From the NCBI RefSeq assembly GCF_000196895.1, contig NC_014297.1, forward strand, positions 2,742,468 to 2,806,467: 64,000 nt of DNA, read 5' to 3'. Below, one piece after another: positions 1 to 64,000 of the stretch. The position numbers were made by a program, and so were the translations under genes. How positions within the stretch are numbered: the first letter of the stretch is position 1; every line of letters starts with the position of its first letter. The notes under the pieces are model-generated. The model was not told the origin of the DNA. It was given only the letters and a program-made list of their open reading frames with translations, and did no database searches. The stretch is from Halalkalicoccus jeotgali B3 (GTDB lineage Archaea; Halobacteriota; Halobacteria; Halobacteriales; Halalkalicoccaceae).

Positions 1-2
1 CC

Positions 3-245
3 CCCGCCGAGGCGATCGAACTGATCGAGGGCGTTGAGGCCGAGGGCGACCTCGTGGGGTTCTATCACTCGCATCCGGCGGGCCCGCCCGAACCGAGCGA
101 GACCGACGCGGCGCGGGCGGCGTGGCCGGGAGCGAGCTACGTGATCGTGGCGCTTGGCGGCGAGCCGTGCGTCGGCGCGTGGCGCTGGACGGACGGGGAC
201 GGGTTCGAGGCGGAGACGGTCGGCATGCTCCCGGCGGAGCGATAG
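3..245 (+). CDS. JAMM/MPN+ metalloprotease, desampylase-like (5' truncated)
   Basis: The frame is open from the left edge of the window, so the N-terminus is missing. The visible part carries the JAMM zinc signature His-Ser-His-Pro, seven residues, then Ser-x2-Asp (HSHPAGPPEPSETD, bases about 66-107). The upstream catalytic Glu lies outside the window. Haloarchaeal JAMM proteins of this type remove ubiquitin-like SAMP modifiers from proteins; the Trp-Pro-Gly segment and the short C-terminus resemble that group from memory. The rhodanese-domain gene 30 bases downstream on the same strand would suit a sulfur/SAMP context, but this is an inference. Other cytoplasmic JAMM proteases remain possible. 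Confidence 0.8.
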   Translation, partial: PAEAIELIEGVEAEGDLVGFYHSHPAGPPEPSETDAARAAWPGASYVIVALGGEPCVGAWRWTDGDGFEAETVGMLPAER

Positions 246-275
246 CCTCACGGGGCTCGATCCCTGAGGGCACCC

Positions 276-599
276 ATGGTCGAGGAACTCACTCCCGAGG
301 AGGTAAAGGAGAAGGTCGAAGAGGGAGAGGTACGGGTCGTCGACATCCGCTCGCCGGCCGAGTTCGAGCGGGGACACATCCCCGGCGCGATCAACGTCCC
401 GATGACCCGGCTCCCGAGCGAGATCGACCAACACGACTGGGACGGCGAGGTCGTCGTCGCCTGCCCGATCGGCAAGAGTTCGATCCAGGCCGCCAAACTC
501 ATCGGGAGCTACGAGGGCGTCGAGAACGCGAACCGGATCGCGAGCATGGAGGGTGGCTACGACGCCTGGGAGTACGACCTCGAGAGCGGCGAGGCCTGA
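276..599 (+). CDS. rhodanese-domain protein
   Basis: This is a single rhodanese domain of 107 residues, the usual length for stand-alone members. It has the CH2A-like segment DIRSPAEFERGHIPGAINVP near residues 25-45 and the active-site loop CPIGKSS (about residues 65-71), whose Cys carries the persulfide in sulfur-transfer rhodaneses. No signal peptide or membrane segment is seen, so it should be cytoplasmic. It follows the JAMM protease gene by 30 bases and is probably co-transcribed with it. The start ATG at 276 is the only sensible one before the domain. The sulfur acceptor is unknown. Confidence 0.88.
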   Translation: MVEELTPEEVKEKVEEGEVRVVDIRSPAEFERGHIPGAINVPMTRLPSEIDQHDWDGEVVVACPIGKSSIQAAKLIGSYEGVENANRIASMEGGYDAWEYDLESGEA

Positions 600-605
600 G
601 AACGC

Positions 606-1064
606 TCACTCGCCCCGGAACAGCCGGTAGGCACCCTGTCCGGTGGCGACCGGCCGCGATTCCGCGTCGGGCCCGCTCTCGAGGCGGATCTCGCTGACGC
701 CGACGCTCCCGCCCGAGCGGATGACCTCCGCGGTCGCGGTCAGATCGTCCGTGGCCCGTTCGAGGTAGTTGACGTTCAGGTTGATCGTAGCCACGCCACC
801 CTCGAACGGGTCGTCGAGGGTGGTCCGCAGGGCGAGCCCGCCCGCGGTGTCGATCAGGGTCGCGGCGACCCCGCCGTTGATCTCGGGACGCCCCTCGCTC
901 CCGCCGGGATGGACGTTGGTGAGTTTCTCGTCGTAGGGGATCGACATGACGAGACGGCCCTCCTCGAGCGCGTCGACGCGGGTGCCGAGCCAGGAGAGGT
1001 ACTCGTGGTGGTCGTCGATGTACGCCTGGAGGAACGAGCCGTCGTCGATGGGGAACTGCGTCAT
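606..1064 (-). CDS. PaaI-family hotdog thioesterase
   Basis: The 152-residue product has the length and pattern of a single hotdog-fold PaaI/YbgC-like thioesterase. The helix segment contains HPGGSEGRPEINGGVAATLID, matching the HxxGxxxGGxxxxLxD-type active-site region where hydrolysis of acyl-CoA thioesters occurs. It has no export signal. The gene is the downstream partner of the M23-like gene on the same strand (31-base gap), although no functional link is apparent. The substrate cannot be predicted. Confidence 0.85.
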   Translation of the reverse strand: MTQFPIDDGSFLQAYIDDHHEYLSWLGTRVDALEEGRLVMSIPYDEKLTNVHPGGSEGRPEINGGVAATLIDTAGGLALRTTLDDPFEGGVATINLNVNYLERATDDLTATAEVIRSGGSVGVSEIRLESGPDAESRPVATGQGAYRLFRGE

Positions 1065-1094
1065 ACTCCCACCACAGGAGCCGGCGGCTTGAAC

Positions 1095-1916
1095 TCACCG
1101 ACCCGGTCGGATCGAGACCTCGATCCGCTCGCCGACCGCGAAGTCGTGGCCCGGGCAGACGAGTTTCGCGCCCAGCGTCTCCCGACCGGCGAACAGCGAG
1201 AGCCCCGTAATCGGGTTGCCGTTCGCACGCACCTCGATGGGATCCCACGCGAGGTCGCGTCCCGTGGCGGTTCCGATCCGCTCGCCGAGCAGCGAGAGCG
1301 GTCCTGACGCCCCCGCGAGCGCCCCCGCACCCGCGTAGTGGGGCAGGCCGCCGTCTATCGCCGTTTCGCCCGAATCGTCGGCGATGCCTGCAAAGTGCTG
1401 ACCGGGTGCGGGGTGGGCCGGCGCGTCGAGGACGACGAAGGTCTCGCCGACCGCGTTCACGCGCCCCGTTCCGTCCCAGACGACCGGTTCGACACGCGCG
1501 TCGATCTCGATCGGGAGCGATCCCGACGCCCGATACGGGTTCGCGTCGGGCGCGCGAAAGCCCACGTGGAGGTGGTCGTCGACCCACGGCGCGAAAAAGC
1601 CCGCCCGAAGCGTACTCCCGAGCGGATCGCCGACTTCGACGTGATCGCCCGCCTCGACGGCGGGGTCGACGTGGAGGATCCGGGCGATTCGATCCCCGCA
1701 GTCGATCACGAGCAGGTGGTCGTGCTCGGGCGCGTAGGGTTTCGGCGGCGCACGTACCGTCCGGGTGTCGAGGACCTCGCCGGAAACGGGGCTCGGCGCG
1801 CCCTCGGCAGGGTAGAGGTCGATCGCGCGACCCCGGTCGTGGGCGGTGTACGGCGAGTTGTAGAGGCTGAATCGGGGGTAGCGCGCGAGGAGCGCCTCCG
1901 AGAGGGTCACGGCCAT
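1095..1916 (-). CDS. M23 peptidase-like (lysostaphin-fold) cytoplasmic protein
   Basis: Residues about 20-120 resemble a lysostaphin-type M23 domain: AHDRGRAIDLYP supplies a His and Asp, and DDHLHVGFR supplies the characteristic HxH strand, with a VEAGDHVEVGDPLG turn between them as in M23/biotinyl-hybrid folds. The rest of the 273 residues is an unassigned beta-rich extension. There is no signal peptide and archaea lack peptidoglycan, so a classical endopeptidase role is unlikely. The zinc site may be degenerate because the His-to-Asp spacing is longer than the usual HxxxD. The function is unknown. Confidence 0.6.
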   Translation of the reverse strand: MAVTLSEALLARYPRFSLYNSPYTAHDRGRAIDLYPAEGAPSPVSGEVLDTRTVRAPPKPYAPEHDHLLVIDCGDRIARILHVDPAVEAGDHVEVGDPLGSTLRAGFFAPWVDDHLHVGFRAPDANPYRASGSLPIEIDARVEPVVWDGTGRVNAVGETFVVLDAPAHPAPGQHFAGIADDSGETAIDGGLPHYAGAGALAGASGPLSLLGERIGTATGRDLAWDPIEVRANGNPITGLSLFAGRETLGAKLVCPGHDFAVGERIEVSIRPGR

Positions 1917-1967
1917 GACCGGGGGTTCGGGCGCGGGGGTTTAGCCCCGTCGGCTCCAACCCGTCCC

Positions 1968-2648
1968 ATGCGCGTGCTCCGAGGGCGGGCGGCGTCGATC
2001 GAGGCCGACCGGCGGGTGATACGGGAACTGCTGGAGGCGGCCGGCGAGGAGCGCGACCCCGGGGTTCGGGTCTGGACGCCACACCGCCAGCTCGCGTTCG
2101 GCCGACGGGACACGAACGAGGCCGGGTACGAAAAAGCGCGCCGTGTTGCCGAAGGACGGGGGTTCCCGGCGCTCTCCCGGAACGTCGGTGGGCGGGCGGT
2201 CGCCTACACCGGGCGGACGCTCGCGTTCGCCCACGCGATCCCGATCGACGATCCCCGAACGGGACTGGGCGAGCGATACGACGGGGCGACAGCGCGGGTG
2301 AAGCGAGCGCTCGCGGACTGCGCGGTCGCGGTCGAGCGTGGGGAGCCCCCCAACAGTTTCTGTCCCGGCGCTCACTCGCTGTCGAGCGACGGAAAGGTCG
2401 TCGGGATCGCCCAGCGGATCACCTCGCGGGCGGCGCTCGTCTCGGGGATCGTCGTCGTCACGGATCGCGAGGAGATCGCGGGCGTTCTATCCCCCGTTTA
2501 CGACGCCCTCTCGATCCCCTTCGACCCCGTTTCAGTAGGAAGCGTCGCGCAGGCGGGCGGGCCGGACGACCCCGAGCGGGTCGCGCGGGCCATCGAGGGA
2601 GAACTGGTCGGCGACGACCGAATCGAGGTCGAGCGGATCGACGGGTGA
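1968..2648 (+). CDS. lipoate-protein ligase A-like (BPL/LPL catalytic domain) protein
   Basis: A protein of 226 residues with a BPL/LPL acyltransferase layout. Near residue 70 there is RNVGGRAVAYTG, equivalent to the RRxGGGxVxHD strand, and near residues 130-145 SSDGKVVGIAQRI, equivalent to the GRKIxGxAQ stretch whose Lys is the invariant catalytic residue. The family attaches lipoate or octanoate (or biotin) to E2 and related proteins. The ATG at 1968 was chosen because it starts the family-like N-terminus; the frame upstream is antisense to the neighbouring gene. The acyl substrate is not decided by the sequence. Confidence 0.75.
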   Translation: MRVLRGRAASIEADRRVIRELLEAAGEERDPGVRVWTPHRQLAFGRRDTNEAGYEKARRVAEGRGFPALSRNVGGRAVAYTGRTLAFAHAIPIDDPRTGLGERYDGATARVKRALADCAVAVERGEPPNSFCPGAHSLSSDGKVVGIAQRITSRAALVSGIVVVTDREEIAGVLSPVYDALSIPFDPVSVGSVAQAGGPDDPERVARAIEGELVGDDRIEVERIDG

Positions 2649-2723
2649 GACGGCCCACACGGGAACGGGCGGCCCCCGGACGGACCCGCGGCACTTACGA
2701 CCCGTCGACTCACTCTACCGCGT

Positions 2724-4025
2724 ATGCTCATCACGAACGCCACGCTGGCCGACGGCCGGACCGTCGACGTCCGGATCGAGGGCGAGCGGATCGGCGCCGT
2801 AAAACCGCAACTCCCGGGCGAACCCGACGTGGACGCGACCGGTAAACTCCTCATGCCCGGCGCGATCGACGCCCACGTCCACTTTCGCGAACCCGGCTTT
2901 CCACACAAGGAGACGTGGGAGACGGGGTCGCAAAGCGCCGCCGCGGGCGGGGTCACGACGGTCGTGGACCAGCCCAACACCGACCCGCCGACGGTCGACG
3001 GGGCGAGCTTCGACGCGAAGGCCGAACTGGCCCGCGAGTCGTACGTCGACTACGGGATCAACGGCGGCGTCACCGAGGGGTGGGATCCCGACGAACTGTT
3101 CTCCCGGCCCGTCTTCGCGCTCGGGGAGGTCTTTCTGGCGGACTCGACCGGCGAGATGGGGATCGGGACGGAGCTGTTCGAGCGGGCGGTCGAGCGCGCT
3201 GCCCACGAGGACACGGTCGTGACCGTCCACGCCGAGGACGCGACCCGCTTCGACCGGAGGGCGCTCGAAGCCGCGGGCGACGGAATCGGCCGCGAGGGCG
3301 ACGCCGACGCCTGGAGCGCCTTCCGGAGCGCCGCGGCCGAGACCGCGGCCGTCGAACTGGCCTGCGAGGTCGGCGCCCGGAGCGACGCCGCGATCCACAT
3401 CGCCCACACCTCCACGCCCGAGGGGATCGACGCCGCCGTGAGGGCGGGCGCGACCTGCGAAGTCTGTCCCCACCACCTGTTTCTCTCCCGGGACGACCTT
3501 GAGGAACTGGGCACCCTCGGCCGAATGAACCCGCCGCTCAGAAGCGAGGAACGGCGGGAAGCGGTATTCGAGCGGGTCCGTGACGGCACTGTCGATATCG
3601 TCGCGACGGACCACGCGCCCCACACCCGCGAGGAGAAGGAGGCCGGGATACGGGAAGCGCCGAGCGGGGTGCCCGGCGTCGAGACGATGGTCCCCCTCCT
3701 GTTGGCGGCGGCCGAACGCGGCGAGTTCGCCCGCGAGCGCGTGCGCGATCTGGTCGCAACGAACCCCGCGCGGGTCTTCTGTCTGCCCCGGAAGGGGAAA
3801 ATCGAGGAGGGGATGGATGCGGATTTGGCGCTGTACGATCCCGACCGGATCGAGGCGATCCACGGGGAGTCCCTGCACTCGAAGGCGGACTGGACCCCCT
3901 TCGAAGGACACGAGGGGGTCTTCCCGGAACTGACGCTGGTCCGCGGAACGGTCGTCTACGATCACGGTAAAGAGGGTGAAAACGGGGAGTTCGGCCGACC
4001 GGCCGGTCGGAACGTCCGGCGGTAG
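2724..4025 (+). CDS. pyrC: dihydroorotase
   Basis: An amidohydrolase of 433 residues, typical for class I dihydroorotase, which cyclises carbamoyl-aspartate to dihydroorotate in pyrimidine biosynthesis. Metal-site motifs appear in order: DAHVHFREPG near residue 50, TVHAEDATR near 168, HIAHTSTPEG near 225, CPHHLFLS near 248, and ATDHAPHTREEKE near 295. The Arg and downstream residues of HVHFREPG are the expected substrate contacts. Allantoinase and hydantoinase are the alternatives in the superfamily, but the motif set and single-copy setting fit PyrC best. It appears monocistronic, with its start 75 bases after the lipoate-ligase-like gene. Confidence 0.93.
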   Translation: MLITNATLADGRTVDVRIEGERIGAVKPQLPGEPDVDATGKLLMPGAIDAHVHFREPGFPHKETWETGSQSAAAGGVTTVVDQPNTDPPTVDGASFDAKAELARESYVDYGINGGVTEGWDPDELFSRPVFALGEVFLADSTGEMGIGTELFERAVERAAHEDTVVTVHAEDATRFDRRALEAAGDGIGREGDADAWSAFRSAAAETAAVELACEVGARSDAAIHIAHTSTPEGIDAAVRAGATCEVCPHHLFLSRDDLEELGTLGRMNPPLRSEERREAVFERVRDGTVDIVATDHAPHTREEKEAGIREAPSGVPGVETMVPLLLAAAERGEFARERVRDLVATNPARVFCLPRKGKIEEGMDADLALYDPDRIEAIHGESLHSKADWTPFEGHEGVFPELTLVRGTVVYDHGKEGENGEFGRPAGRNVRR

Positions 4026-4030
4026 CCGGC

Positions 4031-4762
4031 CTATTCGAGGTCCTCCCCGCAGTGGGGACAGACGTCGTGGTCGTGGCCGGTCTCCTCGGTACGAAAGCGC
4101 TCGCTGGAGCGCCGGACGTCCCGCATCACCTCCGAGATGCGGTCCTCGACGTCGAGTTCCTCGGTGGCAGCCAGATCCGTTCCCTCGACCTCCAGCAGGA
4201 ATTTGGCGATCTCGGTGACCTCGTACATCAACTCGTCGAGCTCCTCGGCGGTGAAAAAGCCGCTCATCGCGCCGTAGAGGAAGGTCGCGCCGGATTTGGT
4301 GACCTTCTCCTCGAAGGCGGCCCGCGCCTGGTTGACCGCCTGCGGGGAGTAGGTGTCGGTCATGAAGGGGACCAGTTCGGGCAGGTTCTCGCCGATCTTG
4401 GTCATCTCGACGCCCGTCTCGGTTCGAAAGTCCGCACACAATCGAGCGATGGCCCACTCGCGGGCGGTGACGTAGGTGCGATCGCGCAGGAAGCCGTTGA
4501 CCCGGTCGTAGGCCGCCCCGTCCATCTTCGTAAAGCGGGCATAGCGGCGGACGTCGTCGGGAACATCCCGACGATCCGACGACCCGGACGGATCGTCGAC
4601 GTCATCGGGGGCGGCCCGATCGGCGCCCGAGTCGTCTGCCTCGGCGACGTCGGCGGGTCGGATCCGAGCTGCCGGGGACCCCTCCGGTCGGTCGCCGGTT
4701 TCGGGGGAGTCCTCGGCCTGGCGTGGCTCGTCGACGGGGTCGGAGGGCGGTCGGTCGGACAT
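4031..4762 (-). CDS. conserved haloarchaeal protein (DUF5806-like) with C-terminal zinc-knuckle-like CxxC
   Basis: The 243-residue product has a disordered acidic N-terminus (about residues 1-65, rich in D, P, E, S). A conserved helical region follows, beginning near DDVRRYARFTKMDGAAYDRV, then a C-terminus ending in DHDVCPHCGEDLE, a half zinc-finger. The middle region is what I remember as DUF5806, a haloarchaeal family without assigned function; I have not verified the name. It has no membrane helices. The ATG at 4762 sits at the end of a short gap before the divergent UspA gene. Function is unknown. Confidence 0.75.
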   Translation of the reverse strand: MSDRPPSDPVDEPRQAEDSPETGDRPEGSPAARIRPADVAEADDSGADRAAPDDVDDPSGSSDRRDVPDDVRRYARFTKMDGAAYDRVNGFLRDRTYVTAREWAIARLCADFRTETGVEMTKIGENLPELVPFMTDTYSPQAVNQARAAFEEKVTKSGATFLYGAMSGFFTAEELDELMYEVTEIAKFLLEVEGTDLAATEELDVEDRISEVMRDVRRSSERFRTEETGHDHDVCPHCGEDLE

Positions 4763-4837
4763 GGGGTGGCTTTCGGAGCCGGGGGAAAAAGCGTATCGCC
4801 CGGTAGGCTTTTGCGAGGAGCCCGCGAACCGCCGGCC

Positions 4838-5206
4838 ATGAAACTGCTGTTGGGCATCGGCGGGAGCGACGACTCTTGGCACGCGCTCACACAGACCGCA
4901 GAGCGCGCCGCCGAGGCGGGGGACTCGCTGACGGTCGCGATCCTCGAGAACCCCGACTCGGAGATGGCTCCCGAGGCCATCGAGGGGAAAGTCGAGGAGA
5001 CGCTCGACGAATACGACCTCGAGGCCGAGGTGCGCCACGTCGAGGGCGACCCCGGCGCGATGCTCGTCGAGATCGGCGACGGTGAGGGCTACGATCAGAT
5101 CGTGCTCGGCGGCGGGCAGCGAAGCCCGATGGGGAAGATCCGGGTCGGGCAGGTCGCGGAGTTCGTCGTGTTGAACGCCGAAACCAGCGTCACCCTCGTG
5201 AGATAG
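4838..5206 (+). CDS. UspA-type universal stress protein (short form)
   Basis: A single Usp domain of 122 residues. It opens with MKLLLGIGGSDDSWHAL, the usual first strand plus Asp/Ser loop, and ends with GGGQRSPMGKIRVGQVAEFVV, equivalent to the Gx2Gx9G(S/T) nucleotide-binding loop, although here the Gly/Ser pattern is partly altered. Usp proteins bind ATP or AMP in many cases and respond to stress. The GNAT gene starts directly after its stop codon, so the two are co-transcribed. Three further UspA proteins are encoded in this window (at 5731, 6263 and 41924). Confidence 0.85.
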   Translation: MKLLLGIGGSDDSWHALTQTAERAAEAGDSLTVAILENPDSEMAPEAIEGKVEETLDEYDLEAEVRHVEGDPGAMLVEIGDGEGYDQIVLGGGQRSPMGKIRVGQVAEFVVLNAETSVTLVR

Positions 5207-5734
5207 ATGGCCGAGTACGACTACCCCGAGGAGGCCGCCGGCCCGTTCGAGGCACCCCCAATCGAGTTCGAGGACCGGGAGGGGCGCTCGATAGAGATCC
5301 GCGTCTACGACGAGGGGCGGGACTTCGATGCGCTGTGTGAGATGTACGATACCTTCGACCCCGCCGACCGGGCACAGGGGATCCCGCCGGCCCGCGAGGA
5401 GCGGGTCCGAAGCTGGCTCGACGTGATCCTCGGGGAAGGACAGGACGTCGTCGCGGCCCACGGAGAGCGGGTCGTCGGCCACGCCACCCTCGTCCCCGAC
5501 GGCGACGTGGCGACCGAACTCGCGATCTTCGTCCACCAGGACTACCAGGGCGCGGGCATCGGTTCGCGGCTCATCCGCGCGCTGCTTGGCTACGGCGCTC
5601 GGACAGGCATCGAGAAGGTCTGGCTGACCGTCGAGCGCTGGAACCACCCCGCGGTCACCCTCTACGAGTCGGTGGGCTTCGAGTCCAGTAGCGTCGAGAG
5701 CTTCGAACTGGAGATGACGCTCCGTCTCGACTAG
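5207..5734 (+). CDS. GNAT-family N-acetyltransferase
   Basis: A 175-residue GNAT domain with the acetyl-CoA binding motif A in ELAIFVHQDYQGAGIGSRLI (Q-x-x-G-x-G at about residues 115-120) and the motif B region ending in YESVGFESS. The first 35 residues form an extra N-terminal segment. Its ATG abuts the stop of the UspA gene with no spacing, which indicates translational coupling. Such pairs of Usp and acetyltransferase suggest, but do not prove, acetylation-linked stress regulation. The substrate is unknown. Confidence 0.85.
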   Translation: MAEYDYPEEAAGPFEAPPIEFEDREGRSIEIRVYDEGRDFDALCEMYDTFDPADRAQGIPPAREERVRSWLDVILGEGQDVVAAHGERVVGHATLVPDGDVATELAIFVHQDYQGAGIGSRLIRALLGYGARTGIEKVWLTVERWNHPAVTLYESVGFESSSVESFELEMTLRLD

Positions 5735-6183
5735 GTCGAGAGGACCGGCTGGCTCGCATACAGCAGGACGTACTCGGCGGCGCGCTCTAAGACGTCGCCG
5801 GGCCCGTCGGTCGAGGGCTCGCGTGGAATGACGAGGAAGTCCGCATCGACCTCTTCGGCGCAGTCGAGGACGGCGCTGCCGGGGTGGCGGGTTTTCTGGG
5901 TCCTCGAAAAGCCATAGGCCGACGAGGAGGTCACCTCGACGCCGGTTCCCGCCGCGGTCTCGCTTGCGGCCTCGGCGAAGGCCTCGGCCTCGCTCGCGAC
6001 GGCCTCGCGGTCGACGGTGTCGGTCTCGATCCCCCTGACGAGTTCCTCCCCGAGCACGTAGACGACGTGGACGGCGGCGTCGTACTTCTCGGCGATTTCG
6101 ACGGCATACTCGATCGCGGTGACGGACTCGTCGCTACCATCGACCGGGACGAGGACGGTCTCGACGAACAGTGGCTCGCTCAT
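5731..6183 (-). CDS. UspA-type universal stress protein
   Basis: A 150-residue Usp domain. It begins VETVLVPVDGSDESVTAIEYA, the classic beta-strand and Asp-Gly-Ser loop, and ends with a variant of the nucleotide loop (REPSTDGPGDVLERAAEYVLL) that lacks the full Gx2Gx9GS consensus. It may therefore bind nucleotide weakly or not at all. The start at 6183 gives the family-like N-terminus, while the longer frame adds an unlikely leader. It is divergent from the next UspA gene and overlaps the GNAT stop by four bases in convergent orientation. Confidence 0.85.
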   Translation of the reverse strand: MSEPLFVETVLVPVDGSDESVTAIEYAVEIAEKYDAAVHVVYVLGEELVRGIETDTVDREAVASEAEAFAEAASETAAGTGVEVTSSSAYGFSRTQKTRHPGSAVLDCAEEVDADFLVIPREPSTDGPGDVLERAAEYVLLYASQPVLST

Positions 6184-6233
6184 AGCTATCCCTGCGTTAC
6201 CCCTCCCCAAAAACCCATCTCCCAACGGGTGGT

Positions 6234-6240
6234 TTTATTC
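6234..6240 (+). promoter_or_regulatory. TATA box of the UspA gene at 6263
   Basis: An AT-rich TTTTATT stands in an otherwise GC-rich spacer, 22 bases before the ATG. That distance predicts an essentially leaderless transcript, which is common in haloarchaea. It is assigned by position and composition only. Confidence 0.55.
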
Positions 6241-6262
6241 TCGCGGGGGCAGTAGCTCCGCC

Positions 6263-6721
6263 ATGTTCGATAGCGTCGTCATCGCCACTGACGGCTCCGA
6301 GAGCGGCAAGCGGGCGGTCAGCGTGGCGCTGGATTTCGCCGCGCGCTTCGGGGCGACCGTCCACGCGCTGTACGTCGTCGACGCCACGGAGGTCGAGGCC
6401 TCCCCCGACGGCCTCCGCGAGGACCTCCGGGTGGCCCTCGAACGCGACGGCGAGAGCGCGCTCGAATCCATCAGCGAAGCGGGCGGCGACGTGATCACGA
6501 GCGTCCGCGAGGGCCGCCCCGTCGTGGAGATCTGCGCGTACGCCCGCGAGCACGACGTCGACGTCGTCGCCACCGGTACGCGCGGTCGCCACGGCGAGAA
6601 CCGCCTCCTGCTCGGCAGCGTCGCCGAGGGTGTCGTCCGGACCTGCCCGGTGCCCGTCCTGACGGTCCGCCAGCTCGAAACCGCGGGCGACGGGGCCACG
6701 AACGGAGCGAACGCGGTCTGA
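6263..6721 (+). CDS. UspA-type universal stress protein (nucleotide-binding form)
   Basis: A complete Usp domain of 152 residues with both hallmarks: VVIATDGSESGKRAV at the N-terminus and GTRGRHGENRLLLGSVAEGV near residues 108-127, which fits the Gx2Gx9G(S) ATP-binding loop. Unlike the two neighbouring paralogues it therefore probably binds ATP. It ends with an acidic, disordered tail. It is divergently transcribed from the UspA gene at 5731-6183. Confidence 0.9.
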   Translation: MFDSVVIATDGSESGKRAVSVALDFAARFGATVHALYVVDATEVEASPDGLREDLRVALERDGESALESISEAGGDVITSVREGRPVVEICAYAREHDVDVVATGTRGRHGENRLLLGSVAEGVVRTCPVPVLTVRQLETAGDGATNGANAV

Positions 6722-6769
6722 AGGGGGTGAAACCGGGGACCCTTTGACCCCGCGTGTGTTCGTCCCCGT

Positions 6770-7900
6770 ATGGACGACGCTCTCATCGACGAGTTGCCCC
6801 TCGCACGGAAGTCGGTTCTTCCGGGCGCGGGATTCTTCTACCCCGACGAGTTCGAGGAGGCCGCCGAGGACGCCGCCGCCGAGGAGGCTCTCGCCGGCGT
6901 CGAAACCGTCGTGATCGCGGATCCCGACGCCGACGGGCTGGCCTGCGTGGCGATCCTCCGTGCGGTCTACGGCGAGGCCGCGTTACTCCCGACCGGTCCC
7001 CACGAGATCGAAGACTCCCTACAGCGGGTCGCCGAGTACGGCGAGGACGGACTCCGATTGTTCGTCTGTGATCTGTGTCCCGATAAGTACGAGTACGTCG
7101 GGACGGAGCTCGCGGCCGCACTCGAGACCGCAGGCGAGACCCGCTGGTTCGACCACCACCAGTGGGACGCCGAGGTAGCGAAACGCGTCCGGGAGGCCGG
7201 TACGGAGCTCGTCGTCGGCGACTCCGACGAGGAGTGTACCGCCGACGTGGCCGTGCGCGCGCTCGAGGCCGAGGTGCCCCGCCATCTGGTCGAACTGGCC
7301 GCCGTGACCCGCGATCACGACCTCTGGCTCCGCGAGGACCCACGAAGCGACGATCTGGCGGACTTCTCGTACTGGAGCGAGCCCGAGGACTACGTGGAGA
7401 TCGTCGCCGAACACGGTCCGGATCTGCCCGAGGAGGTACTGGAGTTCCTCGCCGAGAAGCGCGTCGAAAAGGAGGCCCTGATCGATCTGGCGGTCAAGCG
7501 AAGCGAGACCAAGGAGATCGGTCCGTGGACGGTGGGTGTCACCTACGGGCGCTGTTCGCAAAACGAGGTCGCAGAAGCCATGCGCGAGGCGGGCGCGGAC
7601 GCCTCGGTGATCGTCAAGCCCGCTGGAAGCGCCTCCATCCGGGGTACAGAAGGGTTTGAGCGGTGTCACGAGGTCGCCGGACAGGTCAACGGCGGCGGGC
7701 ATCCGAAGGCCGCGGGCTGCAAACCCGACATCTACGAGGACATGCTCGATTACGCCCACCACTGGACGACCCGCGGGGCGGTAACCAAACGAGTGATCCT
7801 CGATGCCTTCGGGGCGCTCGCCGAGGAAGAAGAACGGGCGGGAGTCGAGGAGGGCCCCGAAGTGGGGACCGACGAAACCGGATCAGCCCTCGAGGAGTGA
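6770..7900 (+). CDS. DHH/DHHA1-family phosphoesterase
   Basis: A 376-residue protein with the DHH phosphoesterase core: IADPDADGLACVAIL (DxDxDG-like metal site, residues about 47-60), CDLCPDKY (second Asp), WFDHHQW (the DHH motif) and, near residue 310, VNGGGHPKAAG, the DHHA1 substrate loop. The family includes RecJ-type and NrnA/GdpP-type exonucleases or cyclic-dinucleotide hydrolases. It has no membrane or CBS domain, so a RecJ-like or nanoRNase role is plausible. The end overlaps the convergent GNAT gene by 18 bases. Confidence 0.85.
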   Translation: MDDALIDELPLARKSVLPGAGFFYPDEFEEAAEDAAAEEALAGVETVVIADPDADGLACVAILRAVYGEAALLPTGPHEIEDSLQRVAEYGEDGLRLFVCDLCPDKYEYVGTELAAALETAGETRWFDHHQWDAEVAKRVREAGTELVVGDSDEECTADVAVRALEAEVPRHLVELAAVTRDHDLWLREDPRSDDLADFSYWSEPEDYVEIVAEHGPDLPEEVLEFLAEKRVEKEALIDLAVKRSETKEIGPWTVGVTYGRCSQNEVAEAMREAGADASVIVKPAGSASIRGTEGFERCHEVAGQVNGGGHPKAAGCKPDIYEDMLDYAHHWTTRGAVTKRVILDAFGALAEEEERAGVEEGPEVGTDETGSALEE

Positions 7901-8473
7901 CGCGCCGGTCCCGACGGCGCGCTCGACGGTCGCGGCGTCGAGTGCCGGATACGGGGTCGGCGGGTCCGGGTCCGTCGGTCGCTCGGCGAGCGCACGTTCG
8001 TACCACCGGACGTCGTGCCACTCCCCGTCCTTGTGGCCGACGTCGTGATACGTGCCGACCGGTTCGAACCCCATCGACTCGTGGAAGGCGGTGCTCGCGG
8101 GGTTCGGCAGGGAGATTCCCGCGTAGGCGTTGAGAAAGCCCTGTTCGCCCGCCAGCGCGAACAGCGCGCCGTAGAGTGCGCGGGCGATCCCGCGGCGGTG
8201 GTAGGCGGGATCGACGTAGACCGAGACGTCGATCGACCAGCGGTAGGCCTCGCGCTCGCGGTGGGACGTGGCGTAAGCGTAGCCGATGACGTCCCCGTCG
8301 GTACAGACGAGCCACGGGTGGCGCTCGGTCGTCGTGGCGATGCGGGTGCCGACCTCGGTGGCGGTCGGCGGGCGGGTCTCGAAGGAAACGGCAGACTCCT
8401 CGACGAACGGGGCGTAGATCCGGCGGATCGCGGGCGCATCGTCCGCGGTCGCAGGCCGAAGCGTCGGCGTCAT
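7883..8473 (-). CDS. GNAT-family acetyltransferase, phosphinothricin/MnaT-like
   Basis: The 196-residue sequence begins TLRPATADDAPAIRRIYAPFV and contains SFETRPPTATEVGTRI. These are typical of the phosphinothricin N-acetyltransferase (Pat/MnaT) subgroup, which acetylates small amines or methionine derivatives. The acetyl-CoA loop is YHRRGIARALYGALF near residue 90. The C-terminal 25 residues extend beyond the fold and overlap the convergent DHH gene. The actual substrate in this organism is unknown. Confidence 0.85.
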   Translation of the reverse strand: MTPTLRPATADDAPAIRRIYAPFVEESAVSFETRPPTATEVGTRIATTTERHPWLVCTDGDVIGYAYATSHREREAYRWSIDVSVYVDPAYHRRGIARALYGALFALAGEQGFLNAYAGISLPNPASTAFHESMGFEPVGTYHDVGHKDGEWHDVRWYERALAERPTDPDPPTPYPALDAATVERAVGTGASLLEG

Positions 8474-8526
8474 ACGTCCCGCTCACGGCGGACCGCGAAA
8501 AATCCCCCCGCTCAGTCCGAGGGCGC

Positions 8527-8946
8527 TCAGCGTTCGCCGGCGACCCAGCGATCCGAGAAGGCACTCGAACAGCCACACCGGGCGTAGGCGTGGATCACGT
8601 CGCCCTCGGCGTAGATGCCCCCGACCTCCTCGTTTCGCTCCTCGGCGAACGCGAAGACGTATCGTACGTCCTCGGCGTCACAGGCCGGACAGATCCCTCC
8701 GGCAAGGTCGGCGTCGATATCGCCCTCCTCGTCCATCGCCTCCTTCGCGAAGGCCATCGCGTCCGTGCCCGCGACCGTCGAGAAGGCGTTGCGCCCGCTC
8801 TCGCCGGGGACGACCAGCACGATCCCGTCCTCTGTCTCCTCACCGTAGTCGGCGAGTTTGCCCAAGTCGTCGACGACGCGTTCGTCGAGGTAGATGGCCA
8901 CGTCCTCGGGGCGCTCGCCCGCGAGGAACTCGGCGAGACGGCTCAT
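8527..8946 (-). CDS. conserved haloarchaeal protein with zinc-ribbon-like cysteines (DUF5807-like)
   Basis: A small acidic protein of 139 residues beginning SRLAEFLAGERPEDVAIYLD, which I remember as DUF5807 (name unverified). The C-terminal half has CPAC and, about 35 residues later, CGC, giving a possible four-Cys zinc ribbon. Its ATG overlaps the stop of the upstream gene (ATGA), so it is the third gene of the S6e operon. That setting hints at a translation-related or ribosome-associated role, but there is no direct evidence. Confidence 0.75.
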   Translation of the reverse strand: MSRLAEFLAGERPEDVAIYLDERVVDDLGKLADYGEETEDGIVLVVPGESGRNAFSTVAGTDAMAFAKEAMDEEGDIDADLAGGICPACDAEDVRYVFAFAEERNEEVGGIYAEGDVIHAYARCGCSSAFSDRWVAGER

Positions 8947-9365
8947 CGCTCCTCCAGCTCCCGGGCGATGTTCGCGAGGCTCGCTTTGGGTTTCTCGACG
9001 GCCTCGTAGACGACCTCCGTACCGGGCTCGCGAAGCCCGTAGGCGAACTCGGGTTCGATCACGTCCACCAACACCGAGCTTCCGACCGGGCGTTCCGCCG
9101 CGTCGAGCCACTCGTCGAGACGGTTCGTCCCCGACCCCTCGCGGGCCATATCGGGGGTGTCGTAGGCCCCGCTGAGGTGCGGGCCGTCGGCGAACCCGCC
9201 CTCGACGCGCGCGTGGTAGGTCGTCCCATCGATCACCAGCCGGACGACCTCGCCCTCGGGCAGCGAGTCCTCGCGGAGGTCGACCCGTTTCCGGCGCGCG
9301 CCGTGGCGCGCGACCGTCGCCCGCAGCGTCTCGACTGCCGGGTTCTCGCTCGAGATTCGATCCAT
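8943..9365 (-). CDS. conserved haloarchaeal protein (DUF7112-like)
   Basis: A 140-residue protein starting MDRISSENPAVETLRATVAR, with a beta-rich middle (VVRLVIDGTTYHARVEGGF) and a C-terminal helix. It is recalled as DUF7112, a haloarchaeal family of unknown function; the name is unverified. The ATG at 9365 lies 10 bases after the S6e stop, and its own stop overlaps the next start, so the three genes form a tight operon. No catalytic motif was recognised. Confidence 0.72.
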   Translation of the reverse strand: MDRISSENPAVETLRATVARHGARRKRVDLREDSLPEGEVVRLVIDGTTYHARVEGGFADGPHLSGAYDTPDMAREGSGTNRLDEWLDAAERPVGSSVLVDVIEPEFAYGLREPGTEVVYEAVEKPKASLANIARELEER

Positions 9366-9375
9366 GAAAAGGGGG

Positions 9376-9795
9376 TTACTCGTCGTCGGCGTCTTCGTCC
9401 TCGCCGTCCTCACCGCCCTCTCCCAGTAGCTCCTCGACGCTCTCGTCGCCGTAGGCTGCGATCTTGGCGTTGATCTGGACGACCTCCTCGCTGATCTCGC
9501 GACCCCGAACGGTCACGCGCTTTCGCTCGCCGTCGCGCTGGGGGCGATAGCCCGTCCCGCCGGTCAAAAGCACCTGCTTCAGGTTCGGTCCCGCGACATC
9601 GTCCCGGAGCGGACGACCCGCCGTATCGGAGCCGCCGGTGAGTTCGAGCGAGTACCCCGAGAGTCCAACGGCGGTCCCGTCGACCTCCTCGCCGAGGTCC
9701 CGACCGAGGAACCGGTTCGCGTCCTGTCCGTCCACGTCGCGCTGGTAGGTCGTCCCCGCCTCGGGATCCGAGACGACGACCTTGAAGTCTGCCAT
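9376..9795 (-). CDS. rps6e: 30S ribosomal protein S6e
   Basis: A 139-residue protein opening with [20 protein letters not shown] and containing [19 protein letters not shown] and [24 protein letters not shown], the conserved core of archaeal S6e. The last 25 residues are an acidic D/E/G tail, usual in halophiles. The family is a small-subunit protein restricted to archaea and eukaryotes. It leads an operon with two conserved haloarchaeal genes downstream. The ATG at 9795 gives the family N-terminus. Confidence 0.95.
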
Positions 9796-9906
9796 GCGCG
9801 AAATCAGACGGGCGCGGGTAAAAAGGGTGTTGAACCGGCCTCGTCCCCAGAGAGAAGGTCTCGCGTATCGACGGGCACAAACCGCCCGGTCCCCGAGGAA
9901 GAGCAA

Positions 9907-11169
9907 ATGGACATCGAGTTCCTCGGCGGTGCCGGGGAGATCGGCCGCAGTGCGATCCTCCTCGGTGGCGACGACGGAACGCTGTTGCTCGATTTCGGGA
10001 TGAGCACCGACAACCCCCCGCGCCTGCCGCTTGATTGTGACCCCGACGCGGTCGTCGTCTCCCACGGTCACCTCGACCACGCCGGGGCGCTGCCCGCGTT
10101 ACTCTCGGGCGATGCGCGCCCGTCGGTCCACTGGACGGCCCCCACCCGGGAGCTCGCGACGACGCTCGCGCGCGATACGCTGAAACTCCACGGAGGGTCC
10201 TACCGGTGTCCGTTCACCCGGACGGACCTCGCGCGGCTCACACAGGTTTCGGAGACCCACGAGTACGGCGAGCCATTCTCGGCCGCCGGTTTCGAGGTCA
10301 CGCTGTTGGCTGCGGGCCACATCCCAGGGAGCGCACACGTCCTGATCGAAGACGGCGACACCCGTCTGCTCTACAGTGGCGACTTCCATACGGACTCACA
10401 GCGGCTAGTGTCGAAAACCACCGCACGCCCCGACGCGGACCTCGTGATCTGTGAGAGTACCTACTCGGACGTGACCCACGAGCCCCGCGACGAGGTCGAG
10501 CGGCGGTTCGCCGAAAGCGTGCGAACGACCCTCTGGGAGGGCGGGACGGTCGTCGTTCCGGCGTTCGCGATCGGACGCACCCAGGAGATGCTGCTGATCT
10601 GTGCGGAGTACGACATCCCCTGTTACGTCGACGGAATGGGCAAGGAGGTGACGCGGATGCTGCGGCGCCACCCGGAGTTCGTCCGCGATCCCGAGGCCTT
10701 CGATCGAGCAGTCTCACACGCGCGGTTCGTCACGGGCCAGGACGGGCAGCGAAAACGGATCGCGAGACAGAACGCGGCGATCGTCACCACCAGCGGGATG
10801 CTCTCCGGTGGCCCTGCTATGACGTACATTCCCGAGATCCGGGGAAACCCCACCAACAAGGTCGCGATGACGGGCTATCAGGTCGAGGGCACGCCCGGAC
10901 GCGAGCTACTGGAGACCGGAAGCGCGGAGATAGATGGGAGAGTAATGCCGGTCGCCGCGCGAATCGAGTCGTATGACTTTTCGGCCCACGCCGACCGCGA
11001 GGGGGTACTGGAGTTCCTCGCGGCCTACGAGAACACCCCGATACTGGTGAACCACGGCGACAGATGTGGGGCGTTCGCGGCCGAACTCCGCGAGAAGGGC
11101 TACGAGGCCAGCGCACCGGAGCGCGGCGAGACGATCACAGTACCGTCGTCCACGCGAGCACGGCGATGA
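9907..11169 (+). CDS. beta-CASP metallo-beta-lactamase RNase (archaeal RNase J/CPSF-like)
   Basis: The 420-residue protein has an MBL core with [12 protein letters not shown] (HxHxDH, about residues 58-69), [10 protein letters not shown] and YSGDFHTDS (metal ligands). The beta-CASP insert shows [16 protein letters not shown] and [10 protein letters not shown], and the C-terminal FSAHADREG and NHGD motifs follow. There are no N-terminal KH domains, so it is of the short aRNase J/CPSF2-like kind rather than aCPSF1. The family degrades or processes RNA from the 5' end or endonucleolytically in the cytoplasm. Its 3' end overlaps the small convergent membrane protein gene. Confidence 0.88.
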
Positions 11170-11317
11170 ACAGGCCGATCACGAGCGCCGAGAGGACGTC
11201 GAGCGCAAAGCCACTCTCCCCGCGAAGGTCCCGCGTCGTGACGGCGAGCGCGAGCAGTCCGCCGACGGTCACCAGCAACACGAGCCCGACGTAGACGTAG
11301 TACTGAAGCGCGGCCAT
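11135..11317 (-). CDS. small membrane protein, two predicted helices
   Basis: A 60-residue protein with two hydrophobic segments, YVYVGLVLLVTVGGLLALAV (about residues 7-26) and a second near residues 38-58, separated by a short charged loop. It overlaps the 3' end of the beta-CASP gene by 35 bases in convergent orientation. The amino-acid composition is clearly membrane-like rather than that of an antisense shadow. Function is unknown. Confidence 0.6.
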   Translation of the reverse strand: MAALQYYVYVGLVLLVTVGGLLALAVTTRDLRGESGFALDVLSALVIGLFIAVLAWTTVL

Positions 11318-11424
11318 GGTCGCGCTAGCGTGACACTTCCACTAAGCGCTTCCGGAGACGAGAACGCAGGACGGCCTCGTGCGTGGTCGACACCGTAATG
11401 CGTCCCCGTCGGCAACTCCGAGCC

Positions 11425-11823
11425 ATGCGAATCGAGCTTCGAGTGTGCAGACACTGTTTCGAGGGCGAGCACGGCAACCCCCAGAAGACGGCCGTCACGC
11501 GCGATATGGTCGAGTGTGCAAAACAGGTCAGGGAGTACAAGGACCTCATCGGGCTCGAGGGGCTCTACATCACGATGGTCGAGGAGGGCGACACCGGGGG
11601 TGCAGAGGCGCTGTCGGTCATCGTCGCGAGCATCGACGGCAATCGGGTGAACCTCGCGGATACCCAGCTCGTGATGGAGGACGCAGAGGGCAACATGCTC
11701 GTTTACCCCGAACCGACCGACATCCTCGAGGTACTGACGCGCAATCTCGATCAGATCGACGGCCAGACGAGAAACGACGTGACGGTCGAACTCTCCGAGG
11801 AGGCGACGGATCTGGTCGGCTAG
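11425..11823 (+). CDS. conserved hypothetical protein with N-terminal CxxC
   Basis: The 132-residue protein has CRHC near residues 6-9, so it may bind a metal or be redox-active, and otherwise looks like a mixed alpha/beta soluble domain. The start at 11425 is preferred over the in-frame ATG at 11398 because it begins a compact beta-strand (MRIELRVC). It precedes the DUF4112 gene on the same strand. No family was recognised. Confidence 0.65.
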   Translation: MRIELRVCRHCFEGEHGNPQKTAVTRDMVECAKQVREYKDLIGLEGLYITMVEEGDTGGAEALSVIVASIDGNRVNLADTQLVMEDAEGNMLVYPEPTDILEVLTRNLDQIDGQTRNDVTVELSEEATDLVG

Positions 11824-11878
11824 GCCGGCTTGCGAACGCGTGGGGAGGGCCTTTACCCGCGCCGTATATAGGAGGGGT

Positions 11879-12331
11879 ATGGAAAACGACCCTGGCGACG
11901 GAGACGACCGAATCGATGGGGAGGACGACTGGAGCGAGGATGGAGTCGACGGGGCCGACGACTTCGAGTGGACGCTCGAGGACCTCCCGCTGTCGGGGGA
12001 TCTCGAGGCGACGCTCGAACGCATCGAGTTCGTCGGCGACCTGCTCGACGAGGCGATCACGATCCCGGGGACGGACTACCGCATCGGGCTCGATCCCCTG
12101 CTGGGGATCATCCCCGTGGGCGGTGACGCCGTCGCGACGGTGATCTCGCTGTACATTATCGGGGAGGCCGCCCGCATCGGCGTCTCGAAATCGACGCTCG
12201 CGCTCATGATCGGGCTGGTCCTTACGGACGCCGTCATCGGCTCGATCCCGGTGCTCGGAACGCTGTTCGACGCGGTCTGGAAGGCGAACAAGTGGAACGT
12301 CTCGCTGCTCAAACGCGAAATCGACGTGTAG
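11879..12331 (+). CDS. DUF4112 membrane protein
   Basis: The 150-residue protein has a disordered acidic N-terminus (about residues 1-35) followed by the DUF4112 core. The core includes PGTDYRIGLDPLLGIIPVGGD, a hydrophobic segment, and IGSIPVLGTLFDAVWKANKWN, with two membrane-embedded stretches. The paired (I/L)xPxxG turns are the recognisable signature of this broadly distributed family. No biochemical function is established. The gene lies convergent to the formate dehydrogenase operon. Confidence 0.82.
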   Translation: MENDPGDGDDRIDGEDDWSEDGVDGADDFEWTLEDLPLSGDLEATLERIEFVGDLLDEAITIPGTDYRIGLDPLLGIIPVGGDAVATVISLYIIGEAARIGVSKSTLALMIGLVLTDAVIGSIPVLGTLFDAVWKANKWNVSLLKREIDV

Positions 12332-12443
12332 GGACGACCGACAATCGGATCGTCGCCGTCGAACGAGACCGTCACGAGTCGCTACCGCGGGTGAGAACGC
12401 TCGGTAAGCGACTAAAGCGTTGGACCGCCCCGACAGTGGACGG

Positions 12444-13442
12444 CTAGTCGTCGGTGCCGCCGTCCGTCGCGGTCGTGGTGCTTCGGTCCTCCTGGCGGCG
12501 CTGGCGCATGTAGCGTGCCCGAAGCACGTTACCGTACATCGAGAGGAACAGCCCGATAAAGAGGACGAGGACGCCGATGTTGACGCCGACGGTCCGGAGC
12601 AGACTGCCCTCGCCGAACACCAGCGTCTCGCTGATGGGATAGCCCCCGTAGTCCATGCTCGTGATCAGGATGCTGACGACCCCGATGATCGTCAGCACGC
12701 CCATCACGTTGGTCACCCAGCCCCAACTGGGCTTCAGTCGGAGGCGTTCGATACCCGTCGCCGAGCCGGCTTCGGCCTCACCGTGGTACTCGGGGGTGTC
12801 CGATTTGGGGAGGAACGCCTTCATCTCGACCGGGTAAAAGGCGGGATGAAAGCCGTGTTCGAAGGTGTGAAACATGATCCCCATCACCATGATCACGCCC
12901 AACGACCCGTGGAACGCGACGAAGGCGATGACGACCGACTGGGTGTTGTAGAAGTCGATCAGCATCGTCTTCTGCCAGATGAGGAGTCCGGAGATCATCA
13001 ACAACAGCAACTCGACGGTGAAGATGGCGATGACACCCTTGCCGACGTAAGAGAGCAGCGGGATCTCGTCGGCCGAGTAGCCAGCGAACTGCCGGGCGTT
13101 GGGATGGCGTTCCTCGGCCAGTCCGGCGGCGAACTTCAGGTCCTGAACGAACGCGGCGATGTCGCCGGGGGTTGGCAACACCTCGGTGAGGCTGACCGAG
13201 CCCCCGGCCCGAAGGACCATGTAGAACACCCAGAAGGCCGTCAGGAAGATCAGCGCGAACCCGGCGATGCGGTGGACCGCAAGCACGCCGGTGTTCCCGC
13301 CCATGAGCTCGACGAGCCACCAGAGTTCGGCGTTGAACGCGACGGCATACCCCGTAAAGAACAACAGGAACACCGTCAACGCGAGCAGCGAGTGAAACAC
13401 CGTCGTCACGCGGGAGAACTTCCCGTGGTCGAGGTTGGTCAC
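12444..13442 (-). CDS. formate dehydrogenase cytochrome b-type membrane subunit
   Basis: A 332-residue integral membrane protein that begins near HGKFSRVTTVFHSLLALTVFLLFF and has several hydrophobic helices with histidines suitable for b-haem ligation (for example VFHSL, VHRIAG, FHGSLG, FHTFEHGF). This resembles FdnI/FdoI gamma subunits, which take electrons from the Fe-S subunit into the quinone pool, but it is longer than the usual 210-220 residues. It is the last gene of the fdh operon and overlaps the previous gene by four bases. The call rests strongly on the operon context. Confidence 0.8.
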   Translation of the reverse strand: MTNLDHGKFSRVTTVFHSLLALTVFLLFFTGYAVAFNAELWWLVELMGGNTGVLAVHRIAGFALIFLTAFWVFYMVLRAGGSVSLTEVLPTPGDIAAFVQDLKFAAGLAEERHPNARQFAGYSADEIPLLSYVGKGVIAIFTVELLLLMISGLLIWQKTMLIDFYNTQSVVIAFVAFHGSLGVIMVMGIMFHTFEHGFHPAFYPVEMKAFLPKSDTPEYHGEAEAGSATGIERLRLKPSWGWVTNVMGVLTIIGVVSILITSMDYGGYPISETLVFGEGSLLRTVGVNIGVLVLFIGLFLSMYGNVLRARYMRQRRQEDRSTTTATDGGTDD

Positions 13443-13882
13443 TCCTTTTCACCTCCGTCGGTCGCGACGGCGTCGCTCCGACGGGGCGCGTCGGGTGCGC
13501 GCATCCGCGCGCCGAGCCGTCGGAAGGCGATCCAGTGGATGAAGATCATCACGAGGATGAACACGCCCATGAGCACGTCCGCGAGGTGGACGAGCGTGAT
13601 CAACCAGTCGAGGATCGGCTCCGTGTTACCCTGGATCCACCCCGTTCCGACCCCGCCGCCCTCGACGGTCGGGCGCACGCGCTGGAGCGCCTCGAACTGG
13701 ATCGCCCGGACGCCGACCAGCCAGACCGACCCGACCGCCAGCGCCAGTGCGAGCACGGCGCTGGTCCAGAAGGCGGTCCGATCGGAGAGCCCGCGGTTCC
13801 CGCCGTCGGACTCATCGTGACCGTCGGCCGCGTCGTGATTGGGGGCGTCGTCCCCGCCGATCTCGGGGTCCGTGTCGCTCAT
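13439..13882 (-). CDS. small membrane subunit in the formate dehydrogenase operon
   Basis: The 147-residue protein has an acidic, disordered first 35 residues, then two hydrophobic helices (about residues 38-58 and 93-115, the latter containing LADVLMGVFILVMIFIHWI) and a basic C-terminus. Four-base overlaps with both neighbours (ATGA) show that it is an integral part of the fdh operon. No named family was recognised. It probably helps anchor or assemble the complex, or acts as a further quinone-site subunit; this is inferred from position only. Confidence 0.72.
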   Translation of the reverse strand: MSDTDPEIGGDDAPNHDAADGHDESDGGNRGLSDRTAFWTSAVLALALAVGSVWLVGVRAIQFEALQRVRPTVEGGGVGTGWIQGNTEPILDWLITLVHLADVLMGVFILVMIFIHWIAFRRLGARMRAPDAPRRSDAVATDGGEKE

Positions 13883-14553
13883 CGGTCGAACATCTCCGCG
13901 TCGTCGCCGAAGATGATCTCCATGGCGGTGTCGTTGAAGAACGCTCCGCTGTCGCGTTTCTCGAGTTCGTCGGCGATCTCGCCCGACGAGCCCACGAGGA
14001 TGGCGTCGGTCGCACACTCCTCGGCGCAGGCGGGGCCCTTTCCGACGTCCTGGCGCTCCTCACAGCCCGTACACTTGTCCATGGTACCGCCCGAGCCGAC
14101 GACCGCGGTCAGCCCCTCGTTCGATTCGGGGAACTGGGGGGCTCCGAACGGACACGCCGAGAGGCAGTACTGACAGCCGATACAGAGGTCGTCGACGACC
14201 TCGACGAAGCCGTTGTCCTTCTTTTGAAGGGCGTTGGTCGGACAGACCGACACGCAGGGGGCGTTCTCGCAGTGATAACACTGCATCGGGAGGCTCGTCT
14301 CGCCGGGGCTCATCCCCTCCTCGATGGCGCTGACCTGCTGGCTGTTGAACCCGCTCTCGCCCTCGACGCCCTCGAGCATCGTCGTGATGTCGATGCGCTG
14401 GTCGTCGACCGGGACGTCCCAGGTACGCTTGCAGGCGACCACGCAGCCGCCACAGTCGATACACGCCTCGACGTCGGGGAAGATCCGCATCCCCTCGCCG
14501 GTGCTCATGACGCCCTGTCCGAGTCGCTCTTGGGCCGATTCGTTCGCTGACAT
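13879..14553 (-). CDS. formate dehydrogenase iron-sulfur (beta) subunit, four [4Fe-4S] clusters
   Basis: The 224-residue protein has four cysteine groups in order: CIDCGGCVVACKRTWDVP, CYHCENAPCVSVCPTNAL, CIGCQYCLSACPFGAP and CTGCEERQDVGKGPACAEEC. This is the FdnH/DmsB/NrfC electron-transfer layout with four [4Fe-4S] clusters. It carries electrons from the molybdopterin subunit to the membrane subunits. No C-terminal membrane anchor is seen, which fits the presence of separate membrane proteins downstream. Its ATG is 1 base after the stop of the catalytic subunit gene. Confidence 0.92.
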   Translation of the reverse strand: MSANESAQERLGQGVMSTGEGMRIFPDVEACIDCGGCVVACKRTWDVPVDDQRIDITTMLEGVEGESGFNSQQVSAIEEGMSPGETSLPMQCYHCENAPCVSVCPTNALQKKDNGFVEVVDDLCIGCQYCLSACPFGAPQFPESNEGLTAVVGSGGTMDKCTGCEERQDVGKGPACAEECATDAILVGSSGEIADELEKRDSGAFFNDTAMEIIFGDDAEMFDR

Positions 14554-14554
14554 T

Positions 14555-17500
14555 CTAGTCGTCCCCCGTCTGTGGTTGCATGCTCTGATTTCTGACGTCC
14601 CACTCGTAGGAGTCGCCGATGCCGGCCTCCTCTTGTGGGTAGTCGATGAACTCCATGTTCAGTTCCTCGATGCGCTGTTCGGTCGCCTTCTCGACCCGGA
14701 CGAGCCCCGCCTTCGTCTCCTGCATCTGCGTTTCGGCGTCGAACCCGCTGGAGGTGATGAAGTTCGCGCTGTCGCCGATCGCGAGCGGCTTCGACCCGTC
14801 GGGGTAGTTGTCGCTCATGTTCTGGCCGTGTGCGACCCCGCCCCAGTGGTACGGCAGGAAGATCTCGTTGCCGCCCTGCGGGCGGTAGGTCACCTTCGCC
14901 TTGACTAAGATCGAGCCCTTGTCATTGTCCGCGGAGGTGATGATGACGTGGTCCTCGCCGCCGACCAGATCGAGGTCCTCGGCCATGTCGGGATGGATCT
15001 CCGCGTACATGTGGGGCTGGAGGTCGGCGGTGTACTGGTTGTTTCGCGTCTCGGCGCCCCCGCCCTGGTGTTCGACCTGTCGCCCCGAGGTGAGGATGAC
15101 GTCCATCCCCTGATCGTAGGCACGCTGAGTCGCCTCCTGCTGGGTCGTCGCGTTGTTCTGATCGAGCCGGAAGAAGTTGGTCTGTTGGCCGTTTGCGGGC
15201 CACTGTTCGGCCAGATCCGGTCGCGGGCTCTGGATCGGCTCGCGGTGTTTCGGGACCGTGTCGATGAAGTTCCAGACGACCGCCCGTGCCCGGCCACGTC
15301 CCGTCGGCGGGTCGGGCTGGGGGTTGTCGTACTGCTCGTAGAACGCCAGATCGTGCTGGTGGCCCCGCTGTTCGTTCAGCGCGGCCGCACAGTCGTAGAT
15401 CGAGACGTCCTCGCGAAGCGCGTACTCCATCGGGATCGTCATCGAGGAGGCCTCTGCCGGGTCCTCGGGAAGCGTCGTCGTAAAGCCCGGATACTGGGGG
15501 ACCCCGATGACCTCGCCGTCGAACCACTCGGGCTGGTAGGACTCGCGAAGCATGTCCAGTCCCGCCTCGCCCTCCTGCTCGTAGGTCTCGGCGAGCGGGT
15601 ACTCCTTGTCGACGCCCGTCGCCTCCCACTCCTCGGGCGTCGGGGCGTCGGCGCCCCAGTTCGCGCGGAAGTCGTGACCGCCCTCGGCCGGAGGGAGGTC
15701 GTCGCGCCAGATGATCGGCGTCCCGGGGTGGCCCTCGCCCCAGCAGGGCCACGGCAGCCCCCAGAACTCGCCGCTGACCGGCAGACCCTCGCTGTCGGCC
15801 CGCAGCGTCTCGGTGCTGAAGGCGTCGTCGTGGTCCTTCTGGCGCTGGAGGCGTTCGGGACTCTGCTGGTAGCCGACCGTCCGAACGCCGAGGTTGATCT
15901 CCCGCAGCGCGTCCTCGTAGGTACTCTTGCCGTTGTAGAGTTCGGGGCCGCTCCCCCAGTCGAAGTGCTCGCCGAACCCGAAGCGGTCGGCCAGTTCCTG
16001 CATGATCTGCAGGTCGGGTTTGGAGGCGTGGGCCGGCGAGGAGACGGGTTCGCTCCACTGGACCGAGCGATGGGAGTTGGTCACCGAGCGGTGGTGCTCG
16101 TACTGGCTGGCCGCCGGGAGCAACAGGACGTTGTCGGCCTCGGCGTCCGCGAGCGTGCCGGCGACCGCGGGGAAGACGTCGACGACCACCAGCAGGTCCA
16201 GCGCCTCCATCGCCTTTTTCATCTTGTCCATCTCGGTGATGGAGTTGGCCGAATGCCCCCAGAAGAAAGCCATCTTCAGCGGGTCGGGCTGATAGAGGTT
16301 CGATTCGTGGAGGCGGTCCTCCTGTTGGAGCGCGGCCTCGTACCAGCGGGCGACCGACAGGCCGTCCTGGAGCATCATCGTCCGCGGGTCGACCTGTCGC
16401 TGGGAGCCATCATCCCCGGAGCCGTCTCCTCCGGAGCCGCCGCCCTCGGTGCTGCCGTCCCCGCCCGATCCCCCTTGGGCGGCGGGATCGCCCGTCTGGG
16501 AGTCGGCCTCGGTCGGGGACTGGGAGTTCGGACCCGCGCCGGTGTCCTCGGCCTGGGAGACGTCCTCGGAGGCGTCGCTCCGTTCGGTTTCCGCCGACTG
16601 GAGCTCCCCGGCGGCGGGCGGGCCGCCCCCGCCCGCCGAGAGCTGCTGCCAGATATCGTTGGGCATCAGCGCGAAGCGGTCGTGGAGGTCCCAGAAGTCC
16701 GTCGAGCCGCTCGTCCACGGGCTCTGATCCCAGACGTTCGTCCAGTGGACCCACGAGCCGGGCGCCGACACGGAGTAGTAGCCCGGCAGGATGGTGCTGT
16801 CGACACCCAGGTCGGTCGCGCCCTGGACGTTGGCGTGTCCGCGCATCACCTGCAGGCCGCCGCCACTGCGGGCGGCGCTGCCCGAGGCCAGCGAGTGCAG
16901 CGCGTACGACCGGATGTTCTGGGTGCCGTTGTTGTGCTGGGTGCCGCCCATCGCCCACTCGATCTGGATGTTCGGCTTGTTCTCGATGATCAGATCGCCG
17001 AGTTCTTCGAGTTGCTCGACGTCGATCCAGGTGATGTCGGCGACCGTCTCGAGGTCGTACTGATCGAGTTCGGCCTCGGCGTCGGGCCAGCCGTTGACCC
17101 GCCCCGAGAGCATCTCGTCGTCGAGTTCGCCCTGCTCTCGGAGGTAGTTCATCAGCCCCATCAGCAGGGCCACGTCGGTACCCGGACGCATCCGGTAGTA
17201 GTTATCGGCGTGCGAGGAGGTCTTCGTATACCGGGGGTCGATCGAAACGACGGTCCCGTCCCTCGCTTGGCCCTCGAGGATGTGCTGCATTGCGATCGGG
17301 TGGGACTCGGCGGGGTTCTGCCCGCAGATGATGAGGAGATCGAAGTTCCGGTAGTCGTTGATCGTGTTGGTCATCGCCCCGTAACCCCACGTGTTCGAGA
17401 GGCCAGTGACCGTCGGGGAGTGACAGATCCGCGCCTGGTGGTCGCAGTTGTTCGTCCCCATGAAGGCCGCCAGCTTGCGGAAGGCATAGGCCTCCTCGTT

Positions 17501-17968
17501 GGCGTAGTGGGCGCTTCCCATCATCATGACGCTCTCGGGAGTGTACTCCTCGACGACCTCGGCGTACTGCTCCTCGATGATGTCGTAGGCCTCGCTCCAC
17601 GAGATCGTCTCCCACCCGCCGTCGACCCGGTGCATCGGCCGTTTCAACCGACGATCCGAATGTTCGGTCTCGAGGATCCCCGCGCCCTTCGAACAGAGCG
17701 AGCCGTTGTTGATCGGGTTCTCGTGCCACGGCTCCATGCCGACGAAGGAGTCGCCGTCCTTGACGCCGCGAAAGCCACAGCCGACTGCACAGTAGTTACA
17801 GATCGTCTTGGTCATCTCGCCGTCCGGAGTGGTGCCTTCCCCCTCGTCCTCGCTCTGGGCGAGCGTCTGGCCAGCCGCGCCGCCGCCGAGCGCGACCGCA
17901 CCCGCGAGCGCGCTCGCTTTGAGGAAGGACCGACGGTCCAGATCGAGCGAAACCGGCTCCGTGCTCAT
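14555..17968 (-). CDS. molybdopterin formate dehydrogenase catalytic subunit, Tat-exported, Cys-type
   Basis: A 1137-residue molybdopterin oxidoreductase. The Tat signal DRRSFLKASALAGAVALGGG starts at residue 11, so it is exported. The first [4Fe-4S] site is C57, C60, C64 and C92. The active-site segment GTNNCDHQARICHSPTVTGL places Cys182-His183 where FdnG/FdhF enzymes have Sec-His, so this is a Cys variant. About residues 443-530 form a Gly/Ser/Asp-rich insertion without counterpart in usual enzymes. The C-terminal molybdopterin-dinucleotide domain is present (GRQVEHQG, RNNQYTADLQPHMYAEIHP). It leads the fdh operon and is divergent from the multi-Fe-S gene at 18157. Formate is the likely substrate, judged from the Cys-His site and the subunit set. 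Confidence 0.88.
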   Translation of the reverse strand: MSTEPVSLDLDRRSFLKASALAGAVALGGGAAGQTLAQSEDEGEGTTPDGEMTKTICNYCAVGCGFRGVKDGDSFVGMEPWHENPINNGSLCSKGAGILETEHSDRRLKRPMHRVDGGWETISWSEAYDIIEEQYAEVVEEYTPESVMMMGSAHYANEEAYAFRKLAAFMGTNNCDHQARICHSPTVTGLSNTWGYGAMTNTINDYRNFDLLIICGQNPAESHPIAMQHILEGQARDGTVVSIDPRYTKTSSHADNYYRMRPGTDVALLMGLMNYLREQGELDDEMLSGRVNGWPDAEAELDQYDLETVADITWIDVEQLEELGDLIIENKPNIQIEWAMGGTQHNNGTQNIRSYALHSLASGSAARSGGGLQVMRGHANVQGATDLGVDSTILPGYYSVSAPGSWVHWTNVWDQSPWTSGSTDFWDLHDRFALMPNDIWQQLSAGGGGPPAAGELQSAETERSDASEDVSQAEDTGAGPNSQSPTEADSQTGDPAAQGGSGGDGSTEGGGSGGDGSGDDGSQRQVDPRTMMLQDGLSVARWYEAALQQEDRLHESNLYQPDPLKMAFFWGHSANSITEMDKMKKAMEALDLLVVVDVFPAVAGTLADAEADNVLLLPAASQYEHHRSVTNSHRSVQWSEPVSSPAHASKPDLQIMQELADRFGFGEHFDWGSGPELYNGKSTYEDALREINLGVRTVGYQQSPERLQRQKDHDDAFSTETLRADSEGLPVSGEFWGLPWPCWGEGHPGTPIIWRDDLPPAEGGHDFRANWGADAPTPEEWEATGVDKEYPLAETYEQEGEAGLDMLRESYQPEWFDGEVIGVPQYPGFTTTLPEDPAEASSMTIPMEYALREDVSIYDCAAALNEQRGHQHDLAFYEQYDNPQPDPPTGRGRARAVVWNFIDTVPKHREPIQSPRPDLAEQWPANGQQTNFFRLDQNNATTQQEATQRAYDQGMDVILTSGRQVEHQGGGAETRNNQYTADLQPHMYAEIHPDMAEDLDLVGGEDHVIITSADNDKGSILVKAKVTYRPQGGNEIFLPYHWGGVAHGQNMSDNYPDGSKPLAIGDSANFITSSGFDAETQMQETKAGLVRVEKATEQRIEELNMEFIDYPQEEAGIGDSYEWDVRNQSMQPQTGDD

Positions 17969-18024
17969 CCGCTGGACTCCCCCCGCCCCCAGCGGTCCGT
18001 TGCCCGATGGATCTGATGGACCGT

Positions 18025-18032
18025 GATATATC
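18025..18032 (-). promoter_or_regulatory. probable TATA box of the formate dehydrogenase operon
   Basis: GATATATC, read on the minus strand, is the only AT-rich box in the 188-base divergent spacer close to the catalytic-subunit start. It lies 57 bases upstream of the ATG at 17968, which predicts a leader of roughly 30 bases. Confidence 0.5.
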
Positions 18033-18156
18033 TACTCATGCACTATTCGTATCGAACAAACGCTCATTAACGTTGTGCTTTCAGAGGTAAACCCGGCAAG
18101 GGCGTCGGGTTCTTCGGGTCGCAAGGCCTTTCCCCGCCCCTCACTACCCATCGTCA

Positions 18157-20295
18157 ATGAAGACCGGTGCGTTCGTCTGCTCGTGTGCGGACACCTGCGA
18201 GGTCGACCTCGAAGCCGCCCGCGAGGGGATCGAGGGGGTCGACGTCGCCGCCAGCTCCGAGCTGCTCTGTGGGGACGGCCTGCCCGCGATGGAGCAAGTC
18301 ATCGAGGAGTACGACCTCGATCAGCTTCTCGTAACCTGTCCCGAACCGGGAGTCCAGAAGAAATTCGGCGGGGTCGCCGAGGACCACGGCCTCCACCCTG
18401 AGGCGGTCTCCTTTATCGACCAGCGTGAGGGCGCCGGCTGGGTCCACGCCGAAGCGGAGGCGACCGACAAGACGGCACGGATGATCAACGCCCGTCGGGC
18501 CGGCCTCGAGGAGGAGGCCGTCTCCCGAACGGTCTCGCGGGAGACCGGAGACCGGGTGGCGGTCGTCGGCGACCCGACAGCGGCCGCCACGCTCTCGTCG
18601 GACGCGGAGGTGACGCTGATCGCGAACGACGAGGAGCTCGCCGGCGTCGACGGCTTAGAGGACGTCACGATCGAGCGCGGGCGAGTGGTCGGTGTCGCCG
18701 GCGAGTTCGGCGCGTTCGAGATCGGGCTCGAAACCCGGGTGACCGACGAGTGCATCTCGTGTATGAAGTGCGTCCACGAGGGTCCGGACGGAATGGTTAC
18801 GCGCCGCCCGGTCGACATCCATCCCGAGGCACCCGATGGGGAATGGACCGACGTCTGTCCGACCGACGCCATCGAGATGGACGGCGTCTCGAAGGAGCTA
18901 GAGGTCGATCAGGTAATCCACCCGGGCGGCGACCCCAAGGCCCGGGGCGGACGGATCGGCTACTATACTGATAGTGGGCCGGCGACGATGGCCGCCGTCG
19001 AGAGCCTTCTCGGCGGGATTACGAAACCCGACTTTCTGGACTTCGAGATGGACGTCTGTGCCTCGGGCGAATCGAACCAGGAGGGCTGTCGGGCCTGCTA
19101 CGACGCCTGCCCGCACGACGCGGTCGCCAAGCCCCGGCCCGACGAGGTCGACATCGACCCGGTCGCCTGTCAGAACTGCGGGGCCTGCACCAGTGCCTGC
19201 CCGACCGGCGCGGTGAGCCTGCGCGAACCATCGAACGAGCGGATCGCCCGCGAGGTCGAGGCGCTGCTCGGCACCGGCGCCGATCAGGACGGCTGGTTCT
19301 CACGAGCGTCGGGCATCGAGACACCGATCGTGGCCTTCGTCTGTGGCGAGCGTGCCGACGACGCCCTCTCCGAGTACGGCAAACGCGCTGCGTCGGGAGG
19401 GCGAATCGAATACCCGCCGATCCTCCCCGTCGGCGTGAACTGTGCGGACACCGTGGGCGAATCACACATCACCCACGCGCTGGCCTGTGGCGCGGCGGGC
19501 GTCGCGGTGCTCGGATGCGGATGTGACTGTCGCCACTCCGGGCCCGACCCGAAGGAGGAACTCGTCGAGCGGCTCAATCAGGCAACGGCGGACCTCGGGC
19601 TGGGCGAGCGCGTGGGCTTCTTCGCGCCCGAAGCGGGTGAACCCGGAGAGTTCGTCGACTCCCTCTCGGAGTTCGAGGAGTCGCTCTCGCCCTCGCCGGT
19701 CCCGGAGGGTGAGCACCGCGCCGACGGCACGCTACTGCACAGCGACCACGACAATCCGGAATTCTACAACCACGGCTGGACCCTCGAGAGCGTGCGGGCG
19801 ATCCTCGAACACGCCGAGCCCGACCGCGAGGTGATCCGCGGGCTCGAGGACTTCGGCCGGATGGAGGTTTCGGATGCCTGCACCCTGACTCCCACGTGCT
19901 CGAACCTCTGTCCGACCGACGCGATTCGCCGGACCGAATGGGGCCTGGAGTTCAACCACGAGAAGTGCGTCAACTGCGGGCTCTGCGAGGAGGGCTGTCC
20001 CGAGAGCGCGATCACGATGCGCGACGGGTTGGACCTCTCCTTGCTTCCGGAAAACCGCGCTGCTGCCGCGGGAACGGAGAGCGCGGACGGCGACCCCGCC
20101 TGGACCCAGACCTTCGAGGGCGAGATGCTCGAATGTGCCCGGTGTGGCGACCCGTTTACGAGCGAGCGCTCGGCCGCGAAGATCGAGGAGGAGGTCGGCG
20201 ACCTCGTGGCGGGGCTGGCCCCGAGCGCCGAGGAGAGCGTCTTCGAGTACTGTCCGGACTGTCGGGCATACCTGCTCTACGATCGGGGGAACTGA
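18157..20295 (+). CDS. multi-[4Fe-4S] HdrA/MvhD-like electron-transfer protein
   Basis: A 712-residue soluble protein with at least five Fe-S sites. The N-terminus has CSCADTC. Near residue 205 is ECISCMKCVHEG with a distant VCPTDAIE. Two clusters near residues 308-350 include CQNCGACTSACPTGAV. Residues about 430-470 (VNCADTVGES, LGCGCDCRHS) match the delta-subunit (MvhD/FlpD) fold. A further pair near residues 575-625 includes CVNCGLCEEGCPESAI. A C-terminal CARC plus CPDC pair looks like a zinc ribbon. There is no Tat or Sec signal. Divergence from the fdh operon and linkage to a TorD-type chaperone suggest a role in formate electron transfer or enzyme maturation; which one is not shown. Confidence 0.8.
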   Translation: MKTGAFVCSCADTCEVDLEAAREGIEGVDVAASSELLCGDGLPAMEQVIEEYDLDQLLVTCPEPGVQKKFGGVAEDHGLHPEAVSFIDQREGAGWVHAEAEATDKTARMINARRAGLEEEAVSRTVSRETGDRVAVVGDPTAAATLSSDAEVTLIANDEELAGVDGLEDVTIERGRVVGVAGEFGAFEIGLETRVTDECISCMKCVHEGPDGMVTRRPVDIHPEAPDGEWTDVCPTDAIEMDGVSKELEVDQVIHPGGDPKARGGRIGYYTDSGPATMAAVESLLGGITKPDFLDFEMDVCASGESNQEGCRACYDACPHDAVAKPRPDEVDIDPVACQNCGACTSACPTGAVSLREPSNERIAREVEALLGTGADQDGWFSRASGIETPIVAFVCGERADDALSEYGKRAASGGRIEYPPILPVGVNCADTVGESHITHALACGAAGVAVLGCGCDCRHSGPDPKEELVERLNQATADLGLGERVGFFAPEAGEPGEFVDSLSEFEESLSPSPVPEGEHRADGTLLHSDHDNPEFYNHGWTLESVRAILEHAEPDREVIRGLEDFGRMEVSDACTLTPTCSNLCPTDAIRRTEWGLEFNHEKCVNCGLCEEGCPESAITMRDGLDLSLLPENRAAAAGTESADGDPAWTQTFEGEMLECARCGDPFTSERSAAKIEEEVGDLVAGLAPSAEESVFEYCPDCRAYLLYDRGN

Positions 20296-20296
20296 G

Positions 20297-20920
20297 ATGA
20301 GCGACGAGGAGATCTACGCCGCCCGACTCGAACTGGTCGACTTCCTGATCGAGGCGCTGTGGGACACCCCGAACGAGGAGTTCGTCGAAACCCTGCTGTC
20401 GGGGGAGATACGAACTCCGGAAGGCGTCGACGACGATCTGGATACGGGCTTCGAGAAACTGCGGGCGTACGTCAAGGAAAACGAGGGCCGGGATGTCGAG
20501 ACGGTCCGCACGGAACTCAAACGCGAGTACACCCGCGTGTTCGTCGGCCCGCGACCCCCGGTGATGGCCCACGAGAGCTACTACCGCGAGGACATGGACT
20601 TCCTGGGGACGGGAAAGGCCGAGGTCGAGGCGAGTTACGGCGCCGCGGGCTGGACTCCCCCCGAGGACTACCCCGAAGAGGGCGACTTCGTCGCCGTCGA
20701 GTTGGCCTTTCTCAGACACCTGATCGAGCGCCAGCGCAGGGGCGCCGAGGAGGCCTTTGGATACGAACGGGTCTTCCTCGAGGAGCACACGACCCGCTGG
20801 ATCGACGACTGTGCGGGCGACATCGTCGAGTACGCCGACAGCGCGTTCTACGAGGCGGTCGGACGCCTCCTCTCGGGCGTCGTCGAGTTCGAGGCCGAAC
20901 TCGCGGGCCAGATGGCGTAG
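20297..20920 (+). CDS. TorD/DmsD/NarJ-family molybdoenzyme chaperone
   Basis: A 207-residue all-helical protein with the TorD-like signature region LKREYTRVFVGPRPPVMAHESYY (about residues 73-95), containing the family EYxRLF...P.PPYESxY pattern. It also has a C-terminal helical bundle with FYEAVGRLLSGVVEFE. Such chaperones bind Tat signal peptides and hold molybdoenzymes for cofactor insertion, so the Tat-exported formate dehydrogenase next door is the obvious client. Its ATG begins one base after the stop of the multi-Fe-S gene, so the two are translationally coupled. Confidence 0.85.
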   Translation: MSDEEIYAARLELVDFLIEALWDTPNEEFVETLLSGEIRTPEGVDDDLDTGFEKLRAYVKENEGRDVETVRTELKREYTRVFVGPRPPVMAHESYYREDMDFLGTGKAEVEASYGAAGWTPPEDYPEEGDFVAVELAFLRHLIERQRRGAEEAFGYERVFLEEHTTRWIDDCAGDIVEYADSAFYEAVGRLLSGVVEFEAELAGQMA

Positions 20921-20961
20921 AAGGCACAACGTTTTTGCGCGAGACACGCGCTCAACGGAGT

Positions 20962-21222
20962 ATGGCGCTCAAGACCGCACTCGAGCACAACCCCGTGCTC
21001 ACGATCGCGTTCCTGCTGTTCGGCGGGTGGCTCGCGATCACGACGCTGAACGTCGCATCGAGCATGGGGCCCGTGATGGGTGCCGACTGGATCGGTCATT
21101 CGGGACCCGGCGGAGTCGTGGGACTGGCCGTAATGGTCGCCCTCGGGGTCCTGTTGATCTATCTCTACGCCGAACTCGCCGAATCGGACCCCGCACCCGA
21201 TAGCTTCCCGCCCGAACGCTGA
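20962..21222 (+). CDS. small membrane protein, two helices
   Basis: An 86-residue protein with hydrophobic segments at about residues 12-30 (VLTIAFLLFGGWLAITTLNV) and 48-68 (GVVGLAVMVALGVLLIYLYA). It is 41 bases downstream of the TorD gene, and its stop shares one base with the next start. Function is unknown. The position at the end of the molybdoenzyme cluster is suggestive only. Confidence 0.72.
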   Translation: MALKTALEHNPVLTIAFLLFGGWLAITTLNVASSMGPVMGADWIGHSGPGGVVGLAVMVALGVLLIYLYAELAESDPAPDSFPPER

Positions 21223-21542
21223 TGACCGGGACCAGCGAACCGATCGCGATCGAGCCGAGCGAGCGCTTTCTCGAGGCCGCCGGCGAATGGGGCGAGCGCC
21301 GGATGCTCGACGAGGAGGCGGCGGTCCGCGCGAAGGCCGAACAGGCGCTCTTGGAGATCGAACACCTCGTGTCGGGTGCCACCGAAGTCGAGTTCGCCGT
21401 TGAGGCCGGAGTCGTACGGTACGAACCGAGCGAGGAACTGGCGGCGTTCCTCGACGAACAGGCCGCTCTGGCCGGAATCGACCGGCAGACGGTCCTCGAA
21501 CTGTACGTGAACCTCTTCTCGCGGGTCTTCCTCGAGGAGTAG
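21222..21542 (+). CDS. conserved hypothetical soluble protein
   Basis: A 106-residue, strongly acidic, mostly helical protein without cysteines or membrane segments. Translation is coupled to the preceding membrane protein gene (TGATG overlap). No family was recognised. The composition (many E, A, V; few S, R) is that of a real haloarchaeal gene rather than a shadow. Confidence 0.68.
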   Translation: MTGTSEPIAIEPSERFLEAAGEWGERRMLDEEAAVRAKAEQALLEIEHLVSGATEVEFAVEAGVVRYEPSEELAAFLDEQAALAGIDRQTVLELYVNLFSRVFLEE

Positions 21543-21550
21543 GGACAGGG

Positions 21551-21557
21551 TATAAGC
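21551..21557 (+). promoter_or_regulatory. TATA box before the 54-residue gene
   Basis: TATAAGC stands 23 bases ahead of the ATG at 21581 and follows immediately after the previous stop codon. This spacing is standard for a leaderless haloarchaeal transcript and supports the small gene downstream. Confidence 0.55.
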
Positions 21558-21580
21558 GGGTCGAGCGGCACTGTGGAGAT

Positions 21581-21745
21581 ATGACACACGAGATCGAGAA
21601 GATCGACCTGCGGACCCGGCCGACGATCGAGGAGGTAGACGGCCACGAGACGTGGTCCCACACCGGCCCCCACGTGATCAACACCGGCGTGGTCGACGGC
21701 GAGGTCTCGTTCGACCTCGACCCCGAGGACCGCAAAAACGACTAA
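21581..21745 (+). CDS. 54-residue hypothetical protein
   Basis: An ATG at 21581 opens 54 codons ending at TAA 21743-21745. The product starts THEIEKIDLRTRPTIEEVDG and ends in an acidic stretch with a Lys-Asn-Asp tail. It has its own TATA box and halophile-like composition (many D, E, T, V). It ends convergent to the unknown gene at 21742, overlapping by four bases. It is soluble, with no cysteine or motif; the family is unknown to me. Confidence 0.6.
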   Translation: MTHEIEKIDLRTRPTIEEVDGHETWSHTGPHVINTGVVDGEVSFDLDPEDRKND

Positions 21746-22455
21746 TCGAGGTCCCAGCCGGCCTTTTCGGCGGCCGTTTCGATAGGAACGAACTCCCAGC
21801 CCGCTTGCTGGGCGATCCACTCCTCTCCGTTGCAGCCGAGGACGACCATCCGCTCGGCGAAGAACATCGACATCTCGGTGATCTCGGCGAGGCGCTCGGC
21901 CGGCCCCGTCCCGGTGCCGTTGAAGAAGTCGGCGTCCACACCGTGAGAGCGCTGGAAGGCGGTGATGACGTGGGCGTCGACCCCGCCGACGATGCCGATC
22001 CAGTCGGCGAAGGTCGCCGTCGCGAGCACGTAGCCCGGATCCGCGAGGCGCTTTGCCGCCTCGTAGGTGAGCGCCATCGTCATCTCGTCGGCCCCGCCGC
22101 CGTGGGGCCCCGAGGCCTCGGGGGCGTCCCCGGTCGTATCGTGCTCGCGGGCCGCTTCGCGTGCTGAGGTCCCGCCGGCCCCGCCCCGTTCCTCGGGAAG
22201 GCCGACGGGCTTGTCCCGGTTCTCGTGGGGGACGTGGGGTGTCGTCCCCTCGGGACCGGACGACTCGGAAACGGTTCTCAATTCGGGCGCCGGTTCCCCG
22301 TCGTCCGCCGACGCGTCCGGGCCGGCGTCGGTCCCGAGCGCCTCGGTCTCGTCCTCGAAGTCGCCCTCGCCGCGCCAGAACCAGTCGCCGCGGTTCGGAC
22401 GTGGCTCGTCCGCCGATTCGGTCTCGATCTCGTCGAGGTCGATACTGTCGGTCAC
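21742..22455 (-). CDS. unknown partner protein co-translated with the AOR-family gene
   Basis: Using the GTG at 22453-22455, which overlaps the stop of the AOR-family gene, the product is 237 residues. Residues 1-125 are disordered and acidic. The C-terminal 110 residues form a compact domain (ADEMTMALTYEAAKRLADPG to WIAQQAGWEFVPIETAAEK) with a single Cys. A longer ATG-initiated frame to 22533 exists, but its added residues resemble antisense sequence. No family was assigned. Coupled translation argues for a complex with the AOR-like protein. Confidence 0.65.
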   Translation of the reverse strand: MTDSIDLDEIETESADEPRPNRGDWFWRGEGDFEDETEALGTDAGPDASADDGEPAPELRTVSESSGPEGTTPHVPHENRDKPVGLPEERGGAGGTSAREAAREHDTTGDAPEASGPHGGGADEMTMALTYEAAKRLADPGYVLATATFADWIGIVGGVDAHVITAFQRSHGVDADFFNGTGTGPAERLAEITEMSMFFAERMVVLGCNGEEWIAQQAGWEFVPIETAAEKAGWDLD

Positions 22456-24173
22456 GCGCCATCGCCCCCGTCGAGAGAAGCCAGCTCCAGTCGTTCGAGC
22501 GTCCTCAGGATGGGCCGGCCCCGCTCGTCCCAACCGCGGGCGGCGTAGTAGCGATCGAGCAGCCCCTCGAACTCCTCGGGGTCGATCGACTCGCCGTCCG
22601 CGGCGGATTCGGTGAGTGGCGCGGGCACTCGGTCGGCCTCGCGGTCGAGCCCCTCGCGGACGTTAAAGAGGCGGGTCAGCGTCCAGACGCGCTCGCCGAG
22701 GGTGGCCAGATCGGCCGGCGAGAGATCGTAGCCCAGTTCCGAGAGCCAGGCCGCCCCGAGGTCGGCAAAGGAATCGCCGACGAAGTCGTCGACGATCAGG
22801 CTCCACAGCACCGAGCGGCGGTTCTGCTCGGCGATCACGCGCTCGACGCGCTCGTCGTCGCTCCAGTGAGAGAACGGTTCGTCCTCGATGGGGCGGGCCC
22901 GGCGATGACAGCCCCCCCGGTCGCTCGTGGCGTAGGCCAGCGCCATCGACCGGGCACCCCGGGGATCGTAGGCGGGCAGTTCCATCCCCTTGATCGCGGG
23001 GACGAAGTCCTCGCCGCCGAACGTCGCCGATGCCCGCTCGACCCCGTCGGCAAGCGCCTCGCCGAGCGGGGTGGTGCGGGTGGCGATCTCCGCTAACAGT
23101 TCGCGGGCGGCGTCGCGGTCGCCGAAGGCGAGATCGCGCTCGATCAGCCCCGCCTCGCTGGCGCGGATCGCCCACGCGACCGCACTACCCGCCGAGATCA
23201 CGTCGATTCCGAATCGGTCGCACTGGGCCCCGAGCGCCGCGACCGCATCGAACTCGTCGATTCCCAACCCGGCGCCCAGCGTCATCTGAGTCGCACCCCG
23301 CGGGACACTCTCGCCGTCGGGCGTGGGGACGGTGAACCCCCCCGGGATCGCTCCCTCGCTCTCGCGGCCGGTCGCGGCCCCACGGGCGGCCTCGATACCG
23401 ATCCCCTCGATCCCATCGAAGCGGTTCTCCTGCCAGCCACGGGTCGCCAGCGCACCGACCGCATCGGCGAAATCGACCGATTCGAGGGTTTCACTGGCGG
23501 CCTGCCAGCGCCCCGTCTCGTCGTCTACAAAGCGCTCCTCGTAGATCTCGCGCAGATCCGAGTCCTCCGTGGGGCGCTGGCCGCGGGCGACGACAGCCTT
23601 CAGTCGCTTTGCCCCCATCACCGCGCCCGCACCGCCCCGCCCGGCGTGGTGGTCGCCACCGTCCGCGGCGATGGTGGCGTAGCTCACCCGGTTCTCGCCG
23701 GCGGGGCCGATACAGGCGACCCGACCGTCGAAGGCGCCGGCGGTCGCGGCGGCGTCGGCACCCCACGCGTCGGTGGGTTCGAGGGTCGCTTCGCCGTCCT
23801 CGATCGTCAGGGCCATCGGCTCGTCGGCCCGACCCGTGACGAGCACGCCCAGACAGTCCCCGAGGGCGCCGGCGAGCGCGCCGGCGAACTCGCCGCCGCT
23901 GTACGAATCCAGAAACGCCCCCGTCAGCGGGGACTTGGTGATCGCGGCGTAGCGGGGTTCGCCCGGGGTACGGCCCGTGAGCGGTCCGACGATGAACAGC
24001 AGGGCGTTGTCGGACCCCATAGGGTCGGTACCGGGGTCGAGTTCCTCGAAGAGGTACCGTGCGCCCAGCCCCTTTCCCCCGACGTACCGGTCGAGCCACC
24101 GCTCGGGGATCGGCTCCCGCGAGGCGGTTTCGGCACCCAGATCGACCCGAAGCAGGTGGGAGAGGCGGGCCAT
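22452..24173 (-). CDS. aldehyde ferredoxin oxidoreductase family protein lacking cluster cysteines
   Basis: The 573-residue protein aligns by eye along its whole length with tungsten AORs: VGGKGLGARYLFEELDPGTDP, a SYSGGEFAG segment, GRGGAGAVMGAKRLKAVV, CDRFGIDVISAGSAVAWA, and LPAYDPRGARSMALAYATSDRGGCHRR. The CxxCxxxC motif expected around residues 265-295 is absent, and no Cys replaces the later fourth ligand near residue 457. Only four cysteines exist (107, 154, 318, 422). It should therefore bind tungstopterin but not the [4Fe-4S] cluster that normally passes electrons to ferredoxin. Substrate and electron acceptor are unknown. The unknown gene downstream is translationally coupled. Confidence 0.82.
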   Translation of the reverse strand: MARLSHLLRVDLGAETASREPIPERWLDRYVGGKGLGARYLFEELDPGTDPMGSDNALLFIVGPLTGRTPGEPRYAAITKSPLTGAFLDSYSGGEFAGALAGALGDCLGVLVTGRADEPMALTIEDGEATLEPTDAWGADAAATAGAFDGRVACIGPAGENRVSYATIAADGGDHHAGRGGAGAVMGAKRLKAVVARGQRPTEDSDLREIYEERFVDDETGRWQAASETLESVDFADAVGALATRGWQENRFDGIEGIGIEAARGAATGRESEGAIPGGFTVPTPDGESVPRGATQMTLGAGLGIDEFDAVAALGAQCDRFGIDVISAGSAVAWAIRASEAGLIERDLAFGDRDAARELLAEIATRTTPLGEALADGVERASATFGGEDFVPAIKGMELPAYDPRGARSMALAYATSDRGGCHRRARPIEDEPFSHWSDDERVERVIAEQNRRSVLWSLIVDDFVGDSFADLGAAWLSELGYDLSPADLATLGERVWTLTRLFNVREGLDREADRVPAPLTESAADGESIDPEEFEGLLDRYYAARGWDERGRPILRTLERLELASLDGGDGA

Positions 24174-24269
24174 GTGTAGGGTCCGTAAGAGCTGAAACGT
24201 CCATAAACCCTGTCATGGGGACGCCCGCCCGGGAAAACGTTATTCCTATCCTGATTGTCAGTAGCTATC

Positions 24270-24674
24270 ATGGTAGATGACGGGGACGTAAGCGAGCGGG
24301 AACTGGCCGTGCTCCACGAGTGTCAGCTCGCGATCGAGTACCTCCATCGAGCGTACGGGAACCTGCTGGCGTTTCACCACGGGGTCGGCCACGCGATGGA
24401 TCGCTTCGCAGTCGCCGAACGGGAGTTGCGCGCGCTTGGCTACGACGCGCTGGCCGACGAGTTGCGCGACGAGCACCTGCCGGCGGGAGCCGTCGGCGGG
24501 ACGTGGACCTACGAACTCGTCGAGGCGTTCCAAAGCGGGATGCTGGCGACGGTCGAGGGCTTCGAGCGCGACGTTCGCGAGGAACTGGCCGACGGTACGT
24601 CCCACCTCCACGAGCGCAGACAGCAATCGGACTGGCGCGAGCGCGCCGGCTGGGGGGAAGGAAACCGGAAATGA
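24270..24674 (+). CDS. conserved hypothetical helical protein
   Basis: A 134-residue protein, mostly helical. It begins MVDDGDVSERELAVLHECQL and contains several His residues in AYGNLLAFHHGVGHAMDRF, which could form a metal site. The ATG at 24270 lies about 25 bases after an AT-rich box (GTTATTCC). A TTG at 24255 in the same frame is less likely. No family was recognised. Confidence 0.65.
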   Translation: MVDDGDVSERELAVLHECQLAIEYLHRAYGNLLAFHHGVGHAMDRFAVAERELRALGYDALADELRDEHLPAGAVGGTWTYELVEAFQSGMLATVEGFERDVREELADGTSHLHERRQQSDWRERAGWGEGNRK

Positions 24675-24706
24675 AACCGGAACGCGGCGAAGCGAAAACA
24701 GCGTCG

Positions 24707-25243
24707 TCAGTCCCAGTCGTCGTCCAGCGTGTCCTCGTCGACGGTATCGTCGCCGCCACGCGATCGGAGCGCGAGCGCGATCAGGACGACCACGAGCACG
24801 AACGCGACCGTCACGCCGAGTCCGCGCCCCGAGTCCTCCTCGACCTCGCTGTCGGCGTCCGCGACCTCGTCCGCGAGGTCCGACTCGTCGGCCTCCGCCG
24901 GGTCCGCCTCGCTGTCGGCGTCCGCCTCCTCGTCGACGGCGTCCTCGCCCACGACGCTCTCGACGAACGACTCGGCTTCGGCCTCGCCCGCGCTCGCGGT
25001 AGTCTCGGCGGTTTCGTCCTCCGAGCGAAGCTGCTTGAGGATCCCCGCGAGGGTCGTCACGGCGGTCAGGATCGTGCTGGCGGTCTTCAGTGCGTCCCCG
25101 AGCCCGTCGTCGGTTTGAGTGTCGGTCGTCGAGGAGTCGACGTCGACGCCGTCGGTCGCGTCCGCGGTTTCGTCGGCCGACTGCTGGTCGTCGCCGGTGC
25201 TGATCAACGATGGGCGATCGACAGTGATCTCGATGAGTGCCAT
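24707..25243 (-). CDS. acidic protein with C-terminal membrane anchor
   Basis: The 178-residue product has a long D/E/A/S-rich, probably disordered region, a helical stretch near residues 50-72 (LGDALKTASTILTAVTTLAG), and one C-terminal hydrophobic helix (about residues 144-162, GVTVAFVLVVVLIALALRSR) followed by an acidic tail. No signal peptide is visible, so it is probably tail-anchored. Function is unknown. Confidence 0.65.
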   Translation of the reverse strand: MALIEITVDRPSLISTGDDQQSADETADATDGVDVDSSTTDTQTDDGLGDALKTASTILTAVTTLAGILKQLRSEDETAETTASAGEAEAESFVESVVGEDAVDEEADADSEADPAEADESDLADEVADADSEVEEDSGRGLGVTVAFVLVVVLIALALRSRGGDDTVDEDTLDDDWD

Positions 25244-25330
25244 ACCCTACCCACAGCGGTCACGTTCTTAAAGGTGCAGGCGGTCCGACGGGACCGTAAC
25301 CCTCAGGCCCGTCGGCCACCTCCGGCGGGT

Positions 25331-26086
25331 ATGAGCCACACGCGAGGGGGCGGCGCGACCGATGGGGACGACCCCGCGTTGCCGATCAACGAGCTCTTTC
25401 ACTCGCTGCAGGGCGAGGGGAAACTTGCCGGGGTGCCCTCGACGTTCGTGCGCACGAGCGGCTGTAACCTCCGGTGTTGGTTCTGTGATTCGTATCACAC
25501 CTCCTGGGAGCCCGCGGGCGACTGGATGGGTATGGAGGCGATCCTCGAAGGGATCGAGGATCACGGCGCGGACCACGTCGTGCTTACCGGCGGGGAGCCC
25601 CTGCTCCACGACGCGAGCAGTGAACTACTGGAACGGCTCGCCGAACGGGGCTATCACACCACCGTCGAGACCAACGGGACGATCGTTCCCGACGCGCCCG
25701 TCGACCTCGCGAGCGTCAGTCCGAAACTCGCGAGCAGCACCCCTACCCCGGAGAAGGACCCCAAGGGCGAGGGCGAATGGGAAGAGCGCCACGAGGCGCG
25801 CCGGATCGACTACGAGGCGCTCGCGACGATCTGCGAGCGCTACGACCACCAGTTGAAGTTCGTCGTCACGGGTCGGGAGGACATGGGCGAGATCACCGAC
25901 CTGCTCGCCCGGCTGCGCGAGCGCGTCGGGATCAGGGACGAGGACGTCCTGTTGATGCCCGAAGGGGCGACCCGCGAGCGACTCGACGAGACGCGCAATC
26001 GGGTGGCCGAGCTGGCGATGGAGTACGGCTTTCGGTACACGCCCCGACTGCACGTGGACCTGTGGAACGACGCGCCGGGGACGTAA
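25331..26086 (+). CDS. queE: 7-carboxy-7-deazaguanine synthase (radical SAM)
   Basis: The 251-residue protein has the radical SAM motif CNLRCWFC (CxxxCxxC, about residues 45-52), the LHSLQGEGKLAGVPSTFVR N-terminus typical of QueE, and TGGEPLLH near residue 95. QueE converts 6-carboxytetrahydropterin to CDG on the way to preQ0 and archaeosine in tRNA. The queC gene follows after 32 bases on the same strand. The ATG at 25331 gives the standard N-terminus. Confidence 0.93.
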   Translation: MSHTRGGGATDGDDPALPINELFHSLQGEGKLAGVPSTFVRTSGCNLRCWFCDSYHTSWEPAGDWMGMEAILEGIEDHGADHVVLTGGEPLLHDASSELLERLAERGYHTTVETNGTIVPDAPVDLASVSPKLASSTPTPEKDPKGEGEWEERHEARRIDYEALATICERYDHQLKFVVTGREDMGEITDLLARLRERVGIRDEDVLLMPEGATRERLDETRNRVAELAMEYGFRYTPRLHVDLWNDAPGT

Positions 26087-26118
26087 CCGGTATTCGCACT
26101 CGATACGTCTACTCGCCC

Positions 26119-26787
26119 ATGAGCGAAGCCGTCATCCTCCTCTCGGGGGGCATGGACAGCGCGACCGCCGCCTACGAAGCTAGGGAAACGGGCTACGAGA
26201 TCGCGGCGTTACACACCTCGTATGGCCAGCGCACGGAAGGAAAGGAGTACGACTGTGCCCACTGGCTCGCGGAGGAACTCGACGCCGCGGACTTCCTGCA
26301 CATCGAAACCGACCACCTCGCGGCGATCGGCGGGTCCAGTCTCACCGACGAGTCGATGGCGGTCGGGGACGCGAGCGAGGGCGAGGAGATCCCCGACACG
26401 TACGTCCCGTTTCGCAACGCGAACCTGCTCTCGATGGCGGTCTCGTACGCCGAGGCCCGCGGCGCGGAGGCGATCTACATCGGTGCGCACTCGGAGGACT
26501 TCGCGGGCTATCCCGACTGTCGACCCGCCTTCTTCGAGGCCTTTCAGGGGGTCGTCGATACGGGAACCAAACCCGAAACGGAGATCGGGATCGAGGCACC
26601 CTACGTCGAGTATTCGAAGACCGAGATCGCAGAACGCGGCCTCGAACTCGGGGTCCCCTACGAGCACACGTGGAGCTGCTATCGTAACGAAGCGCCGGCC
26701 TGCGGGACCTGTGATTCGTGTACCTACCGGCGCGAGGCCTTCGAGCGCGCCGGTAGCGAGGATCCCATCGCCTACGCGGGGGACTGA
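26119..26787 (+). CDS. queC: 7-cyano-7-deazaguanine (preQ0) synthase
   Basis: The 222-residue protein has the PP-loop SGGMDSATAA near residue 9, the conserved DTYVPFRNANLLSMA segment, and a C-terminal zinc site WSCYRNEAPACGTCDSCTYR with four cysteines. QueC makes preQ0 from CDG with ATP and ammonia, the precursor of archaeosine. It sits directly after queE. The end overlaps the convergent glycosyltransferase by 16 bases. Confidence 0.94.
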   Translation: MSEAVILLSGGMDSATAAYEARETGYEIAALHTSYGQRTEGKEYDCAHWLAEELDAADFLHIETDHLAAIGGSSLTDESMAVGDASEGEEIPDTYVPFRNANLLSMAVSYAEARGAEAIYIGAHSEDFAGYPDCRPAFFEAFQGVVDTGTKPETEIGIEAPYVEYSKTEIAERGLELGVPYEHTWSCYRNEAPACGTCDSCTYRREAFERAGSEDPIAYAGD

Positions 26788-27845
26788 CCTGAGCGGGCGA
26801 TCCGGTGTTCGAGAAACGCCCGAACGCGATCGACCGTAGCGTCCCACGTGGGATGGCGCTCGAAACGTCGGCGGGCGGCGAGGCTCATCGCGGCGAGCCG
26901 GTCGCGATCGCTCGCGAGCGCCTCGACCGTCGTTGTGATCGCCCGTTCGTCGCTTGGATCGATGAGGTGGCCGGTGCGTCCCTCCGTGACGAGGTCGCTG
27001 GCCCCGCCCGAGGCGGCTGCGAGCGCGGGCAGCCCGAAGGCCATCCCCTCCAGATAGACCATGCCGAATCCCTCGTGGGTCGAGGGCACGGCCAGGAGGT
27101 GGGCCGATCCGAGGCGCGCGGCGAGTTCGCCGTCGTCGAGCCAGCCCGTAAAATCGACGCGGTTGGCGAACCCCCGTTCACGAACGAGGTCGCGGACCTC
27201 GGCGGCGTACGCGGGGTCGCCCGCCGTGCCGACGACGGTGAGGTGCCAGTCGCCCCCGACGCGCGCCAGTCCGCGGACCAGCGCATCGAGGCTTTTTCGG
27301 GGGAGCAGGTTGCCGACGAAGACGACCTCGAAGGGGTCCCGTCGAGCGCGCGCCGTGATCTCCGCGTCGGTCGGGAGCCCCGCGAACCGGTCGACGCCGG
27401 GCCACGCGATGAGCCCCGGCGCGGCGGTCAGTTCGGCGACCGCCGCCCGGGTGTGTCGGCTGTTGCAGACGACGGCATCGACCGTCGAGAGGTACGCGCG
27501 TTCGAGTTCGCGCGAGAGGCGACGACGGAGCCCCGAGTGCTCGCTGGCCCGGAGGTGGTGGACGATCGAGACGATCGGGTACTCGCGGTCGATCCGGCGG
27601 TTCAGCCCCACCAGCGAGGGGTGACAGAGTTCGTCCTGCAACAGCACGTCGAACGGGCGATCGAGGTCGCGCACGACCCGTCGCGAGAGGTTCTGTGTGA
27701 ACGCGCGCGCCCTGCTCGTCTCGGGCAGCGAAACCACCTCAACGCGATCCCCGCGTTCCCGGAGTCCCTCGACGAGTCGGCGGTCGTAGCGATAGCCCCC
27801 CGATCGGGGTTCGAGGTCGCCGTAGACGACCAGCCCGACGTTCAT
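26772..27845 (-). CDS. GT4-family glycosyltransferase
   Basis: A 357-residue GT-B enzyme. The N-terminal domain begins MNVGLVVYGDLEPRSGGYRYD, with the glycine loop for the acceptor domain. The C-terminal domain has VVFVGNLLPRKSLDALVRGL and VPSTHEGFGMVYLEGMAFGLP, the donor-binding E(x7)E motif of GT4 enzymes. Its ATG overlaps the stop of the PTPS-like gene (ATGA), so the two are one operon. Acceptor and sugar are not predictable. Confidence 0.88.
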   Translation of the reverse strand: MNVGLVVYGDLEPRSGGYRYDRRLVEGLRERGDRVEVVSLPETSRARAFTQNLSRRVVRDLDRPFDVLLQDELCHPSLVGLNRRIDREYPIVSIVHHLRASEHSGLRRRLSRELERAYLSTVDAVVCNSRHTRAAVAELTAAPGLIAWPGVDRFAGLPTDAEITARARRDPFEVVFVGNLLPRKSLDALVRGLARVGGDWHLTVVGTAGDPAYAAEVRDLVRERGFANRVDFTGWLDDGELAARLGSAHLLAVPSTHEGFGMVYLEGMAFGLPALAAASGGASDLVTEGRTGHLIDPSDERAITTTVEALASDRDRLAAMSLAARRRFERHPTWDATVDRVRAFLEHRIARSGQSPA

Positions 27846-28219
27846 ACCGTTCGCTCGTAGGCCGCCCACGCGACGTCGTCCTCGCGGATCCGCACGCGAA
27901 GCGTCTCGACCTCGGGAGCGTCGAGGTCCTCGGCCAGTCGGTCGGCGACGATCCGCGAGAAGTGCTCGACGCTCGGGTTCAGTCCCGAGAACTCGGCCAG
28001 GTCGTTCAGGAGTCGATCGCGGTAGCGGTCCTCGATCGCGTCGAGCGCGGCGGTCAGGTCGTCGATGTCGAGTAAGTAGCCGTACTCGTTGAGCCCGGGG
28101 CCCTCGCATTCGGCGGCGAGGTCGTAATAATGGGAGTGGACCTCGCCCTCGGGACCGGGATCCGGGACCGTGAGGAAGTGCTGAGCGACGAAATCGCGCG
28201 AGACGGTGACGGTGTACAT
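27842..28219 (-). CDS. 6-pyruvoyl-tetrahydropterin synthase/QueD-family protein with Glu at the catalytic Cys position
   Basis: A 125-residue protein with the T-fold PTPS layout: SRDFVAQHF (first zinc His), EGEVHSHYYDL (the two other His, with HSH instead of HGH), GYLLDIDDL, and LNPSVEHFSRIVADRL. The Cys that sits four residues before the HxH in QueD and PTPS is Glu here, as in the PTPS-III group described from Plasmodium. It may thus not be the QueD of the queC/queE pair 1 kb away, and it is co-transcribed with a glycosyltransferase. QueD remains possible. Confidence 0.75.
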   Translation of the reverse strand: MYTVTVSRDFVAQHFLTVPDPGPEGEVHSHYYDLAAECEGPGLNEYGYLLDIDDLTAALDAIEDRYRDRLLNDLAEFSGLNPSVEHFSRIVADRLAEDLDAPEVETLRVRIREDDVAWAAYERTV

Positions 28220-28269
28220 GGACCGTGATTGGGCACGAACGAACAAATAGCCCGGCCCCGCGTCGCGTC

Positions 28270-28542
28270 TCAGGTGTACAGCAGGCGGTGGAGCTTCGTG
28301 CGCTCCTGGGCGCGCAGGCGTGGCAGCGAGGCGACGATGGAGTCGTCCTCGCCGCGCAGCGGGCACGTCGAGACGAGGTCGGCGTTCCGGAGGTCCGTTA
28401 GCGCCTCGTAGGCGACGGTCTCGTCCATCGAGAGACGCTCGGTGAGGGCGCTGAACCGGACGTTGTTCTGCCGGCTGACCGCCTCGAGGATCGCGAGTCG
28501 GTCCTCGACGCTCGCCGCCTGCGGGGCCTGATAGGTGCTCAT
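28270..28542 (-). CDS. winged-helix transcriptional regulator-like protein
   Basis: The 90-residue protein has a short helix-turn-helix unit: SVEDRLAILEAVSRQNNVRFSALTERLSMDETVAYEALTDL forms helices 1-3, and a beta-wing region (LVSTCPLRGEDDSIV) follows. This fits a small archaeal winged-helix DNA-binding protein. An AT-rich TTAATTAACC element about 35-45 bases upstream is its probable promoter. Targets are unknown. Confidence 0.65.
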   Translation of the reverse strand: MSTYQAPQAASVEDRLAILEAVSRQNNVRFSALTERLSMDETVAYEALTDLRNADLVSTCPLRGEDDSIVASLPRLRAQERTKLHRLLYT

Positions 28543-28666
28543 AGTGTGCTACTGTGGCTCATGGACCTTAGCCGTTTCGGTTAATTAACTACAGTCCGAA
28601 TAAGCGTTGCATCGGGTCGGCGGCGCGTGGCGGGGGCTATCGGGCGGCATGTCCGGAGGAGCGGCG

Positions 28667-29440
28667 TCAGTCGTCGGCGGGCAGGGCGCGTTCGACGCGG
28701 GTACCGTTGTGGCGACACTCCTCTAGGGCGTGTTTGGCGGCCATCCCGGCGTCGTGGGCGCTCGCGCCCCGTCCCACGCCGACCTGGAGGTCGACACCGA
28801 CTTCGCCAGAGACGTGGACGATGGCGTCCTCGTAGGCGCTCGCCGGGAGGTCGGGACAGACGGCGATGACGTTGTCGCCGCCGACGAAAAAGGAAAGCGA
28901 GTCGTGTTGGCCGTACATGTACCGCATCAACGCGGCGTACCCCTGTTCGATGGCGATGAACGTCTCGAAGGCGTCGACCCGGTCGGTGTAGGTGCCCGTG
29001 ACGTCGATCACGTCGAAGTGGGCGACCTGGACGCCCTTGGCGGCGCGTTCGTCCTCGTCGAGGACGTCACCCCCGAGGATCTCGGTGCGCGTTCCGTCCT
29101 GTGCGCTGCCGGCGGTCTGAAGCACGCCGGTGGCCTCTGCGAGCGCTTCTTGCGGGGTGGTGCCGGTGCCGATCCCCATGCTGACCGAAACGGGATAGCG
29201 ATTGGCGATCGACTCCTGAATCAGTTCGTGGTCGGCCCAGTCGAGGCCGTTGGTGACGGCGATCATGTTGTCGAAGCGGGCGAAGAAGACGTACCCCCCC
29301 TCGCGCCCGATCTGCTGACAGAGGTCGGCGTACAGCCGCGACTGGAGCGTCTGGAGATCGACCTCCCGGCGTGGTTCCGGGGTGACGGTCCACGGTCCGT
29401 AGTTGTCGATCTGGACCAGCGTGATCTGTGTCCTCGTCAC
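28667..29440 (-). CDS. gch3: GTP cyclohydrolase III
   Basis: A 257-residue protein with two related halves of the palm/GGDEF-like fold. It begins TRTQITLVQIDNYGPWT (GTG start at 29440) and contains FFARFDNMIAVTNG in the first half and FFVGGDNVIAVCPD in the second, with the GGDN metal region. Archaeal GCH III hydrolyses GTP to a formylamino-pyrimidine phosphate used for riboflavin and F420. The GTG start is chosen because the family N-terminus begins there; the upstream frame resembles antisense. Confidence 0.88.
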   Translation of the reverse strand: MTRTQITLVQIDNYGPWTVTPEPRREVDLQTLQSRLYADLCQQIGREGGYVFFARFDNMIAVTNGLDWADHELIQESIANRYPVSVSMGIGTGTTPQEALAEATGVLQTAGSAQDGTRTEILGGDVLDEDERAAKGVQVAHFDVIDVTGTYTDRVDAFETFIAIEQGYAALMRYMYGQHDSLSFFVGGDNVIAVCPDLPASAYEDAIVHVSGEVGVDLQVGVGRGASAHDAGMAAKHALEECRHNGTRVERALPADD

Positions 29441-29465
29441 GATGCCGGTCGTTGGGCCCGGGTCC

Positions 29466-30089
29466 TTATTGCGTTTCGGAAACGTCCCACCGACGGCGAA
29501 CGCACCCGGCCAGTCCCCGCAGGCGCTGGACGAACGGTTCGAGGACGGGGTTCGCGCCGACACAGAGGTACGCCGACACCGGTTCGTAGGCCACACCACG
29601 CCACAGGGCAAGCGCTATCGCGGTCGCACGGTGGTTGCCGTCGGCGACGTGCCAGGGCACCGCTCCGCGCCGCGTCGAGAGCACCAGCGGCTCCGTGGTC
29701 GGCGGATCCTCCGCGAGGCGCTCGATCAGGGGGACGTCGACGCCCGTCTCGCGGGCCAGTTCCCGGGTGTCCTCGCGGTCGATCCGACGGGCACAGCCCC
29801 GGATCGTTCCGTCGGGCGAGAGCGCCCCCCAGCGCAACTCGGCGGGCCCCTCGACGACGTGCAGGCGGTCGAAGCGGGCCCGCGAGAGGACGAGTCGATA
29901 GCAGGCGTGGGGGGCGTCCCGCCAGAGGAAGGCCGCAGCACCGGGGTTCGATTCCAAAAGCGCTTCGAACGCCTCGCGGTCGGAGCGGTCCGTCCCGCAC
30001 TCGCCGCTCGACTCTCGCTCGCGGGCGAGCCACGCACGGATCACCGCCTCGCGGGGGACCCGTTCGACCGTCCCGGGACCCGGGATCAT
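29466..30089 (-). CDS. hypothetical protein with ParB/sulfiredoxin-like DGNHR motif
   Basis: The 207-residue protein has a C-terminal segment PWHVADGNHRATAIALALWRG (about residues 155-175) that resembles the GxHR/DGNHR motif of ParB/Srx-type folds, which bind and hydrolyse nucleotides. The N-terminal half has no recognised domain. Its ATG follows the stop of the VOC gene closely, so the two are co-transcribed. The activity is unknown. Confidence 0.62.
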   Translation of the reverse strand: MIPGPGTVERVPREAVIRAWLARERESSGECGTDRSDREAFEALLESNPGAAAFLWRDAPHACYRLVLSRARFDRLHVVEGPAELRWGALSPDGTIRGCARRIDREDTRELARETGVDVPLIERLAEDPPTTEPLVLSTRRGAVPWHVADGNHRATAIALALWRGVAYEPVSAYLCVGANPVLEPFVQRLRGLAGCVRRRWDVSETQ

Positions 30090-30090
30090 C

Positions 30091-30492
30091 TCAGTGGAAC
30101 TTGAGTTCGACCCGCCGGCCGTCGGGATCGCGGACGTACGCCGCCCAGTCGCGGCCGTAGGCGCCGAGGCGCTCGCGGGGTTCGCCCGCTTCCACCTCGA
30201 CGCCGGCCTCGCGCAGGTCCTCGAGGTACGCCTCGATCGCCCCACGGGAGTCGGTCTCCCCGGAGCGAACCAGCAGACAGACGTGTTCGCCACCCACGTC
30301 GATGGGCTCGTCGGTGGGCACGAGGTGCAGGTGGCGCCCGCCGGCGACGCAGGCGACGAAGGGCAACTCGTCGTTCTCGAAGGCCTCGCGGTCCCTGATC
30401 GGCAGGCCGAGCAGGTCGTGGTAGAACGCGAGGGCCCGCTCGATGTCCCCGACGCGGATCGCGACGTGGTCGACGTCCGAAACCTCGATCAT
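30091..30492 (-). CDS. VOC (glyoxalase/dioxygenase) superfamily protein
   Basis: A 133-residue protein with two beta-alpha-beta-beta-beta units. It begins VSDVDHVAIRVGDIERALAFYHDLLGLP, a standard VOC start with a His metal ligand. The region near LHLVPTDEP gives a second candidate ligand, and the C-terminus YVRDPDGRRVELKFH supplies the closing Glu. Enzymes of this group include lactoylglutathione lyases and epimerases; the specific activity is not determined. Confidence 0.85.
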   Translation of the reverse strand: MIEVSDVDHVAIRVGDIERALAFYHDLLGLPIRDREAFENDELPFVACVAGGRHLHLVPTDEPIDVGGEHVCLLVRSGETDSRGAIEAYLEDLREAGVEVEAGEPRERLGAYGRDWAAYVRDPDGRRVELKFH

Positions 30493-30598
30493 GCGCTACG
30501 GTGGGGACGGACCGACAAAACTCCGGGGGAGCGTTTATGCAGCCGACGGTCGTTCGAGGTGTATATGCCCGGAGCCGCGACGGCGGGGGTGGTGTGAG

Positions 30599-33025
30599 AT
30601 GGTGGCCCGAGAGCGCCGGCACCTCCACGAGCACGAGCGGGCGTTCCGGCGGTTCACCGAGAACGCCGACGAGGGGTTCTGGATCAGCGATCCGGATTTT
30701 CGAACGATCTCCGTCAACTCGGCGTTCGAGGAGATCTGGGGGCGCCCTCACGAGGTGCTCTGTGGCGATTCCGGAGCGGTGATCGAGGCGATCCACCCCG
30801 AGGACCGCGAACGGGTCGAGCAGGGGATCACCCACATGACCGAGACGGGCGAGTTCGACGAGACCTACCGGGTCCAGCGCCCGGACGGGACGGTGCGTTG
30901 GGTCCACGACAGGGGGTTTCCCGTTTACGATTCGGCCGGCGAGTTCGTCAACATCGCCGGGATCGCGACCGACGTCACCGAGCGCCGGCGGATCGGCGCC
31001 GAACTCCGGCGAAACCGCGCTCGCACCGAGCGGATCGTCGAGACGAGTCCCGTGATGTTGCTGGTGCTTGGCGCGGATCGGATCATCACGTTCGCGAACG
31101 AGCGCGCCGAGGAGTTGGCCGGGGTCGAGGACGTCGCCGGCACGCCCTTCGAGCGGTTCCCGTGGGAGTTGTTGGGACCCGACGGGGGAGAAAAGAGCGA
31201 CGAAAGCGACGGCCCGTGGCCCGAGAATCGAGAGCCGGTATCGTCCGACCGCAAACCGTTCGCCCTCGTCAGAGAACGGGAACGCCCGGTGTATGACCTG
31301 CAGTACCCGGCGTGGATCGGGGGGACGTTTCGCTGGCTCGACATCAACGGCGCGCCGCTTTTCGACGACGGCGAGTTCGACGGTGCGGTGTTCGCCGTCG
31401 AGGACGTGACCGACAGGAAGCGACGCGAGCGGGCGCTGGCGGCGCTCCACGAGAGCTCCCGAGAGATGATGCGCGCCGACTCTTCGGAGGCGGTCTACGA
31501 GGTCGCCGTCGCGGCGGCCGACGACGCGTTGGCGCTCTCGCGGGTCGCGTGCTATCGGCTCGAACCCGAGGGCTACGCGCTCGAACCAGCGGCCCACAGC
31601 GCCGCGGCAACCGAGTTCGTCGAGGAGAACGACCGGATCGAATCGGGGCCGATCTGGGAGGCGTTCGTCGAGGGGCGTCTCATCCGCGGGACGGGACACG
31701 CGGCGATCCCGCTCGGATCACACGGGGTGTTCGTCCTCCTCAACCCGGCCGCGGAGTCGCTCTCGCCGGTGCGGATCCTCTGTAACAACGCGGAGGCCGC
31801 CCTCGACCGGACCGACCGCGAGGGCGTCCTGCAGGCCCAAAGCGAGACGCTCAGGCGGGCCAACGACGAACTCGAACGGCTCAACGTCCTCACCGACCTC
31901 GTGCGCGACGTGACGACGGCGCTCGTCCGGGCCGATTCGCGCGAGGAGATCGCCGCCACCGTCTGTGAGCGTCTGGCGGCGAGCGAGCGCTATCGCTTCG
32001 CGTGGATCGGCGACGAGACCGGGAGCCCGACGGCGTGGGCCGGCATCACCGAGGCGGCGCTCGCGGGGATCGCCGCCGCGGGATCGGACGCGGAGTGCGA
32101 ACCGCCCGCGGCCCGCGCGCTTTCGAGCGCCGATGACGATCCCGTCGTCGAGGGCGACCTGCTTTCCGGCGCCGATCCCGACCGGCGCGCCGACGCCCTC
32201 TCGAATGGCTATCGGTCGGTGGCGGCGGTCGCGCTCACACACCACGGGCGGACCTACGGCGTGTTGAGCGTCTACGCCGACCGCGAGGGGGCGTTTACGG
32301 GTGACGAACGCGAGGTGCTCTCGGAGCTCGGCCGGACGGTCGGCTACGCCATCGACGCGGTCGAGGCGCGGACCGCGCTGACCAGCGACGGGGTCACCGA
32401 ACTGCGCGTGTCGATCGACGACCCCGGGGCCCTGCCCGTCGAACTGGCCGGCAGCGCCGAACTCGACCATCGGGGGCTCGTCCCGCGTGCGGACGGCTCG
32501 ATCAGCTGGTTCGTCGCCGTCGAGGCCTCCCTCGACCGGGTCCGCGAGACGGCCGCCGAGGACGACCGCATCGAGAGCCTGCAGGAACTGCTCACCGAGG
32601 GGACGACGCTGGTCGAGTGTGCCGTGCGCTCGCCGTGTCTGTTCACCCCGTTCGTCGAGCACGGGGCGACGATCACGGCCGTGACGGTCGAGGGGACGCG
32701 AACCGTCATCACCGCCGAGGCGACCGCGGCCGACTCGCGGGCGCTCTCGGCGGCGCTCGAACGCGAGTACGACGCCGAACCGATCGGCAAGCGGACCTTC
32801 GACCGGCCGCCCCGAACCCGCGAGGAGCGACGCGGGGAGGCGACGGGAAAGCTGACCGACCGCCAGCGCGAGATCCTCGAAATCGCCCACCACAGCGGCT
32901 ACTTCGAGACGCCCCGGCGGATCACGGGCGCGGAACTCGCCGAGCGACTGGGCGTCAACCGCTCGACGTTCCACCGCACGCTCCGGGCGGCCGAGCAGGC
33001 GACGTTCGAGGCGCTACTGGAGTGA
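30599..33025 (+). CDS. PAS/GAF sensor with bacterio-opsin-activator-type HTH-10 domain
   Basis: An 808-residue sensor regulator. Two PAS domains lie at about residues 10-140 (EGFWISDPDFRTISVNSAF, then a PAC tail WVHDRGFPVYDSAGEF) and 145-275. They are followed by two GAF-like regions (about 290-420 and 430-590), a Bat-associated domain, and the C-terminal HTH-10 domain ending at residue 808. The HTH-10 domain contains LTDRQREILEIAHHSGYFETPRR and a second helix pair AELAERLGVNRSTFHRTL. The start at 30599 is chosen since upstream codons in this frame resemble non-coding sequence. It probably senses a small ligand or redox/light signal and binds DNA. Targets are unknown. Confidence 0.87.
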   Translation: MVARERRHLHEHERAFRRFTENADEGFWISDPDFRTISVNSAFEEIWGRPHEVLCGDSGAVIEAIHPEDRERVEQGITHMTETGEFDETYRVQRPDGTVRWVHDRGFPVYDSAGEFVNIAGIATDVTERRRIGAELRRNRARTERIVETSPVMLLVLGADRIITFANERAEELAGVEDVAGTPFERFPWELLGPDGGEKSDESDGPWPENREPVSSDRKPFALVRERERPVYDLQYPAWIGGTFRWLDINGAPLFDDGEFDGAVFAVEDVTDRKRRERALAALHESSREMMRADSSEAVYEVAVAAADDALALSRVACYRLEPEGYALEPAAHSAAATEFVEENDRIESGPIWEAFVEGRLIRGTGHAAIPLGSHGVFVLLNPAAESLSPVRILCNNAEAALDRTDREGVLQAQSETLRRANDELERLNVLTDLVRDVTTALVRADSREEIAATVCERLAASERYRFAWIGDETGSPTAWAGITEAALAGIAAAGSDAECEPPAARALSSADDDPVVEGDLLSGADPDRRADALSNGYRSVAAVALTHHGRTYGVLSVYADREGAFTGDEREVLSELGRTVGYAIDAVEARTALTSDGVTELRVSIDDPGALPVELAGSAELDHRGLVPRADGSISWFVAVEASLDRVRETAAEDDRIESLQELLTEGTTLVECAVRSPCLFTPFVEHGATITAVTVEGTRTVITAEATAADSRALSAALEREYDAEPIGKRTFDRPPRTREERRGEATGKLTDRQREILEIAHHSGYFETPRRITGAELAERLGVNRSTFHRTLRAAEQATFEALLE

Positions 33026-33283
33026 GTGCAACCAGTTGCATTCACCGCCGAGTCAATCCCAACAGGTTGCACCCCACCCTTTCGGGCCTGAGGGGTGTAT
33101 CGACGAGTGACGTGTCCGTTCGGACACGTGTGTCAGAGGCACTGAAAGCGGGGTATCGGGAGTACCTCGCACGTTCGTCCGCGGTATGCAGGGATCCTCC
33201 GGACTCCCGTCCGGGGACGGTCGTTGTCGTCCGTTCTATCGAGTTTCCGTTCCGACCGGTCCGTGGACCGCGACCCGCGGGTC

Positions 33284-34201
33284 TCAGTCGAGAGACCGGG
33301 GTGCAGTGAGGCGACGGACCGCGCCGGCCGGGGGGTCGTCGAACCGGTCGGGGTGGAGTGTGCTCGCGAGCGCTTCGAGCGAATCGACGAGCCGGTGGCT
33401 CGGGCGGTTGAGGTACGCCGAGCCGTCGACGAGGACGACCCGCCCCTCGCGGACGGCCGTCAGTTCGGACCATCCCTCCCGGTTCCGGAGGTCACCGAGG
33501 TTCGCGAGCGTCTGCTTGAGGTCGAACCCGCAGGGCGCGACCGCGAGCGCCTCGGGGTCGTACTCTACCACGGAGTCCCACTCGACGGGCGTCGAGGCCT
33601 CGCCGGCCTCCACCAGCCCGTACTCCGCGCCCGCGATCTCGAACAGTTCGGGCACCCAGTGGCCCCCGATCATGACGGGATCCATCCAGTCGATGTCGAG
33701 CACGCGCGGGCGCTCGGCGTCGTCCGGGCTGCGTTTGCGGACCGCCTCGACGCGCGCTCGCAGGTCCGCGAGGAGCTCGCCAGCCCGTTGCTCCCGACCC
33801 AACGCGCGCCCGATGCGTTCGATATCGACAAGGACATCCTCCAGACTGTGGGGATCGGTCGTCAGGACCTCACAGTCGAGATCGAGTTCCTCGACGGCCT
33901 CCCGGACGAGAACGGTATCGACCGCACAGACCTCACAGACCCCCTGGGTGACGATCAGGTCGGGCTCCGCGCGTTCGAGTTCGTCCATGCGGATCTCGTA
34001 GACCCCGCCCGCGCGCTCGGCCGCCAGCACCTGCTCGTCGATGGTCGCGCTGTCGGCACCGGCGTCGACCCGCGAGCGCGTGATCGTCGGAAGCTCGCCG
34101 ACAGCCGGCGGGTGATCGCAGCTATGGGAGACGCCGACGGGCGTGACCCCGAGCGCACAGACGATCTCCGTGGCCGAGGGCAACAGGGTGAGGACGTTCA
34201 T
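33284..34201 (-). CDS. BtuF-like cobalamin/metal-chelate binding protein, without signal peptide
   Basis: The 305-residue protein has the class III periplasmic-binding fold: TLLPSATEIVCALG at the start, ERAEPDLIVTQGVCEVCAV, and a long helix linking two lobes. It lacks a lipobox or signal peptide; the ATG at 34201 and the in-frame upstream sequence give no better leader. This cytoplasmic type is known in haloarchaea and is often annotated as a cobalamin-binding protein. A role in cobinamide salvage is an inference. The MFS gene is divergently transcribed. Confidence 0.8.
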   Translation of the reverse strand: MNVLTLLPSATEIVCALGVTPVGVSHSCDHPPAVGELPTITRSRVDAGADSATIDEQVLAAERAGGVYEIRMDELERAEPDLIVTQGVCEVCAVDTVLVREAVEELDLDCEVLTTDPHSLEDVLVDIERIGRALGREQRAGELLADLRARVEAVRKRSPDDAERPRVLDIDWMDPVMIGGHWVPELFEIAGAEYGLVEAGEASTPVEWDSVVEYDPEALAVAPCGFDLKQTLANLGDLRNREGWSELTAVREGRVVLVDGSAYLNRPSHRLVDSLEALASTLHPDRFDDPPAGAVRRLTAPRSLD

Positions 34202-34277
34202 ACCCCTCGTAGGGGGGTGAGTGACATAGCTTCCGGGACCGATGGGGACTTCGGGGCGGGCCATCGAGCCTAGGCCG

Positions 34278-35453
34278 ATGGGACGGTGGACCTACCGGGC
34301 GACGGTCATCACGCTGTGTACGCTCGCGTTCTTCGCGACGATGGTCGCCCGGCTGGTCATCAGCCCGGTCCTCCCGGAGATCGAGGCCGAGTTCGGCGTC
34401 TCCTCCGCGATCACCGGCCTCGCGTTGACGGGGATGTGGATGGCCTACTCGCTCTCGCAGTTCCCCTCGGGCGTGCTCGCTGATCGCTACGGCGAGCGGC
34501 GGGTGATCCTCGCGGCGGTCGGGCTCACGGCGGTCGCGAGCGGCCTGCTCGCGCTCTCGCCGTCGATCCACGTCTTCGTCCTGTTGACGGTCTGTCTGGG
34601 CGGGGTCGCGGGGCTCCACTACAGTGTTGCGACCACACTGTTGACCAAGGAGTTCGAGAACATCGGCTCGGCGATCGGGATCCACAACTCGGGGGCGCCG
34701 CTTGCCGGCCTGCTCGCGCCGATCGCCGCCGCGGCGGTCGCCGGCTGGGTGGGCTGGCGCTACTCGATCGCGCTGGGGGCGGTCTGTGCGGCCCCGATTG
34801 CCCTCGTCTTCGCGTGGAAAGTGAGAGACACCGAGCCCGCACGCCCGAACCAGCCCATGGGCGAGCGGATCGCGCTCGGGCCCGTCATCGAGCTGTTGAC
34901 CCGCCCGCAGATCGCCTTCACCGCGCTCGTGGCGATCTGTTTCGAGTTCGTCTGGCAGGCGACCGCCTCGTTTCTGCCGACGTTTCTGGTCGCCCACCAC
35001 GGCTACTCCATCGGGATGGCGAGCGCGCTGTTCTCGGCCTACTTCGTGATTCACGGGCTGACACAGCCGGCGGTCGGCTCGCTGTCGGATCGCTTCGGTC
35101 GGGACCGCACCGCGACCGTGTGTGCCGTCCTCGGGATCGCGGGCTACGGCCTGCTGGTCCTCGGCTCCGGATTGCTCGCGATCGCACTCGCCATCGGACT
35201 CGTCGGCACGGCCATGAGCTGGGGGGCGGCGGTCCTGCCACGGTTCATGGACCACCTCTCGCCCGAGGAGCGCGGTGCGGGGTTCGGGCTGGTACGCACG
35301 AGCTACATGCTCGTGAGCGCGACCGGCAGCGCGGTCGTGGGCACCGTCGCCGACTTCGCCTCGTGGGGTATCGCCTTCTCGGTGTTTCTCCTCTTGCTCT
35401 CGGCCGTCGCCTGCGCGCTGGTGGCGAACCGGACGCTGGATCTCGGGCTATAG
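34278..35453 (+). CDS. MFS transporter
   Basis: A 391-residue membrane protein with about 12 hydrophobic helices and the MFS loop 2-3 motif GVLADRYGERRVIL (about residue 65), plus the equivalent second-half loop SLSDRFGRDRTATV. Its size and two-fold layout are typical of the superfamily. The substrate is not predictable. The ATG at 34278 gives a conventional cytoplasmic N-terminus. Confidence 0.88.
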   Translation: MGRWTYRATVITLCTLAFFATMVARLVISPVLPEIEAEFGVSSAITGLALTGMWMAYSLSQFPSGVLADRYGERRVILAAVGLTAVASGLLALSPSIHVFVLLTVCLGGVAGLHYSVATTLLTKEFENIGSAIGIHNSGAPLAGLLAPIAAAAVAGWVGWRYSIALGAVCAAPIALVFAWKVRDTEPARPNQPMGERIALGPVIELLTRPQIAFTALVAICFEFVWQATASFLPTFLVAHHGYSIGMASALFSAYFVIHGLTQPAVGSLSDRFGRDRTATVCAVLGIAGYGLLVLGSGLLAIALAIGLVGTAMSWGAAVLPRFMDHLSPEERGAGFGLVRTSYMLVSATGSAVVGTVADFASWGIAFSVFLLLLSAVACALVANRTLDLGL

Positions 35454-35511
35454 AGGGGCAGCCTTATGGGAGGGTCGCTCGACACACGATCATGACTCGA
35501 CCGCACGGCCC

Positions 35512-35517
35512 GGAGGT
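35512..35517 (+). promoter_or_regulatory. strong Shine-Dalgarno site for the 43-residue gene
   Basis: GGAGGT lies six bases before the ATG at 35524. Such a complete SD is uncommon among the mostly leaderless genes of this window and supports translation of the tiny ORF. Confidence 0.5.
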
Positions 35518-35523
35518 GGACGG

Positions 35524-35655
35524 ATGGAACTGACGCTGACGCTGCTGTTGATCGCGGCGACGCTGTCGTTGGGACTGCTCTCGCCGCTTGCGTTCGCGGC
35601 CTTCCTGTTCGTGCGGGGACGAAGCGACGAGGACCGGGCGACGACCGAGAGCTGA
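35524..35655 (+). CDS. 43-residue single-helix membrane protein
   Basis: An ATG at 35524 opens 43 codons ending at TGA 35653-35655. The first 31 residues form one hydrophobic helix (LTLTLLLIAATLSLGLLSPL and on), followed by an Arg-rich turn and an acidic tail. It has a strong SD. It lies between the MFS gene and the MoaD-like gene on the same strand. Function is unknown, and it is too short for automatic gene finding at common cut-offs. Confidence 0.6.
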   Translation: MELTLTLLLIAATLSLGLLSPLAFAAFLFVRGRSDEDRATTES

Positions 35656-35743
35656 CCGACGTGAGCGAAGATGACGGACCAACGACCACGAGCCGAACGT
35701 GTTCGGGACTGTCGTTTCGGTCTATCGGCCCCTTCGTCGGGAC

Positions 35744-36142
35744 GTGAGCGCAATAGAGACCGCAGGCGAGGCGAGCCAGCACAGAACCACCGTGACCGTC
35801 GTCTGTACCGGCCACGTCTACACCGCGGTCGGCGAGCACCGCTTTCCCTACACGTTCGAGGGTACCACCCTGCGCGAGTTGCTCGAAGAACTGTTCGAGG
35901 AGTACGACATCGCCGACATGCTGATCGCCGAGACCGAGGCCGACGCGACCGCCCACGGCTGGGCGACACCACCCGAAACCCTTCCGGGCACCTGGAAGAA
36001 GAACCCCGAAGGCGAGCAGACCCGCGCGTACGCCCGCGTCACGATCAACGGCCGGTTCAACGAACACTACGAGGGACTCGACACCGAACTCGACGAGGGC
36101 GACCGGGTGGGGTTGATCTACCCGTTCATGTTCTGCTGTTAG
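35744..36142 (+). CDS. MoaD/ThiS-like beta-grasp protein ending in Cys-Cys
   Basis: About 132 residues from a GTG at 35744 (GTGs at 35699 and 35792 are alternatives; none is decisive). The core shows the MoaD pattern: PYTFEGTTLRELLEELFEEYD, a central insert with ETLPGTWKKNPEGEQTRAY, ARVTINGRF, and LDTELDEGDRVGLIYPF. It ends FMFCC, whereas MoaD, ThiS and SAMP proteins end in Gly-Gly. It cannot therefore be activated as a thiocarboxylate or conjugated in the usual manner without change. The role is unknown; it may be a metal- or Fe-S-binding derivative. Confidence 0.65.
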   Translation: MSAIETAGEASQHRTTVTVVCTGHVYTAVGEHRFPYTFEGTTLRELLEELFEEYDIADMLIAETEADATAHGWATPPETLPGTWKKNPEGEQTRAYARVTINGRFNEHYEGLDTELDEGDRVGLIYPFMFCC

Positions 36143-36185
36143 CGTGGCCCGAGTGCCCGCGCGAGCGCGCTTGGAGGACCGGACA

Positions 36186-36830
36186 ATGACCGAGGCGCGA
36201 CTCGCGGTCACGCTCCCCGAGGGGGTCTGGATCGCCGACGTCACGACGGCCCACCCCGAGACGACCGTCCGGGTGCTGGCGGCGATGCCCGGCGAAAACG
36301 TCGGGTTCGGGCTGGCGCGCGTCGAGGAACCCGGCGTCGACGCGGTCCTCGAGGGGATGGACGCCGCAGCGGACGTCACGTCGCTGTCGGTGCTCCGCCG
36401 GGGCGACCGGGGGGCGCTCGTCCAGTTCGAGACGACCCAGCCGCTGCTCGTGCTCTCGGCTCGGGAGTCCGGGATCGCCCTCGAACCGCCCGTCGAGATC
36501 CACGAGGGGGTCGCCACCGTCGAGGTCACTGCCTCGCGTGAACGCCTCTCGGAGCTGGGCGAGCAGTTGCGCGCGTTCGGACTCGGCTTCGAGGTCGAGT
36601 ACGTCCGCGAGGGAAGCGATCGCGAGCGGGTTCTCACCGACCGCCAGCGCGAGGTCCTGCTGATGGCCGTCGAGGCGGGCTACTACGAGACGCCACGGCG
36701 GTGTTCGCTGACCGATCTGGCGGCGGCACTCGGCGTCGCGAAGTCGACCGCGAGCGAGACGCTTCACCGGGCGGAAGGGGCGGTAATCGAGCGGTTCGCG
36801 GCCGAGCGGTTCGAGGAGACGTCGCTCTGA
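36186..36830 (+). CDS. HTH-10 (Bat-type) transcriptional regulator
   Basis: The 214-residue protein has an N-terminal beta/alpha sensor region of about 140 residues and a C-terminal HTH-10 domain: LTDRQREVLLMAVEAGYYETPRR and LAAALGVAKSTASETLHRAE. No PAS or GAF domain is present. It is one of four HTH-10 proteins in the window. The downstream GIY-YIG gene starts 38 bases later and may be co-transcribed. Regulated genes are unknown. Confidence 0.88.
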   Translation: MTEARLAVTLPEGVWIADVTTAHPETTVRVLAAMPGENVGFGLARVEEPGVDAVLEGMDAAADVTSLSVLRRGDRGALVQFETTQPLLVLSARESGIALEPPVEIHEGVATVEVTASRERLSELGEQLRAFGLGFEVEYVREGSDRERVLTDRQREVLLMAVEAGYYETPRRCSLTDLAAALGVAKSTASETLHRAEGAVIERFAAERFEETSL

Positions 36831-36868
36831 ACCCGGACGTACTTCTCCGCGGCGGGCGAGAAGCCGGT

Positions 36869-37282
36869 ATGGGCGGCACCTACACCCTCCTGATCGCGCT
36901 CGACTCCTCGGCGACGATCACCGTCGGCGCGCTCGGCCCGCAGGAGTTCCCGACCGGGAGCTACGCCTACACCGGCAGCGCCTTCGGGCCCGGCGGCTTC
37001 TCGCGGGTCAAGCGCCACCGCGAACTCGCCCGCGGCGAGCGCGATACGCGCCACTGGCACGTCGATTACCTGCTCGGGCATCCCGACGCGGGAATCGAGG
37101 CGGTCGTCCGCACCCCCGACCGCGACGTCGAGTGTGCGGTCGCCCGCGCGCTTCCGGACGCGGGGATCGCGGGCTTCGGGGCCTCGGACTGCGAGTGTGG
37201 GTCCCATCTGGCCTACGGCGACGGGCGCGACGAACTGCTCGGGGCGATCGAGCGCGCACACGACGCCCCCGAGGACACGTAA
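36869..37282 (+). CDS. DUF123 GIY-YIG-like nuclease-fold protein
   Basis: The 137-residue protein contains GSYAYTGSAFGPGGFSRVKRHRE, the GIY-YIG-type core strand and Arg helix of DUF123. It also has HWHVDYLLGHPDA and a late cysteine-containing segment FGASDCECGSHLAY. DUF123 proteins are small, stand-alone members of the GIY-YIG clan found in archaea and some bacteria; their substrate is not known. The ATG at 36869 is well placed relative to the family N-terminus. Confidence 0.8.
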   Translation: MGGTYTLLIALDSSATITVGALGPQEFPTGSYAYTGSAFGPGGFSRVKRHRELARGERDTRHWHVDYLLGHPDAGIEAVVRTPDRDVECAVARALPDAGIAGFGASDCECGSHLAYGDGRDELLGAIERAHDAPEDT

Positions 37283-37317
37283 CCCGGTTCGATTTCGGCT
37301 ATTTCAGACGCAACTGA

Positions 37318-37626
37318 GGACAGCAGATCCGAGGGCCCGGCCCACACGGAAGGAGGACACGCGGCCACGCTCTCGCGGAGCCCGACCCAGACCCGGTTGC
37401 GCTCCTCAAGACGGTCCGTTATCGAGTCGGTCTGTTCGCGATCACGGCGGCGGTGGCGGTTCTCGTGACCGGAGCGACGGGCGAGGCGCTCAGCATCGGG
37501 TTGGCGACGAACGTCCCGAAAACGGGGACGGACTACAGCTACGAGCGCGCGTGGGCACGCGTTGCGTGGGAGAATTCGGTGATTAACGGCGTGTTTCGAG
37601 GTCGACGAGCGTCTCGGGATCGGCGC
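37318..37626 (+). pseudogene. startless fragment of a membrane-protein gene (possible remnant)
   Basis: In frame 1, between stops at 37315-37317 and 37627-37629, the sequence reads coding-like without any start codon ahead of it. It gives LAEPDPDPVALLKTVRYRVG, then one hydrophobic helix (about bases 37427-37500, GLFAITAAVAVLVTG) and KTGTDYSYERAW. After that the reading becomes Arg-rich and overlaps the antisense 59-residue gene. I read it as a decayed or truncated gene; chance is not excluded. Confidence 0.3.
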
Positions 37627-37762
37627 TGATCCAGGCGGTGTAGCGCTGGTCGTCGTCGGGGTCCGTTGGGGCGAGCGTCCAGCGATCGAGCGCCCGGCCG
37701 TCCTCGTGGGTGATGAGCCGAAGCGAGCCACCGGGGTCGTCCGAGAGCTGTGAGGTGCTCAC
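37583..37762 (-). CDS. 59-residue protein, DUF7511-like
   Basis: A GTG at 37760-37762 opens 59 codons ending in TAA. The product contains SLRLITHEDGRALDRWTLAP, DDDQRYTAWISADPE and TLVDLETRR. The TAWxxA...xxVDLxxxR ending is what I remember from the small haloarchaeal family DUF7511 (unverified). It is acidic and soluble, with no motif for catalysis. It falls just below common length cut-offs. Upstream lies the 3' end of the DRTGG gene, transcribed in the same direction. Confidence 0.65.
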   Translation of the reverse strand: MSTSQLSDDPGGSLRLITHEDGRALDRWTLAPTDPDDDQRYTAWISADPETLVDLETRR

Positions 37763-37847
37763 ACACGGAACGAGGGGGCGAACGCATAACAGCCGCCGGC
37801 TTGCACACGCCGACGCCCGAACCCGGGCGGCGTCTTGCGGTTCGACC

Positions 37848-38912
37848 TCACTCGGTCCCGAGGATCGCGTCGGTGTCGGCGTGGTCGGTGAGCAGCGCGC
37901 GCATCCGTGCGACCGTCTCGGGACTGCGGGTCCGCCCGCGCCTGACGACGTCCTCCGCGCGCTCGATCGTCGAGAGCGTATCCGAGCGCACGGTCATGAT
38001 CGGGACGTCCCTCTCCTCTGCCTTGCCGACCACCGCACTCGACGGCTGAAGCCCGCCCGTGAGGACGAGACACTTCACGCCGGAGGCTTCGAGGGCCACC
38101 GTCTGGATATCCGAGCGGTCCCCGCCGGTAATCAACGCGGCGTTGCGGGCCCGCCGAAAGTGACGAAGCGCCGAGTCTCCGCCCATCGCCCCGACGAGAA
38201 AGCGCTCGACGAACGCGTCGGTGGCGGCACTCGTCAGTAGCTCCGCACCGAGCTCGTCGGCGAGTTCCGAGACGGTGACGCCCGCCAACTCCTGCGTTCG
38301 TGGGAGCGCACCGAGGACCGGGACGCCGCGGCCTTCGAGGAAGGGGACGGTGTCCGACTCTAGCGAGGCGAAACTCGCGTCGCCCACGGCGTTGAAGACG
38401 ACGCCCGCGAGGCGCTCGCCGAGTCGATCTGCCGCTCCGAGGACCGCGTCGGTGTCGCCCGCACTCTGGTAGGGCGAGACCAGGATCACCTCGGCGTCGA
38501 GCAGTTCGGCGAGGTCGGGGTCGGTGAGCGAAACGATCCCGCCGACGTCGAGGTCGCTCGCACCCTCGACGAGCATCAGGTCCCGCTCTTCGGAAAGCGC
38601 CTCGAAGTTCTCCCTGATCGTCGCACGGAGCTCCTCGGAGTCCTCCCGGCCGCGGATCGCCTCCTCGATGAACGTCGGCGAGTAGACGACGGGTTCGAGT
38701 TCGTGCATCTCGGCCTCGATGTCGAGCAGTTCCCGGGCGAGCATCGGGTCCTCGTCGATCGTCTTGCCGACGTTGCTCTGGAGGCGGGTGCCCCGCGGTT
38801 TCATGTAGCCCACGCTCAGGCCGTTTTCGGCCGCCAACTGCCCCAACGCGAGCGCGATCGCTGTCTTTCCTGTGCTGTCCTCGGTGCCGGTGATGAGTAC
38901 GGTTCGGGTCAT
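37848..38912 (-). CDS. phosphotransacetylase-like protein: P-loop (BioD-like) domain plus DRTGG domain
   Basis: A 354-residue protein with an N-terminal P-loop NTPase of the dethiobiotin synthetase type (TVLITGTEDSTGKTAIALAL), GYMKPRG, and LVEGASDLDVGG. The C-terminal DRTGG domain covers about residues 220-340 (NAALITGGDRSDIQTVALEA and TGGLQPSSAVVGKAEE). This equals the regulatory N-part of long bacterial Pta without the phosphotransacetylase catalytic domain. Its start overlaps the stop of the acetyl-CoA synthetase gene by four bases, so a regulatory role in acetate metabolism is inferred. Confidence 0.85.
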   Translation of the reverse strand: MTRTVLITGTEDSTGKTAIALALGQLAAENGLSVGYMKPRGTRLQSNVGKTIDEDPMLARELLDIEAEMHELEPVVYSPTFIEEAIRGREDSEELRATIRENFEALSEERDLMLVEGASDLDVGGIVSLTDPDLAELLDAEVILVSPYQSAGDTDAVLGAADRLGERLAGVVFNAVGDASFASLESDTVPFLEGRGVPVLGALPRTQELAGVTVSELADELGAELLTSAATDAFVERFLVGAMGGDSALRHFRRARNAALITGGDRSDIQTVALEASGVKCLVLTGGLQPSSAVVGKAEERDVPIMTVRSDTLSTIERAEDVVRRGRTRSPETVARMRALLTDHADTDAILGTE

Positions 38913-40996
38913 TGCTCTACGGTGAGGGCGATGTCGATGGCCGTCGCTCCCTCGGGCGTGACGACCAGCGGGTTGATGTCCAGTTCCACGATCTCGGGGA
39001 AGTCGGTAACGAGCTGTGAGAGCCGTCCGATCGTCTCGGTTATCGCGGTCTCGTCGACGGGCTCGCGCCCGCGAGCGCCCCGCAGCAGGGGGGCGGCGTC
39101 GATCCCGTCGATCATCTCGGTCGCCTCACTCTCGCTGACGGGTGCGATCCTGACGGTGACGTCCTCTAGGGTCTCGACGAAGATCCCGCCGAGGCCGAAG
39201 AGGAGGAGCGGGCCGAACTGCGGGTCGCGGTTCGTCCCGACGATCGTCTCGACCCCGCGGTCGAGATCGACCATCTCCTGGATCTGCACACCAAGCAGCG
39301 TCGCGTCGGGCTGGTAGTTGCGCGCGCGGGCCACGAGGTCCTCGTAGGCGTCGTAGACCTCGCTCTCCGGAACGCCGACCTTCACCCCGCCGATGTCGGA
39401 CTTGTGCATGATGTCGGGCGAGACGATCTTCATCACGGCCTCGCCGTCGATCGATTCCGCGACGCGCTCGGCCTCGACGGGATCGGAGACGACCTCTCTC
39501 TCCGGAATCGGGATCCCGTAGGCATCCAGTATTCCCATCGCCTCGACACCGATGCGGTTGTCGCCGCGCTCCTCGGCGCGATCGAGCAACTCCCGGACGC
39601 GCTCGCGGTCGACGTCGAACGCCGTCGGGGCGTCGTACTCCCTCGCGCTGATCTCGCGATACCGTGCGAGCGAATCGAGGCTGTCGACCGCGCGGGCGGG
39701 GTCGAAGTAGTTGGGGATCCCCGCCTCCCGCAGCAGTTCGGCCGCGGGTGCGACGCGCTCGCCGCCCATGAAGCAGGCCGCGACGGGCTTGTCGTACTCC
39801 TCGCGCAGCTCGACGGTCCGCTCGGCAAGCACCTCGTAGTCGAGCACCGCGGTGGGCGCCGAGAGGACGAGCGCCATCCCGACGTTCGGGTCGGAAAGCG
39901 CCGCCTCGAGCGCGTCCGCGAAGCGCTCGATATCGGCGTCGCCGACGATGTCGACGGGGTTGTAGATGTTCCCTTCGGCCGGGAGCGACTCGCGGAAGCG
40001 TTCGAGCGTGTCCTCCGAAAAGGAGGCCATCGAGAGTCGCGAATCGCCGACCGCGTCGGTCGACATTACGCCGGGGCCGCCGGCATTGGTGATGACGGCG
40101 ACCGACTCTCCCTCGGGCAGCGGTTGGTTCGCGAGCATCTGGGCCGAATCGAAGAGTTCCTGCACCGATTCGGCCCGGAGGACGCCAGCCTGCGCCAGTC
40201 CGGCCTCGTAGGCGCGCTCGGAGCCGGCGATGGTCCCCGTATGCGAGGAGGCGGCCTGTGCGCCGGCGTCCGTCCGGCCGGACTTGACCAGCACGACCGG
40301 GGTGTCTCGGGTGACCTCACGGGCCGTCTCGATGAACTCCCGGCCCTCCTCGATCCCTTCGAGGTAGCCGATAACGACGTCCGTCCCGTCGTCTTCGTTC
40401 CATGCCTCGACGAAATCCGCTTCGTCCAGTACCGCTTTGTTCCCCAGGGAAACGACGTCGTTGAAGCCGATCCCCTGGTCGTTGGCCCAGTCGATGACCG
40501 CGGTGATGAACGCGCCCGACTGGCTCATAAACGAGAGGTTTCCCTCCAAGGCGTCGTCGGGGCCGAACGTGGCGTTCAGTCCGACGGAGGTACTCATGAT
40601 TCCTAAGCTGTTGGGGCCGACGAGGTTCAGGTCGTACTCGCGTGCGACCTCCCGGAGCTCGCGCTCGCGGGTCGCCCCTTCGCTTCCGGTTTCGCCGAAG
40701 CCCGCAGTGATGACGACGACGTTCTCCACCCCGACCTCGCCGGCCTCCCGGACGACCTCGATCGCGATCCCGGGCGGGACGACCACCACCGCGAGGTCGG
40801 GCTCGCCCGCGTCGGCCAGCGAGTCGACACACTCGACGCCCAATACCGTCCCGTAGTTCGGGTTGACGCCGACGACCTCGCCCGAGAACCCCTCGATCAG
40901 GTTCGCGGTGATGGCGCGGCCGACCGATCCCTCGCCGGGGGTGGCCCCGACCACCGCGACCCGCTCGGGAGCGAATAGCCCCGTCAGATCGGCCAC
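38909..40996 (-). CDS. acd: acetate-CoA ligase (ADP-forming), fused alpha-beta form
   Basis: From the GTG at 40994-40996 the protein has 695 residues, the usual length for fused haloarchaeal ACDs. The N-terminal CoA-binding domain begins LTGLFAPERVAVVGATPGEG. Next come the succinyl-CoA-ligase-like domain with SHTGTIAG (the His phosphorylated in the reaction is in this region) and GGPGVMSTDAVGD. A C-terminal ATP-grasp domain carries KIVSPDIMHKSDIGGVKVG. The enzyme makes ATP and acetate from acetyl-CoA, ADP and phosphate. An ATG-initiated longer frame to 41128 adds 44 unlikely residues. The DRTGG gene is downstream. Confidence 0.92.
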   Translation of the reverse strand: MADLTGLFAPERVAVVGATPGEGSVGRAITANLIEGFSGEVVGVNPNYGTVLGVECVDSLADAGEPDLAVVVVPPGIAIEVVREAGEVGVENVVVITAGFGETGSEGATRERELREVAREYDLNLVGPNSLGIMSTSVGLNATFGPDDALEGNLSFMSQSGAFITAVIDWANDQGIGFNDVVSLGNKAVLDEADFVEAWNEDDGTDVVIGYLEGIEEGREFIETAREVTRDTPVVLVKSGRTDAGAQAASSHTGTIAGSERAYEAGLAQAGVLRAESVQELFDSAQMLANQPLPEGESVAVITNAGGPGVMSTDAVGDSRLSMASFSEDTLERFRESLPAEGNIYNPVDIVGDADIERFADALEAALSDPNVGMALVLSAPTAVLDYEVLAERTVELREEYDKPVAACFMGGERVAPAAELLREAGIPNYFDPARAVDSLDSLARYREISAREYDAPTAFDVDRERVRELLDRAEERGDNRIGVEAMGILDAYGIPIPEREVVSDPVEAERVAESIDGEAVMKIVSPDIMHKSDIGGVKVGVPESEVYDAYEDLVARARNYQPDATLLGVQIQEMVDLDRGVETIVGTNRDPQFGPLLLFGLGGIFVETLEDVTVRIAPVSESEATEMIDGIDAAPLLRGARGREPVDETAITETIGRLSQLVTDFPEIVELDINPLVVTPEGATAIDIALTVEQ

Positions 40997-41106
40997 CCGC
41001 GACTCACCTCCGGTCGGTGCGAACGACGGCGCTCGCACGATACGATAGCCATACGGCGTGGGGTTGGGCGGCCGGCGGTATAACTCGTATGGGGCGGACT
41101 GGGCGC

Positions 41107-41844
41107 TCAGACGTCCTCGGGGAGCCACCCACCCGAGACCTCGACGTTCGCGCCGCTGATGTAGTCGCTGTCGGCCTCGAGGAACGTGAAGACAGCCTGG
41201 ATCACGTCCTCGAAACTCGCCGGGCGGTCCCGCGGGAGGTCGGCGGGGAACTCGTCGGAGTTCTCAATAACGTAGGGGGAAACGGCGTTGACCGTGATCC
41301 CCTCCTCGCTGGTGTCGGCGGCGAGCATTCGGGTGAACATCAGCACGCCCGACTTCGCCATGAAGTAGGGCGCGTTCTTCGGGTTGATCAGCCCCCGCTC
41401 GCTCGAGGCGTAGCCGACGTTGACGATCCGCCCCCAGCCCGCCTCGCGCATCGCCGGGAGTGCGCGCTTCGAGCAGAGGTACGTCCCAGTGACGTTGGTC
41501 TCCATGACCGTTTGCCACGTCTCGAAGGCCATCTCCTCCCAGTGGATGGGCGCGAACGCGCCGACGTTGTTGACGAGCACGTCGACGGTCCCGAGCGCCG
41601 CTTCGACCCCATCGAAGAGCTCGTCGACAGCCCCGGGGTCGGTCACGTCGCCCCTGACGGACGTCGCCTCGACGCCCGTCTCGCGTGCACGCTGTGCGAC
41701 CTCGCGAGCGTCGTCACCGCTAGTGCGGTAGTGGACGGCGACGTCCGCGCCCCGCTTTGCACAGGCGAGCGCGAGCGACCGTCCGAGCCCCGTCGCGCTG
41801 CCGGTGACCAGAACGGTGTGCCCGTCGAGATCGGGTTCGATCAT
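41107..41844 (-). CDS. SDR-family oxidoreductase (3-oxoacyl-ACP reductase-like)
   Basis: A 245-residue classical SDR: the cofactor loop TGSATGLGRSLALA near residue 15, NNVGAF for the NNAG motif, and the active-site Tyr-Lys in PYFMAKSG. The Ser is expected in the segment VGYASSERG. HYRT after the second strand suggests NADP preference. The start at 41844 gives the canonical N-terminus. The substrate is unknown. It is convergent with nothing and divergent from the UspA gene. Confidence 0.88.
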   Translation of the reverse strand: MIEPDLDGHTVLVTGSATGLGRSLALACAKRGADVAVHYRTSGDDAREVAQRARETGVEATSVRGDVTDPGAVDELFDGVEAALGTVDVLVNNVGAFAPIHWEEMAFETWQTVMETNVTGTYLCSKRALPAMREAGWGRIVNVGYASSERGLINPKNAPYFMAKSGVLMFTRMLAADTSEEGITVNAVSPYVIENSDEFPADLPRDRPASFEDVIQAVFTFLEADSDYISGANVEVSGGWLPEDV

Positions 41845-41893
41845 GTCCCCGATTGGGTCGGCGCGCCATAGCCCTTGCCGATACCGACCCACG

Positions 41894-41900
41894 TTTATAA
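41894..41900 (+). promoter_or_regulatory. TATA box of the UspA gene at 41924
   Basis: TTTATAA is located 23 bases before the ATG, the standard position for a leaderless transcript. It is the only AT-rich box in the short divergent spacer. Confidence 0.65.
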
Positions 41901-41923
41901 TGAACGGGTGTGTACGGGCCAGC

Positions 41924-42370
41924 ATGGCCATCGAAACGATCGTCTTAGCCATCGGCCAAGAGGACGAGGACAGAGCGAAGCGACTCGCCGAGACCGCGAT
42001 CGAGGTCGCCGATCCGACCGGGGCCCACGTCGTGCTCTCGCACGTGTTCAGCGACCAGGAGTTCGACGAGGTAATCGACCGTCTCGACTTCGATGCGAGC
42101 GAGAACCCCGATCCGAGCGCCGTCGCCGCTCGGCACGTAACGACACGCACGGTCGCCCAGTCGCTTGATGCGACCGACGTCGACTACGAGATCCGCGGGT
42201 CGGTCGGCGACCGCGGCGAGGCGATCGTCGAACTGGCGAAGGCGGTCGAGGCCGACCGAATCATCGTCGGGGGCCGTCGGCGCAGCCCCACGGGCAAGGC
42301 CGTTTTCGGCAGCACCGCACAGGAAGTGTTGCTGTCTGCGCCCTGTCCGGTCACGTTCGTCCGGGACTGA
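41924..42370 (+). CDS. UspA-type universal stress protein
   Basis: A 148-residue Usp domain with IETIVLAIGQEDEDRAKRLA at the start and GGRRRSPTGKAVFGSTAQEVL near the end, a good match to the nucleotide-binding loop. The Asp of the first loop is replaced by Gly-Gln, so binding may differ. It has a clear TATA box and is divergent from the SDR gene. Confidence 0.88.
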   Translation: MAIETIVLAIGQEDEDRAKRLAETAIEVADPTGAHVVLSHVFSDQEFDEVIDRLDFDASENPDPSAVAARHVTTRTVAQSLDATDVDYEIRGSVGDRGEAIVELAKAVEADRIIVGGRRRSPTGKAVFGSTAQEVLLSAPCPVTFVRD

Positions 42371-42371
42371 A

Positions 42372-43244
42372 CTAGGTCCGGTCCTCGTCGTCCTCCCGAC
42401 CCAGATCGGCGTCCTCCTCGGCCCCGCGGGTGGCGGCCTCGCTCGTCGAGGGCTGGTCCTCGGGGTCGGCCTCCGATTCGGGGTTGAGGTCGGCGGCGGT
42501 GTCCTGGACGTCCTCGGCGTCACGGGGCTCGTCGGGAACCGGATCTTGGACGTCCTCGCTCCCGTGGCGGTCGTCGACCTGCTCGTTTTGGACGTCCTGG
42601 CGGCCGGGGGTGTCCTCCGTGCCCGGTGGGCGCTCGTTTGCGTTCCGTCCCTCCATCGATCCCTCCGGGTCGTCCTCGCCCGCGGGAACACCCATCTCGT
42701 CGCTCGCCCGGTCCGCGTCGCGCTCGGAGACGCCCTCGTCGGTCATCCCGCTCGCGCCGCGCTCGCCGGTGGTCCGCTGGTCAGTGACGTCGCCGGCGTC
42801 GTCCATCTCGGCTGCGGTCTCGTCGCCCGAGAGGTCGCCATCGACCGGGTCGTCGCGGCGCTGTTCGGGCGGAAGGTCGTTCCTATCGGTCGATTCGTCC
42901 TCGTGGCCGGTTCCGGTACCGGTATCGCCGGGAACTGTTCCGTCCGCCCCGGTTCCCTCGGTCCCGGCCGTCTCGCTCGTGGCGACGTCCTCGACCGGGT
43001 CGTCGGCAGCGAGATGGACGGCATCGTCGGTGATCTCGGCGACATGGGAGGCGTCGATCGTCTGGGTACCCTCGGTGTCGCCCCAGCCGAGCGTCGCCTT
43101 GATACTGTCGGTCAGACCGGGGTCGGTCTCGACGTGGATCGTCCCGCCCTCGACGGCGTTGACGATCCCGACCTCTTGACCGGTCGAATCGACGACGCTC
43201 TTGCCGGTGTCCTCGTCGGTCGGCTGGCTGTGGTCGGTTACCAT
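42372..43244 (-). CDS. PRC-barrel domain protein with long acidic tail
   Basis: Residues about 10-85 of the 290 form a PRC-barrel: TGKSVVDSTGQEVGIVNAVEG, GWGDTEGTQTIDASHVAEI. The remaining 200 residues are an intrinsically disordered, extremely acidic stretch (D, E, T, G, P) without predicted domains. PRC-barrel proteins in archaea are linked to RNA metabolism and cell division. No neighbour indicates the role here. The ATG at 43244 begins the domain; longer frames add Cys-rich, implausible sequence. Confidence 0.78.
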   Translation of the reverse strand: MVTDHSQPTDEDTGKSVVDSTGQEVGIVNAVEGGTIHVETDPGLTDSIKATLGWGDTEGTQTIDASHVAEITDDAVHLAADDPVEDVATSETAGTEGTGADGTVPGDTGTGTGHEDESTDRNDLPPEQRRDDPVDGDLSGDETAAEMDDAGDVTDQRTTGERGASGMTDEGVSERDADRASDEMGVPAGEDDPEGSMEGRNANERPPGTEDTPGRQDVQNEQVDDRHGSEDVQDPVPDEPRDAEDVQDTAADLNPESEADPEDQPSTSEAATRGAEEDADLGREDDEDRT

Positions 43245-43367
43245 ACAGGTGATAGAACACGAGGCCGGATAAAGTCGGACCCGGAGTGTGCATGGATACT
43301 GCATCGAACGTCCCGTTCGGCGAATCTATGTAGTTAAGTGTCGGGCGGGTCGTTTCGTGAAACGACG

Positions 43368-44345
43368 ATGGCACACTACGCCGGCGTGGATCTCGGGGCG
43401 ACGAACATCCGGGCGGCGGTCGCCGACGGCGAGGCCGAAATCCTCGCGGTCGCCCGCCGGGAGACCCCACAGGGGCCGACCGGGATCGACGTCACCGAGG
43501 CCGTCCTGCGCGCGCTCCGGGCGGCCTGCGAGGAGGCGACCGTCGAACCGCACTCGATAGCGGCCGCCGGAATCGGCAGTTTCGGCCCGTTCGACCTCGC
43601 GGCTGGCACGATCGAGAACCCCGCGAACCTCCCCGACACCGTCGAGACGATCCCGCTTACCGGTCCCGTCGAGAAACTCATCGACTCCGAGAAAGTCTAC
43701 CTACACAACGATACCATCGCCGGCGTCATCGGCGAGCGCTTTCACTCCGATCGGAACCCCGACGACATGGTCTATCTCACCATCTCCTCGGGGATCGGCG
43801 CCGGGGTCTGTGTCGACGGCAACGTCCTCTCCGGTTGGGACGGCAACGCCGGCGAGGTCGGCCACATGACCATCGATCCCGAGGGGCTCAGAACCTGTGG
43901 CTGTGGTCACGACGGCCACTGGGAGGCCTACTGTTCGGGCAACAACATCCCGAAGTACGCCCGCCTGCTCTATCGGGATGCACAGGGCATGGACACCACG
44001 CTTCCGATCGCCGACCCCGACTTCTCCGCGGTCGACGTCTTCGAGTACGCCGCCGAGGACGACTTCGCCCGGTACGTGGTCGAGCAAGTCGGCCACTGGA
44101 ACGCGATGGGCGTCGCGAACATCGTTCACGCGTACGCGCCGCTGGTGGTCTACGTCGGGGGTGCGGTCGCGATCAACAACCCCGAGCTCACCCTCGATCC
44201 CATCCGCGAGAAGCTCGAAGAGATGGTGTTCGTCAACATCCCGCAGATCGAGCTGACGACGCTGGGCGACGACGTGGTGCTTCACGGTGCGATCGCGAGC
44301 GCGATGACCGGTGGAACGGGCGACCGGGCCCGAATGCGAAGTTGA
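43368..44345 (+). CDS. ROK-family sugar kinase (glucokinase-like)
   Basis: The 325-residue protein has VDLGATNIRAAVADG (phosphate-1 loop), an Asn-Asp pair in HNDTIAGVIGE for the catalytic Asp region, SSGIGAGVCVDG, and the ROK zinc motif TCGCGHDGHWEAY. It differs from typical glucokinases by the insertion DAQGMDTTLPIADPDFSAVD. The family phosphorylates glucose, fructose or N-acetyl sugars, or acts as a regulator. The HTH domain of regulatory ROKs is absent, so a kinase is likely. Confidence 0.87.
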   Translation: MAHYAGVDLGATNIRAAVADGEAEILAVARRETPQGPTGIDVTEAVLRALRAACEEATVEPHSIAAAGIGSFGPFDLAAGTIENPANLPDTVETIPLTGPVEKLIDSEKVYLHNDTIAGVIGERFHSDRNPDDMVYLTISSGIGAGVCVDGNVLSGWDGNAGEVGHMTIDPEGLRTCGCGHDGHWEAYCSGNNIPKYARLLYRDAQGMDTTLPIADPDFSAVDVFEYAAEDDFARYVVEQVGHWNAMGVANIVHAYAPLVVYVGGAVAINNPELTLDPIREKLEEMVFVNIPQIELTTLGDDVVLHGAIASAMTGGTGDRARMRS

Positions 44346-44445
44346 GGCTTTACGTCAGGGTCGTCACGAGGTACCGGCGACCGATGCGATTGTGAGGTCG
44401 AGGGCGATCCAAACCCTTTCGATCCTTCGCGGTCTACGGGCGGTA

Positions 44446-44793
44446 ATGAGCATCGACACCGACGAGCCCGAGGTGGCCGAAACCGAGGAGGCCCTCAGAT
44501 CGAAAGTCGAGACGTGGCTCGCAAAACAGATGCCGATCATCCAGATGCACGGGGGGACCAGCGCCGTCCGCAAGGCCGACCCCGGCGGGGAGGTGATCGT
44601 GGAACTCGGCGGCGGGTGTCGAGGCTGTGAGATCAGCGACGTCACCACGGGCAACATCGAGGCCGAGTTGCTCCAGTGGCCCGAGATCGAGGAACTCACC
44701 GTCCGCGCGCCCGACGCCGGCGAGAGTTTCGGGGTCGATCAGCCCGACAGTATCATGGGCATCGACCGGACAGAGGGCGGCCGGGGCTTTTGA
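44446..44793 (+). CDS. NifU-like C-terminal domain protein
   Basis: The 115-residue protein contains a NifU C-terminal domain with GGTSAVRKADPGGEVIVELG and the CxxC-type site GGCRGCEIS (about residues 66-69), which binds a transient Fe-S cluster. The last 30 residues are an unconserved extension. It is a probable Fe-S scaffold or carrier. Start chosen at ATG 44446. Confidence 0.86.
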   Translation: MSIDTDEPEVAETEEALRSKVETWLAKQMPIIQMHGGTSAVRKADPGGEVIVELGGGCRGCEISDVTTGNIEAELLQWPEIEELTVRAPDAGESFGVDQPDSIMGIDRTEGGRGF

Positions 44794-45168
44794 TCACCGA
44801 CCGAGCTTGGTGCGGTTGATAGAGACGCTCGTCGGCGTGACGATGATCTGGTCGTCGCCCTTCTGGACGATGTCGCCGTCGACCTCGTGGGCGACCTGTC
44901 GGAGTTCGTCGATGATGTGTTCGACCGTGCTGTCGCTCGTTCGCAGTCGGACGATGTCCGCGACGACGATGTCGCCGTCGTAGATGGCGTCCTTGATCGC
45001 GATCAGGTCGCGCTGGCCGTCGATCTCCGCGATGTGTACCTGCGTCCCCGCCTCGTCGGGGGCCGCCGCGATATCGCCGACATCGACCTCGACGTAGTCC
45101 TCGACGCTTCGCCCTCGGCCCCGGCGTTGGGTGCCCTGTTCGCCGAGGAGCTTGTCCATAAACCCCAT
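44794..45168 (-). CDS. sepF: cell division protein SepF
   Basis: A 124-residue protein that begins with the amphipathic membrane-targeting helix MGFMDKLLGE, then a short basic linker (QRRGRGRS). The SepF core follows: VHIAEIDGQRDLIAIKDAIYDGDIVVADI and DELRQVAHEVDGDIVQKGDDQIIVTP. In haloarchaea and other archaea SepF anchors FtsZ to the membrane. The size, helix and core all agree. It is transcribed in the same direction as, and after, the PUA gene. Confidence 0.92.
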   Translation of the reverse strand: MGFMDKLLGEQGTQRRGRGRSVEDYVEVDVGDIAAAPDEAGTQVHIAEIDGQRDLIAIKDAIYDGDIVVADIVRLRTSDSTVEHIIDELRQVAHEVDGDIVQKGDDQIIVTPTSVSINRTKLGR

Positions 45169-45221
45169 AGGCGTGGGTCCGCCCCTGCGCGTATAGTTCT
45201 TGCGTCAGACGGCGACGGCAC

Positions 45222-45701
45222 TCAGACGCTGAACGTATAGAGGTCGTCCCCGACGTGGTGGATCGACTCGATCACCTTCCCCGAGTCGCCGATCATGTCC
45301 CCGCCGTCGGTCGTCGCCCGGCCGATCGCGAGCACCTTCCCGTGGGACTCCTCGGCGATCGCGACCAGATCGCCCGCCTCGATCCCTTCGTCCGCGTCGA
45401 CGATCCCCGGACGCATCACGTCCGCACCGTCCGAGACGAACGATATCGCCCCGGCGTCGACGGTGACGACCCCGCGCTCGGGCTCGTGGGCGTTGGCCCC
45501 CCGAACGGTGAGAAACGGCTCGTCCTCGTAGTAGAAGGCGTCGGGGTCGCCGTCGACGAGGACGAGATCGTACGGGCTGTCGGCCAGTTCGACGAGTTCG
45601 TAGGTGTCTCCCTCGAACGAGACGCCGAGTGCGCTCTCGAGGACGGTTTCGAGGTCGCGCACCTCGTCGTTGCGCAGGTGGTGACGGGATGAGATCTCCA
45701 T
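45222..45701 (-). CDS. PUA-domain RNA-binding protein (MCT-1/Tma20-like)
   Basis: A 159-residue protein with an N-terminal domain of the MCT-1/Tma20-like type (HHLRNDEVRDLETVLESALG) and a C-terminal PUA domain with GADVMRPGIVDADEGIEAGDLVAIAEESHGKVLAIGRA. Archaeal relatives bind RNA, and eukaryotic Tma20 acts in ribosome recycling. The ATG at 45701 starts the family N-terminus MEISSRHHLR; the longer frame adds nine residues. Confidence 0.85.
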   Translation of the reverse strand: MEISSRHHLRNDEVRDLETVLESALGVSFEGDTYELVELADSPYDLVLVDGDPDAFYYEDEPFLTVRGANAHEPERGVVTVDAGAISFVSDGADVMRPGIVDADEGIEAGDLVAIAEESHGKVLAIGRATTDGGDMIGDSGKVIESIHHVGDDLYTFSV

Positions 45702-45745
45702 GCCGGGGTTCTCTCGCGGGCCGGCCATAAACCATCCGTTCCGCC

Positions 45746-46021
45746 CTACGACTGAAGTCCCATCTCGTCGGCCCGCTCGAGCGCGAGGTCGGTCACCTCC
45801 TCGAGGCTCAGATCGGATTTGGTCGCGAGCACTCGGGTGAGCATGCCGAGCTGTGTCGCCGCCATCTCCTGGAGGCGCTCGTCGTCGACGTCGTTTGCGA
45901 AGTAATAGGCGTCGCGTCCCTCCTCGTGGACGAGCCCGACGTACAGCGAGACGACGTCCTCGTCGGCCAGTCCCTCGATCGCCCGCTCGCGAAGCTCCTC
46001 GAAATCCTCCGTCGAGTTCAT
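45746..46021 (-). CDS. small acidic conserved hypothetical protein
   Basis: The 91-residue protein has only helices predicted by eye, with no Cys and no membrane part. It starts at 46021 (MNSTEDFEELRERAIEGLAD); the longer frame upstream resembles antisense of the neighbour. It is transcribed with the PUA and SepF genes, with a 44-base gap between its end and the PUA start. Function is unknown. Confidence 0.7.
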   Translation of the reverse strand: MNSTEDFEELRERAIEGLADEDVVSLYVGLVHEEGRDAYYFANDVDDERLQEMAATQLGMLTRVLATKSDLSLEEVTDLALERADEMGLQS

Positions 46022-46120
46022 GAGGACGGATGACGGCGCGGACGGAAAACCCCGGCGACCGACCGGATCTCTCGGACCGGCGCGAAAAGGGCTAAGTGGG
46101 CCTCGCCCCTCTACCCGGGT

Positions 46121-46426
46121 ATGTGGGGCCCCCGCAAACAGGGCCAACGGACGGTCACCTGTATCGCCTGTGGAGATGCCGTTCGACGGTCCGACGCCCG
46201 CGAGTACGACAAATACGGGGACCGGTGGGACCGGGACGGAAAGGAGTTCGAGCACCTCTGTAAGGACTGTTATCGCGACCTCTGTCACCAGCCGCGGGCG
46301 GAGCTAGAGGGACTGCTCGTCGAGATCAACGCGGGAACCCACTCCCAGTCGGAGTTCCTGTCGTGGTACTGTGCGCTCGTCGACGAACGCTACGGCTCAC
46401 CCTCGGAGCACGAACGCGAACGCTAA
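46121..46426 (+). CDS. small zinc-finger-like protein
   Basis: A 101-residue protein with CIAC near residues 14-17 and CKDCYRDLC near residues 47-55, giving a four- or five-Cys zinc site. Basic residues between them suggest nucleic-acid contact, although this is not demonstrated. The RNB ribonuclease gene follows after 54 bases on the same strand, so an RNA-related link is possible. No family name is certain. Confidence 0.7.
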   Translation: MWGPRKQGQRTVTCIACGDAVRRSDAREYDKYGDRWDRDGKEFEHLCKDCYRDLCHQPRAELEGLLVEINAGTHSQSEFLSWYCALVDERYGSPSEHERER

Positions 46427-46480
46427 CACTAACTGCCGGTCGCCCGTAGGCGCGACCATGACCAGTCAGGAGGCCGCGCG

Positions 46481-47758
46481 ATGAGCGACGCCCAGTCGGA
46501 GGCGGGCACCGTCGAGGGCCAGGGCCCCGTCGAGATCGACGAGCAACTCGCGCGCCACCTCGAGAACAAGCGCGAGGAGCTCTTCGAGAAGTTCGAGATC
46601 CCCGACGCGTTCCCGGCCGAGGTCCTCGAGGAAGCCGAGACCCGCACCGAGGACATCCAAAGCGAGATACAATCGGAGGTCGACGAGCGCCGGGACCTGC
46701 GCGATCTCACCACGTGGACGACCGATCCGATCGACGCCCAGGACTTCGACGACGCCATCTCCATCGAGGAGCGCGAGGACGAATACGTGCTGTGGGTCCA
46801 CATCGCGGACGTCACCCACTATGTCACCCCCGAGACCTCGATGTGGACCTCGGCGGTCGAGCGGGCAAACACCGTCTACCTACCGGCGTACACGGTCCAT
46901 ATGCTGCCGCCGACCCTCGCCGAGACCGTCTGTTCTTTGGTCCCGAACGAGGACCGACTGGCCCACACCGTCGAGATGCACCTCGGAAAGGAGAACTTGG
47001 GCTACGAGACGATCGAGATCTACAAGTCCGTCATCGAATCGGACGAGCGGCTGACTTACACACAGGCAGAACAGCGCCTCGAGGAGCCCGACGCGCCGCT
47101 TCACGAGGAGTGTTCGCTCGTCTACGAGCTGGCCGACCGGATGCACGAGCAGCGGAAGGAAGACGGGTCGCTCGTCCTCAATCCGGCACGCGATCGCGCC
47201 CACACGATCATCGAGGAATGTATGCTCAAGGCCAACAAGGCGGTGACCCACGAACTGATGTGGGGCCGTGGCGTCGAGGCGATGTACCGCGTTCACCCCC
47301 AGCCGAGCCCCGAGGAATGGGACAAGGCCCTCCAGGAGATCCAAGAACTCGACGGCGTGTCGATCCCCGGCGAGGCATGGGACGACCCCCGCAAGGCGGT
47401 CAACGCCACTTTGGAGGAGGCACCGGAACGCCAACTGGGCAAGATCCAGTGGGCGGTGATGAAGGTGATGCCACGGGCCCAGTACATGAACGATCCCTTC
47501 GGCGGACACCACGCGTTGAACTTCGAGATCTATGGCCACTTCACCAGCCCCATTCGACGACTCAGCGACCTGATCAACCACTGGATCGTCCATACCAACG
47601 ACGTCCCCGAGGATCTCGTCGCGCTCTGTGATCGGGCCTCCGAGCGCCAGAAAGCCGCCGAACGGTGCGAGCGCGAGTACAAGAAGTTCCTCGAGGAGGT
47701 CGGACTCGATCCCAACGCAGTCAACAACCGCGGGATCGAGGTCGTCGAGGAGACGTAG
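46481..47758 (+). CDS. RNase II/R-family (RNB domain) protein, short form
   Basis: The 425-residue protein has the RNB catalytic signature TTDPIDAQDFDDAISI (metal-binding Asp residues, about residues 80-95) and HIADVTHYV, and, later, GHFTSPIRRLSDLINH, the conserved C-terminal RNB segment. It lacks the cold-shock and S1 domains of bacterial RNase R, so it consists of RNB plus a leader. The family degrades RNA 3' to 5'. Haloarchaeal short RNB proteins are known. The ATG at 46481 overlaps no neighbour. Confidence 0.9.
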   Translation: MSDAQSEAGTVEGQGPVEIDEQLARHLENKREELFEKFEIPDAFPAEVLEEAETRTEDIQSEIQSEVDERRDLRDLTTWTTDPIDAQDFDDAISIEEREDEYVLWVHIADVTHYVTPETSMWTSAVERANTVYLPAYTVHMLPPTLAETVCSLVPNEDRLAHTVEMHLGKENLGYETIEIYKSVIESDERLTYTQAEQRLEEPDAPLHEECSLVYELADRMHEQRKEDGSLVLNPARDRAHTIIEECMLKANKAVTHELMWGRGVEAMYRVHPQPSPEEWDKALQEIQELDGVSIPGEAWDDPRKAVNATLEEAPERQLGKIQWAVMKVMPRAQYMNDPFGGHHALNFEIYGHFTSPIRRLSDLINHWIVHTNDVPEDLVALCDRASERQKAAERCEREYKKFLEEVGLDPNAVNNRGIEVVEET

Positions 47759-47881
47759 CCGAGTCGGTCCACGACCGGTGGCCGACCGATCGCACCCGCC
47801 GCTACGGGGATTCGATCGGAGCCGGCGTCGAAAAGTCGCTTTCGGTGTGGACGGAGGAAAAACGGGAAGCGCCAGCGAGGT

Positions 47882-47971
47882 TCAGTAGCGTCGCTCGTTA
47901 CCGTTGACCTTCTTTTCGGCCCATTTCTTCGCGTCCCGCGCGATCAGCTTATAGGATTCTACTTTACTCAT
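47882..47971 (-). CDS. 29-residue basic hypothetical protein
   Basis: An ATG at 47969-47971 opens 29 codons ending with TGA. The product SKVESYKLIARDAKKWAEKK plus a short tail is a basic amphipathic helix, unusual in an acidic proteome. The bases upstream on the minus strand include an AT-rich CATATTAAC about 8-16 bases before the start. I consider it a probable real micro-gene because codons and composition are clean, but there is no homology evidence. Confidence 0.45.
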   Translation of the reverse strand: MSKVESYKLIARDAKKWAEKKVNGNERRY

Positions 47972-48146
47972 ACACGAGTTAATATGCCGCCGGACGGTAA
48001 AAGTCTACCGTCTCGTTGACAGATTGTGAATGGTCGACAGGTATGTACTACTGTTGAAATCACCGACACCGAAATTTGTCGAACGATGGTGAAAAACGGC
48101 TCTGAGACACCGTCACACTATTGCGTGTCGCGGTCGGTGTGAGCGT
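47972..48146. other. AT-enriched intergenic spacer
   Basis: This spacer between the micro-gene and the next CDS is less GC-rich than its surroundings. It carries TTTTACC/CATATTAAC-like elements for the minus-strand micro-gene. No other coding potential was recognised. Together with 47759-47881, where I see nothing definable, it makes up a 388-base stretch without a large gene. Confidence 0.4.
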
Positions 48147-48533
48147 ATGGAAGAGGACAGCGAGATCGATCCGGGCCTCGCGGACGAACTGGTGAGCGTC
48201 TGTCGAACCGTCGTCGGCGACGAACTGCGTAGTATCACCCACTTCACCGAGGACACCGTCGGGCAGGTGTATCTGCGAAGCGACCTAGAACGGACCGCGG
48301 ACCTCGTTGGCTTTGCCGAGCACGAGCGCATGGGGTTTCGCTCCCAGTCGGCCTATCGGAACACCCAACTGGGGGATTACGAGGCGACGATTCGGATGTT
48401 CGAGCAGGGCTTTCTCACGCGGGTCATCCAGGGCGGCCACGGCGTCTGGGTGACCACCGACTCGATGGATATCAACCGCTTCGAGGAGCTCTCGGCCGCG
48501 CTGAAGTCGGTACTGGGTGACGCCGACGCATAG
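48147..48533 (+). CDS. conserved haloarchaeal protein (DUF7522-like)
   Basis: A 128-residue protein with VVGDELRSITHFTEDTVGQVYLRSDL and GFLTRVIQGGHGVWVTTDSMDI. I remember this pattern as the haloarchaeal family DUF7522 (unverified), which has no known activity and is frequently near light- or redox-sensing genes. It is soluble. The ATG at 48147 is the natural start. Confidence 0.72.
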   Translation: MEEDSEIDPGLADELVSVCRTVVGDELRSITHFTEDTVGQVYLRSDLERTADLVGFAEHERMGFRSQSAYRNTQLGDYEATIRMFEQGFLTRVIQGGHGVWVTTDSMDINRFEELSAALKSVLGDADA

Positions 48534-48664
48534 TTCGAAACGGATCCGGCACCGAACACCGGCGGCGGTCGCTCGTTTTCGCTCCGTCGATCCGGCTCTA
48601 CGAGTCGACACTCCGGCCGATACATCTCAACAGCTAACCGTCGGGTCGACAACGGACTCGATGT

Positions 48665-50824
48665 ATGGACCGCGTCAACCGACTCGTAGACGAACTGACG
48701 CTCGCGGAGAAACTGCGGCTCGTCCGCGGGGCCGAGGACCCAGAAGAAACGGCAACGGGCTACGTCCCGGGCGTCGAACGCCTCGACGTCCCGCCGTTCA
48801 GGCTCGTGGACGGACCACTCGGCGTGCGCGCGGAGGGGGAGCGCTCGACTGCGTTTCCCGCCTCGCTCTCGCTCGCGGCGACGTTCGACCCCGACCTCGC
48901 GCGCGAACAGGGAGCGGCGACGGCCCGCGAGGCCAAAGCCCACGGACAGGACGCCCTGCTCGCACCCGGCATGAACCTGCTCCGGGTGCCGGGCTGTGGG
49001 CGGAACTTCGAATACTTCGCCGAGGATTCCCACCTCGCCGCGCGCTTCGCCGGGGAGTTCGTCGCCGGGATCGAGGGCGAAAACGTGGTTGCCACGGCGA
49101 AACACTACGTCGCGAACAACCAGGAGACCGATCGGACGGCAGTCAGCGCCGAGGTCGGCGAACGGGCGCTTCGCGAGCTCTACCTGCCGGCGTTCCGAGC
49201 GGCCGTCGAGGCCGGCGCCGGCTCGGTGATGACCGCCTACAACCGGGTGAACGGCACGCACATGAGCGACCACCGGCGGCTACTGACCGACGTGCTCAAG
49301 GACGAATGGGGGTTCGACGGCTACGTCGTCTCCGACTGGTACGGGGTCGAGAGCACCGTCGGCGCGGCGAACGCCGGCCTCGACATGGAGATGCCCGGCG
49401 TCCCGGTGAGCGTGCCCGAGGACGAGGAGATCGACATGAGCTCGATCGACGGGATCCCGGACGGGACGAAGGCCGGGCTGTTCGGCGAGGCGCTCGCCGA
49501 GGCCGTCGAGAGCGGGGCCGTCCCCGAGGAGCGCCTCGACGACATGGTTCGACGAATCCTCGGCGTGATGGCCCGGACGGGAGCCCTCGAGGGCGAGCGC
49601 GACGACGGGGCGCTCGATACCCCCGAACACCGCGCCCTTGCCGAGCGGGTCGCCGCCCGCGGGACGGTCCTGCTGGAGAACGACGGCGTCCTCCCGCTCG
49701 ACGACCACGTGGATATCGCCGTGATCGGCCCCAACGTCGACGAGCCGAAACTGGGCGGCGGGGGCTCCTCGGAGACGACGCCGTTTCGCTCGGTCGCCCC
49801 GCGAGCGGGCGTCGAAAACCGGGCCGAGGGGACGGTGACCGTCGAGCGGGGGATCGCCGAGATCGAGGACGTCTCGTTGTTCGACCTCCTGCCCTTCGTC
49901 GACGGCGGCCACGGCGGGGACGGAACAGACGAAACGGACGAGGTGCGCCCGGAGCCCTCGCTGTCCGACGCGGTCGCGGCCGCGGAGGCGGCCGACGTCG
50001 CGGTAGTGTTCGTCCGCGACGCCACGACCGAGGGCCGGGATCGCGAGAGCCTCCGGCTGCCGGGCGAACAGGACGCGCTCGTCGAGGCCGTCGCCGAGGC
50101 CAACGACCGCACGGTCGTCGTGATCAACTCGGGCGGGCCCGTCGAGGTGTCCTGGCGCGAGGAGGTCGCGGCGATCCTGGAGGCGTGGTATCCCGGCCAG
50201 GCCGACGGGGACGCAGTCGCGTCGGTGCTCTACGGCGATCGGGACTCCGCGGGGCGGCTCCCGGTCACCTTCGGTGCCGAGGACGACTACCCGGCCACCG
50301 GCGCGGAGCGGTATCCGGGCGTTGAGAACGAGGCGCGCTACGACGAGGGGGTGTTCGTGGGCTATCGGGCCTTCGACGCCGCCGACACCGATCCCACCTA
50401 CCCCTTTGGCCACGGCGAGTCCTACGCCGAGTTCCGCTACGGCGAGGCGGAAATCAGGGGTTCGACCGTCGAGGTCGACGTAGAGAACGTCTCGGATCGG
50501 GCGGGCCGCGAGGTTATCCAAGCGTACGTCCGGCCCCGGCCGCACCCGGGAAGATCGAGCGGCCCGTTCGGGAGCTCGCCGGGTTCGAGTCGGTCGGGAT
50601 CGACGCCGGGGAGTCCGAACGGATCGAGGTGGAGCTCGACGAGCGCGCGTTCGCCCGGTACGACCCCGAGGAGGGGTGGACGACCGATTCAGGAACCTAC
50701 ACTGTCGAGGTGGGCCGCTCCTCGCGGGACGTCCGGGCGACGGCGGAGTTCGAGCGGTAGGGTTCTCGGGGGAGGGGGAGCGACAGAGTTAGGGAACCGC
50801 TCGCGAAAAACGGGGGAAGGATGA
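48665..50824 (+). CDS. glycoside hydrolase family 3 beta-glucosidase-like protein, C-terminus frameshifted
   Basis: The open frame encodes 719 residues. The GH3 N-terminal barrel starts VNRLVDELTLAEKLRLVRGA and contains the nucleophile region GFDGYVVSDWYGV with Asp224. The second domain carries GGGSSETTPF, and FVRDATTEGRDRESLRLPGEQDAL marks the conserved second-domain segment. The C-terminal fibronectin-like domain begins SYAEFRYGEAEIRG. After VIQAYVRP the frame switches to Ser/Arg/Pro-rich nonsense, while the proper sequence continues one frame over to a TAG at 50758-50760. The enzyme should cleave beta-linked glucose or xylose; it has no export signal. A one-base deletion or sequencing error is the likely cause. 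Confidence 0.85.
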   Translation: MDRVNRLVDELTLAEKLRLVRGAEDPEETATGYVPGVERLDVPPFRLVDGPLGVRAEGERSTAFPASLSLAATFDPDLAREQGAATAREAKAHGQDALLAPGMNLLRVPGCGRNFEYFAEDSHLAARFAGEFVAGIEGENVVATAKHYVANNQETDRTAVSAEVGERALRELYLPAFRAAVEAGAGSVMTAYNRVNGTHMSDHRRLLTDVLKDEWGFDGYVVSDWYGVESTVGAANAGLDMEMPGVPVSVPEDEEIDMSSIDGIPDGTKAGLFGEALAEAVESGAVPEERLDDMVRRILGVMARTGALEGERDDGALDTPEHRALAERVAARGTVLLENDGVLPLDDHVDIAVIGPNVDEPKLGGGGSSETTPFRSVAPRAGVENRAEGTVTVERGIAEIEDVSLFDLLPFVDGGHGGDGTDETDEVRPEPSLSDAVAAAEAADVAVVFVRDATTEGRDRESLRLPGEQDALVEAVAEANDRTVVVINSGGPVEVSWREEVAAILEAWYPGQADGDAVASVLYGDRDSAGRLPVTFGAEDDYPATGAERYPGVENEARYDEGVFVGYRAFDAADTDPTYPFGHGESYAEFRYGEAEIRGSTVEVDVENVSDRAGREVIQAYVRPRPHPGRSSGPFGSSPGSSRSGSTPGSPNGSRWSSTSARSPGTTPRRGGRPIQEPTLSRWAAPRGTSGRRRSSSGRVLGGGGATELGNRSRKTGEG
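50542..50760 (+). other. out-of-frame C-terminal part of the GH3 gene
   Basis: Read in frame 1 this stretch gives PGKIERPVRELAGFESVGID, then GESERIEVELDERAFARYDP, and ends TYTVEVGRSSRDVRATAEFE before TAG. This is a standard GH3 fibronectin-like ending, so the intact gene would run from 48665 to 50760. Confidence 0.8.
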
Positions 50825-51072
50825 CCGACGCGACCGACGTGCGGCGATTCGACCTCGTTAGGAAGGAGGACGAGTCGGGGGTCTCGGGGACGGGCGTCGT
50901 CGCGGTCGGGGTCGAGTTCTCGAACGGCTACGTGGAGCTGCAGTGGCTCAACGACGACGGCAACGACGTCGACGCCGAGGAGAACGGTCACGCCTCCTAC
51001 CCCGGCGGGGTCGAGGACACGATCCGGGTCCACGGCCACGACGGCCGAACCGAGATCCGGTGGCTTGACTGA
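50821..51072 (+). CDS. small conserved hypothetical protein
   Basis: An 83-residue soluble protein, starting at ATG 50821 inside the out-of-frame end of the GH3 frame. It is a compact beta-rich sequence (VVAVGVEFSNGYVELQWLND, DTIRVHGHDGRTEIRWLD) with a halophile-like composition. No motif or family was identified. If the GH3 gene ends at 50760, the genes are separated by 60 bases, which is consistent with this gene being real. Confidence 0.7.
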   Translation: MTDATDVRRFDLVRKEDESGVSGTGVVAVGVEFSNGYVELQWLNDDGNDVDAEENGHASYPGGVEDTIRVHGHDGRTEIRWLD

Positions 51073-51966
51073 GAAGGATATCGTGTTATTCCAGCATCAA
51101 TATCTTCATGATAATTCAATTATAGAGTAATAAACAGACAAAATGAGAAAAAGTGATAGTAGTTGGTTATCGAGGAGAGTAGGCGAGAGCCTTCGGCATG
51201 AATGGAAGGAATATCGGGATCTGTACGCCAACAGCAAAGGAGAAGCGTATGAAGAAAGTTTGGTAGAGTTTCTGAGATCGTATTTTGGAGGGTCGTATGA
51301 TATTAATAACCGAGTGGCTACAATCGATCCTGAGTTGAAATCGTTTGAAGTATTCGATTTTAGACGGGGTGATGACGAACTCGATATCGTAGGTACCTTT
51401 ACTCAATCCCAACCTAGAGTTATTTTCGAAACAGGAGCACGATCGAAGCTTCAGTGGGTGCCTTACGAGGGAGTAGCCTTTGTTTGCGAAGTTAAGAGCA
51501 AACTCACCAAGCCAGCACTAAAAGGCGACCTTGAGAAGCTACGCAAGGTCAGAAAGCTCGATAGCACTATAAATGACCGCTTCGGGACAACGATCACTGG
51601 TGAATTCACAATTGATGATCCGCTAAAATGTATAGTTTATGATGATTGCTCAATATCGGAACAAGCGCTGAAAAGATCCTTGCAAGGTAATGTTACTAAC
51701 TGGCATCTCATCTGGGTAGTTGAGTCAGATCTGCTAATTGTAAACGAGTCGCTTCCAATTTTCCATCAGCTAATGGAATGGTCATCATTTCCTCACTTAG
51801 CACCAAATGCAACAACAGTTGACAACGGTATCTTCTGGTTTCTGATTATATTGTCTACATCCATACCGACACCATTGTCGATATCAACAATCGACTCAAT
51901 CATGCCATTGCTCAGTGATACAAAGATATCCTCATCACCGACTACCTCAATAGAGGAATAGGTATT
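51070..51966. mobile_element. low-GC island adjoining tRNA-Ala, probable relic of an integrated element
   Basis: From the stop of the preceding gene to the tRNA-derived repeat the sequence is clearly AT-rich compared with the rest of the window. It contains one nuclease-like gene and an antisense ATPase-like fragment. The boundary at 51967 coincides with a copy of the tRNA 3' end. I see no integrase, so this is a remnant or cargo. Confidence 0.5.
51143..51961 (+). CDS. DUF6602-like PD-(D/E)XK nuclease-fold protein (low GC)
   Basis: The 272-residue frame shows a restriction-endonuclease-like core: ESLVEFLRSYFGGSYDINNR, then RRGDDELDIVGTF (Asp), and VAFVCEVKSKLTKPALKGDLEK, with the Glu-x-Lys of the ExK motif. 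This is the pattern I associate with DUF6602, often found in defence-type neighbourhoods. Codon use is AT-rich, unlike all neighbours, so it was acquired recently. Residues after about 233 (the Ser/Thr/Pro/Ile-rich tail) look like antisense of another gene, so the original C-terminus is probably lost. A promoter-like CAATTATAGAG is at 51115-51125. Confidence 0.6.
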   Translation: MRKSDSSWLSRRVGESLRHEWKEYRDLYANSKGEAYEESLVEFLRSYFGGSYDINNRVATIDPELKSFEVFDFRRGDDELDIVGTFTQSQPRVIFETGARSKLQWVPYEGVAFVCEVKSKLTKPALKGDLEKLRKVRKLDSTINDRFGTTITGEFTIDDPLKCIVYDDCSISEQALKRSLQGNVTNWHLIWVVESDLLIVNESLPIFHQLMEWSSFPHLAPNATTVDNGIFWFLIILSTSIPTPLSISTIDSIMPLLSDTKISSSPTTSIEE

Positions 51967-52014
51967 GTGGACTCGCTGGGAGTCCCGCGAGCGACTGTAA
52001 GGAGCGAGGGGGAC
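51793..52014 (-). pseudogene. startless fragment with a GHKL-ATPase-like signature
   Basis: On the minus strand, open from a stop at 52015-52017 to TGA at 51793-51795. From 51960 downwards it reads YSSIEVVGDEDIFVSLSNG, then MIESIVDIDNGVGMDVDNII. The DNGVGM block is the G1 (DxGxG) motif of GHKL/Hsp90-type ATPases and is preceded by suitable beta strands. The N-box and later motifs are absent and no start codon exists, so this is a truncated remnant. It is antisense to the tail of the gene at 51143. Confidence 0.4.
51967..51981. repeat. 15-base copy of the tRNA-Ala 3' end (att-like)
   Basis: GTGGACTCGCTGGGA at 51967-51981 is repeated exactly at 52061-52075, which covers the 3' end of tRNA-Ala plus one flanking base. 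Direct repeats of a tRNA 3' end are typical of integrase attachment sites. Confidence 0.65.
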
Positions 52015-52027
52015 TTAGCGAGTCCAC
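51967..52027. repeat. long inverted repeat (hairpin) containing the tRNA-end copy
   Basis: GTGGACTCGCT at 51967-51977 pairs with AGCGAGTCCAC at 52017-52027, and the adjacent AGTCCC/GGGACT pair extends the arms with a small bulge. About 22 bases of loop remain. It could fold in RNA or extrude as a cruciform. Confidence 0.6.
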
Positions 52028-52061
52028 TGACCGGAGTCGAGCGAAGCGAGACGAAGGGAAG

Positions 52062-52133
52062 TGGACTCGCTGGGATTTGAACCCAGGGCCTCTTCCTTGC
52101 GAAGGAAGCGATCTACCACTGATCTACGAGCCC
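52062..52133 (-). tRNA. tRNA-Ala (CGC anticodon)
   Basis: A 72-base cloverleaf on the minus strand. The acceptor GGGCTCG pairs with CGAGTCC and includes the G3:U70 wobble that identifies alanine tRNAs. The anticodon stem CTTCC/GGAAG encloses loop TTCGCAA, giving anticodon CGC. The T-loop is GGTTCAAATCC. The discriminator base is A and CCA is not encoded. It reads GCG codons. Its 3' end is duplicated at 51967-51981. Confidence 0.93.
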
Positions 52134-52187
52134 GCAGTCCATCGTACCCGCCGAAGTTATTTGTGTCTTCTGCTTCTCTCGTCCGCA

Positions 52188-52766
52188 TCAGCGCACGTCG
52201 AGAACTCCCGCCCGTCCGGCGAGCAATCCCAGCACCAGTCCCGTAAAGTGAGCGATCAGCGCGACCCCCGGCGCGCCCGTTGCGATCGTCACGAGCGCGG
52301 CGAGGACGACGAACAGCGCGAACTGCATCCGCCCGCTCAGCCGGACCCGATCCAGCAGCGTCGTCGAGACGGCGTTGCCCGCCAATACGTACCCCATCAG
52401 CGCGAAGATCGCGCCGCTTGCCCCGAGGACACCCTGTGGTGGCCCCGCAAGACTCCCGATCGTGATCTGGGCGATGCCCGCGAGGACGCCGGTAGTAAGG
52501 AAAAAGGCGTGAAAGCGAACCCGGGTGGTCCGGCGCTCGACCAACAGCCCGAAGACGAGCAAGGCAAGCGCGTTCGCGAGCAGGTGACCCACGCCACCGT
52601 GGGCGTAGACGCTCGTCACCAGCGTCCACGGGCGAACGTCGACGGGCGGTGCGAGCACGAAGAAAAACGCCATCAGACCGACGACACTCACCGCCGTCTG
52701 GAGGGCGAAAACGACCCCCATGACCAACAGCGTCTCGACCGTCGGACTGCCGCGGCGACCGCTCAT
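52188..52766 (-). CDS. rhomboid-family intramembrane serine protease
   Basis: The 192-residue membrane protein has about six helices. The catalytic Ser is in GVLGASGAIFALMGYV (GASG) near residue 110, and the catalytic His is in ALIAHFTGLVLGLLAG near residue 170. An oxyanion-type His-Gly segment appears in SVYAHGGVGHLLANALAL. The fold and motifs are those of minimal rhomboids. The substrate is unknown. It lies between the tRNA-Ala and the S10 gene. Confidence 0.92.
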   Translation of the reverse strand: MSGRRGSPTVETLLVMGVVFALQTAVSVVGLMAFFFVLAPPVDVRPWTLVTSVYAHGGVGHLLANALALLVFGLLVERRTTRVRFHAFFLTTGVLAGIAQITIGSLAGPPQGVLGASGAIFALMGYVLAGNAVSTTLLDRVRLSGRMQFALFVVLAALVTIATGAPGVALIAHFTGLVLGLLAGRAGVLDVR

Positions 52767-52863
52767 GACGGGAAATAGGACCGAACGGACAAAAGTTGGT
52801 ACGGTCAGGCGAGCAGTCGCTATCGGAGACTGAAAACGGAAGGAATCCGTGTTCCGCGGTCGG

Positions 52864-53172
52864 TCAGTCTTCGAGAACGATCTCGATACTGACGTCGTTG
52901 GGAACCTGAATGCGCATGAGCTGTCTGAGCGCGCGCTCGTCGGCGTCGAGGTCGATCAGGCGCTTGTGGACACGCATCTCCCAGTGCTCCCACGTCGCAG
53001 TGCCTTCACCGTCGGGCGATTTCCGTGCGGGAATCTCGAGCGTTTTCGTCGGGAGCGGGATCGGACCCGACACCGAGACGCCGGTCTTATCGGCGATCTC
53101 GCGAACGTCGTCGCAGATGCTGTCGAGGTCGTTCGGACTCGTGCCGGCGAGTCTGACGCGTGCCTGTTGCAT
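52864..53172 (-). CDS. rpsJ: 30S ribosomal protein S10
   Basis: The 102-residue sequence contains the S10 landmarks: [61 protein letters not shown] and [17 protein letters not shown]. It begins four bases after the EF-1alpha stop, as is standard in archaeal operons. It is an assembly and decoding-side component of the small subunit. Confidence 0.97.
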
Positions 53173-53175
53173 CGT

Positions 53176-54441
53176 TTATTTCTCGTTGACCTCGAGGACC
53201 CGACCGGCCGCGATGGTCTGGCCCATGTCACGCACCGCGAAGCTCCCGAGTTCGGGGATCTCCGAGGACGGCTCGATGCTGAGCGGTTTCTGCGGTCGAA
53301 CGGTGACGACCGCCGCATCCCCGGACTGGATGAAGTCGGGGTTCTCCTCCTCGACCTCGCCGCTTGCGGGGTCGATCTTCTGGTCGATCGCCTCGATCGT
53401 ACAGGCGACCTGTGCGGTGTGGGCGTGGAAGACCGGCGTGTACCCTGCGGTGATCACCGAGGGGTGCTGCATGACGACGATCTGAGCCTTGAACGTGTCG
53501 GCGACCGACGGTGGGTCCTCTGCGGGGCCACAGACGTCGCCGCGGCGGATGTCGTCCTTGCCGATCCCACGGACGTTAAAGCCGACGTTGTCGCCGGGTT
53601 CTGCCTTGGGGACTTCCTCGTGGTGCATCTCGACGGTCTTGACCTCGCCGCCGACGTCGCTGGGCTGGAACGAGACGTTCATGCCCGTCTCGAGGATCCC
53701 GGTCTCGACGCGGCCGACGGGGACGGTCCCGATGCCCGAGATGGTGTAGACGTCCTGAATGGGCAGTCGCAGCGGCGCGTCCGTCGGGGGCTGCGGTGCT
53801 TCGAGGTTGTTGAGCGCCTCGAGCAGGATCTTGCCGTCGTACCAGTCGGTGTTGTCCGAGCGCTCGGCGATGTTGTCGCCCTCGAACGCCGAGATCGGGA
53901 TGAACTCGGCGTCGTCCGTGTCGAAGCGGACCTGGTTGAGGAGCTGTTTGACCTCCTCGACGACCTCCTTGTAGTCGCCCTCGGAGTAGTCGACGAGGTC
54001 CATCTTGTTGACGCCGACGATCAGCTCGTTGATACCGAGCGTGCGGGCCAGGAAGACGTGCTCCTGGGTCTGGGGTGCGACGCCGTCATCAGCGGCGACG
54101 ACGAGCACGGCGTTGTCAGCCTGGGACGCGCCCGTGATCATGTTCTTGACGAAGTCACGGTGGCCCGGACAGTCGACGATGGTGAAGTAGTACTCGTCGG
54201 TGTCGAACTCCTGGTGGGCGATGTCGATGGTGACACCGCGTTCGCGCTCCTCGGCGAGGTTGTCCATGACGTAGGCGAACTCGAAGCCGCCCTTGCCCTT
54301 CTCCTCGGCCTCCTCGCGGTGCTGTTCGATGACGTGCTCCGGGACGCTGCCGGTCTCGTACAGCAGTCGCCCGACGAGCGTGCTCTTCCCGTGGTCGACG
54401 TGGCCGATGATGGCCAGGTTCTGGTGTGGTTTGTCGCTCAT
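53176..54441 (-). CDS. tuf: translation elongation factor EF-1alpha
   Basis: A 421-residue GTPase: [19 protein letters not shown] (P-loop), [11 protein letters not shown] (switch I), [12 protein letters not shown] (switch II), NKMDLV (base recognition), and the two beta-barrel domains. The Lys-rich C-terminus is absent, as in halophiles. It delivers aminoacyl-tRNA to the ribosome. It is followed by S10 in an operon. Confidence 0.97.
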
Positions 54442-54569
54442 GGATGTCTCACGCGCAGTGGCGCTTATACAGGGGTTTTCGTCAGTTGCTCATAAAACGA
54501 TTTCGATACGCTACCCGCCCGAAACGCCTGCCCTCGGGCGATTCCTGCCAACGACCCGCACGGGCACGC

Positions 54570-55640
54570 CTACCGCGGCCGGTAGCCGAGCGCCCGCAGG
54601 AGGCCCCGCTTCCAGACCGGCTTTTCGTACCACCGGAGCCGGTCGAGCAGCAACCGGTTTTGCCGGCGCACCGCCTCGGCGTCCTCCCGTCCGCTCCGGT
54701 CGGCCCGAGCGCCGACGTTCGTCTCGGAGCGCTCGCGGGTGATCTCGGCGTGTCGTCGGTCGAGGCGCTCCCGTTCGCGCCGGAGCGCCCGTGCCTTCCC
54801 GTGAATCGCCTCGGATCCCTCGGGCGTCGCACCGCCGGACCCGGAGGTCCGGCCGGCGATGACCGCGTTGACGACCGCACCGAGCAGGAGGACGAGCCCG
54901 CTGAAGTACAGCCACGTCAACAACAGGAGGATCGCGCCGATGACGTCCGACCCGCTCGTCGATCCGCCGCCGGCGTACCCGATGTAGACCTGAAACAGCG
55001 CCTGCAACAGCGCCCAGCCGACCGCCGCAACGACGACACCGGGAAGGACCTCTCGAAACGAGAGATCGACATCCGGGAACCGGAAGTACATCGGGTAGAA
55101 GACGACCGTCAGCCCGACCACCAATACCAGCGGGTTGAGCAGTCCGATGAAGGAGACCTCCGGGAGGGCCGCGAAGGCCGTCGTCGCGACGACCGCGCCG
55201 AGGACCGCCCCGCCGATGGTCAGGAGGACGACGAGCCCGTCGACGAGCTGATCGAGAAACGAGTTGTCCGCGACGGTGTCGTAGATCTCCGAGAAGGCCG
55301 TATCGAGCCCGCGGAAGATCTTGAGCGTCCCCCAGAGCAGGGTGACGGCCCCGATGACGCCCGCACCGCCGGCGGAGCTACCGGCCTCGCCCGCGATGTA
55401 GCCGTCGAGGAGGGTCTGTGCGCTCGGCGGGAGGTACGACTGGGTGTAGCCGGTGATCTCGTTGGCCAGCGACTGATCGCCGACGACAGCGACGGCCAAA
55501 AAGAGCAACGCGAGCAGCGGTATCAGCGAGACGAACGCCTGATAGGCGATGCTGCCGGCCATGAACGTGACGTTCTCCTCGCTGACCTCCCGCGCGACCG
55601 CCCGCCCGAACGACGTCGCCTCACCCAGACTCGGACTCAT
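54570..55640 (-). CDS. YihY/BrkB-family membrane protein
   Basis: The 356-residue protein begins SEENVTFMAGSIAYQAFVSLIPLLALL, the BrkB/YihY start with the AGxIAYxxxxSLxPLL motif. It has six membrane helices over about residues 25-270, followed by a 90-residue charged C-terminal extension. YihY proteins are poorly understood; transport or envelope roles have been proposed. No operon partner is seen. Confidence 0.88.
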   Translation of the reverse strand: MSPSLGEATSFGRAVAREVSEENVTFMAGSIAYQAFVSLIPLLALLFLAVAVVGDQSLANEITGYTQSYLPPSAQTLLDGYIAGEAGSSAGGAGVIGAVTLLWGTLKIFRGLDTAFSEIYDTVADNSFLDQLVDGLVVLLTIGGAVLGAVVATTAFAALPEVSFIGLLNPLVLVVGLTVVFYPMYFRFPDVDLSFREVLPGVVVAAVGWALLQALFQVYIGYAGGGSTSGSDVIGAILLLLTWLYFSGLVLLLGAVVNAVIAGRTSGSGGATPEGSEAIHGKARALRRERERLDRRHAEITRERSETNVGARADRSGREDAEAVRRQNRLLLDRLRWYEKPVWKRGLLRALGYRPR

Positions 55641-55730
55641 TAGCCGGGGTTGATGTGGAGCGGGCCGATAGTCACCCGGCTTGCGATGGCCGCCCGACGG
55701 CCCGACTGGCGATCCGGTCTCTCCGAGCGG

Positions 55731-56675
55731 TCACCCGAGGCGGCCGACGTCCGAAAGCACCGCCGTCGCGGTCTCGGGTCCGCCCGCGCCGCGCCCGCTG
55801 AGGTTCAACCGTCCCGCGTGGGTCGTCTCGATCTGGACGATGTTTCGGGTGCCCGAGACCGCAAGGGTGCCGTTCTCTGGGATCAGGCGCGGCCCAACGC
55901 GCACCCCCTCGCGGGTCGCCTCGCCGATCAGCCGCACCGTCTGGCCGTCCTCGGCGGCGAGTTCGAGCGCACTCCCCGGAACGCCCTCGATCCCCTCGAC
56001 CTCGGCGTCGGCAAGCGTGAACTCGCCGTTGCCCGAGAGGACGTTCGCCATGATCACACACTTGAGCGCGGCGTCGGTCCCCTGGACGTCGAAGGAGGGG
56101 TCCGCTTCGGCGACGCCGAGGTCCTGGGCCTCAGCCAGCACGTGCTCGTAGTCGAGGCCCTCGGCGGCCATCCGCGTGAGGATGAAGTTCGCGGTGCCGT
56201 TCAACACCCCGCGGGCCGCGGTGATGTGTCCGGGCCCGAAGTCCTCGATGGTCGAGATCGCGGGGATCGCTCCTCCCACTGTGGCCTCGAAGCGGATCTT
56301 CCCGGCGCTTTCACGCTCGGCGGCGCGAAGCTCGCCGTAGCGCTCGGCGACGGGTCCCTTGTTCGCGAGCACGACGTGGCGATCCCGTTCGAGCGCCCCG
56401 ACGACGTGCGAGAAGCCGGGTTCGGCGTCGCCAAGCGTCGTGGGCGTGACCTCGACCAGGGCGTCGTACTCCGCGTCGAGCGCCTCGTCGGGATCGGCCG
56501 AACCGACCCGCCCCTCCTCGTCCTTTCGGGCAAGGACCGTCTCGGCGTCCAGACCCGCTGGATTGACGGCGGCGCTTTGCGAATCCGCGATCGCCACCAC
56601 CGAGTGGTCGTACTCCCCAGCTAGATCGAGCACCGAGCGCCCGACCGCGCCGGCCCCGACGACGGCGAGTCTCAC
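55731..56675 (-). CDS. hom: homoserine dehydrogenase
   Basis: A 314-residue protein with an N-terminal Rossmann loop MRLAVVGAGAVGRSVLDLAG, the conserved TPTTLGDAEPGFSHVVGALERDRHVVLANKGPVAERY segment (NADP-site region), and ATVGGAIPAISTI and RGVLNGTANFILTRM in the catalytic domain. It makes homoserine from aspartate semialdehyde for Thr and Met. It lacks its own ACT domain; the neighbouring upstream gene encodes one and overlaps by four bases, suggesting a separate regulatory subunit. Confidence 0.93.
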   Translation of the reverse strand: MRLAVVGAGAVGRSVLDLAGEYDHSVVAIADSQSAAVNPAGLDAETVLARKDEEGRVGSADPDEALDAEYDALVEVTPTTLGDAEPGFSHVVGALERDRHVVLANKGPVAERYGELRAAERESAGKIRFEATVGGAIPAISTIEDFGPGHITAARGVLNGTANFILTRMAAEGLDYEHVLAEAQDLGVAEADPSFDVQGTDAALKCVIMANVLSGNGEFTLADAEVEGIEGVPGSALELAAEDGQTVRLIGEATREGVRVGPRLIPENGTLAVSGTRNIVQIETTHAGRLNLSGRGAGGPETATAVLSDVGRLG

Positions 56676-57190
56676 GCTTCGACCTCCCGCTCGAGCTGGG
56701 GCTCGATGGCGAGCAGGCCCTTCTCGGCGGCGAGTTCACGAACGCGTGCGAGGGCGTCGGCGACGCCGTTCGCCTGGGCGGCCAGCCGGAGCCGCGCGCT
56801 CGGGCGGTCGTCCTCGGGGGCCGACAGCGAGAAATCCAGCACCGAGAGGGTCGCACACTCCTCGAACCATCTGAGGGTGTCCGAGAGGTCCGTCTCGATG
56901 AGCGGGCCGACGAGCACGACCGAGACCTCTTCGGCGTAGCGCTCCTCGCCGGCCTGGATGACGTTGATGCCGGCGTCCCTGAGGGCTTCGACGATGCCCG
57001 AGAAGCGTTCGGGGGCACACTCCAAGTCGACCTCGACGGGGATCCGTCCGCGCGGGGTGAGGTTGCCCCGCTCGTGGTAGATCGACAGCAGGTTGCCGCC
57101 GTTGTCGGCGATCGGAGCCAGTGCGTTCAGCAGTTCGCCCGGCTCGTCGGTGAGTTCGAGCCGGACGGTGTGTGCGCGGGCATCGCTCAC
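56672..57190 (-). CDS. ACT-domain amino-acid-binding protein, operon partner of homoserine dehydrogenase
   Basis: The 172-residue protein begins HTVRLELTDEPGELLNALAPIADNGGNLLSIYHERG, a clear ACT domain. A second half may be a degenerate ACT (VSVVLVGPLIETDL and following). Its stop overlaps the hom start (ATGA). ACT proteins bind amino acids and modulate partner enzymes, so allosteric control of homoserine dehydrogenase is the likely role, inferred from context. Confidence 0.88.
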   Translation of the reverse strand: MSDARAHTVRLELTDEPGELLNALAPIADNGGNLLSIYHERGNLTPRGRIPVEVDLECAPERFSGIVEALRDAGINVIQAGEERYAEEVSVVLVGPLIETDLSDTLRWFEECATLSVLDFSLSAPEDDRPSARLRLAAQANGVADALARVRELAAEKGLLAIEPQLEREVEA

Positions 57191-57315
57191 CGACGCCCAC
57201 CTCCTGTGTGGTACATGCCTTCCCTCGCGCGTGGGAGGTTATAAGGATTGAGCCATTCGGATCGGGTGGCGCGCGCCGGACCAACGTTCATGTGACCGGC
57301 CGCCCTCCTCCCGGT

Positions 57316-57855
57316 ATGGGAACCGTCGTTGGTGTTCGACTAGCGGACGGCGTCGTGCTCGGGGCGGATAAACGCGCGACCAGCGGGAGTACGGTCAGAA
57401 GCGAGAGCGTCGAGAAGCTCTTCGAGTTCGACGGTCCGGAGGCCGGCGCGGTCGCGGCGGGCGAGACCGGCGCGATCCAGACGTTCGGTCGCAAGCTCGA
57501 TACGGCGGTGCGCCAGCGCGGGACCGAACAGGGTTCGACGATCCGGATCGACCCCCTCTCGCGCCTCGCGAGCGAGCTTGCGAACGAAACCGGCGTCGAG
57601 GCTGTCGTCGCCGCCCGCGACGAAGAGGGTGTCGCCCGGCTGCGTGCGATCGACAGCGCGGGCGGCGAACTCGACGACGACGTCCACGCACAGGGCTCGG
57701 GCAGACAGTTCGCACTCGGCCAGTTGGAGGGACTGGACCGGGACGGCTCGATCGACGGGGCGGTCGAGGCTCTCGAGTCGGTCTTCGAGCGGATCGCCGA
57801 ACGGGACACGGAGACGGGCGCCGACTGCGTGGTCTGGACGCTTGCGGACGGCTAG
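57316..57855 (+). CDS. proteasome beta-like Ntn-fold protein, catalytic Thr uncertain
   Basis: The 179-residue protein starts MGTVVGVRLADGVVLGADKRATSG, aligned by eye with the mature N-terminus of 20S beta subunits. The Asp17-like DKRAT and Lys33-like SVEKL positions are kept, but there is no propeptide and the residue aligned with Thr1 is Gly2 (Thr3 matches position 2). It may be an inactive or differently processed paralogue. The main proteasome genes are not in this window. The role is unknown. Confidence 0.65.
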   Translation: MGTVVGVRLADGVVLGADKRATSGSTVRSESVEKLFEFDGPEAGAVAAGETGAIQTFGRKLDTAVRQRGTEQGSTIRIDPLSRLASELANETGVEAVVAARDEEGVARLRAIDSAGGELDDDVHAQGSGRQFALGQLEGLDRDGSIDGAVEALESVFERIAERDTETGADCVVWTLADG

Positions 57856-58148
57856 GACGACCCGGCCGACCCCGAGGCGTCGAGGCGCTCGCGGTACTTC
57901 GCAAGGCTCGCTTCGAGCGAGCCCTCGGGATCGATCCCGCACTCGGCCGCAAGCGAGAGCAGCGCGTAGTAGACGTCGCCGAACTCCGCGACCAGTTCCG
58001 GGGTGGTCTCGACCTCGCGCGTGCCGTAGTCGCTCGCCTCCAACAGCTCCTTTGCGAGTTCGCCCGTCTCGCTTTCTAGATCGAGCATCCGGCGTTCGGG
58101 ATCCAGTTCGAGGCCGTACTCGTCGTTGAACTCGCTTACGCGGGACAT
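57852..58148 (-). CDS. MazG-like nucleotide pyrophosphohydrolase
   Basis: A 98-residue all-helical protein with the MazG/HisE-like metal site: DLESETGELAKELLEA (ExxE-type) and VAEFGDVYYALLSLAAECG (ExxD). It hydrolyses NTPs or dNTPs to monophosphates in this family; its specific substrate is unknown. Its stop overlaps the convergent gene end by four bases. It is 6 bases downstream of the HTH-10 gene in the same direction. Confidence 0.85.
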   Translation of the reverse strand: MSRVSEFNDEYGLELDPERRMLDLESETGELAKELLEASDYGTREVETTPELVAEFGDVYYALLSLAAECGIDPEGSLEASLAKYRERLDASGSAGSS

Positions 58149-58154
58149 GGATCG

Positions 58155-58805
58155 TTATTCCTCGTCGGTCGTGATCAAGATGTGCGTAAGGACGTTCGTC
58201 AACCCGCGACGGATCCGTTCGACGACGGCCTGATCGGAGACGCCGAGTAGCTCGCCCAACTCCTGGGTTACGATCCCCCGCGGGATGTCGAAGTACCCCG
58301 CCTCGAGTGCCGTCAACAGCGTGTCGTACTGCGCGTCGGTCAACCCGTACCGGGTCGTCAGGTCGGAATCGCTGGGCCGGTAGATCCGTTCGACGGCGAC
58401 CGGGAGGCCCGCCTCGGTACAGTGGGCGTAAAACTCCGAGAGCGCCTCGTGGTCCGGAAAGCGCAGTTCGAACGTCCAGGACTCGCCGACGCCGACCGCG
58501 TCAAGGAGGGCCGCCCGCTGGGACTGAAGCTCATCGAAGACGCTGTTGGGCTCTTCGGACCACTCGATCCTGTAGAGGGCGCGGTCCTCGAACGTGTCGA
58601 GGCGGGCGATGGAATCGATCAACCGGTGGTCACGGAGGTGCGCTTCGACCGGTTCGGGGTCGTCGGTGTGGATCCAGAGCAGGGGGATGGTCCGGTCGCC
58701 CGCCGGGACGACCCGTTCGAGTTGGATGGGAACGTCGGGGAGTTCCGCGAGCAACTCGCTGAGGACGAAATCGCCCTCGATCTGGATCTCGGCGATGACG
58801 CTCAT
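58155..58805 (-). CDS. HTH-10 (Bat-type) transcriptional regulator
   Basis: The 216-residue protein begins SVIAEIQIEGDFVLSELLAEL and has a 140-residue beta/alpha sensor domain and a C-terminal HTH-10 unit, LTDAQYDTLLTALEAGYFDIPRG and LGELLGVSDQAVVERIRRGL. It is clearly paralogous to the regulator at 59282. No ligand-binding domain is recognised. It is probably a DNA-binding regulator of metabolic or redox genes; targets are unknown. Confidence 0.88.
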   Translation of the reverse strand: MSVIAEIQIEGDFVLSELLAELPDVPIQLERVVPAGDRTIPLLWIHTDDPEPVEAHLRDHRLIDSIARLDTFEDRALYRIEWSEEPNSVFDELQSQRAALLDAVGVGESWTFELRFPDHEALSEFYAHCTEAGLPVAVERIYRPSDSDLTTRYGLTDAQYDTLLTALEAGYFDIPRGIVTQELGELLGVSDQAVVERIRRGLTNVLTHILITTDEE

Positions 58806-58835
58806 CGGTACCGACCCGGTCCGGAGGTGTGGTTC

Positions 58836-59045
58836 TCAGGTCCCATCGGAGTTCGGAGAGGAATGCCGCTTTCGCACCTCGAGGATCACGACGTCCCAGT
58901 CGGGTTCCCCGTCGTTCGTCCCGCATTCCCACCCGCCCTCGACGTCGACGTCGTTCGCGTACGCCTCCTGTACGAGCGCGTTCAACGCCGTGTTGAACTC
59001 CTCGTCCGTCGTCACCGCTTCGGTGGGTGTGTTACTTTCGGCCAT
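58836..59045 (-). CDS. small acidic hypothetical protein
   Basis: The 69-residue protein has one Cys and a Trp-rich centre (EGGWECGTNDGEPDWDVVI). No motif or family was recognised. It lies between the two HTH-10 regulators and upstream of the minus-strand regulator, 30 bases from it. Its upstream region is the AT-rich area with the palindromes at 59197-59233, so it might be controlled by them. Confidence 0.6.
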   Translation of the reverse strand: MAESNTPTEAVTTDEEFNTALNALVQEAYANDVDVEGGWECGTNDGEPDWDVVILEVRKRHSSPNSDGT

Positions 59046-59196
59046 GAGTGCTCTCTGTCCGCCACCGTGGCCGAACCGGACGACACCGAACGACCTCGAA
59101 CGCCGGCGGGGATAGCTGTCGTAGCATTCGATTCGTTCTCGTCCCCGCTTGGTCGCTCACCCGTATATGACTATTGAAATAATACTTACATTATCC

Positions 59197-59206
59197 TGGT
59201 ATACCA
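59197..59206. repeat. palindrome TGGTATACCA, copy 1
   Basis: A perfect 10-base palindrome upstream of the HTH-10 gene, ten bases before the TATA box. Its centre is 27 bases from that of copy 2 (about 2.6 helical turns). It is a candidate operator. Confidence 0.7.
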
Positions 59207-59223
59207 TGCTTTTCGTATATAGT

Positions 59224-59233
59224 TGGTATACCA
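59224..59233. repeat. palindrome TGGTATACCA, copy 2
   Basis: A perfect 10-base palindrome just downstream of TATATA. A protein bound here would block the transcription start region, so repression or autoregulation by the following HTH-10 gene is plausible. Confidence 0.7.
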
Positions 59234-59281
59234 TGTAGGCTCCTTTTAGGCGCTACCGCCGTATATCCGACATCGACGTCA

Positions 59282-59938
59282 ATGAGTGTGATTGCTGAAC
59301 TCTCAGTGCCGGGGGACGATTTCGGTCTCGGGAGGGTACTCGAGGTCGTCTCGGGCATCTCTATCGAACTCGAAAGCATGGTCCCGATGGGCGAGACCGC
59401 CATTCCCTTCCTCTGGGTGCACGACTCCCACCGCGATAGCTTTACCGCCAACCTCGCCAAACAAGAGGTCGTCTCCGAACTCACGGAGATCGACGCCCTC
59501 GACGGAAAGACCCTGTACGCCCTCGAATGGGACGGGAAGACGGACGAACTCTTCCGGGGGATCCAGCAACTCGGCGCCCAGGTCCTGAACGCGACCGGAA
59601 CACCCCGCAAGTGGGAGTTCGAACTGCGCTTTCCGGACCACGAGACGCTCTCGGACTTTCAACGCTACTGTCAACACCACGGGATCACGCTGGACGTCCG
59701 CCGGATCTACAACCCCACACGACCCGATAGCGGCCCCTGGTTCGGACTGACCCCGGTACAGCGCGAAACGCTGTTGCTCGCGACCGAACGGGGGTACTAC
59801 GATATCCCGCGCCAGTGTACGACACTGGCGTTGGCGGAGGAACTCGGGGTGTCGGACCAGGCGGTCACCGAACGCCTTCGGCGGGCGATCGTGACGTTGG
59901 TCTCGAATACGGTGCAGTACCCGGCGCGCGAAGAGTAA
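59282..59938 (+). CDS. HTH-10 (Bat-type) transcriptional regulator
   Basis: A 218-residue paralogue of the protein at 58155. It begins SVIAELSVPGDDFGLGRVLEV and ends with the HTH-10 unit LTPVQRETLLLATERGYYDI and LAEELGVSDQAVTERLRRAI. The promoter is flanked by two TGGTATACCA palindromes, and two further copies (one imperfect) lie downstream before the metY-like gene. It is the obvious candidate to bind them. Which signal it senses is unknown. Confidence 0.88.
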   Translation: MSVIAELSVPGDDFGLGRVLEVVSGISIELESMVPMGETAIPFLWVHDSHRDSFTANLAKQEVVSELTEIDALDGKTLYALEWDGKTDELFRGIQQLGAQVLNATGTPRKWEFELRFPDHETLSDFQRYCQHHGITLDVRRIYNPTRPDSGPWFGLTPVQRETLLLATERGYYDIPRQCTTLALAEELGVSDQAVTERLRRAIVTLVSNTVQYPAREE

Positions 59939-60119
59939 CCCGTCGGGGCCGACGGGCGATAGTACCGCGATAAAAACGCTGTCCGGTGAGGGGGTTCGCG
60001 CCGTGGGTGTCGAATCGTGATGTGTCAGAGGCAGGGTACCGGTCCGGTTCCCCCTCACCGCTCCCCCGAATCCCGTACCCGACCTATCAATGCGTACCAA
60101 CGATCATAGGTTGAGAGGG

Positions 60120-60129
60120 TGGTATGCCA
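60120..60129. repeat. imperfect palindrome TGGTATGCCA
   Basis: One mismatch from the TGGTATACCA palindromes. It precedes the CTTATACT box by six bases, mirroring the arrangement ahead of the regulator at 59282. Confidence 0.5.
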
Positions 60130-60181
60130 GGCCAGACTTATACTGGGCGGCGCATTCCATCGTTCTCGGTCGGAATATCTA

Positions 60182-60191
60182 TGGTATACCA
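60182..60191. repeat. palindrome TGGTATACCA, copy 3
   Basis: A perfect palindrome about 110 bases upstream of the probable TATA box of the metY-like gene. It could bind the same regulator as copies 1 and 2. Confidence 0.6.
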
Positions 60192-60302
60192 AGGGTAGAG
60201 CCGGGCAGTCACTCGGGACGACGGAGTACCGCCCCGATCTGAAAGCCCGTCGTGAGGACCCGACACCGAACCCGGTCGCGGGCGGCCGGACGATAGTGGG
60301 GA

Positions 60303-60307
60303 TTTAA
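60303..60307 (+). promoter_or_regulatory. TATA box of the metY-like gene
   Basis: TTTAA lies 26 bases before the ATG at 60334, the usual position for a leaderless haloarchaeal transcript. It is assigned by position only. Confidence 0.5.
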
Positions 60308-60333
60308 CCGCGTTCCGCGTTCACGTCCCCCAT

Positions 60334-61620
60334 ATGGCAGACGACGACACCGAGAAGTTCGCCACTCGCAGCGTCCACGCCGGCCAGGAGCCCGACGAGT
60401 CCACAGGGGCGCGTGCGCCACCGATCTACCAGACGACCTCCTACGAGTTCGAGGACACCGACCACGCCGCACGGCTGTTCGCCCTGGAGGAGCCGGGCAA
60501 CATCTACTCGCGGATCATGAACCCGACCAACGCCATGTTGGAAAAACGGCTGGCCTCGCTGGAGGGCGGGGTCGCGGCGATCGCAACCAGTTCGGGGATG
60601 GCCGCCTTCGATCTGGCGACGTTCGTCCTCGCGGAGGCCGGCGACAATATCGTCTCGGCGTCGGCGCTGTACGGCGGGACCTACACCTACCTCACCCACA
60701 CCGTCGAGAAACGCGGTGTCGAGACGCGCTTCGTCGACACGCTCGATTACGAGGCCTACGAGAACGCGATCGACGAGGAGACGGCGTACGTCCACTGCGA
60801 AACCATCGGCAACCCCGCGCTGGTGACGCCCGACATCGAGCGCATTGCGGCCATTGCACACGACCATAACGTCCCGCTGTTCGTCGACAACACGTTCGCA
60901 ACCCCCTACCTCTGTCGCCCTATCGAACACGGTGCGGATCTCGTCTGGAACTCGACCACGAAATGGCTCCACGGTTCGGGCTCGACGGTCGGGGGCGCCC
61001 TGATCGACGGGGGCACATTCGAGTGGGAATCGGGGAACTACCCGGAGATCACCGAGGACAACCCCGCGTATCACGGGCTGAACTTCCGGGAGACGTTCGG
61101 CGAGGCCGCGTTCGCCTACGCCGCCCGGGCGCGCGGACTACGGGATCTGGGCAACCAGCAGTCGCCCTTCGACGCGTGGGTCACCCTCCAGAAGCTAGAA
61201 TCGCTTCCTCTCAGGATGGAAAAGCACTGCGAGAACGCCCAGCTGGTCGCAGAAGCCTTAGAGAGCAATCCGGCGGTCGCGTGGGTGAACTACCCCGGCC
61301 TGGAGAGCCACGAGACCCACGGGATGGCGAGCGAGTATCTGGAGGGGGGCTACGGCGGGATGATCACGTTCGGCCTCGAAAACGGCTACGAGGCCGGGCG
61401 GGCGGTGTGTAACGGGGTCGAACTCGCGAGCATGCTCGCGAACGTCGGGGACGCAAAGACGCTGATCATCCACCCCGCCTCGACGACCCACCAACAGCTC
61501 TCGGCCGAGGAGAAGGCCGCGAGCGGCGTCACCGACGACCTGATCAGGATCTCCGTCGGAATCGAGGACCCCGCGGACATCGTCGCGGACCTCGAACGCG
61601 CGATCGAGGAAGCGACCTAA
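60334..61620 (+). CDS. O-acetylhomoserine sulfhydrylase-like PLP enzyme
   Basis: A 428-residue Cys/Met metabolism PLP enzyme. It begins KFATRSVHAGQEPDESTGARAPPIYQTTSYEF, a MetY-type start. The cofactor region is FVDNTFATPYLCRP, and the PLP-binding Lys is in STTKWLHGSGS. The length and YQTTSYEF motif suit MetY/O-acetylhomoserine aminocarboxypropyltransferase, which makes homocysteine from O-acetylhomoserine and sulfide; cystathionine gamma-synthase-type activity is possible. A palindromic operator candidate lies upstream. Confidence 0.9.
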   Translation: MADDDTEKFATRSVHAGQEPDESTGARAPPIYQTTSYEFEDTDHAARLFALEEPGNIYSRIMNPTNAMLEKRLASLEGGVAAIATSSGMAAFDLATFVLAEAGDNIVSASALYGGTYTYLTHTVEKRGVETRFVDTLDYEAYENAIDEETAYVHCETIGNPALVTPDIERIAAIAHDHNVPLFVDNTFATPYLCRPIEHGADLVWNSTTKWLHGSGSTVGGALIDGGTFEWESGNYPEITEDNPAYHGLNFRETFGEAAFAYAARARGLRDLGNQQSPFDAWVTLQKLESLPLRMEKHCENAQLVAEALESNPAVAWVNYPGLESHETHGMASEYLEGGYGGMITFGLENGYEAGRAVCNGVELASMLANVGDAKTLIIHPASTTHQQLSAEEKAASGVTDDLIRISVGIEDPADIVADLERAIEEAT

Positions 61621-62432
61621 GCGCGCGCGAGGACGTCGAGCTGGTGGGCGATATAGATCAGCTCACCCTCGCGAAGCTGGCGGCGACGCGCCGTGAGCCA
61701 CTCGTCCAGTTCGTCGTCGGGGACCTCCCCCGCGAGCGCGCCCTCGATCGTCCCGAGGATGTGAGCGAGGAGAACCCGCTCGTCGCGGTCGTAGGGCGGA
61801 TAGACCACCCAATCGGAGCTTCCGGCGGCGAGAACCGTACCACCCGTCTCGGGAACCGCCGAGAGCAGCCGTCGGCCCGTGCGATGTGATCCCTCCCGGT
61901 CCATGTCGCGGTGGTAGGCGTCGACGACCCGGTCGTCCAGCGGATGGGACGGCTCGAAGAACGTCCCGCCGTCGAAGGTGATCGGGAAGTACGCGAGCCC
62001 GCCGGGTACGAGTGCGTCGAACAGCGTCGGGAGCGCCTCGTCAAGTCCGACCAGATCGAGAAACGCCTGTGCGACCAGCAGGTCGTACTCGTCCTCCCCC
62101 AGCGTCTCGAAGGCGTCGCCCGCGACGAGCGAGACCGCGGTCGGTCCCCGTTGGAGCCGGCCGTCCCGCTCTGCGAACCCCGCCTCGTGGAGGGTTTCGC
62201 GGGCGGCGGCGACGTTCTCGGGTCGCTCGTCGATCGCGGTGTACTCGACGGTCTCGGGTAGCACCTCCCACTCGAGCAGCCGGACGATCCCGGTGCCGAC
62301 GCCCGCGCCGACCTCGACGACATCGAGGGAGCCGTCGGGGATCTCCTCGCGGAGTTCGCGGAGCACGCGGCGATTCAGCGCGCGGCCGTCGATGGCCCGT
62401 TTCGCCCGGAGGTACTCCTGAAAGTCGCTCAT
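61617..62432 (-). CDS. SAM-dependent methyltransferase-like protein
   Basis: The 271-residue protein contains VVEVGAGVGTGIVRLLEW (SAM motif I), TAIDERPENVAAAR (motif II Asp), and DLLVAQAFLDLVGLDEALP. The second half is unusual and has no recognised substrate domain. It overlaps the stop of the MDR dehydrogenase gene by four bases (ATGA), so the two act together. Methyl acceptor unknown. Its 3' end meets the metY-like gene convergently. Confidence 0.8.
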   Translation of the reverse strand: MSDFQEYLRAKRAIDGRALNRRVLRELREEIPDGSLDVVEVGAGVGTGIVRLLEWEVLPETVEYTAIDERPENVAAARETLHEAGFAERDGRLQRGPTAVSLVAGDAFETLGEDEYDLLVAQAFLDLVGLDEALPTLFDALVPGGLAYFPITFDGGTFFEPSHPLDDRVVDAYHRDMDREGSHRTGRRLLSAVPETGGTVLAAGSSDWVVYPPYDRDERVLLAHILGTIEGALAGEVPDDELDEWLTARRRQLREGELIYIAHQLDVLARA

Positions 62433-63436
62433 GGGTAGGTCAACACCGCTCCGATCGCGTCCTCGGGGTGCTCGGACAGCAGCCGGTAGGCTTCGGGGGC
62501 GTCCTCGAGGGCGAAGCGGTGGGTGAGCAGCGCCCCGGCGTCGATTCCCGCGAGGCGGTCCCACGCGAGCGCGAGCCGTCTCGACTTGTCCCAGCGTCCC
62601 CGCAGATCGGGGGCGATCGTGCTGACCTGCGTGCTCTCGATCGAGATCCGGCTCCGGTGGAATCGCCCGCCGAGATCGAGGGTCACGGGTTTGTTCCCGT
62701 ACCACGAGCCGACGAGCACGCGCCCGGCGTAGCCCGTCGCCCCGATCGCGGCGTCGAGCGCGTCGGGGTTGCCCGAGAGTTCGATCGAGAGGTCTGCCCC
62801 CTCACAGTGTGCCGAGGAGAGGGCCCCGCGGAGATCGGCCTCGGGCGCGAGCGCCTCGTCGGCGCCGAGGTCGCGAGCCCGCTCCCGGCGGAGGGGATGG
62901 CGATCGACCGTGTAGAGCGCGTCCAGCGGATAGGCTGCAAGCATCGCCGTCGTGAGCAGTCCCAGCACGCCCTGTCCGAGGACGAGCGCGCGCTCGCCGA
63001 CGACCGGCGCGGCGTCCATGGCGACGTTCATCGCGGCCTCGACGTTCGGTAGCAGGGTCGCCGCCTCAGAGGGGAGCCCGTCGGGGACGCACTGGAGCTC
63101 TCCGGGCGGGACACAGAAGTGACTCGCGTGGGGATGGAAGGCAAAGACCCGCCGGTCGAGCCACTCGTCGTCGACGTCCTCGCCCGTCTCGATCACCCGG
63201 CCGACGGCGGCATAGCCATAGGAGATCGGGTAGCTCAGATCGCCCGACAGCGACGGAATCGTCTCGTCCGCCGGGAGGTCGGGAGCCTCACCACGATAGA
63301 GCAGCAGTTCCGTCCCGGGGCTGATTCCCGAGCGTTCGGTCTCGACGAGCACCTCGTTCGAGCCGGGGTCGGGGACCGGAAACTCCTCGATGCGGACCGC
63401 CTCCGGCGCGCGAAACGACACCCGACGGGCGGTCAT
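62429..63436 (-). CDS. MDR-family dehydrogenase lacking the catalytic zinc Cys
   Basis: A 335-residue medium-chain dehydrogenase with a GroES-like N-terminal domain (SNEVLVETERSGISPGTELL) and a Rossmann domain (ERALVLGQGVLGLLTTAMLA). The usual zinc ligands are missing: SPGTELLLYRG replaces the first Cys/His site and there are no structural-zinc cysteines. It therefore resembles quinone-reductase or BchC-like members. The start at 63436 (MTARRVSF) is preferred to 63490. It is co-transcribed with the methyltransferase-like gene. Substrate unknown. Confidence 0.82.
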   Translation of the reverse strand: MTARRVSFRAPEAVRIEEFPVPDPGSNEVLVETERSGISPGTELLLYRGEAPDLPADETIPSLSGDLSYPISYGYAAVGRVIETGEDVDDEWLDRRVFAFHPHASHFCVPPGELQCVPDGLPSEAATLLPNVEAAMNVAMDAAPVVGERALVLGQGVLGLLTTAMLAAYPLDALYTVDRHPLRRERARDLGADEALAPEADLRGALSSAHCEGADLSIELSGNPDALDAAIGATGYAGRVLVGSWYGNKPVTLDLGGRFHRSRISIESTQVSTIAPDLRGRWDKSRRLALAWDRLAGIDAGALLTHRFALEDAPEAYRLLSEHPEDAIGAVLTYP

Positions 63437-63509
63437 CGTCGACCCTCGCGGGCGGCGACGGGCGACGGTGGGCGAACGCGTGACACGCACTCGAATAGGA
63501 CCGACGTCG

Positions 63510-64000
63510 TCATTGTTCTTGTGTCGGCTCGGACAGTCGGCCGGAGACGTACAGCCAGTCGCGGACGAACCCGACGATAAAGGGGACGGCGACGAAGACG
63601 GCCCCGACGGTCGTGACCGGTGGCGTGACGACCGGCGAGAGGACGAGGGTCAGAAAGGCCATCTGGAGGCCAGCGAGGTAGCGGCGGCTCGCGCGTGGCG
63701 GGAGGGCGAAGACGGGACGGTCGCGGCGTCGACGGAGCCAGCGCCCGAACACGAACAGGTAGCGCGCGGCGCTGACCGAGAGGTACCAGACGGGCAGTTG
63801 GCCGTACAGGACGGCCAAAAGCGGGGCGATCAGGATCCCGAGCGCGTCGAACTCGGTGTCCAGCCGTGCGCCAAGCGTCGTGACGTGATCGGTCAACCGG
63901 GCGAGCGTTCCGTCGACGTAATCCGCGAGCGCGGCCGCACCGTAGAGCAGCGCCGGCAGCCAGACGAGCGACTCGGTGGGCCGGGACAGGAGGAGAAAGC
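63510..64000 (-). CDS. CDP-alcohol phosphatidyltransferase (5' truncated by the window)
   Basis: Open to the right edge. It has the signature DGTLARLTDHVTTLGARLDTEFD, which fits DGx2ARx8-9Gx3Dx3D, the metal and CDP-binding motif. Several membrane helices follow over about 130 residues. The family makes phospholipid head groups (archaetidylserine, -glycerol, -inositol phosphates). The start lies beyond the window. The MDR gene begins 73 bases downstream on the same strand. Confidence 0.88.
   Translation of the reverse strand, partial: FLLLSRPTESLVWLPALLYGAAALADYVDGTLARLTDHVTTLGARLDTEFDALGILIAPLLAVLYGQLPVWYLSVSAARYLFVFGRWLRRRRDRPVFALPPRASRRYLAGLQMAFLTLVLSPVVTPPVTTVGAVFVAVPFIVGFVRDWLYVSGRLSEPTQEQ

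Follow-up and report, generated by a model that had tools for sequence, protein, structure and literature searches.

Bacterial NucC is an inactive trimer that assembles into a hexamer upon binding of cA3, cuts dsDNA unspecifically and stops infection by cell death. This cA3-activated DNase serves both CBASS and type III CRISPR in bacteria (PMC8682760, PMC7854544). The Pfam family PF20247 (DUF6602) is one for which Pfam states no function and on which a literature search found nothing. The annotated CBASS NucC of a Thauera plasmid, whose gene shares an operon with those of a cyclase and an AAA ATPase, matches the DUF6602 model at 5.1e-31. The presence of an annotated CBASS NucC in this family indicates that DUF6602 is the NucC catalytic domain, which provides a function hypothesis for the family.

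The stretch of DNA analysed here (the window) comprises 64,000 nt of the Halalkalicoccus jeotgali B3 genome (G000:C1:2742468-2806467; genome 98.6% complete) and contains an AT-rich island close to a tRNA-Ala(CGC) gene (Table 1). In a composition scan, the GC content is 41.4% at 51070-51966 compared with 67.3% for the whole window; the second-lowest 897-bp stretch of the window has 58% GC, and the island is the lowest by far. The island holds a single ORF of substance (hereafter the 51143 gene). The ORF list shows no integrase gene in 51070-51966, and no viral gene is left in the island. In two genomes of the same genus, G001 and G005, the island is absent and the corresponding flanks are separated by 19 bp and 13 bp, respectively. 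The low GC content described in an earlier sequence-only reading of the locus is thus borne out, as is variability of the island across close relatives. These observations support an AT-rich, variable and recently acquired foreign segment beside a tRNA integration hotspot.

Table 1. Features of the island and its flanks (window coordinates).
Feature	Position	Strand	Basis
Left flank: conserved host gene, 83 aa	50821..51072	+	ORF list; same-locus comparison
AT-rich inserted segment	51073..51966	.	GC drop; island-free same-locus sequences
Intact NucC-family (DUF6602) nuclease gene, 272 aa	51143..51961	+	Pfam, profile, fold, full-length relatives
Catalytic D81 codon (E. coli NucC D73)	51383..51385	+	Invariant in alignments; NucC alignment
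Catalytic E116-V-K118 codons (E. coli NucC E104, K106)	51488..51496	+	Invariant; NucC alignment
Antisense frame with VDIDNGVGMDV, a coincidence and not a gene	51793..51960	-	No family match; stops in relatives; re-coding test
Old 15-bp tRNA-Ala 3´-end copy, pre-island	51967..51981	.	Repeat comparison; also found in island-free G001, G005 and G006
tRNA-Ala(CGC), integration hotspot gene	52061..52133	-	tRNA call; G006 has an element with an integrase here

The 51143 product is a NucC-family endonuclease with a PD-(D/E)XK fold that is conserved over its full length. It is a member of DUF6602 over the curated Pfam cut-off (6.8e-13) and contains the CEVKSK motif, in agreement with the DUF6602-like PD-(D/E)XK protein recognised previously, for which the family can now be named NucC. 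PADLOC NucC models match the product at 1.4e-5 and 5.8e-4, and all six subfamily members match these models. Searched against PDB sequences, a profile of the six closest sequences, which are the subfamily members, retrieves NucC alone at E<=10, with each of the five distinct chains matched (best E-value 2.7e-7). The profile of 12 DUF6602 sequences reaches NucC at 1.3e-23, with the next unrelated match at 0.007. An AF2 model was built on the 12-sequence alignment with a mean pLDDT of 74.6, which is low past residue 242 (the last 30 residues); an earlier model from four sequences was too poor (pLDDT 45.7) and was unused. With the 12-sequence model, Foldseek returns 14 matches at E<=0.001, all of which are NucC (best 8e-10), with TMt values of 0.59-0.67 over approximately 260 columns, corresponding to the full-length fold. 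A search of a viral fold library found nothing. The likeness to NucC (PDB 6p7p, 6q1h, 6uxf and 7zgv) covers the whole-length fold, the D/E/K triad, the N-terminal and C-terminal helices and a K-G-x-x-x-E motif. The triad is intact, with D81, E116 and K118 invariant across the aligned relatives.

Relatives of the 51143 product with 35-44% identity are present in five other haloarchaeal genomes, namely at L011 (G299), L012 (G097), L014 (G091), L069 (G248) and L064, the last being a contig of an uncultured Halobacteria MAG. Their length is similar to that of the window protein, and the C-terminal tail is common to all five, more loosely in L064; the tail also aligns to the C-terminal helix in DUF6602 proteins that are more distantly related. 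Since the relatives share the same C-terminal tail, the tail is native to the protein. This finding contradicts the proposal of the sequence-only reading that two gene tails had been joined by deletion, and bears directly on the idea of a two-gene defence module, nuclease plus convergent GHKL ATPase, of which deletion and fusion left a remnant. The string VDIDNGVGMDV, which does exist in the antisense frame and resembles the GHKL G1 motif, is what speaks for such a module. The sense tail, homologous in the relatives, already refutes it, and the antisense frame has no match in Pfam (including HATPase profiles), PADLOC, NCBIfam, PDB sequences or plasmids. Its sole start codon yields only 36 aa, and stop codons interrupt the frame in five of five relatives. 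Over the 33 aa of the tail, identity averages 38% in the sense frame, which has no stops, compared with 29% in the best antisense frame. The sense strand at the motif encodes the conserved NGIFWFLIILSTSIPTPLSISTIDSIM, and the antisense 'GHKL' motif is the conserved STSIPTPLSISTID read in reverse. When the sense gene was synonymously re-coded, 45% of trials gave an antisense match to the loose pattern D.G.G[MLIVF], compared with 4% for the stricter [IVLF].D.G.GM. The candidate GHKL ATPase was rejected on the grounds of the missing library match, the stops in relatives and the frequency of the loose motif upon re-coding, which removes a false lead; a two-gene remnant is accordingly given next to no credence. 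What stands of the broken, recently acquired defence-type module proposed earlier is an acquired, variable segment with a defence-family nuclease; the gene itself is intact and conserved full length with the same tail, an outcome that the sequence-only reading had itself named as its refutation.

The subfamily is rare and is found in five of the 392 genomes of the order, in which DUF6602 overall occurs in 13. The genes of the relatives have 37-41% GC in richer surroundings, and in four of the five, virus or integrase genes are located near the gene. In G248 and G299, the nuclease gene adjoins a betapleolipovirus ORF9-like/DUF7845 gene, and the G299 neighbourhood contains a spike-family gene as well. 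In G097, both a pleolipovirus spike relative and a DUF7845 gene are found no more than about 8 kb from the nuclease gene. The G091 gene is located directly 3´ of a tyrosine integrase gene. In G248, a tRNA-Ala(CGC) is found 3.3 kb from the nuclease gene. The G248, G299 and G097 neighbourhoods resemble betapleolipovirus-type proviruses of haloarchaea, from which the window island differs in carrying no viral gene. No relative of the nuclease gene was found by tblastn against plasmid and phage records, by a single-protein search of viral and genome contigs or by an alignment-based search of viral contigs, and the phage collection contains no isolated pleolipovirus that encodes it; virus carriage is therefore seen only in provirus-like loci.

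Several further loci were also recorded. Another DUF6602/NucC-like gene is located at L068 5722-8325 (G003:C1) in the same genus and is preceded by three AT-rich ORFs (38-39% GC) without a confident Pfam or PADLOC match; this arrangement is possibly an uncharacterised multi-gene module. An eCIS_core domain is present in a 934-aa protein encoded a few kb from the DUF6602 relative on the uncultured Halobacteria MAG contig (L064 1322-4126). Elsewhere in the source genome, two DUF7845 genes of the betapleolipovirus ORF9 type (G000:C3:160171-161097 and 178938-179864; L093 and L095) have identical scores and lie approximately 18.8 kb apart.

The 51143 product differs from a CBASS NucC in sequence, in genomic neighbourhood and in its putative ligand positions. 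The identity to a CBASS NucC is approximately 18%, and no cyclase, HORMA or TRIP13 gene is located beside the 51143 gene, the relatives of which sit in haloarchaeal mobile-element settings. E. coli NucC contains Arg53 and Tyr81, which we take to be cA3 contacts and a feature of cA3-activated members rather than of the fold; a search of the literature on NucC residue roles found nothing. The corresponding columns hold Ser51 and Ser89 in the 51143 product and Ser, Ala, Gln or similar residues, unconserved, in the relatives. A Cas10 palm-2 search, which matched the positive-control genomes, found none in G000 or in the genomes of four relatives. A SMODS search gave no match in G000, with a sub-threshold match in G299 only, and a search with the Thauera-operon cyclase, run without a positive control, retrieved no relative from five genomes (G000 and those of four relatives). 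No CBASS gene is found beside the nuclease gene, since the island consists of one gene. The nuclease gene thus lacks the adjacent CD-NTase gene of a CBASS system, and the Cas10 expected for a type III CRISPR effector was not found in the 98.6%-complete genome. A genuine NucC effector might instead respond to a cyclic oligoadenylate (cA3) that a CBASS cyclase or the Cas10 of a type III CRISPR system supplies in trans, as the family membership, the intact triad and the use of bacterial NucC by both systems would allow. With the Cas10, SMODS and cyclase searches as reported and with both presumed cA3 contacts replaced by serines at positions that vary in the relatives, such activation in trans appears improbable. 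The change at the two presumed contact positions and the absence of a detected Cas10 or CD-NTase together do not favour cA3 as the signal.

The reading that we favour, with moderate confidence, is a solitary NucC-like DNase on mobile elements, which cuts DNA on an infection signal without a linked cyclase. The intact catalytic site points to an output identical to that of NucC, and the missing partners together with the altered pocket positions suggest a different input. The nuclease would be kept silent in the healthy cell, presumably by allosteric silencing. When the infection signal arrives, its predicted nuclease activity would cut DNA unspecifically, and the infected cell would be killed or stalled or the competing virus destroyed. 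This is the mode of action of NucC, here operating without a linked cyclase. The protein probably plays a role in infection or superinfection defence; considering that the relatives are located in provirus-like or integrative elements, superinfection exclusion or an abortive response would be the most natural form of this role. The rarity of the subfamily, the lack of a linked cyclase or sensor gene and the low model confidence over the last 30 residues weigh against this reading, and the gene may be carried as a passenger that has no selected role. A broader reading, which we put forward only tentatively, is that these proteins form a clade of solitary NucC-family nucleases that travels on pleolipovirus-type and other integrative elements of haloarchaea, is no longer under cA3 control and provides one-gene defence or superinfection exclusion in response to a new trigger. 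The data point to orphan, virus-associated archaeal relatives of NucC without the known second-messenger partners, and the mode of activation of these proteins can be tested.

The position of the island was compared with the integration history of the tRNA-Ala(CGC) gene. The 15-mer of the tRNA-Ala 3´ end, GTGGACTCGCTGGGA, occurs at 51967-51981 and 52061-52075, which confirms the description of a copy that abuts the island. However, the copy GTGGACTCGCTGGGAGTCCCGCGAG is already present without the island in G001 and G005, and also in G006. As the island-free G001 and G005 both carry it, the copy is older than the island, which sits outside this older scar and has the copy on its right side only. 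No copy of the tRNA 3´ end was found at the left edge of the island, and the 4-bp TATT that both edges have in common is too short to be informative. The view of the island as an element flanked by direct repeats of the tRNA 3´ end was therefore rejected: of the link to tRNA 3´-end integration drawn by the sequence-only reading, the hotspot setting holds, but the copy did not arrive with the island. In G002, G003 and G004, additional tRNA 3´-end copies, which are degenerate, are found at the locus, and in G006 a 12.4-kb element is located between partial and complete 3´ ends of the same tRNA-Ala. The succession of old tRNA 3´ copies in the genus, the lone gene without an integrase and the lack of a left-hand att copy at the island would fit a relic, that is, a selfish or passenger gene that remained after the decay of a tRNA-integrating provirus and has no current function. 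An intact ORF, the retention of all catalytic residues and a length in line with that of the relatives argue against this reading, which is considered less likely. One horizontally acquired cargo gene, inserted at the tRNA-Ala(CGC) integration hotspot of the genus, is the best explanation of the island.

The hotspot shows additional features in the window and in other genomes of the genus. The 3´ flank of the tRNA-Ala in the window (51967-52075) contains GTGGACTCGCT twice in direct and once in inverted orientation (inverted repeats I3 and I4), and the hairpin-forming trailer is kept in G001 and, almost completely, in G006. The G006 element (L054, G006:C29, 5300-17800) encodes a tyrosine integrase, a DUF5906/D5-like helicase, an HSDR_N-domain protein and a polysaccharide deacetylase, with weak PADLOC mads matches for the HSDR_N and helicase proteins. 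Near the same tRNA-Ala in G002 (G002:C2, L057 13826-14559), a PemK/MazF-like gene that scores just under the Pfam cut-off overlaps a MarR-like HTH gene, and the two form a toxin-antitoxin-like pair in the hotspot.
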